This document shows, in pieces, positions 1-48,150 of a stretch of DNA of 48,150 nt; the first letter of the stretch is position 1; every line of letters begins with the position of its first letter. Under the pieces are notes generated by a model. It saw only the letters and a list, made by a program, of their open reading frames with translations. It had not been told where the DNA came from and ran no database searches. The stretch is from Flavobacteriales bacterium (GTDB lineage: Bacteria; Bacteroidota; Bacteroidia; Flavobacteriales; Flavobacteriaceae). The translations under genes were made by a program, and so were the position numbers. The stretch lies in assembly GCA_004213995.1 (NCBI GenBank), contig SGZJ01000009.1, positions 1 to 48,150 on the forward strand, written 5' to 3'.

Positions 1-326
<326 letters not shown>

Positions 327-348
327 CATAATAAGTTTTTATAATTAT

Positions 349-981
349 ATGCCAATTTATAAAAGTTATAGCCCTAATTCTTCCACATGTATTAAAGTTT
401 GGAAAATTTCTGAAAGTTACAATGAATTATTTTCTTCAGTTGACATAAGCAAAAACACTATAGAAAAATTAGATAAAGTTCAAAGTGATATTAAAAAATG
501 TGAAATTTTAAGTGTTAGACACCTTTTAAAAGAATTTGGATTTTCTGATAATGATCTGTACTATAATGAAAATGGTAAACCAATGTTGTCAAACAAAAAA
601 TATATTTCAATAAGTCACTCAAAATTATTTTCATCAATCATTATTAGTGACTTTAAAATTTCAATTGATATTGAAAAAGTAAGTGATAAGATCGCTAAAG
701 TTTCTAGCAAGTTCATTGATTATGAATATTCATTTCTTGGGGATTTAAACAACGAACTAGAAAGGCTTACCTTAATTTGGTGTGTTAAAGAATGTATTTA
801 TAAAATATCAAATGAAAAACTACCTTTTATTTTCAAAAGTAATTGTATTGTTACCCCGTTTAATTTACAAGATAGCTCAGTAATTTCTTGGCTAAAATTT
901 AATGGAACTATACTTTCTTTTAAATCTTATCTTCATAGTTTTGAAGATTATAAACTAGTATATTTAATCCAAAATAAATAA
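349..981 (+). CDS. 4'-phosphopantetheinyl transferase superfamily protein
   Basis: The protein is 210 residues long from the ATG at 349. A longer reading from a TTG at 295 is possible, but its extra 18 residues look non-coding and I recall related proteins beginning MPxYK. Two family signatures are visible: ISIDIEK (Asp107, Glu109), the expected Mg-binding acidic pair, and WCVKECIYK (residues 144-152), the WxxKE(x)xxK motif. ISISHS at about 86-91 fits the upstream conserved block. Such enzymes move phosphopantetheine from CoA to a serine of acyl- or peptidyl-carrier proteins. Whether this one serves fatty acid ACP or another carrier cannot be told. The stop codon shares one base with the next gene, pointing to translation coupling. 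Confidence 0.85.
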   Translation: MPIYKSYSPNSSTCIKVWKISESYNELFSSVDISKNTIEKLDKVQSDIKKCEILSVRHLLKEFGFSDNDLYYNENGKPMLSNKKYISISHSKLFSSIIISDFKISIDIEKVSDKIAKVSSKFIDYEYSFLGDLNNELERLTLIWCVKECIYKISNEKLPFIFKSNCIVTPFNLQDSSVISWLKFNGTILSFKSYLHSFEDYKLVYLIQNK

Positions 982-1598
982 TGGGCAGCATAGTTGATTT
1001 TTTTATAGAATCCTACTCCAGCACATCATATTTCATGATAATTCTTGAAATAATTGCATTCTTATTTGGAATTATTAGTGTTGTCTATGCCAAAAAAGAA
1101 AATATTTTGGTTTATCCCACAGGGATTATTTGCACAGTTATTACCGTTTATATTTTATTTAAAGCTCAATATTTTGGTGATATGATGATGAATATTTATT
1201 ATTCATCGATGAGTATTTATGGATGGTGGAACTGGACAAGATATAAAAATGATAATACTAGAATTGTAATCACATATGCCAATTATAGAGAAAGACTAAT
1301 TGCCAGCTTATTTTTTTTAATTACAATTGTCATAACGTCTTCCTTTTATTTAATGAATAGCTCAATAATTTATGTAGAAAATTATATTGATATCTTCACA
1401 TCTGGAATATTTTTTGTAGCAATGTGGTTTATGGCTAATAAAAAAATAGAAAGTTGGATTTTTTGGATAGTTGGTGATTTAATTACAATACCTTTGTATG
1501 CTTATAGAGGATTAGGTATGTTATCTCTACAATATTTAATTTTTACAATTTTAGCAATTCAAGGATATAATCAATGGAAAAAGAGCTTAGTCAAGTAA
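981..1598 (+). CDS. PnuC-family vitamin permease (nicotinamide riboside or thiamin)
   Basis: A 205-residue protein made largely of hydrophobic segments, about seven predicted membrane helices. It carries the PnuC signature around residues 71-87: an Asn in MNIYY followed by SIYGWWNWTR with its paired tryptophans. PnuC proteins carry out facilitated diffusion of a vitamin, which is trapped by phosphorylation inside. Family members take nicotinamide riboside (PnuC), thiamin (PnuT) or riboflavin (PnuX). The 3' end overlaps the NadR-like kinase by 25 bases, which argues for a nicotinamide riboside pair. However, a TPP-riboswitch-controlled outer-membrane receptor follows at once, which argues for thiamin. 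The substrate is unresolved, so no gene symbol is given. Confidence 0.88.
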   Translation: MGSIVDFFIESYSSTSYFMIILEIIAFLFGIISVVYAKKENILVYPTGIICTVITVYILFKAQYFGDMMMNIYYSSMSIYGWWNWTRYKNDNTRIVITYANYRERLIASLFFLITIVITSSFYLMNSSIIYVENYIDIFTSGIFFVAMWFMANKKIESWIFWIVGDLITIPLYAYRGLGMLSLQYLIFTILAIQGYNQWKKSLVK

Positions 1599-2146
1599 AA
1601 TCAAATTGTATTAAAGTTGTTTTATTTGGGCCGGAGTCCACAGGGAAGACTACTCTCTCAAGACAATTAGCTAGACATTATAATTCGGTTTGGGTTAGAG
1701 AGTTTGCAAGACAGTACTTACAAAATAAGTGGAACAATCAAAGAAAGACTTGTGAACCATCAGATTTAATTCCGATTGCAAGAGGTCAAATTAAGCTAGA
1801 GAACGAATTAGCATCTAAAGCTAACAAGGTTTTAATTTGTGACACAGATTTATTGGAGACTAAAGTATATTCTGAGGCTTATTATATTGGTAGCTGTGAC
1901 CCAACACTTGAAAAATATGCAATTGAAAATTCTTATGACCTTTACTTACTTACTTACATAGATATTCCATGGGAGGCAGATGATTTAAGAGATAAGCCAA
2001 AACAAAGAGAAGAGATGTTTAACGCTTTTGAATCTGAATTAAAAAAATACAACAAACCTTATGTAATATTAAAAGGAGATAAGGAAACCAGATTGAAAGA
2101 AGCAATTAATTTAATTGATAAATTAATTATAAATAATCCCAAATAA
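1574..2146 (+). CDS. NadR-like P-loop kinase (ribosylnicotinamide kinase-type ATPase)
   Basis: A 190-residue soluble protein. A Walker A loop GPESTGKT sits at residues 19-26, followed by VREFARQYL (about 41-49), the pattern of the kinase domain of NadR. CDTDLLET (near residue 96) and the RDKPKQREEMF stretch (about 138-148) also fit the family. The adenylyltransferase domain of full-length NadR is absent. In NadR the domain phosphorylates nicotinamide riboside; here it probably traps whatever substrate the overlapping PnuC-type permease brings in. The start codon lies inside the permease gene (25-base overlap), so translation is probably coupled. Thiamin as the substrate is a possibility raised only by the neighbouring TPP riboswitch. 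Confidence 0.85.
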   Translation: MEKELSQVKSNCIKVVLFGPESTGKTTLSRQLARHYNSVWVREFARQYLQNKWNNQRKTCEPSDLIPIARGQIKLENELASKANKVLICDTDLLETKVYSEAYYIGSCDPTLEKYAIENSYDLYLLTYIDIPWEADDLRDKPKQREEMFNAFESELKKYNKPYVILKGDKETRLKEAINLIDKLIINNPK

Positions 2147-2171
2147 TTTTTTTAGAATAAAAATTACTCAA

Positions 2172-2179
2172 TACATTTG
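2172..2179 (+). promoter_or_regulatory. -7 promoter element ahead of the TPP riboswitch
   Basis: TACATTTG matches TAnnTTTG, with a run of T where the -33 box would fall (about 2149-2152). Transcription would begin near 2186, just before the first aptamer base. It sits 25 bases after the kinase stop codon, so the receptor gene has its own promoter and is not simply read through from the permease operon. Confidence 0.6.
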
Positions 2180-2187
2180 TTATGTCT

Positions 2188-2257
2188 CAAAAGGGGTGCT
2201 TTATAGCTGAGATTATACCCATTGAACCTAGAACAGATAATGCTGTTTAGGAATTTG
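2188..2257 (+). ncRNA. TPP riboswitch (THI-box aptamer)
   Basis: All conserved THI-box pieces appear in order: GGGGTGC (2193-2199), CTGAGA (2207-2212), ACCC closing P2 (2217-2220), GAACCT (2224-2229), CAGATAATGCTG forming the P4/P5 arm (2234-2245), then GGAATTTG (2250-2257). P1 can form between CAAA (2188-2191) and TTTG (2254-2257). The aptamer binds thiamin pyrophosphate and normally lowers expression of the gene downstream, here a TonB-dependent receptor whose start is at 2319. No classical terminator hairpin or Shine-Dalgarno sequence is obvious after it. A 9-base complement of its 5' strand lies at 2289-2297. Confidence 0.93.
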
Positions 2258-2318
2258 TAACAAACCATTAATTATACAAAAATAATTGACCCCTTTTTAT
2301 TTGATAATATTTTATCAT

Positions 2319-4442
2319 ATGAAAAATCTATTATTTAACTTATCATTTATTTTCACATTTTCACTTTTTTCTCAAGAAATCAAACAAGATACAACTAGGG
2401 TACAAAACCTAGAGGAGGTTATAGTCTCCTCTATTCGGGTGAAACAAAATGCACCTATAGCTTTTACCAATGTTTCAAAGGATGAGTTGGGTAAAAAGAA
2501 TCTTGGTCAAGATTTACCTATTTTACTTAATTCTTTAACTTCAGTAGTTACTACATCTGATGCTGGAGCTGGAGTAGGATACACAGGTATTAGAATTAGA
2601 GGAATAAATGCACAATCAACTAACATAACAATAAATGGCATTCCATATAATGATGCAGAGTCTTTGGGTACATATTGGGTAGATTTACCTGATTTTGCCT
2701 CTTCAGTTGAAAATCTTCAAGTACAACGAGGAGTTGGAACATCCACAAACGGTTCTAGTGCCTTTGGAGCTAGTATTAATATACTAACAGATTTAATTTC
2801 AAAAAACTCTTACTTTGAAAACTCTAATTCAGTTGGTAGCTACAATACTATTAAAAACACCTTTAAATTTAGTACAGGAATACTTAATGATTATTTTGAA
2901 TTTTCTGGTAGACTTTCTAAAATAGATTCAGATGGCTATATTGATAGATCTAGTTCTGATTTAAAATCCTATTTTTTACAATTAAACTACAAAAAAGAAA
3001 ATACGTTAATAAAGGCTTTAAGTTTTGGTGGTCATGAAATAACTTATCAAGCTTGGAATGGAATTGATGGAGAAACACTTCAAAGTGATAGAACTTATAA
3101 TCCTTCTGGAATGTATTTAGATCAATTTGGTAATATTCAATTTTATGACAATGAAGTTGATAATTATAAACAAGATCACTACCAAATACATTGGAGTCAA
3201 ATTATAAACTCTAGACTAACTTCAAATTTATCATTTAATATAACTAATGGCCTTGGTTATTATGAACAATATAAAGAAAATGATAATCAAGATTATGTAA
3301 CAAGAAAGTGGCTAGATAATCAATTTATAGTTGGAAACTATTCTTTAAATTATCAAGACAATAAAGTTAATATGAATTTTGGTTCTTCTTACAGTCAGTA
3401 TAATGGAGATCATTTTGGAAAAGTAATTTGGGCTCAAAACACACCCGGAATCCAAATAGATGATCTTTTTTATGATGGTAACGGAATTAAAAAAGACTTT
3501 AGTAATTATATCAAAACTACATATCAGTTAAATTCTAAATTATTTTTATTTGGTGATATTCAATTTAGAAATATTAACTATAGTACAACAGGAAGCACAT
3601 CTGAAATTGCTAACTTTTTAATAAACAAAAAGTATAATTTTTTTAATCCCAAGGGAGGATTAAATTACCTATTTAATAATCATAATAGATTGTACTTTTC
3701 TTTTGCAAGATCAAATCGTGAACCTACAAGAAGTGATTATGAAAGTAATCCTAATATAAAATCAGAACAATTAAATGACTTTGAAATTGGTTGGAATCTC
3801 ACTAAGAAAAACGTTAATTTAACCACTAATTTTTATATGATGCAATATAAAGATCAGCTAGTTTTAACAGGTTCCATTGATGATGTTGGATCCCCTGTTA
3901 GAGAAAACAGTGGAGAAAGTTATCGAGTTGGTTTAGAACTAGAAACAGTTTTTAATTTATCTGATAATGTTTCTGTGCAAGCTAATTCGGCTTTTAGTGA
4001 TAATAAAAACAAAAATTTTGTAACATCTATTGATGGAGAGTTAGTAAATCTTGGAAAAACTAATATATCTTTTTCACCAGAAATAGTATCGTCGGTAAAT
4101 TTATCGTATACCCCTAAAGAAAACATGGTTTTATCTATATTAAATAAATATGTTGGTGAGCAATATATGAGTAATACAGATTCTGTATTTTCAAAACTAG
4201 ATGCTTACTCAGTCATTGATTTTAATTTTAATTATAATTTTAAAAACACTTTTTTCTTTTCTGAAATAGTATTGTCAGGTGTTGTTAGTAATTTGTTTGG
4301 AGCTGAATATGTGTCTAATGGATATTATTATACATATGATGATACTTGGAGTGATCCTAATAGTATAACAACAATTGAAGGGACAGGATACTATCCTCAA
4401 GCTACAAGGAATTATATGCTAGGATTAAAATTTAAATTATAG
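2319..4442 (+). CDS. TonB-dependent outer-membrane receptor, probably for thiamin
   Basis: The protein is 707 residues from the ATG at 2319, where a typical signal peptide begins (MKNLLFNLSFIFTFSLFSQ). A TTG at 2286 would add 11 residues ahead of the signal and is less likely. After the signal comes a TonB-box-like stretch (LEEVIVSSIR) and a plug domain with GIRIRGINAQSTNITINGIP and a VQRGVGTSTNGSSAFG block, then a long region of alternating aromatic and polar residues expected of a 22-strand barrel. Such receptors import scarce ligands through the outer membrane using TonB energy. The ligand is inferred from the TPP riboswitch upstream: thiamin or its phosphate esters. It is monocistronic as far as visible, ending one base before a convergent gene. 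Confidence 0.92.
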   Translation: MKNLLFNLSFIFTFSLFSQEIKQDTTRVQNLEEVIVSSIRVKQNAPIAFTNVSKDELGKKNLGQDLPILLNSLTSVVTTSDAGAGVGYTGIRIRGINAQSTNITINGIPYNDAESLGTYWVDLPDFASSVENLQVQRGVGTSTNGSSAFGASINILTDLISKNSYFENSNSVGSYNTIKNTFKFSTGILNDYFEFSGRLSKIDSDGYIDRSSSDLKSYFLQLNYKKENTLIKALSFGGHEITYQAWNGIDGETLQSDRTYNPSGMYLDQFGNIQFYDNEVDNYKQDHYQIHWSQIINSRLTSNLSFNITNGLGYYEQYKENDNQDYVTRKWLDNQFIVGNYSLNYQDNKVNMNFGSSYSQYNGDHFGKVIWAQNTPGIQIDDLFYDGNGIKKDFSNYIKTTYQLNSKLFLFGDIQFRNINYSTTGSTSEIANFLINKKYNFFNPKGGLNYLFNNHNRLYFSFARSNREPTRSDYESNPNIKSEQLNDFEIGWNLTKKNVNLTTNFYMMQYKDQLVLTGSIDDVGSPVRENSGESYRVGLELETVFNLSDNVSVQANSAFSDNKNKNFVTSIDGELVNLGKTNISFSPEIVSSVNLSYTPKENMVLSILNKYVGEQYMSNTDSVFSKLDAYSVIDFNFNYNFKNTFFFSEIVLSGVVSNLFGAEYVSNGYYYTYDDTWSDPNSITTIEGTGYYPQATRNYMLGLKFKL

Positions 4443-4443
4443 A

Positions 4444-4875
4444 TTAAAAATTAGAAATAAAAAGGTTGCTGCCATTTATTTCTACTCTATAAGCTTTCAG
4501 ACCGCATTCTAGAGCTACTGTTAAAGACTGACCTGTGATAAGACTGTAAGAGTTTTCATCTGGGCAATTGCTTACACATTCTAATCCATTAATAGTCATA
4601 GTTGAACAGCTAGTAGGTATTCGGTTGGGGTCACTAGCATCCCAAGCTAAATATCCTGTGCCAGAATTTGTGACTATAATACCTCCATTTCCGATATTAG
4701 GAATATAAACTGAGTTACTAATAAAGTTTAATTGGTTATACTGTGGTAGATTGAGGTTGATTTCATAATTAACTTCAATATTTGCCAAATATCTGCAGTT
4801 GGATGAAATTTCATCTTTTTTACATGTAAATATCGTTAATACAACAAATATTAAAATGATTGAGATTTTTTTCAT
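4444..4875 (-). CDS. Rieske-fold-like lipoprotein lacking cluster histidines
   Basis: A 143-residue protein with a lipoprotein signal (hydrophobic stretch, then Cys18 in a TIFTC lipobox). The second half follows the pattern of small Rieske-domain lipoproteins I recall from flavobacteria: a YLAWDASDP strand, a first Cys (Cys90-Ser-Thr92), a second loop (Cys104-Pro-Asp-Glu107), then SLITGQ and ECGLKAYRVEINGSNLFIS, resembling the Rieske ending L-(x)-YRV-x-hydrophobic. Canonical Rieske motifs are CxH and CxxH; here the histidines are Thr and Glu, so an ordinary [2Fe-2S] cluster is unlikely. Cys100 and Cys124 are further cysteines. It is probably anchored in a membrane facing the periplasm or outside. 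Function unknown. Rieske kinship is my pattern reading, not proof. Confidence 0.72.
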   Translation of the reverse strand: MKKISIILIFVVLTIFTCKKDEISSNCRYLANIEVNYEINLNLPQYNQLNFISNSVYIPNIGNGGIIVTNSGTGYLAWDASDPNRIPTSCSTMTINGLECVSNCPDENSYSLITGQSLTVALECGLKAYRVEINGSNLFISNF

Positions 4876-4918
4876 TTAGTGAAATTACAACAAAAAGATT
4901 TTTCATTTAAATATTTTG

Positions 4919-4926
4919 TATATTTG
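4919..4926 (+). promoter_or_regulatory. -7 promoter element for greA
   Basis: TATATTTG is an exact match to TAnnTTTG. Transcription would start around 4932-4934, which is the first base of a stem-loop with a T-tract. No good -33 box is visible at the expected spacing. Confidence 0.6.
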
Positions 4927-4932
4927 GTTTAT

Positions 4933-4955
4933 ATCTCGTGAGAACGAGATTTTTT
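4933..4955 (+). terminator. hairpin plus T-tract in the greA leader
   Basis: ATCTCGT (4933-4939), loop GAGA, ACGAGAT (4944-4950), then T to 4955: a perfect 7-bp stem followed by six T in all. It has intrinsic terminator form in the plus direction only. It lies directly after the predicted transcription start of greA and 37 bases before its start codon. The gene to its left is on the minus strand and begins at 4875, so it is not an obvious terminator for an upstream plus-strand gene. It may be an attenuator or a 5'-protecting hairpin. Confidence 0.6.
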
Positions 4956-4991
4956 GTATTTATATAGTAAGTTTTAATTAATTATAAAGTG

Positions 4992-5465
4992 ATGAGTAAT
5001 ATTTCATATTATACAAAAGAAGGATTAAAGAAATTAAGAGATGAATTAAGTCAGTTAAAAGACATTGAAAGACCAAAAGCTTCAAATGCTATTGCAGAAG
5101 CAAGGGATAAAGGAGATTTGAGTGAAAATGCAGAATATGATGCTGCTAAAGAAGCTCAAGGTATGTTAGAAATGAAAATCTCTAAACTTGAAGAAACTTT
5201 GTCTGGAGCCAGAGTAATTGACGAATCTCAGTTAGATAATTCTAAAGTTTTAGTTTTATCTAAGGTAAAGATTAAAAATAAGTCAAATGGAATGGAAATG
5301 TCTTATACTTTAGTAGCTGATGGAGAAGCAGACCTATCAGCTGGAAAACTATCTGTTAACTCTCCTATTGGTAAAGGTTTATTAGGTAAATCATTGGGTG
5401 ATATTGCAGAAATTAAAGTCCCTAACGGAACGATCAAATTCATTATTACTGATATTTCAAGATAA
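4992..5465 (+). CDS. greA: transcription elongation factor GreA
   Basis: A 157-residue protein from the ATG at 4992; a GTG directly before it is less likely. It has the N-terminal coiled coil with the typical signature ERPKASNAIAEARDKGDLSE, continuing into NAEYDAAKEAQ, and the C-terminal FKBP-like domain ending in PIGKGLLGKSLGD. GreA inserts its coiled coil into the secondary channel of RNA polymerase and stimulates cleavage of backtracked RNA. The length is normal. The stop shares a base with the HIT gene's ATG, so the two are co-transcribed. The leader contains a terminator-like hairpin (4933-4955), a possible point of self-regulation. Confidence 0.97.
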   Translation: MSNISYYTKEGLKKLRDELSQLKDIERPKASNAIAEARDKGDLSENAEYDAAKEAQGMLEMKISKLEETLSGARVIDESQLDNSKVLVLSKVKIKNKSNGMEMSYTLVADGEADLSAGKLSVNSPIGKGLLGKSLGDIAEIKVPNGTIKFIITDISR

Positions 5466-5872
5466 TGGCTTCTATTTTTTCTAAAATAATTTCTAAAGAA
5501 ATTCCTTGCTATAAAATTGCAGAAAACCAGGAATTCATTGCCTTTTTAGATATTAATCCAAATTCAGTAGGTCACACACTTTGTGTTCCTAAAATTGAGG
5601 TTGACAACTTTTTGGATCTAGAAATAAAATCATACGATAAATTAATGTCATTTTCAAGAGATGTAGCGTTGGCGATTAAAGAAGTTGTGCCTTGTAAAAG
5701 AATAGGGATGTCATTAATAGGTCTGGAAGTTCCACATGTTCACGTGCATCTAATACCAATTTCTAATATGGAGGACATGCAGTTTGTAAAAAAAGTCAAA
5801 TTAAACCACAATCAATTTGATTCGTTAGCAAAAAAAATACACACTGCTTATTCTTTATCAAATTCAATTTGA
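5465..5872 (+). CDS. HIT-family nucleotide hydrolase/transferase
   Basis: A 135-residue histidine-triad protein. The catalytic HVHVHLI is at residues 91-97 (His91, His93, His95), preceded by the conserved FLDINPNSVGHTLCVPK block (about 27-43). HIT proteins of this HinT/Fhit-like group hydrolyse nucleoside phosphoramidates, adenylates or dinucleoside polyphosphates; the substrate here is not known. It overlaps the greA stop by one base, so it probably forms an operon with greA. Its last 25 bases overlap the 3' end of a convergent histidine kinase gene. Confidence 0.93.
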   Translation: MASIFSKIISKEIPCYKIAENQEFIAFLDINPNSVGHTLCVPKIEVDNFLDLEIKSYDKLMSFSRDVALAIKEVVPCKRIGMSLIGLEVPHVHVHLIPISNMEDMQFVKKVKLNHNQFDSLAKKIHTAYSLSNSI

Positions 5873-6990
5873 ATAACCGTCTTAACGTTTAATTCTGAGT
5901 ATTTTACAAATATTTTACCATTGTGATAATCTTCTATAATTCTTTTAGATAATGATAATCCAAGACCCCAGCCTCTTTTTTTACTTGTGTATCCGGGGTT
6001 AAATATTTTTTTAAAATGACTTTTCTTTATTCCAGTTCCATTATCAGTAATTGTAAGTACTAATTTGTTTTTTTGCTCAATAAGTTGAACTAGTATATCT
6101 CCGTTTCCTTTAATAGCATCAATACTGTTTTTTATAATATTTTCAATTGTCCAGCTATAAAGTTGTTTATTGATTTGGCAGTATAATTGCTTTTCTGGGA
6201 ATTTAAATTCAATATTCACCCTTTCGGAAACCCTTGTTGTTAAATAATCTAGTGAATCTTTGGTCAGTTTCGTAAGGTTGGTACTTAATAAAATTGGTTT
6301 AGAGCCAATTTTATTAAATCTTTCACTTATAATATTTAATCTATCAATATCTTTTTCAATCTCAATTAAATAATTTGAGTCTACTTTATTGCTTTTCAAT
6401 ATCTCTAACCATCCCATCAATGATGTTAATGGGGTGCCAATTTGATGAGCTGTTTCTTTTGCCATACCAGTCCAAAGCATATTAAGTGTAGCGATTTTAG
6501 AGCTTTTATAATAAAAGTAAATTAATGATATGAATAATAAAATTATTAAGATTAGAGCTAATGGATAATACTTTAACTTATTTATAACTTCAGAATTTCC
6601 ATAGTATAATGTTTCTATAACTTTGTTATCATAATAAATTTTAATTGGAGTGTTTTCATTTTTAAATTTCCTTATAAGTTTATTTATCTTAGTAGTATCA
6701 TTAATTTTTAGATTAGTAATATTATTGAATTCTATTTCTCCATTTTTATTAACTTTTATCATTGGAGTTGTAGAGTTATTTTTTAATACCTCTAGTGTAA
6801 GATTAGAAATATTATCATCATCCAAAGATTTTGTTAATTCAGCTTGAGCTAATGACCATATTTGCATTTTAGATCTTTCTTCTGTTTTAAATTTTTGAAA
6901 AAAGAGAAAAGTATTCCATAAAATTGCAGAAATAATTATTAAAGACAAGGAAACTAAAATCCAGCTAGATATATTGTTTTTTTTGTTCAA
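5848..6990 (-). CDS. membrane sensor histidine kinase
   Basis: A 380-residue protein with two membrane helices (about 10-31 and 142-162) enclosing a periplasmic segment of roughly 110 residues with no domain I recognise. The H-box is AKETAHQIGTPLTSLMGW with the phosphoacceptor His182. An N-box (IENIIKNSIDAI), a G1 box (ITDNGTGI) and a G2-like box (GWGLGLSLSKRII) follow, so the catalytic domain is complete. No HAMP domain is seen. No response regulator is adjacent, making it an orphan kinase here. From memory the greA-HIT-kinase order recurs in flavobacteria. It is convergent with, and overlaps, the HIT gene. Confidence 0.9.
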   Translation of the reverse strand: MNKKNNISSWILVSLSLIIISAILWNTFLFFQKFKTEERSKMQIWSLAQAELTKSLDDDNISNLTLEVLKNNSTTPMIKVNKNGEIEFNNITNLKINDTTKINKLIRKFKNENTPIKIYYDNKVIETLYYGNSEVINKLKYYPLALILIILLFISLIYFYYKSSKIATLNMLWTGMAKETAHQIGTPLTSLMGWLEILKSNKVDSNYLIEIEKDIDRLNIISERFNKIGSKPILLSTNLTKLTKDSLDYLTTRVSERVNIEFKFPEKQLYCQINKQLYSWTIENIIKNSIDAIKGNGDILVQLIEQKNKLVLTITDNGTGIKKSHFKKIFNPGYTSKKRGWGLGLSLSKRIIEDYHNGKIFVKYSELNVKTVIQIEFDKE

Positions 6991-7117
6991 AACTAAGCTT
7001 GTAAAATAATTTATTAAATAAATATAATCTAATTATATCAAACTATAATAACATATAAATGATTAGAAATCTTTATTTTAGACAATCAAAAAATAATTAA
7101 CAAATTTAATAATCAAC

Positions 7118-7492
7118 ATGGAATTACAAGGAAAAATTAAAATGATTGGCAATACTCAAGCTATTACTGATAGTTTCAAAAAAAGAGAAATAGTTATTAC
7201 GACAAACGAACAATACCCACAAACAATTATGACCGAATTTGTACAAGATAAAGTAGATCTTTTAAATAATTACGAGGTAGGTAATGATGTTAAAATAAGT
7301 ATAAACATTAGAGGTAGAGAATGGAAAAACCCAAAAGGTGAAATTAAATACTTTAACTCTATACAAGGTTGGCGTATTGAAAAGTTAAGTGGTGAAGTTG
7401 ATTCAGGTCAATTACCTCCTGCAGCTCCACTACAATCATTTGAAACCACTAATGATGTAAAAGACGAAGATCATGATGATTTACCATTTTAA
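7118..7492 (+). CDS. DUF3127 protein, SSB-like OB fold with SSB-type C-terminal tip
   Basis: A 124-residue protein. The body (MELQGKIKMIG, then KREIVITTNEQYPQTI and ISINIRGREW) matches DUF3127, a Bacteroidota family predicted to adopt an OB fold. The tail after residue 95 is Pro/Gln and then strongly acidic, ending EDHDDLPF. This resembles the DDDIPF tip by which single-stranded DNA-binding proteins recruit repair and replication partners. A role in binding nucleic acid and docking SSB partners is an inference. The gene stands alone between a divergent kinase gene and the AtoE gene, which begins three bases after its stop, so read-through into the transporter is likely. Confidence 0.85.
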   Translation: MELQGKIKMIGNTQAITDSFKKREIVITTNEQYPQTIMTEFVQDKVDLLNNYEVGNDVKISINIRGREWKNPKGEIKYFNSIQGWRIEKLSGEVDSGQLPPAAPLQSFETTNDVKDEDHDDLPF

Positions 7493-7495
7493 CAC

Positions 7496-8884
7496 ATGTA
7501 TTTAACAAAATTCATTGAAAATATTTTTAAAAGGTTTCTGCCTTCTCCCTTTATAATTGCAGTGATTCTGACTTTTACTACAATTATTCTTGCTCTTATA
7601 TTTTCTAATTTTGTTGATCCAAACTCCTCTTTATCTTTTTTAGAAATTTTATCTTCCTGGGAAAAAGGCATTTGGAATAATGATTTATTGGTATTTGCTT
7701 ATCAGATGATACTAATATTAGTTTTAGGAAACATTTTAGTTTTAAGCTCTCCTGTAAGCAGATTAATATTAGTAATTGCTAAAAAGGCTAATAGCACTGA
7801 AAAAGCAGTAATTATTGTTAGTGTGTCAGTAATGTTGGTCGCTTTTTTTAATTGGGGTCTGGGGCTTATTTTTGGAGCTATTTTAGCAAGAAAAATTGGA
7901 GACTATTCTGTTGAAAATAATATAAAATTAAATTATCCGTTAGTTGGTGCAGCTGGATATGTAGGACTTATGATATGGCATTCAGGAATTAGTGGTTCAG
8001 CTCCTATAAAAGTTGCTGAAGACAATCACTTGTCTAGTCTAATGTCTTCTAGAAATGATTCTTATTTGTACAGCGATCTACCAACTAGTTTAAATTTTGA
8101 TTTAACAGTTTTAAGTTCAGCCAATTTAATTACATTCTTAGTATTGCTAATTTTGGTGCCACTTACTTTTTATTTTCTTTCAAAAAATTCATCATCTCAA
8201 AATACTGTATTAACAAATGAAAACATAATGAATAATGATGTTCAAGATGAGATAAGAACAAATAATCTTGAAAGCTCAAGAATATTTTCGATACTATTTG
8301 GCGTAATTTTGCTAATTGCTTTCTTTTATCAATACTCAGAGGATTTAATTAATTTTAAAATTACTCCAAATAGTCTTAATTTTTTTATGCTAGGTCTTTC
8401 AATTTTATTGCACTCAAATTTTAAATCTTTTCTTAACGCTTTACGAAAGTCGATTAACGGTGCTTCAGGGATATTGATTCAATTTCCGCTATATTTTGGA
8501 ATTATGGGAATTATGAAAGAATCAGGATTAATCGTTTATGTATCTGATTTTTTTATTTCTATCTCAAATGAATTTACACTCCCAATATTTACTTTTTTTA
8601 GTGCTGCTATTATAAACGTATTTGTTCCCAGTGGTGGAGGGCAATGGGTTATTCAAGGACCTGTAGTAATTGCTGCTGCTACTGAGTTAAATGTACCAAT
8701 TCAGAAAGTTGTAATGGCTTTGGCTTATGGAGACCAATTAACTAATATGTTACAGCCATTTTGGGCTTTACCGTTATTGGCAATTACAAAATTAAAAGCT
8801 AAAGAAATTTTACCATACACGCTTATTATTATGCTTGTAGGATTAGTAGTTTTTATCTCTAGCTTAATTATATTTAAATATTAG
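7496..8884 (+). CDS. AtoE-like short-chain fatty acid transporter
   Basis: A 462-residue membrane protein with about 12 hydrophobic segments. It shows blocks typical of the short-chain fatty acid transporter family: NRFLPSPF-like KRFLPSPFIIAV at the N-terminus, FNWGLGLIFGAILARKIG (about residues 119-136), MIWHSGISGSAP (about 159-170) and FVPSGGGQWVIQGPV (near 378-392). It probably carries acetate, butyrate or acetoacetate across the inner membrane. It follows the DUF3127 gene by three bases and precedes the first PPK2 gene by three, so the four form a likely operon. The substrate cannot be read from the sequence. Confidence 0.88.
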   Translation: MYLTKFIENIFKRFLPSPFIIAVILTFTTIILALIFSNFVDPNSSLSFLEILSSWEKGIWNNDLLVFAYQMILILVLGNILVLSSPVSRLILVIAKKANSTEKAVIIVSVSVMLVAFFNWGLGLIFGAILARKIGDYSVENNIKLNYPLVGAAGYVGLMIWHSGISGSAPIKVAEDNHLSSLMSSRNDSYLYSDLPTSLNFDLTVLSSANLITFLVLLILVPLTFYFLSKNSSSQNTVLTNENIMNNDVQDEIRTNNLESSRIFSILFGVILLIAFFYQYSEDLINFKITPNSLNFFMLGLSILLHSNFKSFLNALRKSINGASGILIQFPLYFGIMGIMKESGLIVYVSDFFISISNEFTLPIFTFFSAAIINVFVPSGGGQWVIQGPVVIAAATELNVPIQKVVMALAYGDQLTNMLQPFWALPLLAITKLKAKEILPYTLIIMLVGLVVFISSLIIFKY

Positions 8885-8887
8885 TCT

Positions 8888-9694
8888 ATGCTTAAAACTG
8901 CCGATGTTTCAAATCATTTAGATAAAATTCGTTTTTTAGAAATACTTAAAAACAAATTTTCAGCAAAAAAATATAACTCAATTTTGAGTACTGTTAACTA
9001 TAACAAAGAGCTTCTTGAATTACAATCATCTTTGGTAGATCTACAAAACTGGATTCAAAAAAACGACAAAAAAGTCTGCATAGTATTTGAAGGCAGAGAT
9101 GCAGCTGGTAAAGGAGGTGCGATTAAAAGATTTACACAACACCTTAATCCCAGAACAACTAGAGTGGTGGCTTTAGCAAAACCAACAAAGAAAGAAAAAG
9201 GGCAATGGTATTTTCAGAGATACATCAAGGAGTTACCAAATAATGGAGAAATTGTGTTTTTTGACAGAAGTTGGTATAATCGTGCAATAGTAGAGCCAGT
9301 TATGGAATTTTGTACAGAAAAGCAATATAACATCTTTATGAATCAGGTAAACGATTTTGAAAAGATGATTACTCAGGAAAATATAATTTTAATTAAATTT
9401 TGGTTTTCAATAACAAAAAAAACTCAAAAAAATAGATTTAATAGCAGATTGTCCAATCCTTTAAAAAGATGGAAATTTAGTGTTGTAGATAAAGAAGGGC
9501 AAAAAAAGTGGGATGTTTATACTGATTATAAAAATAAGATGATAGACAAAACAAACACTTCTGAAAATCCTTGGAAAATTATTAAAAGTGATAGTAAAAA
9601 AAGCTCAAGATTAGAGTCAATTAAGTATGTATTATCATTATTTGAATTTTCAAGAAATAATTTTAATAAATCTCTAAAAAGCCCAAAAAAATGA
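8888..9694 (+). CDS. polyphosphate kinase 2 family protein, copy 1
   Basis: A 268-residue protein. Walker A FEGRDAAGKGG is at residues 67-77; the Walker B-type block VFFDRSWYNRA at 123-133; a lid motif NPLKRWKFS at 190-198. These define PPK2, a P-loop kinase that moves phosphate between polyphosphate and nucleoside di- or monophosphates. The single-domain length fits class I (NDP phosphorylating) or class III; which one is not settled by eye. Its last four bases (ATGA) overlap the start of a second, collinear PPK2 gene. The two copies align without gaps through the active site, so they come from a tandem duplication followed by divergence. Confidence 0.94.
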   Translation: MLKTADVSNHLDKIRFLEILKNKFSAKKYNSILSTVNYNKELLELQSSLVDLQNWIQKNDKKVCIVFEGRDAAGKGGAIKRFTQHLNPRTTRVVALAKPTKKEKGQWYFQRYIKELPNNGEIVFFDRSWYNRAIVEPVMEFCTEKQYNIFMNQVNDFEKMITQENIILIKFWFSITKKTQKNRFNSRLSNPLKRWKFSVVDKEGQKKWDVYTDYKNKMIDKTNTSENPWKIIKSDSKKSSRLESIKYVLSLFEFSRNNFNKSLKSPKK

Positions 9695-10494
9695 ATAATT
9701 ACTCAGTAAGAGATTTAAAATTGTTAAGCTCAAAAAAAGCTTTAGTTTACCTTTTAACGCAAGACAATGCAACTATTGCTAAAACTTTAAGATATGTTAA
9801 ATATGAAAATAATCTTAAAAGACTTCAGATTGAATTAATTAAACTTCAAAAATGGGTTTCAGATAATAATAAAAAAGTAATTATAATATTTGAAGGAAGA
9901 GATTCAGCTGGTAAGGGTGGTGCAATAAGGAGAACTATTGAACACTTGAATCCAAGAAAAATTAAAGTTGTTGCTCTACCTAAGCCAACTGAAAATGAAA
10001 AAAGTCGCTGGTATTTTCAGAGATATGTAAATCATTTTCCAAGTAAAGGGAATATAGTTTTTTTTGATAGAAGTTGGTATAATAGAGCAGTAGTGGAACC
10101 AGTAAATGGGTTTTGCAATGAAAATGATTATATATCCTTTATGAGTCATGTTAATGATTTTGAAAAAATGATCACAGATTCAGATACACATCTAATTAAA
10201 TTTTATTTTTCTATTTCTAAAGATGAACAATTAAAGAGATTTAATGAAATTAAAAATAGTCCTTTAAAAAAATGGAAATTTAGCAGTGTTGATAGTAATG
10301 CACAAGAGTTGTGGGATAAGTATACTTTTTATAAGGATCAAATGTTTTTAAAGACAAATACAACTAATGCACCTTGGAATATCATTGAAGCTAATAGAAA
10401 AGTTAACGCAAGAACTCAAGCTATAAAGACAATTTTAGAAAAAATTCCATACACCAAGAATTTAGATTTACAATCTGATGAAGTTGTTTTCTAA
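9691..10494 (+). CDS. polyphosphate kinase 2 family protein, copy 2
   Basis: A 267-residue paralogue of the preceding gene. Walker A FEGRDSAGKGG sits at residues 67-77, FDRSWYNRAVVEPV at 125-138, and a lid SPLKKWKFS near 190-198. One Walker residue differs between the copies (Ala in copy 1, Ser in copy 2), and the N-terminal 60 and C-terminal 40 residues diverge most. Both copies keep every catalytic motif I can check, so both are probably active, perhaps with different nucleotide preference or as a mixed oligomer. It is translationally coupled to copy 1 by the ATGA overlap. Its stop overlaps the stop of truB on the other strand by four bases. Confidence 0.94.
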   Translation: MNNYSVRDLKLLSSKKALVYLLTQDNATIAKTLRYVKYENNLKRLQIELIKLQKWVSDNNKKVIIIFEGRDSAGKGGAIRRTIEHLNPRKIKVVALPKPTENEKSRWYFQRYVNHFPSKGNIVFFDRSWYNRAVVEPVNGFCNENDYISFMSHVNDFEKMITDSDTHLIKFYFSISKDEQLKRFNEIKNSPLKKWKFSSVDSNAQELWDKYTFYKDQMFLKTNTTNAPWNIIEANRKVNARTQAIKTILEKIPYTKNLDLQSDEVVF

Positions 10495-11177
10495 CTTATA
10501 TTCTTTGTAAATTCTTCGATTGATTTTGATTTATTTACTGAGAATTCACCAATTTTAGTCCTAATTAACTTAGATAATGTCGCTCCAGAATTTAATTTTT
10601 TCCCAAAATCGTTTGCCAAAGCCCTAATATAAGTTCCCTTACTGCATTCTACTTCAAAATCTATGTGAGGCATATGAATTTTTGAAATATTAAAACTTAA
10701 TATTTCAACATATCGATCATTTATTTCAACATTTTTTCCTATTCTAGCAGATTCATACAGTCTTTTTCCGTCTTTTTTTATTGCAGAAAAAATTGGTGGT
10801 TTTTGTTTTATTTTACCAATAAAACTTTTTGATGCATTAATGATTAAATCTTCATTAATATGATCTATTGGAAATGTGTTATTTGGTTTTGTTTCTAAAT
10901 CAAATGATGGAGTAGTTGTGCCAATTAGAAAAGTACCAGTATATTTTTTTGTTTGATTTTGAAAACTAGAAATTTTCTTTGTCATTTTTCCTGTACAAAT
11001 AATTAGTAATCCAGTTGCTAAGGGATCTAATGTTCCTGCATGTCCAACTTTAATTTTTTTTATTCCAAACTTATTTTTAATAAGCCATCTGATTTTATTT
11101 ACAACTTGAAATGAAGTCCAATTAAGGGGCTTATTTATGAGCAAAACTTGACCGTTTTTAAAATCTTCTTCGTTCAT
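10491..11177 (-). CDS. truB: tRNA pseudouridine-55 synthase TruB
   Basis: A 228-residue protein containing the catalytic loop GHAGTLDPLATGLL with the nucleophilic Asp51, preceded by LLINKPLNWTSFQVV. TruB converts U55 of the T-loop of tRNAs to pseudouridine. It is shorter than the E. coli enzyme because it lacks most of the C-terminal PUA extension, as is common in this phylum. It is the last gene of the minus-strand cluster ftsX-DUF3098-uppP-truB, 20 bases after uppP. Its stop overlaps that of the convergent PPK2 gene. Confidence 0.96.
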   Translation of the reverse strand: MNEEDFKNGQVLLINKPLNWTSFQVVNKIRWLIKNKFGIKKIKVGHAGTLDPLATGLLIICTGKMTKKISSFQNQTKKYTGTFLIGTTTPSFDLETKPNNTFPIDHINEDLIINASKSFIGKIKQKPPIFSAIKKDGKRLYESARIGKNVEINDRYVEILSFNISKIHMPHIDFEVECSKGTYIRALANDFGKKLNSGATLSKLIRTKIGEFSVNKSKSIEEFTKNIS

Positions 11178-11197
11178 GAACTCTGATATATAAAAAA

Positions 11198-11992
11198 TTA
11201 ATTTAAAAGTGCATAACCGATTGCAATACTTCCAATAATCCCACAGTATATTGAGAAGTAAGAAAGTTTACTTTTCTTAACTATTAAAATCATCCATTTA
11301 CAGGCTAATAAGCCAGATGTAAAGGCAGCAAGAAAACCTGCCAAAATAGGAATTATTTCAGATGATTGTAAGTTTAAATCACCACTTAAAATGTCTTTAC
11401 CTATTTTCCCGAAAATTAACGGAACTACCATCAAAAAAGAAAATTTAGCAGCCCTGGTTCTGTCAATTCCTAATAAAACAGAGGTGGAAATTGTTGCTCC
11501 TGATCTTGAAATTCCAGGAATTATAGCTATAGCCTGAGAAATACCAATTAGTATAGCATATAAATAAGAAACTTCTTTTTTTGTATTTTTTGCTTTATCT
11601 GCAAGGAGCAATAATAATGCAGTTACCAACAACATAAATCCAACTAGTAATATTTTTCCTCCAAATAATGATTCAAGCTCTTTCTCAAAAAATAATCCAA
11701 AAATTACAGCTGGAAACATAGAAATTATAATTTTTAATGAAAATTTAAATTCAGCGTTCCATTTAAATTGTAATAACCCTTTAAATATTTCAACAACCTC
11801 TTCTTTGAAAACAAAGATTGTACTTAACGCGGTAGCAAAATGTAATACTACAGTAAAAGTCAAGCTTTGATCTGCTGCATAGCTATTCCCCAGAATTACT
11901 TTTGCTAATTCTAAATGACCACTTGATGAAACTGGTAAGAATTCAGTTAAGCCCTGAACGATACCAAGTACTATAGCTTCTAAAACATCCAT
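11198..11992 (-). CDS. uppP: undecaprenyl-diphosphatase UppP (BacA)
   Basis: A 264-residue polytopic membrane protein with the two family signatures: GIVQGLTEFLPVSSSGHLE near residues 10-28 and IPGISRSGATIS near 160-171. UppP removes a phosphate from undecaprenyl pyrophosphate, recycling the lipid carrier for peptidoglycan and other cell-surface polymers. The length is normal. It begins three bases after the DUF3098 gene and lies in the cluster with ftsX, which fits a cell-envelope role. Confidence 0.97.
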   Translation of the reverse strand: MDVLEAIVLGIVQGLTEFLPVSSSGHLELAKVILGNSYAADQSLTFTVVLHFATALSTIFVFKEEVVEIFKGLLQFKWNAEFKFSLKIIISMFPAVIFGLFFEKELESLFGGKILLVGFMLLVTALLLLLADKAKNTKKEVSYLYAILIGISQAIAIIPGISRSGATISTSVLLGIDRTRAAKFSFLMVVPLIFGKIGKDILSGDLNLQSSEIIPILAGFLAAFTSGLLACKWMILIVKKSKLSYFSIYCGIIGSIAIGYALLN

Positions 11993-11994
11993 AT

Positions 11995-12243
11995 CTAGTC
12001 TTTTTCTGTAGTACTCAAGATTGCATAAATCTGTATTCCAAGACCTAGCAGTACTAAAGTTGGAGCTAGTCTTATTCTTCTAAAATTATATATATCAGGG
12101 CTAAAGTTGTTAGGATCTTCACTTCCTCCACCTGACATTAAAATGAATCCAACAGCAATAATAATCAGCCCGAAAATCATTATTTTGTAGTTTCTTTTTT
12201 TAAAAATAAAATTATTTTTATGTTTTCTTTTTTTCTCTCCCAT
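11995..12243 (-). CDS. DUF3098 small membrane protein
   Basis: An 82-residue protein with a basic N-terminus, a hydrophobic segment (about 20-38) containing GFILMSGGGSEDPNNFSP at its end, and a second hydrophobic segment (about 57-75) with RIRLAPTLVLLGLGIQIYAI. This is the DUF3098 pattern: two helices joined by a short polar loop with the SGGGSEDP motif. It sits between ftsX and uppP with three-base gaps on both sides, an order I recall as conserved in flavobacteria. A link to division or envelope assembly is inferred from neighbours only. Confidence 0.88.
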   Translation of the reverse strand: MGEKKRKHKNNFIFKKRNYKIMIFGLIIIAVGFILMSGGGSEDPNNFSPDIYNFRRIRLAPTLVLLGLGIQIYAILSTTEKD

Positions 12244-12246
12244 CTC

Positions 12247-13113
12247 TTAATTATATAATTTTTCTGTATTTAAATTTAAAAGTTTTTGAGTTGCAAAATA
12301 GGTGCTTATCCAACTTATTAATACCCCTAAAAGAATTATGGATAAAAAAACATAAACAATATAGATATTGTTAAACATATCTATAAATGGAATTTTCTTG
12401 TCTATGTACAAAATTGTGAAATATAGTAGTGTAGAGGCTAAAACAGAACTGAATAATCCTAAAAAAACATTTTTTTTGATAAAGGGTTTTCTTATAAACC
12501 TTTTTGTTGCCCCTACCAATTGCATTGTTTTAATAGTCCATCTATTAGAATAAATAGCAAGTTTTATTGAACTATTAATAATTAGCACTGAAATTACAAA
12601 TAGGATAAAAGTTATTGGGAACATCCATAATGTAATTTTTTTCAAATTTGCATTCATCATACTTACTAGATCTTTATCATATTGAATGTCATCGATAAAA
12701 TTATTATTCTTCGCTAATAAATTCGAAATGCTATCAATTTTTTTGCCATCTACATATTCAGATAAAAGATTAATGTCAAATGAATTTATTAATGGATTAT
12801 AACCAAGTTCGTCAATAAAATCTTCTCCAAATTCAGTTTTCATAATTGAAACTGCTTCATCTTTTGAAATGTACTTTAAATCTTTAACAAATTCAGAACT
12901 TATTAATGAGTTTTTTATTTGATTTAAATCAACACTTTTTGCGTCATCTTTTAAATAAATTGACATAGTCAATGATTCCTTAAAGTTTTTGGAAACATTT
13001 TTAATATTTACAATAGTAAATGATAATATGCCAAACAAAAACAGCATCATTGAAATACTTACAACTACAGAAACATATGAAGAAAGAATTCTACGTCTAT
13101 TTAATTTATTCAT
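12247..13113 (-). CDS. ftsX: cell division protein FtsX
   Basis: A 288-residue protein with a cytoplasmic N-terminus, one helix (about 13-33), an extracytoplasmic domain of roughly 130 residues (SMSIYLKDDAK, later SIMKTEFGEDFIDELGYNPL) and three more helices in the C-terminal third, with the hallmark IYSNRWTIKTMQLVGATKRFIRKPF loop between helices 2 and 3. FtsX is the membrane half of the FtsEX complex that couples ATP use to cell-wall hydrolase activation at the septum. FtsE is not in this window. It is the first gene of the minus-strand cluster through truB and is divergent from leuS. Confidence 0.94.
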   Translation of the reverse strand: MNKLNRRRILSSYVSVVVSISMMLFLFGILSFTIVNIKNVSKNFKESLTMSIYLKDDAKSVDLNQIKNSLISSEFVKDLKYISKDEAVSIMKTEFGEDFIDELGYNPLINSFDINLLSEYVDGKKIDSISNLLAKNNNFIDDIQYDKDLVSMMNANLKKITLWMFPITFILFVISVLIINSSIKLAIYSNRWTIKTMQLVGATKRFIRKPFIKKNVFLGLFSSVLASTLLYFTILYIDKKIPFIDMFNNIYIVYVFLSIILLGVLISWISTYFATQKLLNLNTEKLYN

Positions 13114-13190
13114 TTTAAATCAATGATTTAGTGTAAAAATAAAGAACTAAATCTATATCTAAAAAGATTTTCTATTATAACAAGAAAATG

Positions 13191-13198
13191 TAAATTTG
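13191..13198 (+). promoter_or_regulatory. -7 promoter element for leuS
   Basis: TAAATTTG matches TAnnTTTG, with a T-run (13168-13171) at the -33 spacing. It lies 26 bases before the leuS ATG, giving a leader of about 20 bases. Confidence 0.55.
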
Positions 13199-13223
13199 TT
13201 AGCATATCTACTTTTGATCATTC

Positions 13224-16037
13224 ATGAAATATAATTTTCAAAAAATTGAAAAAAAATGGCAAGCTAACTGGGCTAGAAATAAAACTTATAAGTCTAAGAT
13301 AGATCACACAAAGCCAAAATTTTATAGCTTGGATATGTTCCCATACCCAAGTGGTGCAGGACTTCATGTTGGCCATCCTCTTGGCTATATTGCCTCAGAT
13401 ATATATTCGAGATACAAAACATTAAAAGGGTTTAATGTTTTACATCCACAAGGTTATGATAGCTTTGGGTTGCCTGCAGAGCAATATGCTATTCAGACAG
13501 GACAACACCCAAAAAAAACCACTCTGAACAATATTAACACTTATAGAAGTCAGCTTGATAAAATAGGATTTTCTTTTGATTGGTCAACAGAATTAAGAAC
13601 TAGTGATCCAAATTATTATAGGTGGACACAATGGATTTTTATTCAATTATTTAATTCTTGGTATGATTTCGATACACAGAAAGCAAAAAGTATTGATAAA
13701 TTAGCAGATATTTTTTCATTAAATGGCAATAATAACATTAGGCTTGAAAATGATAGTGAAATAGAAGTCTTCACATCATCAGAATGGAATAATTATTCGA
13801 ATGAGAAAAAACAACAAATTCTACTTTCATATAGAATTGCATATTTAGCAGACTCAGAGGTTAATTGGTGCCCTGAGTTAGGAACTGTATTAGCAAATGA
13901 TGAAATAGTTAATGGAGTTTCTGAAAGAGGAGGTTTTCCTATTGAAAAAAGAAAAATGCGACAGTGGAATATGAGAATTTCATGTTATGCTGATAGGCTA
14001 TTAAATGATTTAAATAAAATAGATTGGAGTTATTCAATTAAAGAAACTCAAAAAAATTGGATCGGAAAGTCTACGGGATGTTCTTTGTTTTTTGACATAG
14101 TAGATTTTGAGGATAAAATTGAGGTTTTTACAACAAGGCCTGATACAATTTTTGGAGTTAGTTTTATGACTTTAGCCCCAGAGCATGAATTAGTGAAAAA
14201 AATTGTTACAATTGATAAATTAAATGAGGTTACAAACTATATCAATAAAGTTAGCACAAAAAGTGAGAGAGACAGGCTTTCTAATGTAAAATCAATTTCA
14301 GGTGTTTTTACAGGTGCTTATGCAGAGCACCCAATAACTAAAAAACCAATTGAAATTTGGATTGGTGATTATGTATTGGCAAGTTACGGAACTGGAGCAG
14401 TAATGTCTGTCCCATGTGGAGATCAACGAGATTACGATTTTGCAAAAAAATATGATATTAAAATTATAAATATCTTCAAGGATATAGATATTTCAAATGA
14501 AGCTTTTATCAGTAAAGAAAAATTTAGTTTATGTGATAGTGATTTTCTTAATGATTTGTCATTTGTTGAGGCAAACCAAAAGGCTATTGAGTATATTGAA
14601 TACAATGGATTTGGAAAGAAAAAGGTGAATTTTAGATTAAGAGATGCTATTTTTTCTAGACAAAGATATTGGGGAGAGCCTTTCCCTGTATATTATAAAA
14701 AAGGTCTTCCTTATATGATTGATGAAGCATATCTACCTTTGAAGCTTCCTGACATAGAAAAGTATCTACCAACTAAAGATGGAGACCCTCCACTTGGCAG
14801 GGCTGATGAATGGGCTTGGGATACTGTAAAAAATAAAACAGTGAGTACTTCATTGATTAACCAGACTACAGTTTTCCCCCTTGAGCTTAACACTATGCCT
14901 GGTTGGGCTGGAAGTTCTTGGTATTTCTTAAAATACACAAATAGTTTAAATAGTAATCCAGTGAAAAAAAATGATGGGTTATCATATTGGAAAAATGTTG
15001 ATCTTTATATTGGAGGTAATGAACATGCTACAGGTCATTTGTTATATTCTCGATTTTGGACTAAATTTTTATATGATCGAGATTTTATAAGTTTTGATGA
15101 GCCATTTAAAAAACTTATTAATCAAGGTATGATTTTAGGTTCTAGCGCAATCATTTATAGAGATTCAAGATCGAAGAAATTTATTTCTAAAGATTTGTTA
15201 AAAAATCAAAATGTAGATGAAATTCACATTGATGTTAGTTTAATTAATAGTTCAGACGAAGTAGATCTTAATGCTTTAAAGTCTTGGCAACCACAATTTG
15301 AAAATGCTCATTTTGAGTTTATAAATAATAGTTTTAAAGCTGGAAGAAAGATTGAAAAAATGTCAAAGAGATGGTATAATGTCGTAAATCCAGATTTGAT
15401 TTGTGAACAGTATGGTGCTGATAGTTTAAGGTTATTTGAAATGTTCTTAGGTCCACTAGAACAATACAAACCATGGAATACTGCAGGAATTTCAGGCGTG
15501 CATAATTTTTTAAAAAAATTATGGAAACTTTACACAAACGATAAGGGAATAAAAAATTTTAATTCAAAGCCCTCAAAAGAAAGCTTAAAAACTCTACACA
15601 CCGCAATTAAAAAAGTTGAAAATGATATTGAAAATTTCTCATTCAACACTCCAGTTTCATGCTTTATGATAGCTGTTAATGAATTGACAGTTCAAAAATG
15701 CAGCAGCAAAGAGATTTTGGAGTCATTACTGATTTTATTATCTCCATATGTCCCACATATATGTGAAGAGCTTTGGGAAATGTTGGGACACACTAATTCA
15801 ATTACTTTTGAATCATTTCCAATTTTTGACCCTAATATGCTAGTTGAATCTACTAAGATTTATCCAATATCAATAAACGGAAAGGTTAAACTTAAACTTG
15901 AAATATCTTTAGCATTAAATAATGAAGAAATTGAAAATATTATTCTAGCTAACGCTGAGGTAATTTCAAAGTTAGAAGGTAAAACTCCTAAAAGAGTAAT
16001 AGTTATCACTGGAAAAATTATTAATTTAGTTGTATGA
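13224..16037 (+). CDS. leuS: leucyl-tRNA synthetase
   Basis: A 937-residue class I synthetase. The HIGH motif appears as HVGHP at residues 48-52, after MFPYPSGAGL. The CP1 editing domain has TTRPDTIFGVSFMTLAPEH and GTGAVMSVP followed by a conserved DQRDYDFA. KMSKR, the KMSKS equivalent, is at 712-716. Two inserted stretches, about 145-200 and around 640-700, match the longer Bacteroidota form. It charges tRNA-Leu and clears mischarged tRNA. The ATG at 13224 is the only sensible start, 26 bases after a -7 element. Its TGA overlaps the next gene's start codon (ATGA). Confidence 0.97.
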   Translation: MKYNFQKIEKKWQANWARNKTYKSKIDHTKPKFYSLDMFPYPSGAGLHVGHPLGYIASDIYSRYKTLKGFNVLHPQGYDSFGLPAEQYAIQTGQHPKKTTLNNINTYRSQLDKIGFSFDWSTELRTSDPNYYRWTQWIFIQLFNSWYDFDTQKAKSIDKLADIFSLNGNNNIRLENDSEIEVFTSSEWNNYSNEKKQQILLSYRIAYLADSEVNWCPELGTVLANDEIVNGVSERGGFPIEKRKMRQWNMRISCYADRLLNDLNKIDWSYSIKETQKNWIGKSTGCSLFFDIVDFEDKIEVFTTRPDTIFGVSFMTLAPEHELVKKIVTIDKLNEVTNYINKVSTKSERDRLSNVKSISGVFTGAYAEHPITKKPIEIWIGDYVLASYGTGAVMSVPCGDQRDYDFAKKYDIKIINIFKDIDISNEAFISKEKFSLCDSDFLNDLSFVEANQKAIEYIEYNGFGKKKVNFRLRDAIFSRQRYWGEPFPVYYKKGLPYMIDEAYLPLKLPDIEKYLPTKDGDPPLGRADEWAWDTVKNKTVSTSLINQTTVFPLELNTMPGWAGSSWYFLKYTNSLNSNPVKKNDGLSYWKNVDLYIGGNEHATGHLLYSRFWTKFLYDRDFISFDEPFKKLINQGMILGSSAIIYRDSRSKKFISKDLLKNQNVDEIHIDVSLINSSDEVDLNALKSWQPQFENAHFEFINNSFKAGRKIEKMSKRWYNVVNPDLICEQYGADSLRLFEMFLGPLEQYKPWNTAGISGVHNFLKKLWKLYTNDKGIKNFNSKPSKESLKTLHTAIKKVENDIENFSFNTPVSCFMIAVNELTVQKCSSKEILESLLILLSPYVPHICEELWEMLGHTNSITFESFPIFDPNMLVESTKIYPISINGKVKLKLEISLALNNEEIENIILANAEVISKLEGKTPKRVIVITGKIINLVV

Positions 16038-16342
16038 TTATTGCTTTAATTTTTGTTAATATTATTTTTTTAGCTATTGCTAAGTATATAAATACTGAAA
16101 ATGCTAAATTTTTTCTTGCAGGATACAATACAATGTCAGAAAAAGAAAGAAATAACTTTGACTTAGTTAGTTATTTGAAATTTTTTAAAAGTTTTTTTAT
16201 AAAATTAACTTTTTATTCAACTTTAATATTTGCGGTCACTTATTTTTTTTATGATGAAGAAATTGCAGCTATAGCCTGGTGTTTATCACTTACGGTTCCT
16301 TGGCCTTATTTTATAATTAAATCTCAAAAGTATTCTAAATAG
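16034..16342 (+). CDS. DUF3784 small membrane protein
   Basis: A 102-residue protein with a helix at the N-terminus (about 2-18), the motif FLAGYNTMSEKERNNFD (near 27-43) that marks DUF3784, and two further hydrophobic segments (about 54-72 and 78-94). Function unknown. It is coupled to leuS by an ATGA overlap, so it is presumably made from the same message. Its last eight bases overlap the 3' end of the convergent Lrp gene. Confidence 0.82.
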   Translation: MIIALIFVNIIFLAIAKYINTENAKFFLAGYNTMSEKERNNFDLVSYLKFFKSFFIKLTFYSTLIFAVTYFFYDEEIAAIAWCLSLTVPWPYFIIKSQKYSK

Positions 16343-16805
16343 CAATTTGTCTATCAATTTGTTGATCCAAAGAAATATATGTTTCAGTTCTTGAAACACC
16401 ATTAATGGTTTGAATTTTTTTATTTAATATTTGCATTAAATTCTCATTATCTATACATAATATTTTTGTCAAAATACTCCAATTCCCTGTTGTATAATGA
16501 CACTCCAAAACTTCAGGAATTTTTTTTAATTCACGAACAACGGATGCATTGTCACCAGCTTTTTCTAAATAAATTCCAATAAATGCCATTGTTTTATGCC
16601 CAAGAACTTTTGGATTAATAATAATTTTTGAACCTTCAATCAATTCAGAATTTTCAAGTTTTCTAAGTCTTTGGTGAATTGCTGCACCAGAAACTCCAAT
16701 TTTTTTTGCTATTTCTAAAATGGGGGTCCTGGCATTAGTCATAAGTGATCTAATAATCTCCTTATCTATACCATCAATTGTTATGTTGTTATTAATATTC
16801 TTCAT
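16335..16805 (-). CDS. Lrp/AsnC-family transcriptional regulator
   Basis: A 156-residue protein with an N-terminal AsnC-type helix-turn-helix (IDKEIIRSLMTNARTPILEI then AKKIGVSGAAIHQRLRKLE, about 13-50) and a C-terminal RAM ligand-binding domain (KTMAFIGIYL, then VLECHYTTGNWSILTKI). Such proteins form octamers and respond to amino acids. The gene lies 27 bases downstream of the saccharopine-dehydrogenase-like gene on the same strand, so the two are probably co-transcribed and the regulator may respond to lysine or a related amino acid. That link is inference from position. Confidence 0.93.
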   Translation of the reverse strand: MKNINNNITIDGIDKEIIRSLMTNARTPILEIAKKIGVSGAAIHQRLRKLENSELIEGSKIIINPKVLGHKTMAFIGIYLEKAGDNASVVRELKKIPEVLECHYTTGNWSILTKILCIDNENLMQILNKKIQTINGVSRTETYISLDQQIDRQIAI

Positions 16806-16832
16806 AAAGTTTAATCACTAATTACATTAGTT

Positions 16833-18179
16833 TTAATTTTTAAACGGAATCTCGTGTTCATTAAATTCTATTCCATAGTCAATTAATTCTTTTAAAATTG
16901 GGTTATATATATCCTTTTTAACTGGAAGTTGTACTCCTTTAGCTGTAATTTTAGAATTTAAAATTGCTAATGTTGCAATTGCTAAAGGAAGCCCTACAGT
17001 TTTTGCCATTGCTGTATAGGTTTGATCTTCTCCAATACAAACCATATTTGAGTCTATTTGATATTTTTTGTTGTTTAGTTCGTAAACGAATTTATGAGTC
17101 ATTACAATCATATCTTTATCATCAGGTTCTAACGTCCAGCTTTTGCAAAGAATAAATTCTAATATTTGTGCTGGAGTTGCTTTGTCTATTGTAATAGTCT
17201 TTTGGCTACTAAAGATATCTAATTCTAATAATTTACTCCAAATAATATCTTTTTCAGAAATATTTAATAGTTTTTGTAATTTTAATTCAACCTTTTCTTT
17301 GGCATTGTGTGGTAAGAATAAATCTACAAAATCTTTAAAAGCCATATTCTTACTATTTTCAATTATGTAGCTATCATCTGTCATTCCGAGCTGAACAAAA
17401 ACGTCCCAAGATTCACTAAAACCAACTTTTCTAATTGTACCTCTACATAGGGTTTTTACATCTTTTAATCCATAAATTTCTTTATATTTTAAAGAATCTC
17501 TATTAGCGTATCCTTCAAAACTTCCATAATTTTTGACTTCTAAATTTTGAGTTCTTTTAAAAAGTTTATTGTAGGGGATATATTTATTATGCCCCTGTTG
17601 AATGAATTTTGCAGGCCCTCCTTGACCCGCAAGTACTACATTTCTTGGATTCCATGTAAATTTATAGTTCCATAAATTATTATCGGATTCTGGCGTAATT
17701 AATCCTCCTGTATAAGATTCAAATAAAGTAATTTTTCCTTTTTTTTCTTTAATATGATCAATAACCTTCATTGCACTCATGTGGTCAATTCCAGGATCTA
17801 AACCAATTTCATTCATAATTATTATATCTTTTTCGATAGCAGAATTATTTAAAGCAAGCATTTCATCACTTATGTAAGATGCTGTCAACATGTTCTTTCT
17901 GTGTTTAATGCAGTCTTTTGCCACCATTAAATGGAATCTAGCAGGCAGCATAGAAATTACAATATCCGCTGCAAGAATTTCTTTTTCTCTGGAATTGTCA
18001 TTAAATACATCAAGTTTTATTGCCTTAGAATTAGAATGGTTATTTAATAATATTTTTATTTTTGCAACATGTTTATCTGCAATTATTATAAATAAATTTT
18101 CTTTTTCAGATTTGCTTAACAGGTATTTAATTAAATAGGAAGAGGATTTTCCGGAACCAATTATTAGTATCTTTCTCAT
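16833..18179 (-). CDS. saccharopine dehydrogenase-like oxidoreductase
   Basis: A 448-residue protein. The N-terminus (MRKILIIGSGKSSSYLIKYL) is a Rossmann nucleotide-binding start. MNEIGLDPGIDHMSAMKVID (about 127-146) is the signature of saccharopine reductase and lysine dehydrogenase enzymes, followed by SYTGGLITPESDNNLWNYKFTW and a large C-terminal domain. These enzymes make or break saccharopine, linking lysine and 2-aminoadipate semialdehyde, or carry out NAD-dependent deamination of lysine. The direction in this organism is not known. An Lrp-type regulator follows in the same operon. The glutaryl-CoA dehydrogenase-like gene elsewhere in the window could act further down a lysine degradation route. 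Confidence 0.88.
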   Translation of the reverse strand: MRKILIIGSGKSSSYLIKYLLSKSEKENLFIIIADKHVAKIKILLNNHSNSKAIKLDVFNDNSREKEILAADIVISMLPARFHLMVAKDCIKHRKNMLTASYISDEMLALNNSAIEKDIIIMNEIGLDPGIDHMSAMKVIDHIKEKKGKITLFESYTGGLITPESDNNLWNYKFTWNPRNVVLAGQGGPAKFIQQGHNKYIPYNKLFKRTQNLEVKNYGSFEGYANRDSLKYKEIYGLKDVKTLCRGTIRKVGFSESWDVFVQLGMTDDSYIIENSKNMAFKDFVDLFLPHNAKEKVELKLQKLLNISEKDIIWSKLLELDIFSSQKTITIDKATPAQILEFILCKSWTLEPDDKDMIVMTHKFVYELNNKKYQIDSNMVCIGEDQTYTAMAKTVGLPLAIATLAILNSKITAKGVQLPVKKDIYNPILKELIDYGIEFNEHEIPFKN

Positions 18180-18256
18180 AAATATAAAAGTAATATTATA
18201 AATTTAATATTCTAATATTTCAAGTCTTTATATAATTCATTTTCTTAATAAATTCA

Positions 18257-18264
18257 TACATTTG
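18257..18264 (+). promoter_or_regulatory. -7 promoter element for pckA
   Basis: TACATTTG matches TAnnTTTG, 26 bases before the pckA ATG. The -33 position shows only A/T-rich sequence. Confidence 0.5.
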
Positions 18265-18290
18265 ATATTAGATGCATTTAAAGAAAATAA

Positions 18291-19871
18291 ATGAATTTAG
18301 ATAAATACGGATTACTTAAATCTAATGCTTACTATCAGACTCCAGTTAATAAGCTACAAGAAATTATAGTTAATCAAAAACAGGGATTTATTGTTGATTC
18401 CGGAGCGTTATCTATATATACTGGTAAATTTACTGGGAGATCTCCAAAAGACAGATATATTGTTAAAGATAAAATCACAAAAGATAAAGTCTGGTGGGGT
18501 GAGATTAACATTCCAATTACTGAATCTTATTTTGAAAAATTATATCTCAAAATAACCAACTATTTATCTGGAAAGGATTTGTATGTTAGAGATAGTTATG
18601 TCTGTTCATTAGAGTCAGCAAGACTTAATATTAGAACAATCTGTGAATTACCTAGTAGTGATTTTTTTGCTAACAATATGTTCTTAAGGTTAGATAAAAA
18701 AACTGTTAAAAATTTTCAGGAGGATTGGCTTTTAATTAATGCACCGGGATTTAAATCTAATCCAAAAATTGATGGAACAAGAAGCGAAAATTTTGCTATA
18801 ATAAATTTTTCAAAAAAAATTATAATTATTGGTGGAACAGGATATACGGGAGAAATAAAAAAATCTATTTTTTCTGTCCTAAACTTCATCCTCCCTGTTA
18901 ACCAAGATATTTTACCTATGCATTGCAGTGCAAATGTTGGTAAAGATGAGGACACTGCAATTTTCTTTGGTTTATCTGGTACGGGTAAGACAACTCTTTC
19001 AGCTGATCCAAGCAGGCAATTAATAGGAGATGATGAGCATGGTTGGAGTAAAAACCAACAGGTTTTTAATTTTGAAGGAGGTTGTTATGCAAAAGTCATT
19101 AATTTAAATAAAGAAAGTGAACCAGATATTTACAAGGCTATTAAGAAAGGATCTCTTTTAGAGAATATCATTGCTGATAAAAATGGTAAAGTTGACTTTA
19201 GAGACACTTCAATTACTCAAAATACAAGAGTTAGTTATCCAATTAATTTTATCGAAAACATCAAATTTCCTTCAATCGGAAATACTCCAAAAAACATTTT
19301 TTTTCTAACAGCTGATGCTTTTGGTGTTTTACCTCCAATATCTAAACTGTCTTCTAGTCAAGCTGCTTATCATTTTATTTCAGGTTATACTAGTAAGGTT
19401 GCAGGAACTGAAGCTGGGGTAGTCGAGCCACAACCATCTTTTTCTGCCTGTTTTGGAGCACCTTTTATGCCTTTACATCCTGCTGAGTATGCGCAAATGT
19501 TGATAATAAAAATTAAAGAGTCGGGAGTTAAAGTTTGGTTAGTCAATACTGGTTGGACAGGAGGCCCGTATGGAATAGGCAAAAGAATGGAATTAAAATA
19601 TACAAGGGCTATGATAAATGCTGCCTTAAGTGGTGAACTTGAAGAGGCTAACAAAGATAATTATCATATTCATTCTGTTTTTAATTTAAACCAGCCGAGA
19701 ATTTGTCCAAATGTTCCTACTTCTGTTTTAAGTCCAAGAAAAACATGGAACGATGATGTTAATTATTATAAAACTGCTTATAAATTAGCAAATTCATTTG
19801 TAACTAATTTCAAACAGTTTGAATCCTATTCAAATAATGAAATCATGTCAGGAGCTCCAAACGGAAAATAA
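18291..19871 (+). CDS. pckA: phosphoenolpyruvate carboxykinase (ATP)
   Basis: A 526-residue protein. The P-loop GLSGTGKTT is at residues 227-235, followed by LSADPSRQLIGDDEHGW, the ATP/Mn binding region of the ATP-dependent enzyme. FTGRSPKDRYIVKD (about 47-60) and NTGWTGGPYGIGKR (about 422-435) are further family marks. It interconverts oxaloacetate and phosphoenolpyruvate at the entry to gluconeogenesis. Length is normal for the family. It stands alone behind its own -7 element and converges on hemD with a gap of six bases. Confidence 0.97.
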   Translation: MNLDKYGLLKSNAYYQTPVNKLQEIIVNQKQGFIVDSGALSIYTGKFTGRSPKDRYIVKDKITKDKVWWGEINIPITESYFEKLYLKITNYLSGKDLYVRDSYVCSLESARLNIRTICELPSSDFFANNMFLRLDKKTVKNFQEDWLLINAPGFKSNPKIDGTRSENFAIINFSKKIIIIGGTGYTGEIKKSIFSVLNFILPVNQDILPMHCSANVGKDEDTAIFFGLSGTGKTTLSADPSRQLIGDDEHGWSKNQQVFNFEGGCYAKVINLNKESEPDIYKAIKKGSLLENIIADKNGKVDFRDTSITQNTRVSYPINFIENIKFPSIGNTPKNIFFLTADAFGVLPPISKLSSSQAAYHFISGYTSKVAGTEAGVVEPQPSFSACFGAPFMPLHPAEYAQMLIIKIKESGVKVWLVNTGWTGGPYGIGKRMELKYTRAMINAALSGELEEANKDNYHIHSVFNLNQPRICPNVPTSVLSPRKTWNDDVNYYKTAYKLANSFVTNFKQFESYSNNEIMSGAPNGK

Positions 19872-19884
19872 AATAATTTATTTT
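19865..19884. terminator. possible two-way terminator between pckA and hemD
   Basis: AAAATAAA (19865-19872) pairs with TTTATTTT (19877-19884) around a four-base loop, with T residues after it on the plus strand and A-rich sequence before it. The stem contains no G or C, so it is weak, but it sits exactly at a convergent junction and overlaps both stop codons. Confidence 0.3.
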
Positions 19885-20627
19885 TTCTTATTGACCTTTT
19901 TGATGTAATCATCTAGAGCCATAGTCATCGAAGGGAACTTTTTTGAAGGGGCAGATATATCAACTACAAGACCATTTTCTTCACATGTTTTTTTAGTGAT
20001 AGCTCCGAAAGCAGCAATTCTTGTATTTTTTTGTTTAAAATCTGGATAATTGTGCAATAAAGATTGTATCCCAGTAGGACTGAAGAAAACTAAAATATCA
20101 TAAGAAACGTCTGCTAAATGTGACAAATCACTAATCACGGTTTTGTAAAATACAGATTGTCTCCAGTTAATTTCTAATTTGTTAAGAAGTTTAGGAACTT
20201 CAGCTTTTAATTTATCAGTAGTAGGGAGTAAGAATCGTTCAGTATTATATTTCTCAATCAAAGGGCATAAATCAGCAAATTTTCTTTGACCCACATAAAT
20301 TTTTCTTTTTCTGTAAACAACATATTTCTGCAAGTAAAAAGCTACAGCTTCAGATTGACAGAAATATTTCATAGAATCAGGAACTTTGTATCTCATTTTT
20401 TCACAAACCCTGAAATAATGGTCTACTGCATATCTGCTAGTAAGAATAATAGCTGTAAACATTGTTAAGTCTATCTTTTGAAGTCTAATTTCTTTTACTG
20501 AAACAGGTTTTACGTGAATAAAAGGCTCAAAGTCAATTTTAATTTTTCTACTTTTTTCTAATTCAAAAAAAGGAGAGTGAGGTATTGTAGGTTTAGTTTG
20601 AGAAACAAGAATAGTTTTAACTTTCAT
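19878..20627 (-). CDS. hemD: uroporphyrinogen-III synthase
   Basis: A 249-residue protein of the HemD fold: two alternating alpha/beta domains, with the family's weak marks IILTSRYAVDHYF (about 60-72), KYFCQSEAVAFYL (about 87-99), and VFFSPTGIQSLLHNYPDF followed by IAAFGAITKKTCEENGL. The enzyme closes hydroxymethylbilane to uroporphyrinogen III in heme and siroheme synthesis. The sequence is poorly conserved in general, so I rely on the SPTGI and AFG-(x)-T blocks and on the DUF4271-hemD-pckA order I recall from flavobacteria. It begins 25 bases after the DUF4271 gene. Confidence 0.88.
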   Translation of the reverse strand: MKVKTILVSQTKPTIPHSPFFELEKSRKIKIDFEPFIHVKPVSVKEIRLQKIDLTMFTAIILTSRYAVDHYFRVCEKMRYKVPDSMKYFCQSEAVAFYLQKYVVYRKRKIYVGQRKFADLCPLIEKYNTERFLLPTTDKLKAEVPKLLNKLEINWRQSVFYKTVISDLSHLADVSYDILVFFSPTGIQSLLHNYPDFKQKNTRIAAFGAITKKTCEENGLVVDISAPSKKFPSMTMALDDYIKKVNKKK

Positions 20628-20652
20628 ATAGCTTACCTTTTTGATATTGAAA

Positions 20653-21300
20653 CTATATTAATTCATTTATAAAAAATAAAATAGGAACAATTTCAAGAGT
20701 GCAAAGATACAAAATAAAATAAAACATGTTTGATAATATTAAATTATCATTCAATCTAATCACTTTATAAAGCCCAATTAAGTAAAGTGAAATAACAAAA
20801 AATATACTCATTTTTATAAATGTCATTGAGTTTGGGAAACTATAAATTGCTAATGAATTCAATAAAATTATAATTATCCCAATTAATTTATTGAAGTTGT
20901 TTTTTTGTAAGTTAAAAGTAACTATAAACTTACTTATACTAAATGCCCAGCCTACTAACAATTCAATCAGGTATTTTGCGTAAACAAAGACAATAACAAT
21001 CAATAAAGTTTTGAAAAATATTGATATTTCAAAATTATTATTAATGCCGTAGGAACTGTAAGATATAATAATAGAAATGTAAACACTTAGCGAAATGAGA
21101 TAATTAATATTTAGTAGGCTATTAAAACTGCTTAAAAAACTGTTGTTATTAGTATTAAATTTTAAAAATGAATTATTTAAATAAATAAAAATAAATTGTT
21201 TGAATTTAGAATTATTTAATGCCTTTGCAATAGTTACAATTATTATATTTAATAATATGATAATTGTAAATCCATCAAATAAAATATAGTCTCTTATCAT
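20653..21300 (-). CDS. DUF4271 membrane protein
   Basis: About 215 residues from the ATG at 21300; a TTG directly upstream is less likely. The protein is hydrophobic with some six helices, and contains KYLIELLVGWAFSISKFI (about 113-130) and a C-terminal FILYLCTLEIVPILFFINEL, the pattern of DUF4271. Codon usage is very A/T-rich. Function unknown. It precedes hemD on the same strand with a short gap, and the pairing is one I recall from other flavobacteria, so a shared message is likely; a role in heme metabolism is only a guess. Confidence 0.85.
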   Translation of the reverse strand: MIRDYILFDGFTIIILLNIIIVTIAKALNNSKFKQFIFIYLNNSFLKFNTNNNSFLSSFNSLLNINYLISLSVYISIIISYSSYGINNNFEISIFFKTLLIVIVFVYAKYLIELLVGWAFSISKFIVTFNLQKNNFNKLIGIIIILLNSLAIYSFPNSMTFIKMSIFFVISLYLIGLYKVIRLNDNLILSNMFYFILYLCTLEIVPILFFINELI

Positions 21301-21372
21301 CAAAGCTAAATTATGAAGAATATTGTATAAAAATAATCTACTAAATAACTATTTTTACTAAAATATATAGTC

Positions 21373-22101
21373 ATGAGGGATGTTTTAATTATTATTCCAA
21401 CATATAATGAAATTGAAAACATTGAAAATATTATTATTTCAACTATTAATTTATATCCAACAATAAATATTTTAATTGTTGACGATAATTCTCCAGATTT
21501 AACTTCTAAAAAAGTTGAGGATTTAAAGCCAAAATTTAAAGATCAATTATTTTTACTGAAAAGATTAAAAAAAGAAGGTCTTGGAACTGCATATGTAGCC
21601 GGTTTTAAATGGGCTCTAAAAAATAAATTTAATTATGTGTTTGAGATGGATGCAGACTTCTCTCACAATCCAGAGGACATTAAAAGAATATTAGAACCGA
21701 TGTTAGAAAACAACTATGATGTTTCTATAGGCTCTAGATACATAAAAGGTATAAATGTTGTTAATTGGCCTTTGAGTAGAATAATTTTATCCTACACTGC
21801 ATCTCTATATGTTCAACTAATAACTAGGATGAACATTAAAGACTCAACATCTGGATATATATGTTATAAAAAAACAGTTTTAGAGTCAATTGATTTGGAT
21901 AATATAAAATTTACAGGATATGCTTTTCAAATTGAAATGAAATATAAATCATATTTAAAAAATTTCAAAATAATTGAAGTGCCAATAATTTTTTCAGACA
22001 GATTATTTGGTGTTTCAAAATTAAATGGCAGTATAATTTCTGAAGCAATATTTGGGGTAATAGCAATGAGAATAAAAAATATTTTTAATATTAAATTTTA
22101 G
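21373..22101 (+). CDS. polyprenol-phosphate mannosyltransferase (GT2, DPM1-like)
   Basis: A 242-residue soluble GT-A glycosyltransferase without membrane helices. IIIPTYNEIENI opens the fold, DDNSPDLT (37-44) and EMDADFSHNPED (91-102) give the nucleotide-sugar and metal sites, and IGSRYIKG and STSGYICYKK follow. The layout matches dolichol/polyprenol phosphate mannose synthase, which transfers mannose from GDP-mannose to a lipid phosphate as donor for surface glycans or protein O-mannosylation. It heads a plus-strand operon with pyrC (three-base gap), DUF4296 and tyrS. Confidence 0.92.
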   Translation: MRDVLIIIPTYNEIENIENIIISTINLYPTINILIVDDNSPDLTSKKVEDLKPKFKDQLFLLKRLKKEGLGTAYVAGFKWALKNKFNYVFEMDADFSHNPEDIKRILEPMLENNYDVSIGSRYIKGINVVNWPLSRIILSYTASLYVQLITRMNIKDSTSGYICYKKTVLESIDLDNIKFTGYAFQIEMKYKSYLKNFKIIEVPIIFSDRLFGVSKLNGSIISEAIFGVIAMRIKNIFNIKF

Positions 22102-22104
22102 ATA

Positions 22105-23445
22105 ATGAAGCAGGTTTTAATTAAAAATGCAAGAATAATTAATGAAGGTAAAATTATTAGCTCTGATATTTTTATCGAAAATGAGATAATAAAAGAAGTG
22201 TCAAAATCTATTAGTTTAAAATCATCATCCGTTCAAATTATTGATGCAGAAAATAATTTTGTAATGCCTGGAATCATAGATGATCAAGTACATTTTAGAG
22301 AACCTGGATTAACACACAAAGCAGATATTAAATCAGAATCAAAAGCCGCTGTTGCGGGTGGTATAACTTCATTCATTGAAATGCCTAACACCAATCCTCA
22401 GGCTACGACTATTAAAGAATTAGACAGAAAATTTGAAATAGCATCTAAAGATTCATTGGCAAACTATTCATTTATGTTTGGTGGAACAAATGATAATTTA
22501 GATGAAATTTTAAAAGTTGACACAAAAAATGTAGCTGCGCTGAAATTATTTTTAGGTTCATCTACTGGCAATATGTTAGTTGATGATTTAGATGTTTTAG
22601 AGAAAATATTTTCTAAGACAAATATGCTCATCGCAGTTCACTGTGAAGATGAATCTACAATTAAAGAAAATTTAAAATTATTTGGAGATAAGTATGGAGA
22701 AGATATTCCAATGAAATTTCATCCATTAATTAGAAGTAGAGAAGCTTGTTACATATCATCCTCGAATGCTATCAAATTAGCAAAAAAAACGGGGGCTAGA
22801 TTACATGTGTTTCATCTTTCAACTGCTGAAGAGACTAAATTATTCTCAAATAAAGAGAAGTTAAAAGATAAAAAAATTACCTCGGAAGTTTGTATACATC
22901 ATTTATGGTTTTCTGATTCAGATTATGATGAATATGGTTCAAAAATAAAGTGGAATCCTGCTGTTAAAAGCTCAACTGACAGAGATGCTCTTTGGAAAGC
23001 ATTACTAGATGATCGAATTGATGTAGTTGCAACTGACCATGCTCCTCATACCGAGGAAGAAAAGAAATCTAAATATTTGAACTGTCCATCTGGAGGGCCA
23101 CTTGTTCAGCACGCACTACCAGCAATGCTAGAGGCTTATCACAATAATAAAATATCTCTGGAGAAAATTGTTGAGAAAATGTGTCATAATCCAGCTATTC
23201 TTTTTCAAATCGAAAAAAGAGGCTATATTAGAAAGGGTTATTTTGCTGATTTAGTTATTTTTAATTTAAACAATCCATGGACTGTTAATAAAGAGAATAT
23301 TTTATATAAATGCGGCTGGTCCCCTTTTGAAGGAAAATCATTCAAATCAAGAATTTCACACACAATTATTAATGGTAATTTGATATATGAAAACACTTCT
23401 TTTCTTAATGAAACAAGAGGTAAAAGGCTAACATTTGAAAGATGA
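22105..23445 (+). CDS. pyrC: dihydroorotase
   Basis: A 446-residue amidohydrolase. MPGIIDDQVHFREPGLTHKA (54-73) is the metal-binding entry motif; most dihydroorotases read DxHxH here, and this one has Gln61 in place of the first His, keeping His63. Other sites are present: EMPNTNP (92-98), His179 in AVHCED, His234 and His237 in LHVFHLST, and Asp311 in ATDHAPHTEEEK. The enzyme closes carbamoyl-aspartate to dihydroorotate in pyrimidine synthesis. I recall the same DDQVHFREPG form from other Bacteroidota, so an active enzyme is likely. It overlaps the DUF4296 gene by four bases. Confidence 0.94.
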   Translation: MKQVLIKNARIINEGKIISSDIFIENEIIKEVSKSISLKSSSVQIIDAENNFVMPGIIDDQVHFREPGLTHKADIKSESKAAVAGGITSFIEMPNTNPQATTIKELDRKFEIASKDSLANYSFMFGGTNDNLDEILKVDTKNVAALKLFLGSSTGNMLVDDLDVLEKIFSKTNMLIAVHCEDESTIKENLKLFGDKYGEDIPMKFHPLIRSREACYISSSNAIKLAKKTGARLHVFHLSTAEETKLFSNKEKLKDKKITSEVCIHHLWFSDSDYDEYGSKIKWNPAVKSSTDRDALWKALLDDRIDVVATDHAPHTEEEKKSKYLNCPSGGPLVQHALPAMLEAYHNNKISLEKIVEKMCHNPAILFQIEKRGYIRKGYFADLVIFNLNNPWTVNKENILYKCGWSPFEGKSFKSRISHTIINGNLIYENTSFLNETRGKRLTFER

Positions 23446-23915
23446 ATAAATTAAAGCTTATAATTATTTTGAGTTTAGTTTTAGGTTGCAATAATTCCCT
23501 AAATCAAGAACCTATACCACCAGAGAATTTAATATCTAAAGAAAAAATGATTGATATTATTTATGATATGACTTTAATTAATGTAGCTAAAGGTGTTAAT
23601 AAAAGTATTTTAGAAAATAATGGAATAATACCTGAGCAATATCTTTTTAATAAACACTCTATAGATAGTATATTATTTGCAAAGAGTAATGAATACTACT
23701 CATATGATTTAAAAACTTATCAAACAATTTATGATAAGGTAAAAATCAAACTTGAAAAAAATAAAAATATTATTAATGATAGTATTGATATCCTAAAACA
23801 AATTTCTGGTGAACTGAGTAAAAAACTAATTAAAGAAAGTAAAAAAAATAAAATATTAATTGATACTATTAAAATTGATAGTATTAGTAAAATAAAATTA
23901 ATTAATTCAAATTAG
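23442..23915 (+). CDS. DUF4296 lipoprotein
   Basis: A 157-residue protein with a lipoprotein signal (LSLVLGC, Cys16). PPENLISKEKMIDIIYDMTLINVAKG (about 26-51) is the DUF4296 signature, followed by HSIDSILFAKSNEYYSYDLKTYQTIYDKV. The remainder is Lys/Ile/Asn-rich and helical. Function unknown. Its start overlaps the dihydroorotase stop (ATGA), so it is coupled to pyrC, an arrangement I recall as conserved in flavobacteria. It is probably membrane-anchored on the periplasmic side. Confidence 0.85.
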   Translation: MNKLKLIIILSLVLGCNNSLNQEPIPPENLISKEKMIDIIYDMTLINVAKGVNKSILENNGIIPEQYLFNKHSIDSILFAKSNEYYSYDLKTYQTIYDKVKIKLEKNKNIINDSIDILKQISGELSKKLIKESKKNKILIDTIKIDSISKIKLINSN

Positions 23916-23957
23916 TATTGCTTATTTTTACATTTTGTTATAAAGACTGAATAATTG

Positions 23958-25250
23958 ATGAAAAATTTTATTGAAGAAATTAGATGGAGGGGGATGATTC
24001 ATGATGAAATGCCTGGCATCAATGATCATTTAAGTGACTCATTTAGAGTTTCTTACACTGGATTCGATCCAACTTCTGATTCTCTTCATATTGGGAGCCT
24101 TGTGCCTATTATGCTACTAGCTCATTTTCAACGCTCTGGCCATAAGCCTATCGTTTTAATAGGTGGTGCAACAGGTATGATCGGAGATCCATCTGGAAAA
24201 TCTTCTGAGAGAAATTTGTTAGATGAAATAACATTATCTAAAAATCAAAAAGCAATAAAAAAACAGTTGTCTCATTTTTTAGATTTTGATTCTAAAGAAA
24301 AAAATAGTGCATTAATTCTCAACAATTTTGATTGGATGAGTAAATTCACATTGTTAGAATTTATTCGTGATATAGGAAAGCATATTTCTGTTAACTATAT
24401 GATGTCTAAAGATTCTGTTAAAAATAGAATTTCGTCAGAATCTTCCGCAGGAATGAGTTTTACGGAGTTTACTTATCAGCTTGTTCAAGGATATGATTTT
24501 TTACATTTGTATAAAAATTACAAATGTACAATTCAAATGGGTGGTAGTGATCAATGGGGTAATATTACAACAGGAACAGAATTAATAAGAAGAGTAGATT
24601 CAGGAAAAGGATATGCATTAACTTGTCCACTCATTACTAAATCTGATGGATCAAAATTTGGTAAAACTGAAGGAGGAAACATTTGGCTAGATCCTAACAA
24701 AACTTCAGTATATAAATTTTATCAATATTGGTTAAATACTAGTGATTTAGATGCAGAAAAATATATAAAAATATTTACTTTCTTAAGCGAGAAAGAAATT
24801 GCTACTCTAATTAATGAGCATAAATTAGAACCTCATAAAAGATTACTACAAAAAGTTTTAGCAAAAGAAATAACAATAATTGTTCATTCTCTAAATTCAT
24901 TTAAACAGGCTGAACAGGCATCTTCTATATTATATAGCAAGACATTTAAACAAGATATTCAACTTATCGATGAAAGTACTTTTTTAGAGGTATTTGAAGG
25001 GGTTCCATTTGCAGAAATTAATAAAGCCGAATTATTAAATGGAATTGATATGATATCTGCTTTATCCTCCAAAACAGATTTTTTGAATTCAAATTCAGAA
25101 GCAAGGAGGGCCATCAAAGAAAATTCAATTTCGATTAATAAATCTAAAGTCAAAGAGGATTATTTAATCCAAACTAAAGATTTGATTAATGACAAATATG
25201 TAATAATAAATAAAGGTAAAAGAAACACCTACATAATAAAATTCATATAA
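23958..25250 (+). CDS. tyrS: tyrosyl-tRNA synthetase
   Basis: A 430-residue class I synthetase from the ATG at 23958; a TTG directly before it is less likely. The HIGH-type motif is HIGS (44-47), the tyrosine pocket TGFDPTSDSLH precedes it, and the KMSKS equivalent is KFGKT (233-237). GGSDQWGNI, a strong family mark, is present, and the C-terminal part resembles the S4 RNA-binding domain (AIKENSISINKSKV). It charges tRNA-Tyr. It is the last gene of the operon begun by the mannosyltransferase and meets the LuxE-like gene tail to tail with four bases between them. Confidence 0.97.
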   Translation: MKNFIEEIRWRGMIHDEMPGINDHLSDSFRVSYTGFDPTSDSLHIGSLVPIMLLAHFQRSGHKPIVLIGGATGMIGDPSGKSSERNLLDEITLSKNQKAIKKQLSHFLDFDSKEKNSALILNNFDWMSKFTLLEFIRDIGKHISVNYMMSKDSVKNRISSESSAGMSFTEFTYQLVQGYDFLHLYKNYKCTIQMGGSDQWGNITTGTELIRRVDSGKGYALTCPLITKSDGSKFGKTEGGNIWLDPNKTSVYKFYQYWLNTSDLDAEKYIKIFTFLSEKEIATLINEHKLEPHKRLLQKVLAKEITIIVHSLNSFKQAEQASSILYSKTFKQDIQLIDESTFLEVFEGVPFAEINKAELLNGIDMISALSSKTDFLNSNSEARRAIKENSISINKSKVKEDYLIQTKDLINDKYVIINKGKRNTYIIKFI

Positions 25251-25254
25251 AAAC

Positions 25255-26226
25255 TTAAACCATTTGATTACAACCTCGAATATCTGAATTATCAAATCTG
25301 CCAAGAATTTCAAACTCACTTTTACTTTTATTCCTACCCAAATCTTCAGTAGCAATAAATGAACATGAATTAATATTTGCTAAATCAATTATATTTACTC
25401 CCCCAGTTGAACCATTATTTTTAAAAGATAAGGCATCTTGTGGCTCTCTAATGAGCACTTTCATCCATGGTGGACACTGAAAAACTCCATTCTTTTGTGA
25501 ATAAGCTTGTGAAAGTAACTCAGTCATCCCATATTCACTGCAAACTAGATCAGTACCAAAGCCTTGTTTTATTATTAAATGCAGTTCTTCTCTTATTATT
25601 TCTTTTCTTCTCCCTTTCATTCCACCAGTTTCTATTATAGTCAAATTAGGTAATTGAAACGTAAATTTTTCTAATAAATTTAACAAAGCAAAAGTGACGC
25701 CGAACAATAAAACTTTTTGATTTTTTAGAGCTATTAATTTATTTCGTAATTCATCATAATTATTGAGATAAAAACCACTATCCTGCTTATTAGTTTTTAA
25801 TATTAATTTATTTATCATATAAATTAATGATGAATTTTTATTCTCTAAATATGAAGGTAGTAATGCTAAAATTGTATATTCCTTAATATCTCCAAAAAAA
25901 TATTTAAATGAACTTTCAAAACTAGATTCATATAGTTTGAGATCAATTATATGGTGTTTGCTAAAATTAGTTTTTGTAGTACCACTACTAATAAATGTTT
26001 TTTCTATTGATTTATTAGAACTTAAAACTTTATGAGATTTAAAAAACTTAACAGGCAGGAAAGGTATTTGTTTTGAATTTGTGACATCACATGGATTTTT
26101 ATTAATTAAATCACAAAATGATCTATAGATATTATTATTATTAAATTGAAATTCAAATATTTTATTTGCCATTAATTCAAATTCATCTTCAGTTTTTATT
26201 TTAAAAATATCTTTAATGTTTATCAT
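25255..26226 (-). CDS. LuxE-like acyl-protein synthetase
   Basis: About 323 residues from the ATG at 26226; an upstream ATG at 26274 adds 16 residues of poor coding character beyond the promoter-like element. The protein belongs to the ANL adenylate-forming fold: TFISSGTTKTNFSKH is the phosphate-binding loop, GGMKGRRKEIIREEL and CSEYGMTELLSQAY follow, and ATEDLGR...GRFDNSDIRGC lies near the end. LuxE activates a fatty acid as acyl-AMP and passes it to its own cysteine near the C-terminus; Cys319, five residues from the end, could play that part. No luxC, luxD or luxAB genes are nearby, so bioluminescence is not indicated. The real acyl acceptor is unknown. Confidence 0.85.
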   Translation of the reverse strand: MINIKDIFKIKTEDEFELMANKIFEFQFNNNNIYRSFCDLINKNPCDVTNSKQIPFLPVKFFKSHKVLSSNKSIEKTFISSGTTKTNFSKHHIIDLKLYESSFESSFKYFFGDIKEYTILALLPSYLENKNSSLIYMINKLILKTNKQDSGFYLNNYDELRNKLIALKNQKVLLFGVTFALLNLLEKFTFQLPNLTIIETGGMKGRRKEIIREELHLIIKQGFGTDLVCSEYGMTELLSQAYSQKNGVFQCPPWMKVLIREPQDALSFKNNGSTGGVNIIDLANINSCSFIATEDLGRNKSKSEFEILGRFDNSDIRGCNQMV

Positions 26227-26231
26227 ATATT

Positions 26232-26239
26232 CAAAAGTA
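26232..26239 (-). promoter_or_regulatory. possible -7 element of the LuxE-like gene
   Basis: The minus strand reads TACTTTTG, a TAnnTTTG match, only six bases ahead of the ATG at 26226. If it is used, the message would be leaderless or nearly so. Confidence 0.35.
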
Positions 26240-26336
26240 TTTAAAATAATATACATCGTAATAAAATTGAACATTTATTTAATGTTATTAAAATGTTATC
26301 AATTATTTATATTAATTTTTAATAATATTTAGTTCA

Positions 26337-26344
26337 TATATTTG
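26337..26344 (+). promoter_or_regulatory. -7 promoter element of the two-component operon
   Basis: TATATTTG matches TAnnTTTG, 22 bases before the response regulator ATG. It is followed by an A-rich leader. Confidence 0.55.
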
Positions 26345-26365
26345 TAAAAATTGTAACTCTTCGAA

Positions 26366-27037
26366 ATGGCTTATAAAATATTACTGGTTGATGATGAACC
26401 AGATATATTAGAAATCATCTCATATTCACTTGAATCTGCAGGTTATAAGATTTATAAAGCAAATAATGGATTAGAGGCGATTAAAATTGCTAAAAAAATA
26501 ATTCCAGATTTAATCATTATGGATTTAATGATGCCTCATATGAATGGAATTGATGCATGTGATGCAATTAGAAAATCTGATAATTTAAACGATGTAATTA
26601 TTACTTTTTTATCTGCTAGAGGTGAAGATTTTTCTAAAATTGCCGGATTTGAAGCTGGAGCAGATGATTACATTACTAAACCTATAAAACCAAAAGTTTT
26701 ATTGAGTAAAGTTAAAGCTCTTTTACGTAGAAAAAGTTCTGAACAAGATCAAACTATAATCCAAATAAACGATTTAATTATTGATCGATCAAAATACTCT
26801 GTAAATCTGAAGGGTATTGAGCTTAATTTACCTAGAAAGGAATTTGAATTACTATATTTGTTAGTATCAAGTCCTAACACAGTTTTTACAAGAGAAAAGA
26901 TTTTAGATGTTGTTTGGGGTAGCGATGTTATAGTTGGAGATAGAACTATTGACGTGCACATCAGAAAAATAAGAGAAAAAATTGGAGCTTCTTCGTTTAA
27001 AACTATTAAAGGTGTTGGGTATAAGTTTGTAAGCTAA
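26366..27037 (+). CDS. OmpR/PhoB-family response regulator
   Basis: A 223-residue protein. The receiver domain has the acidic pocket DDEP (9-12), phosphoacceptor Asp53 in LIIMDLMMPHMNG, and Lys105 in DDYITKPIKPK. The C-terminal winged helix has PRKEFELLYLL, VFTREKILDVVWG, RTIDVHIRKIREKIG and KGVGYKF, the standard OmpR/PhoB DNA-binding signature. The gene for its partner kinase starts on the last base of its stop codon. The best match by memory is the PhoB-like regulator conserved in flavobacteria; phosphate control is not shown by the sequence. Confidence 0.94.
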   Translation: MAYKILLVDDEPDILEIISYSLESAGYKIYKANNGLEAIKIAKKIIPDLIIMDLMMPHMNGIDACDAIRKSDNLNDVIITFLSARGEDFSKIAGFEAGADDYITKPIKPKVLLSKVKALLRRKSSEQDQTIIQINDLIIDRSKYSVNLKGIELNLPRKEFELLYLLVSSPNTVFTREKILDVVWGSDVIVGDRTIDVHIRKIREKIGASSFKTIKGVGYKFVS

Positions 27038-28089
27038 TGTCCTTTAAATTTAAAAATTCGTATTCATTTGCATTTAAGACCTCATTTGCAATTTCTTTAG
27101 TTATTTCACTTATCGTTGGAGCTATTCTTTGGGTAGAGTCTACCTTAAGTTATTTTTATTTTCAACTCATTTTCTTAGCAGCTTTAGTGTTTATCATCTC
27201 TTTTTTAATAATCCAATCAAGAATAGAGGCATTTATTTATTCAAAAATTAAAAATTTATATAAAGAATTAAATTTAATTGATTCTATTTCTCTATCCAAA
27301 GCTGATATTAATACAGATATGAAATCGTTATTGGATAATATTAGTGAATTTAGTAGAGATAATAAATTAGAAATAGAATCTCTAAAGGTTAGAGAAGAGT
27401 TTAGAAAAGAGTTCATTGGAAACGTAGCACACGAATTAAAAACCCCAATATTTACGATACAGGGATATATTGAAAATCTTATTGATGGAGCTATAGATGA
27501 TAATTCGGTTAGAGATAAGTTTTTAAATAGGGCCAAAATTAGTGTTGAAAGGTTGATCTATATCATTAAAGATTTGGATATGATCACAAAGTTAGAATCC
27601 GGAACTTTAAATTTAGAAAAAGATTCATTTGATATAATTGAGCTTGTTAAAAATATTTATGATCAGTTAGAAATTCAAGCTCAAAAAAATGATATAAAGC
27701 TAATTTTTAACAAACCTTACTTAGAACCAATTATTGTTTTTGCAGATAAAGATAAAATTCAACAAGTCATTACTAATTTAGTTATTAATTCAATTAAATA
27801 CGGAACCAACAAAGGAACTACAGAGGTTAGTTTAGAGTCTATTAATTCTGATAAGTTAATCGTTAGAATTACTGATAACGGAGAAGGTATTCAAGAACAA
27901 CATCTCTCAAGACTTTTCGAAAGATTCTATAGAGTAGATCAAAGTGGATCTAGAAAACAAGGAGGGTCTGGCTTAGGTCTATCTATCGTAAAACATATTA
28001 TTGATGCTCACAATGAGAACATTTATGTTGAATCAAAGTTTGGGATTGGGAGTGAATTTTCTTTCACTTTAACAAAAGATTTAAATTAA
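27037..28089 (+). CDS. PhoR-like sensor histidine kinase
   Basis: A 350-residue protein with two N-terminal membrane helices (about 14-34 and 41-60) separated by only a few residues, so there is no periplasmic sensor domain. A linker (61-115) leads to the H-box EFIGNVAHELKTPIFTIQGY with phosphoacceptor His132, then the ATPase domain with an N-box (VITNLVINSIKYG), ITDNGEGI, FERFYRVDQSGSRKQGGSGL and GLSIVKHII. It is translated directly with the regulator (one-base overlap). The lack of a sensor domain suggests it reads a membrane or partner-protein signal, as PhoR-type kinases do. Confidence 0.93.
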   Translation: MSFKFKNSYSFAFKTSFAISLVISLIVGAILWVESTLSYFYFQLIFLAALVFIISFLIIQSRIEAFIYSKIKNLYKELNLIDSISLSKADINTDMKSLLDNISEFSRDNKLEIESLKVREEFRKEFIGNVAHELKTPIFTIQGYIENLIDGAIDDNSVRDKFLNRAKISVERLIYIIKDLDMITKLESGTLNLEKDSFDIIELVKNIYDQLEIQAQKNDIKLIFNKPYLEPIIVFADKDKIQQVITNLVINSIKYGTNKGTTEVSLESINSDKLIVRITDNGEGIQEQHLSRLFERFYRVDQSGSRKQGGSGLGLSIVKHIIDAHNENIYVESKFGIGSEFSFTLTKDLN

Positions 28090-28109
28090 TTTCTTTAAAA
28101 TAATGAGAT

Positions 28110-28784
28110 TTGGGAAGCAAAAATAAACTAAAAAGATTTAAAGAAAACGAAAAATTTGATAATGTATTTCAACCTACTAGAGAAGAATTGCTTTCTGGTA
28201 ATTTCGAATTTAAAGGAAGATGGGCAAAAAAAGTTTTCAATAACTCTAACCCAATTACACTAGAATTAGGATGTGGTAAAGGGGAGTATTCAGTGGAACT
28301 TGCAAGACAAAACCCTGATGTTAATTTCATTGGAATAGACATTAAAGGAGCTAGATTCTGGAGAGGAGCGAAAACAGCTAATGAAAAAAATATTGATAAT
28401 GTTAAATTTATTAGAGCTCAAATTGAACTTGTTGAATATTTGTTTGAAAAAAATGAAATTTCTGAAATATGGATAACATTCCCCGATCCACAAATAACAT
28501 TTAAAAGAACAAAACATCGTTTAACTAATTTAGAGTTCTTAAATAAATACAAGAAAATTTTAAACATCAACGGATGTATTAATCTTAAAACTGATAGTGA
28601 GTTTTTACATGGCTATACAATTGGACTTTTACAAGCAATGAATAACGCTGAAATATTATATTCTAATCACGATATTTATAAAAGATCGGGTAGTCCAAAA
28701 GAAGCTATAGAAATTAAAACGCATTATGAAAATTTATTTCTAAATAATGACAAGCCTATAACATTTATAAAATTTAAAATTTAG
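28110..28784 (+). CDS. trmB: tRNA (guanine-N7)-methyltransferase TrmB (TTG start)
   Basis: A 224-residue protein starting at TTG. There is no in-frame ATG until deep in the domain, and the N-terminus MGSKNKLKRFKENEKFDNV followed by FQPTREELL agrees with flavobacterial TrmB proteins I recall. SAM binding is by LELGCGKGEYSVELA (about 49-63) and FIGIDIKGARFWRGAKTA; the catalytic block is IWITFPDPQITFKRTKHRL. It methylates N7 of G46 in tRNA. It follows the kinase stop by 20 bases and precedes the alkyltransferase-like gene by two, so it is probably part of the same transcript. Confidence 0.94.
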   Translation: MGSKNKLKRFKENEKFDNVFQPTREELLSGNFEFKGRWAKKVFNNSNPITLELGCGKGEYSVELARQNPDVNFIGIDIKGARFWRGAKTANEKNIDNVKFIRAQIELVEYLFEKNEISEIWITFPDPQITFKRTKHRLTNLEFLNKYKKILNINGCINLKTDSEFLHGYTIGLLQAMNNAEILYSNHDIYKRSGSPKEAIEIKTHYENLFLNNDKPITFIKFKI

Positions 28785-28786
28785 TT

Positions 28787-29119
28787 TTGACTCCAAATAC
28801 AGACAATTTTTTTGATAGAGTTTACAAGGTAGTAAAACAAATACCTTATGGAAGAGTAACAAATTATGGGTCTATTGCAAAATATTTAGGCTCTGCGAAA
28901 AGTTCAAGAGCTGTTGGTTATGCTATGAATGCCTCACATAATTTAGCTGATGTTCCCGCTCATAGGGTTGTTAATAAAGTAGGTCTATTGACAGGTAAGC
29001 ATCATTTTTTTGGTTCTAATTTAATGAAAGATCTTTTAGAAAGTGAAGGAATTGAAATTGTTGATAATCAGGTTAGTAGATTTGACTCATTATACTGGGA
29101 CCCTAGTATTGAACTATAA
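28787..29119 (+). CDS. alkyltransferase-like protein (ATL/MGMT family, TTG start)
   Basis: A 110-residue protein with a TTG start two bases after trmB's stop; the first in-frame Met is residue 47, inside the domain. It is the DNA-binding domain of O6-methylguanine methyltransferase: VYKVVKQIPYGRVTNYGSIAKYLG, the arginine finger region SSRAVGYAMN, then VPAHRVVN. The reactive Cys of PCHRV is replaced by Ala58, so it cannot accept alkyl groups. ATL proteins bind O6-alkylguanine tightly and pass it to nucleotide excision repair. No signs of decay elsewhere in the gene. Confidence 0.9.
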   Translation: MTPNTDNFFDRVYKVVKQIPYGRVTNYGSIAKYLGSAKSSRAVGYAMNASHNLADVPAHRVVNKVGLLTGKHHFFGSNLMKDLLESEGIEIVDNQVSRFDSLYWDPSIEL

Positions 29120-29153
29120 ATCCAATACATTTATTAAAATCAAGTTTTCGCAC

Positions 29154-29161
29154 TATATTTG
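29154..29161 (+). promoter_or_regulatory. -7 promoter element of the Mrp/iron-sulfur operon
   Basis: TATATTTG matches TAnnTTTG in the 60-base gap after the ATL gene. Transcription would begin near 29168, giving a leader of about 12 bases that contains AAGAGG as a possible ribosome-binding sequence ahead of the TTG at 29180. Confidence 0.6.
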
Positions 29162-29179
29162 CATAAATAATAAGAGGCT

Positions 29180-30289
29180 TTGAAAATAAATAAAATAGAA
29201 ATACTCAAAGAATTAAATGAGTTAAATATTAATGACTGTGACTTCATTAATATTGTAAATTTTTCCGATGAGATTATTTTAGACGTTAACATATCCAATC
29301 CTACTCTTCAGGCCAAGAAAAAAGCTGAAATAAAAATAAATAATTTCTTTAACTCAGAATCTCTTTCTTCATTCAAATTAAAAATTAATTTTAAGAATGT
29401 TGTAGCTAAAAAGCAGAAGAACCAAATAATAGCTAAAAAAATATCTGGCATAAAAAATATCATTGCAATTGCATCTGGCAAAGGAGGTGTTGGGAAATCT
29501 ACCGTGACTTCAAATTTGGCTGTTTCGCTTGCAAAAATGGGCTTTACAGTCGGACTTCTTGACGCTGACATTTACGGTCCATCTATTCCAATTATGTTTG
29601 ATGTTGCTGAGGAAAGACCTAAATCAATTATGATTGAAGGTAAAAGTAAAATGGAGCCTGTAGAAAATTATGGAGTTAAAATCCTTTCTATTGGTTTTTT
29701 TACAAAATCAGACCAAGCTGTTATATGGAGAGGACCTATGGCGTCAAAAGCTCTAAATCAAATGATTTTTGATGCTAACTGGGGAGAATTAGATTTTTTA
29801 TTAATTGACTTGCCGCCAGGCACAGGAGATATACATTTAAGTATACTACAAGCATTACCAATTACAGGATCTGTAATTGTCAGTACTCCACAAAATGTTG
29901 CTTTGGCAGATGCAAAAAAAGGAGTAGCCATGTTTAAGCAAGACCTAATTAATATTCCTGTTTTAGGGATTATTGAGAATATGTCTTATTTTACACCTAA
30001 AGAATTACCAGAAAATAAATATTACATATTTGGTAAGGATGGCGCAAAGAACTTAGCTGATGACTTAGAAGTACCATTTATAGGCTGTATTCCACTAATT
30101 CAAAGTGTAAGGGAGGCTGGAGATTTTGGTAGACCAGTAGCAATGCAAGAAGAGACAATTATTAGTGAAGAATTAAAAAAAATTACTCAAAAGATAGTTT
30201 CTGAAGTTATTAAAAGAAATAAAGACCTTCCTGTTTCGGAAGCAATTAAAATTACAACTATGGCGGGTTGTTCAGCAGTTAACAAATAA
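29180..30289 (+). CDS. Mrp/NBP35-family iron-sulfur carrier ATPase (TTG start)
   Basis: A 369-residue protein starting at TTG; no ATG is available before the ATPase domain, and AAGAGG precedes it. The N-terminal 80 residues fit a MIP18/DUF59-type domain. The P-loop is ASGKGGVGKST (98-108), with the deviant Walker lysines of Mrp/MinD proteins, followed by LLDADIYGPSIP, IWRGPMASKALNQM and LIDLPPGTGDIHLS. Mrp proteins carry [4Fe-4S] clusters to target enzymes. I do not see the usual C-terminal CxxC bridge; the tail ends TTMAGCSAVNK with one Cys. The next gene encodes a NifU-like scaffold, in keeping with cluster assembly. Confidence 0.93.
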   Translation: MKINKIEILKELNELNINDCDFINIVNFSDEIILDVNISNPTLQAKKKAEIKINNFFNSESLSSFKLKINFKNVVAKKQKNQIIAKKISGIKNIIAIASGKGGVGKSTVTSNLAVSLAKMGFTVGLLDADIYGPSIPIMFDVAEERPKSIMIEGKSKMEPVENYGVKILSIGFFTKSDQAVIWRGPMASKALNQMIFDANWGELDFLLIDLPPGTGDIHLSILQALPITGSVIVSTPQNVALADAKKGVAMFKQDLINIPVLGIIENMSYFTPKELPENKYYIFGKDGAKNLADDLEVPFIGCIPLIQSVREAGDFGRPVAMQEETIISEELKKITQKIVSEVIKRNKDLPVSEAIKITTMAGCSAVNK

Positions 30290-30299
30290 ATAAATTATT

Positions 30300-30536
30300 A
30301 TGTCTGAAAATATTAAAGAAAAAATTGAAAATGCATTGGATGAAATTAGACCATTCCTTCAAAAAGATGGTGGTGATATTTCATTAATTGAAATTCAAAA
30401 AAACACTGTTAAAGTTAAATTAGAAGGAGCTTGCTCTACATGTACTATCAATCAAATGACCCTTAAATCGGGTGTTGAGATGACTATAAAAAAACATGCT
30501 CCAGAAATTCAAAATGTTATTAATATTGAATCATAA
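30300..30536 (+). CDS. NifU-like C-terminal domain protein (Fe-S scaffold)
   Basis: A 78-residue protein that is only the NifU C-terminal (Nfu) domain: EIRPFLQKDGGDISLIEI, then VKVKLEGACSTCTINQMTLK with the cluster-binding CSTC pair Cys45/Cys48. Two subunits would bridge a [4Fe-4S] cluster. It lies 10 bases after the Mrp gene, and the ferredoxin reductase ATG follows its stop directly. Scaffold or carrier role follows from family knowledge. Confidence 0.93.
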   Translation: MSENIKEKIENALDEIRPFLQKDGGDISLIEIQKNTVKVKLEGACSTCTINQMTLKSGVEMTIKKHAPEIQNVINIES

Positions 30537-31592
30537 ATGATAAAGTCTGATATTTTAATTATTGGAGCGGGACCGGTAGGCCTGTTTGCTGTATTTGAAG
30601 CAGGTTTGATGAAAATGAAATGTCATTTAATTGATATTTTACCAAAACCAGGAGGTCAATGCTCTGAAATATACCCTAAAAAACCTATTTATGACATACC
30701 AGCTTACCCTGAAATATTAGCTGATGGTCTAATTGATAAGTTAATGGAACAATGTTCTCAATTCCAACCTGGATTTACCTTGGGAGAAAGAGCTATGACC
30801 ATTGATAAACAAGAAAACAACTCTTTTGTTGTAACAACCGATAAAGGAACAAAACACTTAGCACCGATTGTTGTAATAGCTGGAGGCTTAGGTAGTTTTG
30901 AACCAAGAAAGCCATTAATTAATAATATTGAAAAATATGAAGGTTCTGGACTTGAGTATTTCATTAAAGACCCTAATAAGTTTAAAAATAAAAAAGTTGT
31001 AATCGCAGGAGGTGGAGATTCGGCACTAGATTGGGCTGTTGTTTTATGTGATATTGCTTCTGAAGTAACATTAGTTCATAGGCGAAATGAATTTAGAGGT
31101 GCTCTTGATTCTGTCGAAAAAGTTCAACATCTTAAAAATTTGAATAAAATTAATATTATAACTCCAGCTGAAGTAGTTGGATTAAATGGTAATAATAATT
31201 TAGAGTCTATTATTGTTGAGAATTCAGACAAATCTAAAACACAGATTAAAACTGATTTTTTTATCCCTCTTTTTGGTCTTTCACCAAAATTAGGTCCAAT
31301 CGCTAATTGGGGATTAGAAATTGAAAAAAATGCAATAAAAGTAAATAACTCTTTAGATTACCAAACTAATATTCCAGGAATTTTTGCTATCGGAGATGTA
31401 AATACATACCCGGGAAAACTTAAATTAATATTATGTGGTTTTCACGAAGCTGCTTTAATGTGTCAGTCAGCTTTCAAAATATTAAATCCAAACAAAAAAT
31501 TCCTTTTAAAATATACTACCGTTTCTGGAGTAAAGGGTTTTGACGGGTCACATAAAAAAGCTGAAAAAGCTGTTGTTAAAACTATTTCATAG
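30537..31592 (+). CDS. ferredoxin-NADP reductase, thioredoxin-reductase type
   Basis: A 351-residue flavoprotein. The FAD Rossmann motif GAGPVGLFAVFEAG is near residues 8-21, PKPGGQCSEIYPKKPIYDIPAYP (about 36-58) is the mark of the YumC/Chlorobium-type FNR, VVIAGGGDSALDWAVVL (near 155-171) is the NAD(P) site, and FAIGDVNTYPGKLKLI closes the FAD domain. The CxxC redox pair of thioredoxin reductase is absent, as expected for an FNR. It passes electrons between NAD(P)H and ferredoxin. Its stop shares one base with the GTG start of the ferredoxin gene, so the pair probably act together. Confidence 0.93.
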   Translation: MIKSDILIIGAGPVGLFAVFEAGLMKMKCHLIDILPKPGGQCSEIYPKKPIYDIPAYPEILADGLIDKLMEQCSQFQPGFTLGERAMTIDKQENNSFVVTTDKGTKHLAPIVVIAGGLGSFEPRKPLINNIEKYEGSGLEYFIKDPNKFKNKKVVIAGGGDSALDWAVVLCDIASEVTLVHRRNEFRGALDSVEKVQHLKNLNKINIITPAEVVGLNGNNNLESIIVENSDKSKTQIKTDFFIPLFGLSPKLGPIANWGLEIEKNAIKVNNSLDYQTNIPGIFAIGDVNTYPGKLKLILCGFHEAALMCQSAFKILNPNKKFLLKYTTVSGVKGFDGSHKKAEKAVVKTIS

Positions 31593-31921
31593 TGACTGAT
31601 ATTAATATTATTATAATTGATAGATTAGGAAAAAAACACAATGTTTTAGCTCCGTTAGATATGTCCATGAATATTATGGAATTAATTAAGTCTTATGAAC
31701 TAGCCGATGATGCATCGATCGGTATCTGTGGGGGTATGGCTATGTGCGCTTCATGTCAATGTTACATAGAATCCACTCATAAATTGAATCACAAATCAGA
31801 TGAGGAAGAGGCTATGCTTTCAGAGGCCTTTAACTTAAAATCTTCAAGTAGACTTTCATGTCAAATACCTATTACAAAAGACTTAAAAGATTTGATTATT
31901 AGAATTGCACCAGAATATTAA
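31592..31921 (+). CDS. [2Fe-2S] ferredoxin, adrenodoxin type (GTG start)
   Basis: A 109-residue ferredoxin starting at GTG, whose first base is the last base of the reductase stop codon. Cluster ligands are Cys46, Cys52, Cys55 and Cys90 in the CxxxxxCxxC...C spacing of vertebrate-type (adrenodoxin/Fdx) ferredoxins. Such ferredoxins supply electrons to Fe-S cluster assembly or to oxygenases. The neighbour reductase is the likely donor. Its TAA overlaps the stop of the convergent SGNH hydrolase gene within the four bases TTAA. Confidence 0.94.
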   Translation: MTDINIIIIDRLGKKHNVLAPLDMSMNIMELIKSYELADDASIGICGGMAMCASCQCYIESTHKLNHKSDEEEAMLSEAFNLKSSSRLSCQIPITKDLKDLIIRIAPEY

Positions 31922-32640
31922 TCTAATATTTTTTCTAGTGCAGCTGGAAAAATTCTTTCTACAAACTTTTTATAAGCTAGCTCTGATGGGTGTAAATTGT
32001 CACTTGCAACAAGTGCAGGGTTTATCAACCCTTGTCTCGTAATGTCTGTTATGTTAATGAAATTGATTCCATTTTCTAGGCAATGATTCTCAGCAAAAGT
32101 ATTATACATGTCTATCTCTTGGCTTGTAATAGAAGGATTAGGTCCTGACTGTCCAAAAGGAGTATATGCATAATCTGGAATTGATATCACTATAAGATCA
32201 TTACTACTTTGGGATTTAGTTAAACTTATAGCCTTATTTACTAACTCAGGAAATTCATTTTCATATAATTCAAATGGTCTATTTTGGTATTGATTATTAA
32301 CCCCAATTAATAAAGTGACTAAGTCATTTTCTTTAAAAATATTGTCAGGACTATTGTTTTCAAGAACTGGATCAACACTATTAATTAGTGCTGTAGTTGT
32401 CCACCCTGTAACTGCAATTATTTCAACATTTACAGTGTCTATTCTTAATGTGTTTTGCAGTGAATCCTTAAGTTGCATTGGAAAGTTACATTCGTCACAA
32501 ACGCTTTGACCAATTGTATAACTGTCACCTAATGATAATATTTTATAGTTTACTGGATAAATACCCATATCTTCTGCGTCTCGAAAAATATCACAACTAT
32601 ATACACTAATTATAATAATATATAAAATCGCTTTTCTCAT
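31918..32640 (-). CDS. SGNH/GDSL-family hydrolase, lipoprotein
   Basis: A 240-residue protein with a lipobox (VYSC, Cys16). GDSYT gives the nucleophile Ser40, GVNNQ supplies the oxyanion Asn (about 115), and SDNLHPSE gives the catalytic Asp214/His217 pair, so the SGNH set is complete. These enzymes are esterases, lipases or acetylhydrolases; the substrate is unknown. Being lipid-anchored it acts outside the cytoplasm. It starts directly after the DUF3050 gene (no gap) and is probably the last gene of an operon with the acyl-CoA dehydrogenase. Confidence 0.9.
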   Translation of the reverse strand: MRKAILYIIIISVYSCDIFRDAEDMGIYPVNYKILSLGDSYTIGQSVCDECNFPMQLKDSLQNTLRIDTVNVEIIAVTGWTTTALINSVDPVLENNSPDNIFKENDLVTLLIGVNNQYQNRPFELYENEFPELVNKAISLTKSQSSNDLIVISIPDYAYTPFGQSGPNPSITSQEIDMYNTFAENHCLENGINFINITDITRQGLINPALVASDNLHPSELAYKKFVERIFPAALEKILD

Positions 32641-33420
32641 TTAAACTAAAACCTTTTTTCCTACAATAATCTTTTCAATTGAATTCCATAATTCAATTCT
32701 TTTTTTTAGCGCTTCTATTGAAACTTCTTCAATTTCTTTCCATTTTGTTGGATCATTATCTGCTAATTCTTTAACCATTTCTAGAGCCATAGGCCCGTGT
32801 TCATCTTCATCCAATTCTATATGTCTTTCAAAGTAGTATATCAATTTTGAAATATCTTGCTCAGGAAAGTTCTTTTGAAAGTTTTTTAATATTGCTGTAA
32901 ACATACTAGGAATAAGGTTTTCTCTACCAAATGTGAAAGCTGCAGCAACCTTGTGAGGCTTTCCTTCTTCAATTATGTTAAAGGTAAATTCCAAAAAATC
33001 TTTCACCTCTTTTGGGGTATTTGAGGATTTAATTGCACTGAAAATATCTACATCATTTAATTTATTTAAGAAGTGATCAATATCATTAGTATCTGCACCA
33101 AAACATTTAATTGCATCTAAATATAACTCATAATGACTTTTTCTCTCACCAACTTGATTAATATCGGTTTCTTCAGCAAGGACAATTTCATTAATTAAAT
33201 ATGCTGTTTGGGAATTATTATTAGGAAGCCAAGGGGTTGATACACAGGTTAATTTTGTTTGAAGAGATTTTAATAATGACATAAAATCCCATACTGCAAA
33301 AACATGAATTTGGACAAAATCTCTTAAGTCGTCAATTGTTTTAATATTTGAATATAGATTATGATTTAACAATTCTTTTCTATGATTTAAAATCGAATTG
33401 TTGATTTTTTCAACTGTCAT
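32641..33420 (-). CDS. DUF3050 protein
   Basis: A 259-residue, all-helical soluble protein matching DUF3050: LLNHNLYSNIKTIDDLRDFV, then FAVWDFMSLLKSLQ (about 44-57), ETDINQVGERKSHYELYLDA, and FGRENLIPSMFTAIL followed by YYFERHIELDEDEHGPMAL. The spaced His and Glu residues (HVFAVWD; HYELY; ERHIELDEDEHG) resemble the heme-oxygenase-like or diiron helical fold, so a metal-dependent oxidase is possible, but that is inference. It lies between the acyl-CoA dehydrogenase (six-base gap) and the SGNH hydrolase. Confidence 0.85.
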   Translation of the reverse strand: MTVEKINNSILNHRKELLNHNLYSNIKTIDDLRDFVQIHVFAVWDFMSLLKSLQTKLTCVSTPWLPNNNSQTAYLINEIVLAEETDINQVGERKSHYELYLDAIKCFGADTNDIDHFLNKLNDVDIFSAIKSSNTPKEVKDFLEFTFNIIEEGKPHKVAAAFTFGRENLIPSMFTAILKNFQKNFPEQDISKLIYYFERHIELDEDEHGPMALEMVKELADNDPTKWKEIEEVSIEALKKRIELWNSIEKIIVGKKVLV

Positions 33421-33426
33421 GTGTTT

Positions 33427-34605
33427 TTATTTAAATGCATTTAATCCTGTTATGTCTAAGCCAGTAATAAGTAAATGAATATCATGTGTCCCCTCGTAAG
33501 TAATTACACTTTCAAGATTCATCATATGCCTCATTATTGAATACTCTCCTGAAATCCCCATTCCACCAAGAATTTGTCTAGCTTCACGCGCAATCTTTAT
33601 AGCCATTTCAACATTATTTCTCTTAGCCATAGAAATTTGAGCTGTAGTAGCTTTGCCTTGATTTTTTAAATTACCTAATCTCCAAGCTAGTAGTTGAGCT
33701 TTAGTAATCTCTGTTAACATTTCTGCTAATTTTTTTTGTTGTAATTGAAATCCACCAATTGGTTTTCCAAATTGGATTCTCTCCTTAGAATATCTTAAGG
33801 CTGTATCATAACAATCCATTGCAGCGCCAATTGCTCCCCAAGAAATACCATATCTTGCAGAATCAAGACACCCTAGAGGCGCTCCTAATCCAGATTTATT
33901 AGGAAGTAAATTTTCTTTTGGAACTTTTACATTATCAAAAATTAACTCGCCTGTTGAACTAGCTCGTAATGACCATTTATTATGTGTTTCCGGGGTAGAG
34001 AAACCTTCCATGCCTCTTTCTACAATTAAGCCATGGATTCGTCCTTCTTCGTTTTTCGCCCAAACTATTGCAATTTGTGCAATTGGTGAGTTTGAAATCC
34101 ACATTTTAGCTCCATTAAGCAAATAATGATCTCCATTATCTTTGAAGTTTGTTACCATACCTCCAGGATTTGACCCATGGTCAGGTTCAGTTAATCCAAA
34201 ACAGCCCATATATTCACCAGATGCTAGTTTTGGTAAATACTTCTTTTTTTGTTCTTCATTACCATATTTCCATATCGGAAACATTACAAGTGAAGATTGA
34301 ACTGAAGCAGTTGATCGAACTCCTGAATCTCCTCTTTCTATTTCTTGCATTATTAATCCGTAAGAAATATAATCAAGTCCAGCTCCACCATATTGTTCTG
34401 GAATATATGGTCCAAACGCACCAATATTAGCTAATCCGCTTACAATTTGAGAAGGAAATTCTGCTTTTTGAGCATATTCTTCAATAATCGGACTAACATC
34501 TCGTTTAACCCATTCTCTGGCTGCATCACGAACTAATAAATGCTCTTCGGAAAGTAGCTCATCTAAATTAAAGTAATCGGGTGCTTCAAATAAATCTGGT
34601 TTCAT
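33427..34605 (-). CDS. glutaryl-CoA dehydrogenase-like acyl-CoA dehydrogenase
   Basis: A 392-residue flavoprotein. SVQSSLVMFPIWKYGNEEQK (about 81-100), MGCFGLTEPDHGSNPGGM, and the C-terminal YEGTHDIHLLITGLDITG with the catalytic base Glu at about 371 follow glutaryl-CoA dehydrogenase closely rather than short-chain dehydrogenases. That enzyme oxidises and decarboxylates glutaryl-CoA to crotonyl-CoA in lysine and tryptophan breakdown, passing electrons to ETF. It heads a minus-strand operon with DUF3050 and the SGNH hydrolase, behind a -7 element at 34633-34626. Confidence 0.92.
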   Translation of the reverse strand: MKPDLFEAPDYFNLDELLSEEHLLVRDAAREWVKRDVSPIIEEYAQKAEFPSQIVSGLANIGAFGPYIPEQYGGAGLDYISYGLIMQEIERGDSGVRSTASVQSSLVMFPIWKYGNEEQKKKYLPKLASGEYMGCFGLTEPDHGSNPGGMVTNFKDNGDHYLLNGAKMWISNSPIAQIAIVWAKNEEGRIHGLIVERGMEGFSTPETHNKWSLRASSTGELIFDNVKVPKENLLPNKSGLGAPLGCLDSARYGISWGAIGAAMDCYDTALRYSKERIQFGKPIGGFQLQQKKLAEMLTEITKAQLLAWRLGNLKNQGKATTAQISMAKRNNVEMAIKIAREARQILGGMGISGEYSIMRHMMNLESVITYEGTHDIHLLITGLDITGLNAFK

Positions 34606-34625
34606 AAAATTGATTTTTGATTATA

Positions 34626-34633
34626 CAAAAATA
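34626..34633 (-). promoter_or_regulatory. -7 promoter element for the acyl-CoA dehydrogenase operon
   Basis: The minus strand reads TATTTTTG (TAnnTTTG), 20 bases ahead of the ATG at 34605. No convincing -33 box. Confidence 0.45.
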
Positions 34634-34692
34634 AACAAAGCTTCTTGATTTATTGTATATGAAATAACTTTTTTAACTCTCTTAACAAGAAT

Positions 34693-35775
34693 TTAAGAGT
34701 TTAAAAATTTAGACAATAAGTAGTGAAAATGGTGAACCCCCTTTTCTTTTGTCGCTGAATATCTTCCAGATTTGTAAAATGCTGAATTTATTCCTTTTTG
34801 TACATTCTGAACTACGAACTCATCCTCTTTTTCAACTTTATTTAAATCACTGCTAGCACCTTTATTTAGTTTAGTTTTATCAAAAACATAAGATCTAAAC
34901 TTAACTTCTGTAAATTTTAAATTTATTGGTTTGACTACATTGATAGAAATTCCCCAAGGATAAAAGTTAAACATAATATTTGGAAAAATCCAAAAATAAT
35001 ATGCGGCAATATTTTTTCCATAATCAATGTGATTTTTAGGAAAAATAAAACAATCTTCTTTTTTGTTGCTATACCCAATTTGTAAATTACAATGATCATA
35101 AATTTCTGTTTCATAACTATTATAATCCAAAACTTCACTCAAGTCTTTATGTACAAATGGAACATGAAAACCCTCAAGATAGTTATCACAGTACAAAGCC
35201 CAGTGTGCATCAATTTTAAAGTTTTGAGAAAGTGAAGAATCAAATATTGCTTTATTTAAGGGTAAAAATCCAATTCTTTTATCCATGATATCAAGAACTT
35301 TTTCTATATCAACTATAGGGTTGAAGGCAGTAAAAAGTAATTTGTTCCAACTTTTCACTAAAAAAGAATTTAAATTATCGCAATTCCTTGGAAAATTCTT
35401 AGTTTTTTCAAAATCAGGCATAAATTCAAATTTACCATCACTTTTAAAACGCCTACCATGATACATACATCTAATTTTTGCTGATTTGCATGGCTTTAAG
35501 AGCAATAAGTTTCCCCTGTGAGTACATACATTTGATAAACATTTTATATTGTTATCTGTAGATCTAGATAATAATAAAGGTTCATCCAAAAAGCCTTCTA
35601 ATAATGTAAATGGGTAAAGTGAATTTTTTTCGGCAATTAGATTTTCATCTCCTACCCAATGCCAAGCTCTTAAGAAAATTTTATTTTTAATTATTTCAAA
35701 TGACTCTAAATCCTTATAAAAATTTGAAGGCAAAGTTTCTGCTTTACTTATGTCAGAGTTAATATTTAAATTCAT
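34693..35775 (-). CDS. Rieske non-heme iron oxygenase, alpha subunit
   Basis: A 360-residue protein. The Rieske cluster is held by Cys84-x-His86 (CTHRGN) and Cys103-x-x-His106 (CMYHGR). The catalytic iron site is in DNYLEGFHVPFVH, with His204 and His209. The C-terminal SGRYSATKEKGVHHFHYLL resembles choline monooxygenase and glycine-betaine demethylase-type oxygenases more than aromatic-ring dioxygenases. The substrate is unknown, but a quaternary amine is a fair guess. No beta subunit or dedicated reductase is beside it; the ferredoxin/FNR pair at 30537-31921 is the nearest electron source. It appears monocistronic, ending 87 bases before the next gene to its right starts. Confidence 0.9.
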   Translation of the reverse strand: MNLNINSDISKAETLPSNFYKDLESFEIIKNKIFLRAWHWVGDENLIAEKNSLYPFTLLEGFLDEPLLLSRSTDNNIKCLSNVCTHRGNLLLLKPCKSAKIRCMYHGRRFKSDGKFEFMPDFEKTKNFPRNCDNLNSFLVKSWNKLLFTAFNPIVDIEKVLDIMDKRIGFLPLNKAIFDSSLSQNFKIDAHWALYCDNYLEGFHVPFVHKDLSEVLDYNSYETEIYDHCNLQIGYSNKKEDCFIFPKNHIDYGKNIAAYYFWIFPNIMFNFYPWGISINVVKPINLKFTEVKFRSYVFDKTKLNKGASSDLNKVEKEDEFVVQNVQKGINSAFYKSGRYSATKEKGVHHFHYLLSKFLNS

Positions 35776-35810
35776 GTGAATGGATTAATTAAAGTTAATA
35801 TAACTTATTT

Positions 35811-36335
35811 TTAAGAATTTATATATAAATCTATAAGTCCCTCTGGTGTTTTTACTGTTATTTGCTTTTTGTCCCTATCAACTTTACTAATAAATTCATC
35901 ATGGATTGGAATTAAAACATCACTATTTTTATGATCTATAACAAAAAGATCTTGAGAAATATTTTCCTTTATATTTTTAATTTTACCTATTTCACCAAAT
36001 TTATCATCTATAACTAAATAGTTTATTACATCATGATAGTAAAATTTATTTCCTGATAAATTAGGTAATGAGTTCAAGGGTAAATAAATTTCACAATTAA
36101 TTATTGAGTTTGCTTCTTGTTCGGAATTAATATCATTAAATTTTATTCTTAAAACCTTCTCCTTGTGAAATCTTACAACTTCAATTTTATGCAAAGTCAG
36201 TTTGTCTTTTTGATAAATAAATAAAGATTTAATTTTTTTATAATAATCTGGTTGATCAGTATCAATTTTTAATAATACTTCTCCTTTAAAACTATATTTC
36301 CTAGTAATTTTTCCTAAATAGTAATAATCTTTCAT
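35811..36335 (-). CDS. rimM: 16S rRNA processing protein RimM
   Basis: A 174-residue protein with the N-terminal RimM barrel (YYLGKITRKYSFKGEVLLKIDTD, residues 4-26) and the PRC-type C-terminal domain (FYYHDVINYLVID, then ISQDLFVIDHKNSDVLIPIHDEFI). RimM binds ribosomal protein S19 in assembling 30S subunits and helps mature the 16S 3' domain. It lies behind rpsP, as in the E. coli trmD operon, but a terminator hairpin stands between the two and its T-tract ends two bases before the start codon. The start is the only ATG that keeps the conserved N-terminus. Confidence 0.95.
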   Translation of the reverse strand: MKDYYYLGKITRKYSFKGEVLLKIDTDQPDYYKKIKSLFIYQKDKLTLHKIEVVRFHKEKVLRIKFNDINSEQEANSIINCEIYLPLNSLPNLSGNKFYYHDVINYLVIDDKFGEIGKIKNIKENISQDLFVIDHKNSDVLIPIHDEFISKVDRDKKQITVKTPEGLIDLYINS

Positions 36336-36369
36336 ATAAAAAAACCTGTTAATTTTAAATTAACAGGTT
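36336..36369 (-). terminator. intrinsic terminator between rpsP and rimM
   Basis: On the minus strand an 11-bp perfect stem AACCTGTTAAT/ATTAACAGGTT (36369-36359 with 36353-36343) and a five-base loop are followed by seven T in all (two within the stem). The rimM ATG begins at 36335, just after the T-tract. It sits 29 bases downstream of the rpsP stop codon. It should end most rpsP transcripts and let a fraction continue into rimM. Confidence 0.8.
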
Positions 36370-36397
36370 ATAAATGTATTAAATGTTTTTTTAATAT

Positions 36398-37102
36398 TTA
36401 TTTATCATCCTCTGGAGCCTCTTCAGCAGGAGCCTCTTCAGCAGGAGCCTCTTCAGCAGGAGCTTCTTCAGCAGGAGCCTCTTCAGCAGGAGCTTCTTCA
36501 GCAGGAGCTTCTTCAGCAGGAGCTTCTTCAGCAACAGCTTCTTCAGCAGGAGCTTCTTCAGCAACAGCTTCTTCAGCAACAGCTTCTTCAGCAGGAGCTT
36601 CTTCAGCAGGAGCTTCTTCAGCAACAGCTTCTTCAGCCACAGCTTCTTCAGCAGCGGTTACTTGAGCTTCAATTCTAGCTTTATTCACTAGTTTTTCAGC
36701 TTCTAATTCTTTAGCTTTTTTACTAGCTTCTTCTTTTTCAAGTGAGCTAATTTTAGAATCTATTTTAGATGCTTTTTCTTCTAACCAACTTGCAAGTTTT
36801 GTTTCAGCCTCTTCTAATGTTAGAGCACCTTTTGCCACGCCTCCTAGTAAGTGATGTTTGAGCATTGCACCTTTATATGATAAAATATTTCTAGCAGTGT
36901 GAGTGGGTTGCGCACCATTTTGAAGCCACTTAACTGAGCTGTCAACATCTAGCTCTATTGTCGGAGGGTTTAAATTTGGATTGTAACTTCCTAATTTTTC
37001 CAAATACTTACCATCTCTTTTTGATCTGGTATCAGCTGCGACTATCCAATAATAAGGTTTTCCTTTTTTACCGTGTCTTTGTAATCTAATTTTTACTGGC
37101 AT
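36398..37102 (-). CDS. rpsP: 30S ribosomal protein S16 with repeat-bearing C-terminal extension
   Basis: A 234-residue protein. The first 80 residues are standard S16: MPVKIRLQRHGKKGKPYYWI, then DTRSKRDGKYLEKLGSYNP. Bacteroidota S16 proteins often carry an Ala/Glu/Lys-rich extension; here residues 81-150 are charged and helical, and 151-230 are 16 tandem copies of AEEA(P or V), ending EDDK. The tail would be strongly acidic (32 Glu in 80 residues) on an otherwise basic protein, probably solvent-exposed and disordered. S16 is needed for 30S assembly. A -7 element lies at 37156-37149, and rimM follows past a terminator. The tail length probably varies between strains. Confidence 0.95.
   Translation of the reverse strand: MPVKIRLQRHGKKGKPYYWIVAADTRSKRDGKYLEKLGSYNPNLNPPTIELDVDSSVKWLQNGAQPTHTARNILSYKGAMLKHHLLGGVAKGALTLEEAETKLASWLEEKASKIDSKISSLEKEEASKKAKELEAEKLVNKARIEAQVTAAEEAVAEEAVAEEAPAEEAPAEEAVAEEAVAEEAPAEEAVAEEAPAEEAPAEEAPAEEAPAEEAPAEEAPAEEAPAEEAPEDDK
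36413..36652 (-). repeat. 16 tandem copies of a 15-bp unit in rpsP
   Basis: Plus-strand units start every 15 bases from 36413 as (t/a)gg, aac or cac followed by AGCYTCTTCAGC, encoding AEEAP or AEEAV on the minus strand. From the protein N-terminus the fifth residue runs V V P P V V P V and then eight P. The eight P units at the 3' end of the gene differ only by the last unit's first base and a GAG/GAA change, pointing to recent expansion at that end. The period is a multiple of three, so copy-number change keeps the reading frame. Confidence 0.97.
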
Positions 37103-37116
37103 AATAATTAATTTGT

Positions 37117-37131
37117 GAGGTTCTCGACCTC
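37117..37131 (-). promoter_or_regulatory. small hairpin in the rpsP leader
   Basis: GAGGT (37117-37121) pairs with ACCTC (37127-37131) over a five-base loop, in the leader between the -7 element and the rpsP ATG at 37102. It may be a regulatory or RNA-stabilising element, but the stem is short. Confidence 0.3.
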
Positions 37132-37148
37132 TGTTATTAATGAGAGCG

Positions 37149-37156
37149 CAAATATA
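37149..37156 (-). promoter_or_regulatory. -7 promoter element for rpsP
   Basis: The minus strand reads TATATTTG, an exact TAnnTTTG match followed by GCGCTCTC. It is 46 bases ahead of the rpsP ATG. Confidence 0.6.
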
Positions 37157-37225
37157 ATAATATTTTCTAATTCTGATTAATTCTTTTGTTTTTTTGTTTT
37201 ACTTTTATATAAATAATTAAATTTT

Positions 37226-37699
37226 ATGAAAAAAATCATCTATATTTTATTCGTTACTTTTTTGATTTCAAGTTGTTCTTCTGAGATAGAATATAAAATC
37301 CCGGCATTTCAGGCAACAATAAACGGTTCTAATAATTGGGAGGCAACAAACTTTAGTGTTACTACAAATGCCTTAGGTGAAGGGATAATCACAGGGAATA
37401 ATTTTAATTCAGCAATTAGCTTAAGATTCCCGTCGATTAATATAGGAGTTTATGATTTTCGTGAAAATTTAATTGGTGAAGCTACTTATCAAGATACTAT
37501 TCAATATTCAACATTAAATGATGGAATAGCTAGTATAGCTTATTTCAGTGATGGAGAAATTTCAATTAATGAAATAACTTCCGATTCTAAAATTAGTGGA
37601 ACATTTACTTTCAATGCTTACAATTCGTCTGGAGAATCAACTGTTAATGTTTCTCAAGGCATTTTTTACAGACTTCCATTAACGCAAACTACAGATTAA
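37226..37699 (+). CDS. DUF6252-like lipoprotein
   Basis: A 157-residue protein with a lipobox (LISSC, Cys17) after a typical signal. The mature part begins FQATINGSNNWEATNFSVTT and continues with beta-rich stretches (NFNSAISLRFPSIN; ISGTFTFNAYNSSGESTVNVSQGIF), the pattern of DUF6252 lipoproteins that I recall beside dnaE in flavobacteria. It is probably anchored in the outer membrane; function unknown. It ends three bases before dnaE on the same strand and may share its message. Confidence 0.78.
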   Translation: MKKIIYILFVTFLISSCSSEIEYKIPAFQATINGSNNWEATNFSVTTNALGEGIITGNNFNSAISLRFPSINIGVYDFRENLIGEATYQDTIQYSTLNDGIASIAYFSDGEISINEITSDSKISGTFTFNAYNSSGESTVNVSQGIFYRLPLTQTTD

Positions 37700-37702
37700 T
37701 AA

Positions 37703-40700
37703 ATGTATTTAATATTTGATACAGAAACCACCGGGTTACCTAAAAAGTGGAACGCACCTGTTACAGATATTGATAATTGGCCTCGTTGTGTTCAATTAGC
37801 TTGGCAAGTTCACGATAAACTTGGTAATTGTATTGATAATAAAGATTTTTTAATTAAACCTGATGGATACAATATTCCTTATGATTCAGAAAAAATACAC
37901 GGTATCTCTACAGAATTGGCCGAAGAAGATGGTTATAATTTATTAGATGTATTAAAACAATTCAATGAAGCTGTAAAAGAATCAAAATTTGTTATTGGTC
38001 ACAATGTAAAGTTTGATCTAAATATAATGGGTTGTGAATTTCATAGAGCAAATCTTCAAAATAATTTGGATGTTGCAAATATTCTTGACACTTGTTATGA
38101 AAAAACAGCTTTATTGTGCATGATAGCTGGAGGTAGAGGGGGAAAATACAAGTTCCCAACCTTAACCGAACTACACTCTTTTCTTTTTTCAAAGCCTTTT
38201 GCAGAAGCGCATAATGCAACTGCTGACGTTGAAGCCACTGCTAGATGTTTTTTAGAATTGATTAGAATTAAAAATTATTCTTTAACTGAATTAGAACAGT
38301 CTGACGGATATTACGAAGATTTTTTAAAACAAAATAAATCTTTGATTGAGCCAGTGGGAATTAAACATATCAATCTAAAAAAGAAATCTACATTAATTAA
38401 GCAAAAGTTAAATGATAAGCTTGAAAATTTTGCTGATCAAAATGTTGTAGTTTCTAAAGAATTGCTCAATTCAAATTTTGTTCACCTTCACAATCACTCT
38501 CAATTTTCAGTTCTTCAATCCACAATTAGTATTAAGGATTTAGTTGATTCAACTTCAAAAAATAATATGCCTGCTGTCGCATTGACTGATCATGCAAACA
38601 TGATGGGTTCATTTCGATTTATTAATGAAATTAATAAATATAATAAGCAGATAATAATTGATAATTCTAAACTCAGTGACGGAAGTGATGAAATAAAACC
38701 TCAAATAAAACCTATTTTAGGTTGTGAATTTTTTGTTTGTGAAGATCACCTAAATAAATCTTTTAAAGATTATGGACATCAAATTGTTTTATTAGCTAAA
38801 AATAAAAATGGTTATCAAAATTTAGCCAAATTATCTTCAATAGCTTACACTAAAGGCTTTTATTATGTTCCTAGAATTGATAAAAATTTAATACTAAAAT
38901 ATAAGAATGACATTATTGTCTTAAGCGGAAATCTATATGGAGAAATCCCAAGCAAAATACTTAATATTGGTGAAAAACAAGCAGAAGATTCTTTGATGTG
39001 GTGGAAAAAAAATTTTGGAACTGATTTTTATCTTGAAATAATGAATCATGATCAAGAAGACGAAAGAGTTGTAAATAAAGTCATAAAAAGATTTTCAAAA
39101 GTTCATGATATTAAATTAATAGCAACTAACAACAATTATTATTGTGAAAAGCAAGATGCTAATGCTCACGATATTTTATTGTGTGTTAAAGATGGTGAAA
39201 AACAATCTACCCCAATAGGTAGGGGCAGAGGTTTTAGGTATGGATTACCAAACCACGAATATTATTATAAATCTTCAGATGAAATGAAATCTCTTTTTGA
39301 GGATTGTCCAGAATCTATAATTAATATACAAGAGGTTGTAGATAAAATTGAAACTTATTCCTTGTTCAGGGATGTTTTACTGCCAAAATTCGAAATACCA
39401 AGTGAATTTGAAGACCCTAATGATTTGAAAGATGCTGGTAAAAGAGGTGAAAATAATTATTTGAGACACTTAACTTTTGAAGGAGCAAAAAAAAGGTATG
39501 TTGAATTAACAGATGAGCTAAATGAGCGTATTGATTTTGAATTAAAAACTATTGAAAAAACTGGTTATCCGGGATATTTTTTAATTGTAGAAGATTTTAT
39601 TAGGGAAGCGAGAAAAATGAATGTTTCAGTTGGTCCAGGTAGAGGCTCAGCTGCAGGCTCAGTTGTAGCTTATTGTTTATGGATAACAAATATTGATCCT
39701 ATTAAATATGATTTACTGTTTGAGAGATTTTTAAATCCCGATAGAGTTAGTATGCCTGATATTGATATTGATTTTGATGATGAAGGAAGGGGTAAGGTTA
39801 TGGATTATGTAATAAATAAGTATGGAGACACTCAGGTTGCACAAATTATAACTTATGGAACAATGGCAGCAAAATCATCAATTAGAGATACTGCCAGAGT
39901 TTTGGATTTACCTCTAAACGATGCTGATCGATTAGCTAAATTAGTTCCAAATATGTCAAAATTAAAAACAATATTTGAAACTGAAGCCAATAAACTTAGG
40001 AGCGAATTTCGGCCAGAGGATTTAGATAAAGTGAATCAACTTTTAAATATCTCAGATGGAAATGATTTAGAGGCTGAAACAATAAGTCAAGCTAGAATTT
40101 TAGAGGGTTCGGTAAGAAATGTTGGAACACATGCATGTGGAGTTATAATTACACCAGATGATATAACTAATTTTGTTCCAGTAGCCACTGCAAAAGACTC
40201 TGATCTTTATGTGACCCAATTTGATAATTCAGTAGTTGAACAAGCTGGTTTATTGAAAATGGATTTTTTAGGACTAAAAACACTTTCGCTAATAAAAAGT
40301 ACGGTAAAAATTGTAAAAGCAAAGCACGGTATTGTTTTAGATCCAGATAATTTTCCACTTGACGACAAAAAAACATTTGAATTATTTCAAAGAGGTGAAA
40401 CAGTCGGTGTTTTTCAATATGAATCTGCTGGTATGCAAAAACATCTTCGAGATTTAAAACCTACTGTTTTTGATGATTTAATAGCAATGAATGCTCTTTA
40501 TCGACCTGGACCAATGGAGTATATACCAAGCTTTATAAATAGAAAACATGGTGATGAAAAAATAGATTACGATTTGCCAGAAATGGAAGAGTATTTAAAT
40601 GAAACTTATGGTATTACAGTATATCAAGAGCAAGTAATGTTGTTGTCACAAAAATTAGCCGATTTTTCAAAGGGTGAAGCTGATGTCTTGAGAAAGGCAA

Positions 40701-42079
40701 TGGGGAAAAAACAAAAGTCTGTTCTTGATAAAATGAAGCCCAAATTTTTAACTCAGGCTTCAGCAAAAGGGTTAAATATTGAAAAATTAGAAAAAATTTG
40801 GAAGGATTGGGAGGCCTTTGCGAGTTATGCATTTAATAAATCTCATTCAACTTGTTATGCATGGATTGCGTACCAGACAGCTTATCTAAAATCTAATTAC
40901 CCTGCTGAATACATGGCCGCAGTTCTTTCTAATAACATGAATGATATTAAGTCCGTAACGTTTTTTATGGAAGAATGTAAAAGAATGAAATTAAATGTTT
41001 TAGGGCCTGATGTTAACGAGTCATATTATAAATTTTCTGTCAATAAAAAAAATCAAATTAGATTTGGAATGGGTGCAGTTAAAGGAGTTGGAGCTAACGC
41101 TGTAGCTACAATTGTCAATAATAGAAAAAAGGAGGGAAATTACAATTCAATCTTTGATTTAGCTAAAAGAATTGATCTTAGAGCTGCGAACAAAAAGGCT
41201 TTTGACAATTTAGCTTCCTCTGGAGCTTTTGACTGTTTTAATAATGTTCATAGAGCCCAGTATTTTAATGATGATGGAGATGGTATAACATTTTTAGAGA
41301 AAACAATACGCCATGCTTCAAAATATCAAGAAAACATTAACTCTTCTCAAGTCAGTTTATTTGAAAATTCTAGTGAGATTCAATTCTCTGAACCATCTAT
41401 TCCTAATTGTAATCAGTGGGATCCATTAGAAAAATTAGCTAGAGAAAAAGAAGTAGTTGGAATATATATATCAGGACATCCGTTAGATGATTTTAAAATT
41501 GAAATGAACACTTTCTGCAATTCTAATGTCACTGCATTTAAAAACATGGAAAATTTTATTAATAAAGAATTAGCTTTTGGAGGAATTCTTACTGAAGTTG
41601 AACACAGAATAAGTAGGCAAGGAAAGGGTTGGGCATCATTTATTATAGAAGATTATTTAGATTCCTACGAATTTAGAATTTTTGGAGAGGATTATTTAAA
41701 GTTTAAACACTTTTTAATTATCAATAACTTTTTATTTATTAAAGCTTTTATTAAGGAAGGATGGCAAAACAGAGATACTGGGAAAAAAGGAGATCCAAGG
41801 ATACAATTTAATAGTTTTAAATTATTGCATGATGTTTTAGATTCCTTTGCAAAAAAACTATCTATTCAATTAAAAATTAATGAAATTGATAATAATAAGT
41901 TAGTTAAGTTAAATCAAATAATAGAAAAATTTAAAGGTAGTCATCGACTTAATTTTGTTGTTTATGATGATGTTGAAAAGGTGAAGGTAGACATGATCAG
42001 TGAAAATAAAAAAGTGAATATTTCTCAGGAGCTACTAGATGAATTAGATAAGGAAAAGATTTATTTTAAATTAAATTAA
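37703..42079 (+). CDS. dnaE: DNA polymerase III alpha subunit with fused N-terminal proofreading exonuclease
   Basis: A 1458-residue protein. Residues 1-200 are a DEDD-type 3'-5' exonuclease: FDTETTGLP (5-13), GHNVKFDLN (about 98-106), and HNATADVEATA as the third motif. A linker leads to the PHP domain, opening with VHLHNHSQFS (His261, His263, His265). The polymerase core has GPGRGSAAGS and PDIDIDFDDEG with catalytic Asp686 and Asp688, followed by FASYAFNKSHSTCYAWIAY and the C-terminal OB fold. In E. coli proofreading is a separate subunit (DnaQ); here it is in the same chain, as I recall for other Bacteroidota. It is the replicative polymerase, lying between a lipoprotein gene and a metalloprotease gene with short gaps. 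Confidence 0.96.
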   Translation: MYLIFDTETTGLPKKWNAPVTDIDNWPRCVQLAWQVHDKLGNCIDNKDFLIKPDGYNIPYDSEKIHGISTELAEEDGYNLLDVLKQFNEAVKESKFVIGHNVKFDLNIMGCEFHRANLQNNLDVANILDTCYEKTALLCMIAGGRGGKYKFPTLTELHSFLFSKPFAEAHNATADVEATARCFLELIRIKNYSLTELEQSDGYYEDFLKQNKSLIEPVGIKHINLKKKSTLIKQKLNDKLENFADQNVVVSKELLNSNFVHLHNHSQFSVLQSTISIKDLVDSTSKNNMPAVALTDHANMMGSFRFINEINKYNKQIIIDNSKLSDGSDEIKPQIKPILGCEFFVCEDHLNKSFKDYGHQIVLLAKNKNGYQNLAKLSSIAYTKGFYYVPRIDKNLILKYKNDIIVLSGNLYGEIPSKILNIGEKQAEDSLMWWKKNFGTDFYLEIMNHDQEDERVVNKVIKRFSKVHDIKLIATNNNYYCEKQDANAHDILLCVKDGEKQSTPIGRGRGFRYGLPNHEYYYKSSDEMKSLFEDCPESIINIQEVVDKIETYSLFRDVLLPKFEIPSEFEDPNDLKDAGKRGENNYLRHLTFEGAKKRYVELTDELNERIDFELKTIEKTGYPGYFLIVEDFIREARKMNVSVGPGRGSAAGSVVAYCLWITNIDPIKYDLLFERFLNPDRVSMPDIDIDFDDEGRGKVMDYVINKYGDTQVAQIITYGTMAAKSSIRDTARVLDLPLNDADRLAKLVPNMSKLKTIFETEANKLRSEFRPEDLDKVNQLLNISDGNDLEAETISQARILEGSVRNVGTHACGVIITPDDITNFVPVATAKDSDLYVTQFDNSVVEQAGLLKMDFLGLKTLSLIKSTVKIVKAKHGIVLDPDNFPLDDKKTFELFQRGETVGVFQYESAGMQKHLRDLKPTVFDDLIAMNALYRPGPMEYIPSFINRKHGDEKIDYDLPEMEEYLNETYGITVYQEQVMLLSQKLADFSKGEADVLRKAMGKKQKSVLDKMKPKFLTQASAKGLNIEKLEKIWKDWEAFASYAFNKSHSTCYAWIAYQTAYLKSNYPAEYMAAVLSNNMNDIKSVTFFMEECKRMKLNVLGPDVNESYYKFSVNKKNQIRFGMGAVKGVGANAVATIVNNRKKEGNYNSIFDLAKRIDLRAANKKAFDNLASSGAFDCFNNVHRAQYFNDDGDGITFLEKTIRHASKYQENINSSQVSLFENSSEIQFSEPSIPNCNQWDPLEKLAREKEVVGIYISGHPLDDFKIEMNTFCNSNVTAFKNMENFINKELAFGGILTEVEHRISRQGKGWASFIIEDYLDSYEFRIFGEDYLKFKHFLIINNFLFIKAFIKEGWQNRDTGKKGDPRIQFNSFKLLHDVLDSFAKKLSIQLKINEIDNNKLVKLNQIIEKFKGSHRLNFVVYDDVEKVKVDMISENKKVNISQELLDELDKEKIYFKLN

Positions 42080-42084
42080 AAAAA

Positions 42085-44427
42085 ATGAGATTATTATTAT
42101 GTTTATTGTTGAGTTTTATAGCTCATATTAATTTTTACGCTCAAAAAGCTAAATCAATTGAGCAACTTAAATCTATTGACTCCATAACTGTTAACATGAA
42201 AGTTGACAAAGGTTTAATAACTACGTATCAAAATAAAAAAAATGAATTATATTTTGAAATTGATAAAAGCTTGCTTAAAAAAGAGCTTTTAGTTGTTACT
42301 CGATTAGCTCAGATTCCTGCTGACTACTCGGGATATCTTAATGCAGGTTCTAAAACAGCGGAACATGTTGTAGAATTTGTAAAAAATGGACAAAAAATAT
42401 TATTAAAAGAGGTTAGCTATTCAAATATCGCTGATAGTAATGATCCAATTTCAATCAGTGTTTCTGAAAACAACTTTAAACCCATTCTGGCTGCATTTGA
42501 AATAAAAAATTCTGATGAAGATAGTTATTTAATTGATGTTACAGCTTATTTTATGTCAGACTCGCCAGGATTTAATATTATTAGATCCTATGATAAAGAA
42601 AATTATAAAATTGGAGGAGTTGATAAAAAAAGAAGTTTTATAGATTCTGCTAAAAGCTTTCCACAAAATATAGAAGTATTGCACACTCTTACCTTTAGCG
42701 CAAATAAGGCTCCAAGAAAAAATCAAACTAAGTCATTTAGCTTTCAGATTAACCATTCAATTATTGCTCTTCCAGATGATTTAATGCCTGTAAGATATGA
42801 AGATGAAAGGGTAGGGTGGTTTAGTACTGAAAAAATTAATTACAGTTCTAATGCTTTAAAATCAGATAAGTTTAGTATTGTTAGACGCTGGAGGTTAGAG
42901 CCTTCTGATTTAGATGCCTACAAAAAAGGAGTTATAGTAGAGCCAATAAAACCAATAGTATATTATTTAGATCCTGCAACTCCTATTAAATGGAGAAAAT
43001 ATTTTAAAATGGGAATTGAGGACTGGAACACAGCTTTTGAAAAAGCAGGCTTCAAAAACGCTATTATTGCAAAAGATCCACCAACTAAAGAAGAAGACCC
43101 TAACTTTAGTGCTGAAGATATTCGATATTCAACTGTTAGATATGTTGCTTCTACGACTAGAAACGCTGTTGGCCCTAGTGTGTCAGACCCAAGAACAGGT
43201 GAAATTTTAGAAAGTGACATTATTTGGTATCATAATCACTTGAGGTCTTACAGAAACCGGTATTTAATTGAAACTGGCGCGGCAAATCCCAAAGCTAGAA
43301 CTTTAAATACCCCCGAAGAAGAAATTGGTGAAATGATGCGTCGTGTTATTTCTCATGAAATTGGGCATGCTCTTGGACTTCCTCATAATATGAAAGCTAG
43401 TAGCGCATACCCAGTTGATTCATTAAGGTCAGGAAATTTTACTCAGAAATTTGGAATTGCAACATCAATAATGGATTATGCTAGATATAATTATGTAGCT
43501 CAGCCTGGCGATAAAAACATCAGGTTTGTAAGACAGCTTGGTCCTTACGATGATTATTCAATTGAATGGGGATATAGATATTTTGGTGATACTCCAGAAA
43601 ATGAAAGAGAAATTTTAAGAAAGTTTGTTGATTCTAAGTCATTAGATCCAATTTATATGTTTGGCGGTTATGGCAATGATCCTAATTCACAAACAGAAAA
43701 TATTGGAGATGATCCAGTAAAAGCTAGCATGTATGGAATTAAAAATCTAAAGATTGTAGCTAATAATCTAGAGAATTGGACTTTAGAGCCAAATGCTAAT
43801 TATGAAGATTTAAATGAAATATATGGAGAACTAATTTCTGTTTATAGAAGATATATTTACCATGTACATAGTATAATAGGTGGAATTTATAATACAACCC
43901 ACAATTCAAATCAAACTGGAGTTATAACATATTTAAACACTGATGTTTCTAAGCAAAGAGAAGCTTTATTATTTTTAGAAGATAATCTGTGGAAAACACA
44001 AAATTGGCTTATGAAAAAGGAACTTGTTTCTAAAATTAAAGGAGAAGGAGTTTTAAATTCATTCCAAGATTTACAAATTGGTGCTTTAAATAGATTCTTG
44101 AGTGTAAGTAAACTAAACAGAATGTTATCTGCTCAAGAATCTCTTTTAGGTAATGCATTGACCGTTGAGCAGTTACTACAAAGTTTATTTAAAGCAATAG
44201 CGACTAAGTCATTTGTTGAGGAGAATTTATTTGAACAAAGACTACAGCTTCACTTTGTAGATAGAATAAATTTACTAATGGAAGAAAAAGATTTAAATCC
44301 AACAATTAAGGCATTGTTAATGCAGCTAAAAAATGATTTTTATACATTATCAAAACGTAAAACGAGATTTGCATCAGGTAAGAAAAAAGCTCATTTCAAT
44401 TATTTAAAAAGTTTAAGTAATAATTAG
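42085..44427 (+). CDS. secreted zinc metalloprotease (DUF5117/DUF5118 type)
   Basis: A 780-residue protein with a signal peptide (MRLLLCLLLSFIAHINFYAQ). The N-terminal half (about 45-300) fits DUF5118/DUF5117, with ELLVVTRLAQIPADYSGYLN near the start and MPVRYEDERVGWFSTEK in the middle. The zinc site HEIGHALGLPH (His424, Glu425, His428, His434) has the extended metzincin form, with SIMDYARYNYVAQPGD downstream as the Met-turn. The C-terminal 200 residues are helical. It is exported and probably degrades proteins outside the cytoplasm; substrates unknown. It begins five bases after dnaE, so the two are co-transcribed despite unrelated jobs. Confidence 0.9.
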   Translation: MRLLLCLLLSFIAHINFYAQKAKSIEQLKSIDSITVNMKVDKGLITTYQNKKNELYFEIDKSLLKKELLVVTRLAQIPADYSGYLNAGSKTAEHVVEFVKNGQKILLKEVSYSNIADSNDPISISVSENNFKPILAAFEIKNSDEDSYLIDVTAYFMSDSPGFNIIRSYDKENYKIGGVDKKRSFIDSAKSFPQNIEVLHTLTFSANKAPRKNQTKSFSFQINHSIIALPDDLMPVRYEDERVGWFSTEKINYSSNALKSDKFSIVRRWRLEPSDLDAYKKGVIVEPIKPIVYYLDPATPIKWRKYFKMGIEDWNTAFEKAGFKNAIIAKDPPTKEEDPNFSAEDIRYSTVRYVASTTRNAVGPSVSDPRTGEILESDIIWYHNHLRSYRNRYLIETGAANPKARTLNTPEEEIGEMMRRVISHEIGHALGLPHNMKASSAYPVDSLRSGNFTQKFGIATSIMDYARYNYVAQPGDKNIRFVRQLGPYDDYSIEWGYRYFGDTPENEREILRKFVDSKSLDPIYMFGGYGNDPNSQTENIGDDPVKASMYGIKNLKIVANNLENWTLEPNANYEDLNEIYGELISVYRRYIYHVHSIIGGIYNTTHNSNQTGVITYLNTDVSKQREALLFLEDNLWKTQNWLMKKELVSKIKGEGVLNSFQDLQIGALNRFLSVSKLNRMLSAQESLLGNALTVEQLLQSLFKAIATKSFVEENLFEQRLQLHFVDRINLLMEEKDLNPTIKALLMQLKNDFYTLSKRKTRFASGKKKAHFNYLKSLSNN

Positions 44428-44477
44428 TAATATTTTTTTAATTAATTTTGATTTTTAACATATAAAATATAAAAGAT

Positions 44478-44798
44478 ATGGCATTGGAAATTACAGATAG
44501 TAGTTTTGAGGAAACAGTATTAAAAAGTGACAAACCTGTAATGGTTGATTTTTGGGCTGCTTGGTGCGGACCATGCAGAATGGTCGGACCAATTATAGAT
44601 GAAATTAGTAGTGAATATGAAAATAAAGCTATTGTTGGAAAAGTAGATATTGATTCAAACCAAGAATTTGCTGCCAAATATGGCGTAAGGAATATCCCTA
44701 CGGTTTTAGTATTTAGTAATGGTGAATTGGTAGATAGGCATGTAGGTGTAGCTCCCAAAGACACATATGCTGCTGCATTAGACAATCTTCTTAAATAA
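44478..44798 (+). CDS. trxA: thioredoxin
   Basis: A 106-residue thioredoxin with the active site WCGPC (29-33; Cys30, Cys33), the cis-Pro block RNIPTVLVF and a start at ATG 44478. There is no signal peptide, so it is cytoplasmic. It reduces protein disulfides, including those of ribonucleotide reductase. It lies 50 bases after the metalloprotease gene; no promoter match is visible in the gap, so it may be read from the dnaE transcript. A trxA near dnaE is a flavobacterial arrangement I recall. Confidence 0.97.
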   Translation: MALEITDSSFEETVLKSDKPVMVDFWAAWCGPCRMVGPIIDEISSEYENKAIVGKVDIDSNQEFAAKYGVRNIPTVLVFSNGELVDRHVGVAPKDTYAAALDNLLK

Positions 44799-44857
44799 CC
44801 ATTTTAATCTTATAAATTTATTTATTTTACAATAAATTAATAATTTATATAAAATTA

Positions 44858-44888
44858 TTTGTGGTATAAAAAATCGAGTGTATATTTG
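44858..44888 (+). promoter_or_regulatory. consensus promoter of the tRNA-Asp gene
   Basis: TTTG (44858-44861), a 19-base spacer, then TATATTTG (44881-44888): the full Bacteroidota primary-sigma promoter (TTTG, about 19, TAnnTTTG). The tRNA begins 17 bases after the -7 element, so the precursor has a short 5' leader. Confidence 0.8.
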
Positions 44889-44904
44889 CTCCGCTTAAAG
44901 CAAC

Positions 44905-44978
44905 GGTCTGGTAGTTCAGTTGGTTAGAATACCTGCCTGTCACGCAGGGGGTCGCGGGTTCGAGTCCCGTCCAGACCG
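44905..44978 (+). tRNA. tRNA-Asp (anticodon GTC)
   Basis: A 74-base cloverleaf. The acceptor stem GGTCTGG (44905-44911) pairs with CCAGACC (44971-44977), with discriminator G at 44978. The anticodon arm is CCTGC-CTGTCAC-GCAGG with anticodon GTC, and the T-arm is CGGGTTCGAGTCCCG. CCA is not encoded (GCT follows), so it must be added after transcription. The single gene has its own consensus promoter and terminators. Confidence 0.97.
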
Positions 44979-44997
44979 CTATTAAAATGTTGTGTTG

Positions 44998-45031
44998 CTA
45001 ATAGGTAAAAATTATCTATTAGAGGTTTTTT
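44998..45031 (+). terminator. intrinsic terminator after tRNA-Asp
   Basis: CTAATAGGTAA (44998-45008) pairs with TTATCTATTAG (45012-45022) over an AAA loop, 11 bp with one G-U pair, followed by AGG and six T (45026-45031). It lies 19 bases after the tRNA. Confidence 0.65.
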
Positions 45032-45044
45032 ACAAAACCAGTGG

Positions 45045-45090
45045 AAAGCTTTCCTTTTTCTTTTTAAGAAATCGGGATGCTTTTTTATTT
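45045..45090 (+). terminator. second terminator-like hairpin downstream of tRNA-Asp
   Basis: AAAGCTTTCC (45045-45054) pairs with GGGATGCTTT (45074-45083) with one mismatch and one G-U pair. An inner stem TTTCTT/AAGAAA (45057-45062 with 45066-45071) closes the middle. T residues continue to 45086, followed by ATTT. Probably a back-up terminator; the mismatch lowers confidence. Confidence 0.5.
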
Positions 45091-45395
45091 TAAATAACAC
45101 ATTTCAATCAATTAATAGTACTTTTGAAGCATATTTTATCTACTATAACGTTTTCGTGTTATAATTATAGAATTCTCAGTTATATCTATTCTTTAGTATT
45201 AATTAAATATTTTTTATTCGATTTTACTGTTTTTTATTGAAAAATTTAATTGTCATGTTCTAAATTATTGCATATGTGTTAATTTAGCGCACACTATTTT
45301 GAGTTATTACTAATTAAATAAAAGCTTTTTATTAATTCCTTAATAATTTGAAAACTAGTAAATATTCATAATAAAAATTATTTAAATAAAAATTC
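45091..45395 (+). other. gene-free stretch upstream of the SusC-type receptor
   Basis: No coding sequence is visible on either strand. It is very A/T-rich. TACTTTTG at 45119-45126 fits the -7 consensus but would give a leader of about 270 bases, and no -33 box is seen. A weak stem ATAAC/GTTAT lies in the region after it, near 45146-45163. I find no recognised riboswitch, tRNA or sRNA family. It probably holds the receptor gene's promoter and leader. Confidence 0.5.
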
Positions 45396-48150
45396 ATGAA
45401 AATATTACTTTTAAATTTATGTCTGTTTGTAGGAACAATGTTCTCTACTATTCAGAGCCAGAATATTTCTGGAAATGTAAAAGACTCTAATTCTATTCCC
45501 TTGGGTGGAGTTAATGTTAGTGTTGAAAATTCTAATAATGGTGCTGTTACTGATTTTGACGGAAATTTTTCGCTTTCAAATGTTAGTTCAGACTCTAATT
45601 TAGTATTTAGTTATCTAGGTTACCAAACAACATCTGTTGTTGTTGGTATGCAGTCCAATATTTCTGTTGTTCTACAAGAAGACCTAAGCGAATTAGATGA
45701 AGTTGTGGTAATTGGCTATGGTTCTCAGAAACTGAGTGATATTTCTGGCGCTGTTTCTACAGTTAGTTCAAGTGCTATTGAAGCAATAAAACCTGTAAGA
45801 GTTGAAGATGCTTTACAAGGTCAAGCTTCTGGAATAAATATTATTTCTAGTGGATCACCTGGCTCTAAACCTACAGTTTTAATTCGTGGTATTACATCTT
45901 ACGCTGGTAATTCTCCATTAGTTGTCATTGATGGTGTTTCGCAATCAATTGATGATTTAAACTCACTAAATCCAAGCGATATTAAATCTGTTAATGTTTT
46001 GAAAGATGCTGCTTTGGCTTCTATATATGGTGTTAAAGGAGGTAGTGGTGTAATCGTAGTAACAACCAAGTCTGGAGAAAGAAATTCTGATACTTCTTTT
46101 AATTTTAGTACTTCAGTAGGTAATCAATCTGTTGTTAAAATGATTGATGTTTTAAATGCAAGTGAATATGGTGCTATTTTAAATGAAGCTAGTATGGCAG
46201 CTGGAGAAGGTTTAATCTATCCAGATCTTTCTGGTTTAGGTAAAGGTACTAATTGGCAAGAAGAAGTGATTAATGATGCTGCAATTGTTAATCATTCTAT
46301 TACTGCATCTGGAGGTAGTGATAAAACATCTTTTTACGTTTCAGCTGGTTATTTAGGTCAAGACGGTGTCGTCGGTCCATCAGACAAATCTTTCTTTAAT
46401 AGAACTAACTTTACAACAAATATTAATACTGATTTAACTGATAAAACTAAATTATTAGTTAACACAAATTACACTAATATTAAAGGAAAAGGTCTTCCTG
46501 AAAATGGAATAAATAGTGTTCTTTCTAACTCACTAAATTTTGACCCAACGGTTAGTCCTTATGAAAATGGAAGTTTTGGAATTAGTGAAACAATTACTCA
46601 AGAAATAATTAATCCATTAGCTCAAATTGATAATACATATAACGAAGGAAACACTAATAAGTTAACTGGTAAGATTGAATTACAACATGATTTAATGGAT
46701 AATTTAAAAGTTACTTCTAGATTTGGTTATACATTTGTTGATATCTATAACAAAAACTTTATTCCTTTAGCATTTTATGGTAGTGGTCACAATGCTACAA
46801 ATGCTAATGAAGATTTAAGTCCTATAGTTTCTGTTGATGCAGAAGGTACAATTGTTTCGACTCATAATAGAATATCAGAATCTAAAACAAACTATTTCAA
46901 CTACACTTTTGAAACATATGCAAATTATGACTTTACAGTTAATGAAAATCATAACTTTCAAACGGTGCTAGGTTTTTCAATTGGAGAAAATAAAGGTGAG
47001 TATATAGGTGCATTTAATGAAGACGTTCCTTTTAACTCTTGGGCCTATGCAGATATCAGTGCTGCTACTGGTAATGCATCTCAGCAAACTTCAAGTTCTT
47101 GGCAGTATGTTGGTAGAAATGTTTCTTATTTCTCAAGGTTATTATATGATTTTAATGAAAAATACTACTTCTCTTTCACTGGAAGAGTAGATGGATCTAC
47201 ATCATTTGGTACAAACAATAAGTTTGGATTTTTCCCTTCTGCTTCTTTAGGTTGGGTAATTTCAAAGGAAGACTTTTTTGACGATGCTCCTTTAGATTAC
47301 TTAAAGTTTAGAGCTAGTTATGGGTCTCTTGGAAATGATAATATCAACCCTCAATTTGCACTTATTTCTACTTTTCCTAGCTATACTTTTGATGGAAGTA
47401 TAATTAATGGTTCTGCACTTGGATCTGTTCCTAATGAGGATGTTTCTTGGGAAAATCAAGTTCAGATGAACTTTGGAATTGATACTAGACTATTTGATAA
47501 TAAACTTTCAATAACAGTTGATTATTTTAAGAAAACAGTTGATGATTTATTATTTGCCCCTAATCTATCATTATACCTAGGAACTCCAAGTTTCCCAACA
47601 ACGAATATTGGTAAAACTCAAAGTACAGGTATTGATGCTTCACTTTCATATAATACAACTATAGGAAAAGACTTTAATATTAGTACAAACCTTAATTTCA
47701 CAACATCTGATAATGAAGTTTTAGAAATAAACAATGGAGATAAGTATATTTGGGGTGCAGGTTACGGAATTCCTTACACTCCAATTGTAAGATTTGAAGA
47801 AGGTTATAGTCCTGGATACTTTTTTGGTTATAAGACAGATGGAATATTCCAATCTCAATCAGAGGTTAATTCCCATGCTACACAAAATGGGGCAGCACCT
47901 GGTGACATAAGATTCGTTGATGTTAATGCAGACGGTATTATTAATGACAGTGATAGAACTGAAATCGGAGATCCATTTGCAGATTTCACTATCGGGTGGA
48001 ATATAGCTATAGATTATAAGAACTTTGATTTTAGTGTATTTACTTACGCTTCAGTTGGAAATGACATTTACAGGGCTTATGAGAGAAACTTAAATTACAC
48101 CAATCGTTTTGCTTCCACACTAGATAGATGGACTGGTGCAGGAACAAGTA
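45396..48150 (+). CDS. SusC/RagA-family TonB-dependent receptor (runs off the window)
   Basis: The ATG at 45396 opens 918 codons without a stop to the window edge. A signal peptide (MKILLLNLCLFVGTMFSTIQS) is followed by a carboxypeptidase-regulatory-like beta domain (NISGNVKDSNSIPLGGVNVS, about 23-105), the SusC bridge ELDEVVVIGYGSQK, a plug with ALQGQASGINI, IRGITSYAGNSPLVVIDGVS and ASIYGVKGGSGVIVVTTKSG, and then barrel strands. The visible end, RFASTLDRWTGAGTS, is near the C-terminus of most SusC proteins. With its SusD lipoprotein partner, expected just downstream, it imports oligosaccharides or peptides. The ligand cannot be told without the rest of the locus. Confidence 0.94.
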   Translation, partial: MKILLLNLCLFVGTMFSTIQSQNISGNVKDSNSIPLGGVNVSVENSNNGAVTDFDGNFSLSNVSSDSNLVFSYLGYQTTSVVVGMQSNISVVLQEDLSELDEVVVIGYGSQKLSDISGAVSTVSSSAIEAIKPVRVEDALQGQASGINIISSGSPGSKPTVLIRGITSYAGNSPLVVIDGVSQSIDDLNSLNPSDIKSVNVLKDAALASIYGVKGGSGVIVVTTKSGERNSDTSFNFSTSVGNQSVVKMIDVLNASEYGAILNEASMAAGEGLIYPDLSGLGKGTNWQEEVINDAAIVNHSITASGGSDKTSFYVSAGYLGQDGVVGPSDKSFFNRTNFTTNINTDLTDKTKLLVNTNYTNIKGKGLPENGINSVLSNSLNFDPTVSPYENGSFGISETITQEIINPLAQIDNTYNEGNTNKLTGKIELQHDLMDNLKVTSRFGYTFVDIYNKNFIPLAFYGSGHNATNANEDLSPIVSVDAEGTIVSTHNRISESKTNYFNYTFETYANYDFTVNENHNFQTVLGFSIGENKGEYIGAFNEDVPFNSWAYADISAATGNASQQTSSSWQYVGRNVSYFSRLLYDFNEKYYFSFTGRVDGSTSFGTNNKFGFFPSASLGWVISKEDFFDDAPLDYLKFRASYGSLGNDNINPQFALISTFPSYTFDGSIINGSALGSVPNEDVSWENQVQMNFGIDTRLFDNKLSITVDYFKKTVDDLLFAPNLSLYLGTPSFPTTNIGKTQSTGIDASLSYNTTIGKDFNISTNLNFTTSDNEVLEINNGDKYIWGAGYGIPYTPIVRFEEGYSPGYFFGYKTDGIFQSQSEVNSHATQNGAAPGDIRFVDVNADGIINDSDRTEIGDPFADFTIGWNIAIDYKNFDFSVFTYASVGNDIYRAYERNLNYTNRFASTLDRWTGAGTS

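Follow-up and report, generated by a model that had tools for sequence, protein, structure and literature searches.

What does a hairpin of terminator form do at the very first bases of a greA transcript? GreA influences transcriptional pausing, fidelity and DNA break repair, and the question is raised by the greA locus of a 48,150-nucleotide stretch of flavobacterial DNA (the window), which is contig 45 of a 1.27 Mb genome that is 76% complete.

All elements of the locus are on the plus strand, except for the left-hand gene. The window has TATATTTG, a sigma-A type −7 box (TAnnTTTG), at 4919–4926, and this box is kept across the family. In F. psychrophilum the TAnnTTTG box is reported at −12 to −5 relative to mapped starts (PMC9723704), which places the predicted greA start here at the A in position 4931. 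The stem begins two bases past this start, at the seventh base after the box, and forms a perfect 7-bp hairpin of ATCTCGT (4933–4939), loop GAGA (4940–4943) and ACGAGAT (4944–4950), corresponding to +3 to +20 of the predicted transcript. It is followed by a T-run (4951–4955), which reaches the predicted +25, counts six T if the last stem base (4950) is included, and is the expected end of a terminated RNA of about 26 nt. The rest of the leader (4956–4991) is A+T-rich and brings the predicted leader length to 61 nt. By eye it contains neither a second hairpin nor the three-codon open frame found in other genera. The greA gene itself (4992–5465) encodes a transcription elongation factor of 157 aa, matched by Pfam PF03449 and PF01272 and by the NCBIfam GreA equivalog NF001263; its start codon is the ATG at 4992 or, alternatively, the GTG at 4989. 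The first-pass annotation had described the box, the perfect GAGA-loop hairpin and the T-tract before greA, and the letters of the window bear this out, while its placement of the hairpin where the greA transcript begins agrees with the start predicted at 4931.

The left-hand gene (4444–4875, minus strand) is lipoprotein-like by eye and has no match in a Pfam scan. It is divergent, and the hairpin is thus ruled out as its terminator; the first-pass annotation had judged it not needed there. In some other families the upstream gene seemingly runs in the same direction as greA (L117 and L121, by eye), and there the hairpin could also end it.

Taken alone, the window provides weak evidence, and it is conservation that carries the strong evidence. 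With −8.0 kcal/mol the stem is of modest stability, the hairpin is one of two terminator-like sites in a 3.5-kb consensus scan where 1.0 (sd 1.3) is expected, and the 131-nt leader has no excess stability, with 45 of 200 shuffles folding equally well or better. The layout was formulated as a strict rule, which asks for a TAnnTT[TC]G box and, no more than 12 nt after it, a hairpin of at least 5 contiguous pairs and at most −5 kcal/mol with a T-rich tail. In the window, a rule-passing hairpin follows 1 of 89 TAnnTTTG boxes. The specificity scan of the genome covered the window and 338 kb of the same genome, that is 386,150 bases with 674 TAnnTTTG boxes, of which 106 are noncoding, meaning outside open frames of 100 codons. 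A rule-passing hairpin of any size follows 12 of the 674 boxes. Three of these 12 boxes are noncoding, and among them the greA box alone has a hairpin no longer than 30 nt. A repeated element was considered and rejected: the pattern search of the own genome gives a single exact copy and, when up to three mismatches are allowed, 31 occurrences vs 40 for the reversed-pattern control per strand. A hairpin that passes the rule is found no more than about 120 nt past the stop in 7 of the 42 open reading frames of the window. The clearest gene-end intrinsic terminator of the window, by our judgement, is AACCTGTTAATTTAAAATTAACAGGTT followed by T (−11.5 kcal/mol), after the minus-strand frame 36398–37102.

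The comparison with relatives starts from 33 greA loci, taken from five genomes of the genus of the window and from the best GreA-scoring genomes of the family. Box, hairpin and T-run are found in 33 of 33 of these leaders, and TAnnTTTG is intact in all 33 leaders of their alignment A1. A covariance model made from the 33 leaders was run on 299 family genomes with E up to 0.1 and gave 147 matches in 142 genomes and none in the other 157. The greA places listed for the family genomes number at least 150. Among the matches listed with a greA place, 112 of 117 sit 20–152 nt upstream of greA (median 66), and without the own matches of the 30 training genomes the count is 82 of 87, again among the matches listed. 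Five of the 117 listed matches are not upstream of greA, two of them (in genomes G224 and G066) on other contigs.

The 33 closest leaders alone have no two-sided covariation, and their pairing is no higher than in shuffles; more distant leaders were therefore fetched, namely those of 20 of the 157 genomes without a match and of 40 weaker matches. Among the former, 17 of 20 pass the strict rule with other stems (for example, ATCCTC..GAGGAT), the layout is present by eye in two more (L050 and L060) and absent in one (L049). Among the latter, 32 of 40 precede greA and 8 do not. Eight loci have no greA in the stretch (L072, L079, L089, L090, L091, L093, L100 and L102, the last of which stops at a contig end). 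Two of these places, L089 and L090 from two genomes, have TAnnTTTG followed by AATCTCGTTTTC..GAAAACGAGATTTTTTT, so a similar start-proximal hairpin is possibly present at other genes. With these eight and four duplicates removed from 161 loci, 149 leaders are left, 100 from the family of the window and 49 from other families.

In the family of the window, the final 190 nt include the box in 95 of the 100 leaders. The rule is passed by 93 of the 95, compared to 115 of 1900 (6.1%) when the downstream sequence is shuffled. By eye, five leaders (L022, L060, L101, L114 and L141) have box and hairpin farther from the ATG, and L050 has its hairpin behind a variant box, TATATTAG. L049 has no proximal hairpin and carries a different, longer one 33 nt from the box. 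We note that 64 of the 100 family leaders were chosen for or by the model; the other 36 pass strictly in 31 cases and by eye in 35. Outside the family the box is present in 37 of 49 leaders, 25 of which pass, and 24 of the 49 fail; shuffles pass in 40 of 740 cases (5.4%). The stems of the other families differ in sequence from those of the family of the window. In one of them, f4 (L151, L156 and L158), the hairpin lies 25–32 nt from the box, and in L151 and L156 two mutually exclusive stems are possible by eye, so an antiterminator may exist in this family.

A second set consisted of 80 named genomes, mostly Flavobacteriaceae by title, some of them perhaps the same genomes as in the first set. 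Here 71 of 80 leaders pass, with shuffles at 104 of 1580 (6.6%); other TAnnTTTG sites of the named loci also pass the strict rule in 19 of 243 cases. All nine misses have a T-tailed hairpin by eye, six of them behind a variant box and three (L251, L255 and L256) without a clear box. The leaders are related by descent and the shuffle counts overstate their independence. The hairpin is real and is not a product of chance. The comparison with relatives that had been proposed as a check was thus carried out, and the hairpin is kept in both close and distant relatives (93 of 100 leaders in the family and 25 of 49 in other families).

The stems of 98 of the 100 family leaders could be placed in a common register, L049 and L064 being absent from the table and the row of L017 being wrong, as it is paired with a more distant 3′ arm. 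The stem sequence varies among them, with compensating changes, while the pairs are largely kept. Pair 4 is U-A in 18, U-G in 27 and C-G in 53 leaders; pair 5 is C-G in 84, U-A in 8 and U-G in 6; pair 6 is G-C in 41, G-U in 31, C-G in 13 and A-U in 7, with six unpaired. Over the seven pairs of the 98 leaders there are 583 Watson-Crick, 86 G-U and 2 A-C cells. Pairs 6–7 are paired in 91.3% of cases vs a shuffled mean of 75.3%, and among the 27 distinct stems in 70.4% vs 48.7%, with none of 2000 shuffles as high in either comparison; these pairs were not required in stem picking, but the longest stem was preferred, which makes the test not fully independent. Loops vary between species, and GAGA, the loop of the window, is not conserved among them. 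The tail positions 1–5 of the 98 leaders are T in 100, 97, 100, 89 and 81%, respectively, vs 34% in the rest of the leaders. The distance from box to stem is 5–11 nt in the 98 leaders, mostly 6 or 7, while that from hairpin to ATG ranges from about 20 to over 200 nt. Thus, the element is tied to the start of transcription and not to the start of translation.

The leaders have further features between the hairpin and greA. A three-codon open frame, often ATG-AAG-TTA-TGA, whose TGA overlaps the greA start in ATGA, occurs in 49 of the 100 leaders of the family and in 29 of the 80 from named genomes. It spans −8 to +4 of greA, for example in L012, L015 and L018, and could serve translational coupling or be part of the start context. 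It is absent from the five loci of the genus of the window, and in the window itself it is lost at 4984–4995. Several leaders (L007, L014, L020, L025, L029 and L031) have a second terminator-like hairpin between the first one and the ATG, for example GCTGAATTTAATTCAGC followed by ATCTTTT.

We suggest that the element is a promoter-proximal intrinsic terminator acting as an attenuator of greA with release of an RNA of about 26 nt, which we consider the probable reading of these sequences. Four other readings have to be weighed against it. A chance or A+T-rich background effect would suit the weak signal of the window taken alone, but shuffles pass in 5–7% of cases vs 93 of 95 family leaders with the box, 25 of 37 such leaders from other families and 71 of 80 named ones, so that we regard this reading as negligible. 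The window copy, whose two 7-bp arms match perfectly around a 4-bp spacer and adjoin the promoter, could also be a palindromic DNA operator for a repressor that overlaps the transcription start. Such a site would be symmetrical as DNA, whereas the arms of the relatives deviate from symmetry by G-U in 86 cells and only rarely by A-C (2 cells); the symmetry of the arms as double-stranded DNA is thus not kept across the 98 leaders. As G-U outnumber A-C 86 to 2, what is conserved is an RNA structure on the greA strand rather than a DNA operator. The spacer, in addition, ranges from 3 to about 30 nt and the stem sequences of other families are unrelated, all of which makes the operator highly improbable. 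Only slightly better placed is the reading in which the short released RNA matters most, as a small RNA that acts in trans like GraL of E. coli, and attenuation of greA is secondary. GraL is reported to act in trans as well as in cis (PMC6829880), but in the flavobacterial leaders the loop and flanks, the parts freest to pair with targets, are not conserved, and the stem sequence varies between families. We find this reading improbable.

The remaining rival deserves more weight, although we still consider it unlikely. The hairpin may be a 5′-terminal stem-loop that shields greA mRNA from decay dependent on the 5′ end, with no termination involved. Stabilizing stem-loops of this kind, known from ompA, have their stem only a few bases from the 5′ end. 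The greA hairpin would resemble them if the predicted start is right, its stem starting 1–7 nt from the predicted 5′ end in the 98 leaders, about the position needed; the pairs are also kept as the stem sequence changes. The ompA type, however, is not known to require a U-run, while the greA hairpin has one, and protection leaves it unexplained: the T-run accompanies the hairpin even 150–200 nt from the ATG. A general stabilizer would also be expected at other genes, whereas in 386 kb no compact noncoding case besides greA was found.

Returning to the attenuator, we note what speaks against it: the stem is modest, the leader folds no better than shuffles, the position at the 5′ end also suits protection, and the layout passes in only 25 of 49 leaders outside the family. 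Some relatives have an interrupted T-run, GATTTTCCTATTTT (for example, L053, L058 and L113) or TTTTCCTATTTT, and such tails would be expected to terminate poorly there.

Under the proposed mechanism, the polymerase would leave the promoter and the hairpin would form once the transcript emerges from the exit channel. At the U-run, at about +26, some polymerases would release the RNA of about 26 nt and others would go on to make greA mRNA. The early stop probably cuts many greA messages short and in this way limits the amount of GreA. If transcription begins where predicted, only 1–7 nt lie ahead of the stem, which leaves no space for an antiterminator upstream of it and excludes classical sensing through alternative pairing in such transcripts. 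The read-through fraction would then be either constant or determined by factors that act directly on the polymerase. By analogy with E. coli, GreA is the first candidate for such a factor, and its involvement is a possibility that we rate clearly below even.

In E. coli, about two thirds of greA transcripts are reported to be terminated to give GraL (PMC6829880). In vivo, termination in the greA leader increases with catalytically active GreA; in vitro, the effect was reported as not observed, and an additional factor is suspected (PMC6829880). GraL and, as we infer, the element of the window both have an intrinsic terminator between the promoter and greA, near the start, which gives a short RNA and limits greA mRNA. 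They differ in proportions: the GraL terminator is preceded by 19 nt and GraL transcripts measure 37–59 nt (PMC6829880), while 1–7 nt and an RNA of about 26 nt are expected here. The GreA dependence of termination is a feature of GraL, shown in vivo, and would extend to the window by analogy only.

Terminators in greA leaders have a wider distribution. Naville and Gautheret described the greA- and rnk-leaders, 5′ terminators upstream of greA orthologues in Proteobacteria, bacilli and Clostridia, and reported a clear antiterminator in each cluster as well as a lower stability of 5′ terminators than of 3′ terminators (2010, PMC2965389). At the sequence level, their greA leaders share with the flavobacterial one a terminator-like hairpin and U-run between promoter and greA. 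Their leaders have an antiterminator, while the flavobacterial leader has no upstream RNA for one if the predicted start is right. Hence, we do not file it as a member of this class, although it may still work like one. The idea that greA is controlled by its own leader, raised earlier as a parallel to E. coli, stands as the best explanation, and greA-leader terminators have been described in other bacteria (PMC2965389).

For Bacteroidota, we found no report of a greA-leader attenuator in the open literature, as searched through main texts. The terms bacteroid- and flavobacter- are absent from the main text of PMC2965389, and greA as a whole word is absent from the main texts of PMC9723704, PMC7366714, PMC7815308, PMC10319736 and PMC8297930; their supplementary tables, including 64 structured 5′ regions of F. 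psychrophilum, may list greA. An Rfam scan of the window leader gives no family at the gathering score, the best match in 4880–5000 having 20.1 bits vs a gathering score of 72. The flavobacterial ribosomal-protein leader S16-Flavobacteria (RF03138) is likewise a cis-acting RNA leader, but it belongs to another gene and has another structure. It has a match elsewhere in the window, at 37107–37141 on the minus strand (60.5 bits vs gathering 35.7).

Terminators in greA leaders are thus already known elsewhere, and the flavobacterial form, predicted to have no room for an antiterminator, would be a new variant. Tentatively, and with much more doubt than for the attenuator as such, we propose a minimal attenuator in flavobacteria and perhaps in much of Bacteroidota. 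In it the terminator would lie at the very start of the transcript, any sensor made of RNA would be absent, and the elongation complex on its way out of the promoter would itself be the sensor. GreA would set its own supply according to whether or not it clears backtracked complexes at the U-run, and the RNA of about 26 nt would be a by-product.

The layout is kept in nearly all leaders of the family examined, at the same position and with a changing sequence. This natural version consists of a promoter, a hairpin and a U-run, and with so simple a system the question of a direct action of GreA on an early terminator may be easier to address. For Bacteroidota, a phylum with little mention in the attenuator literature searched, it would be an additional, recurrent leader element.
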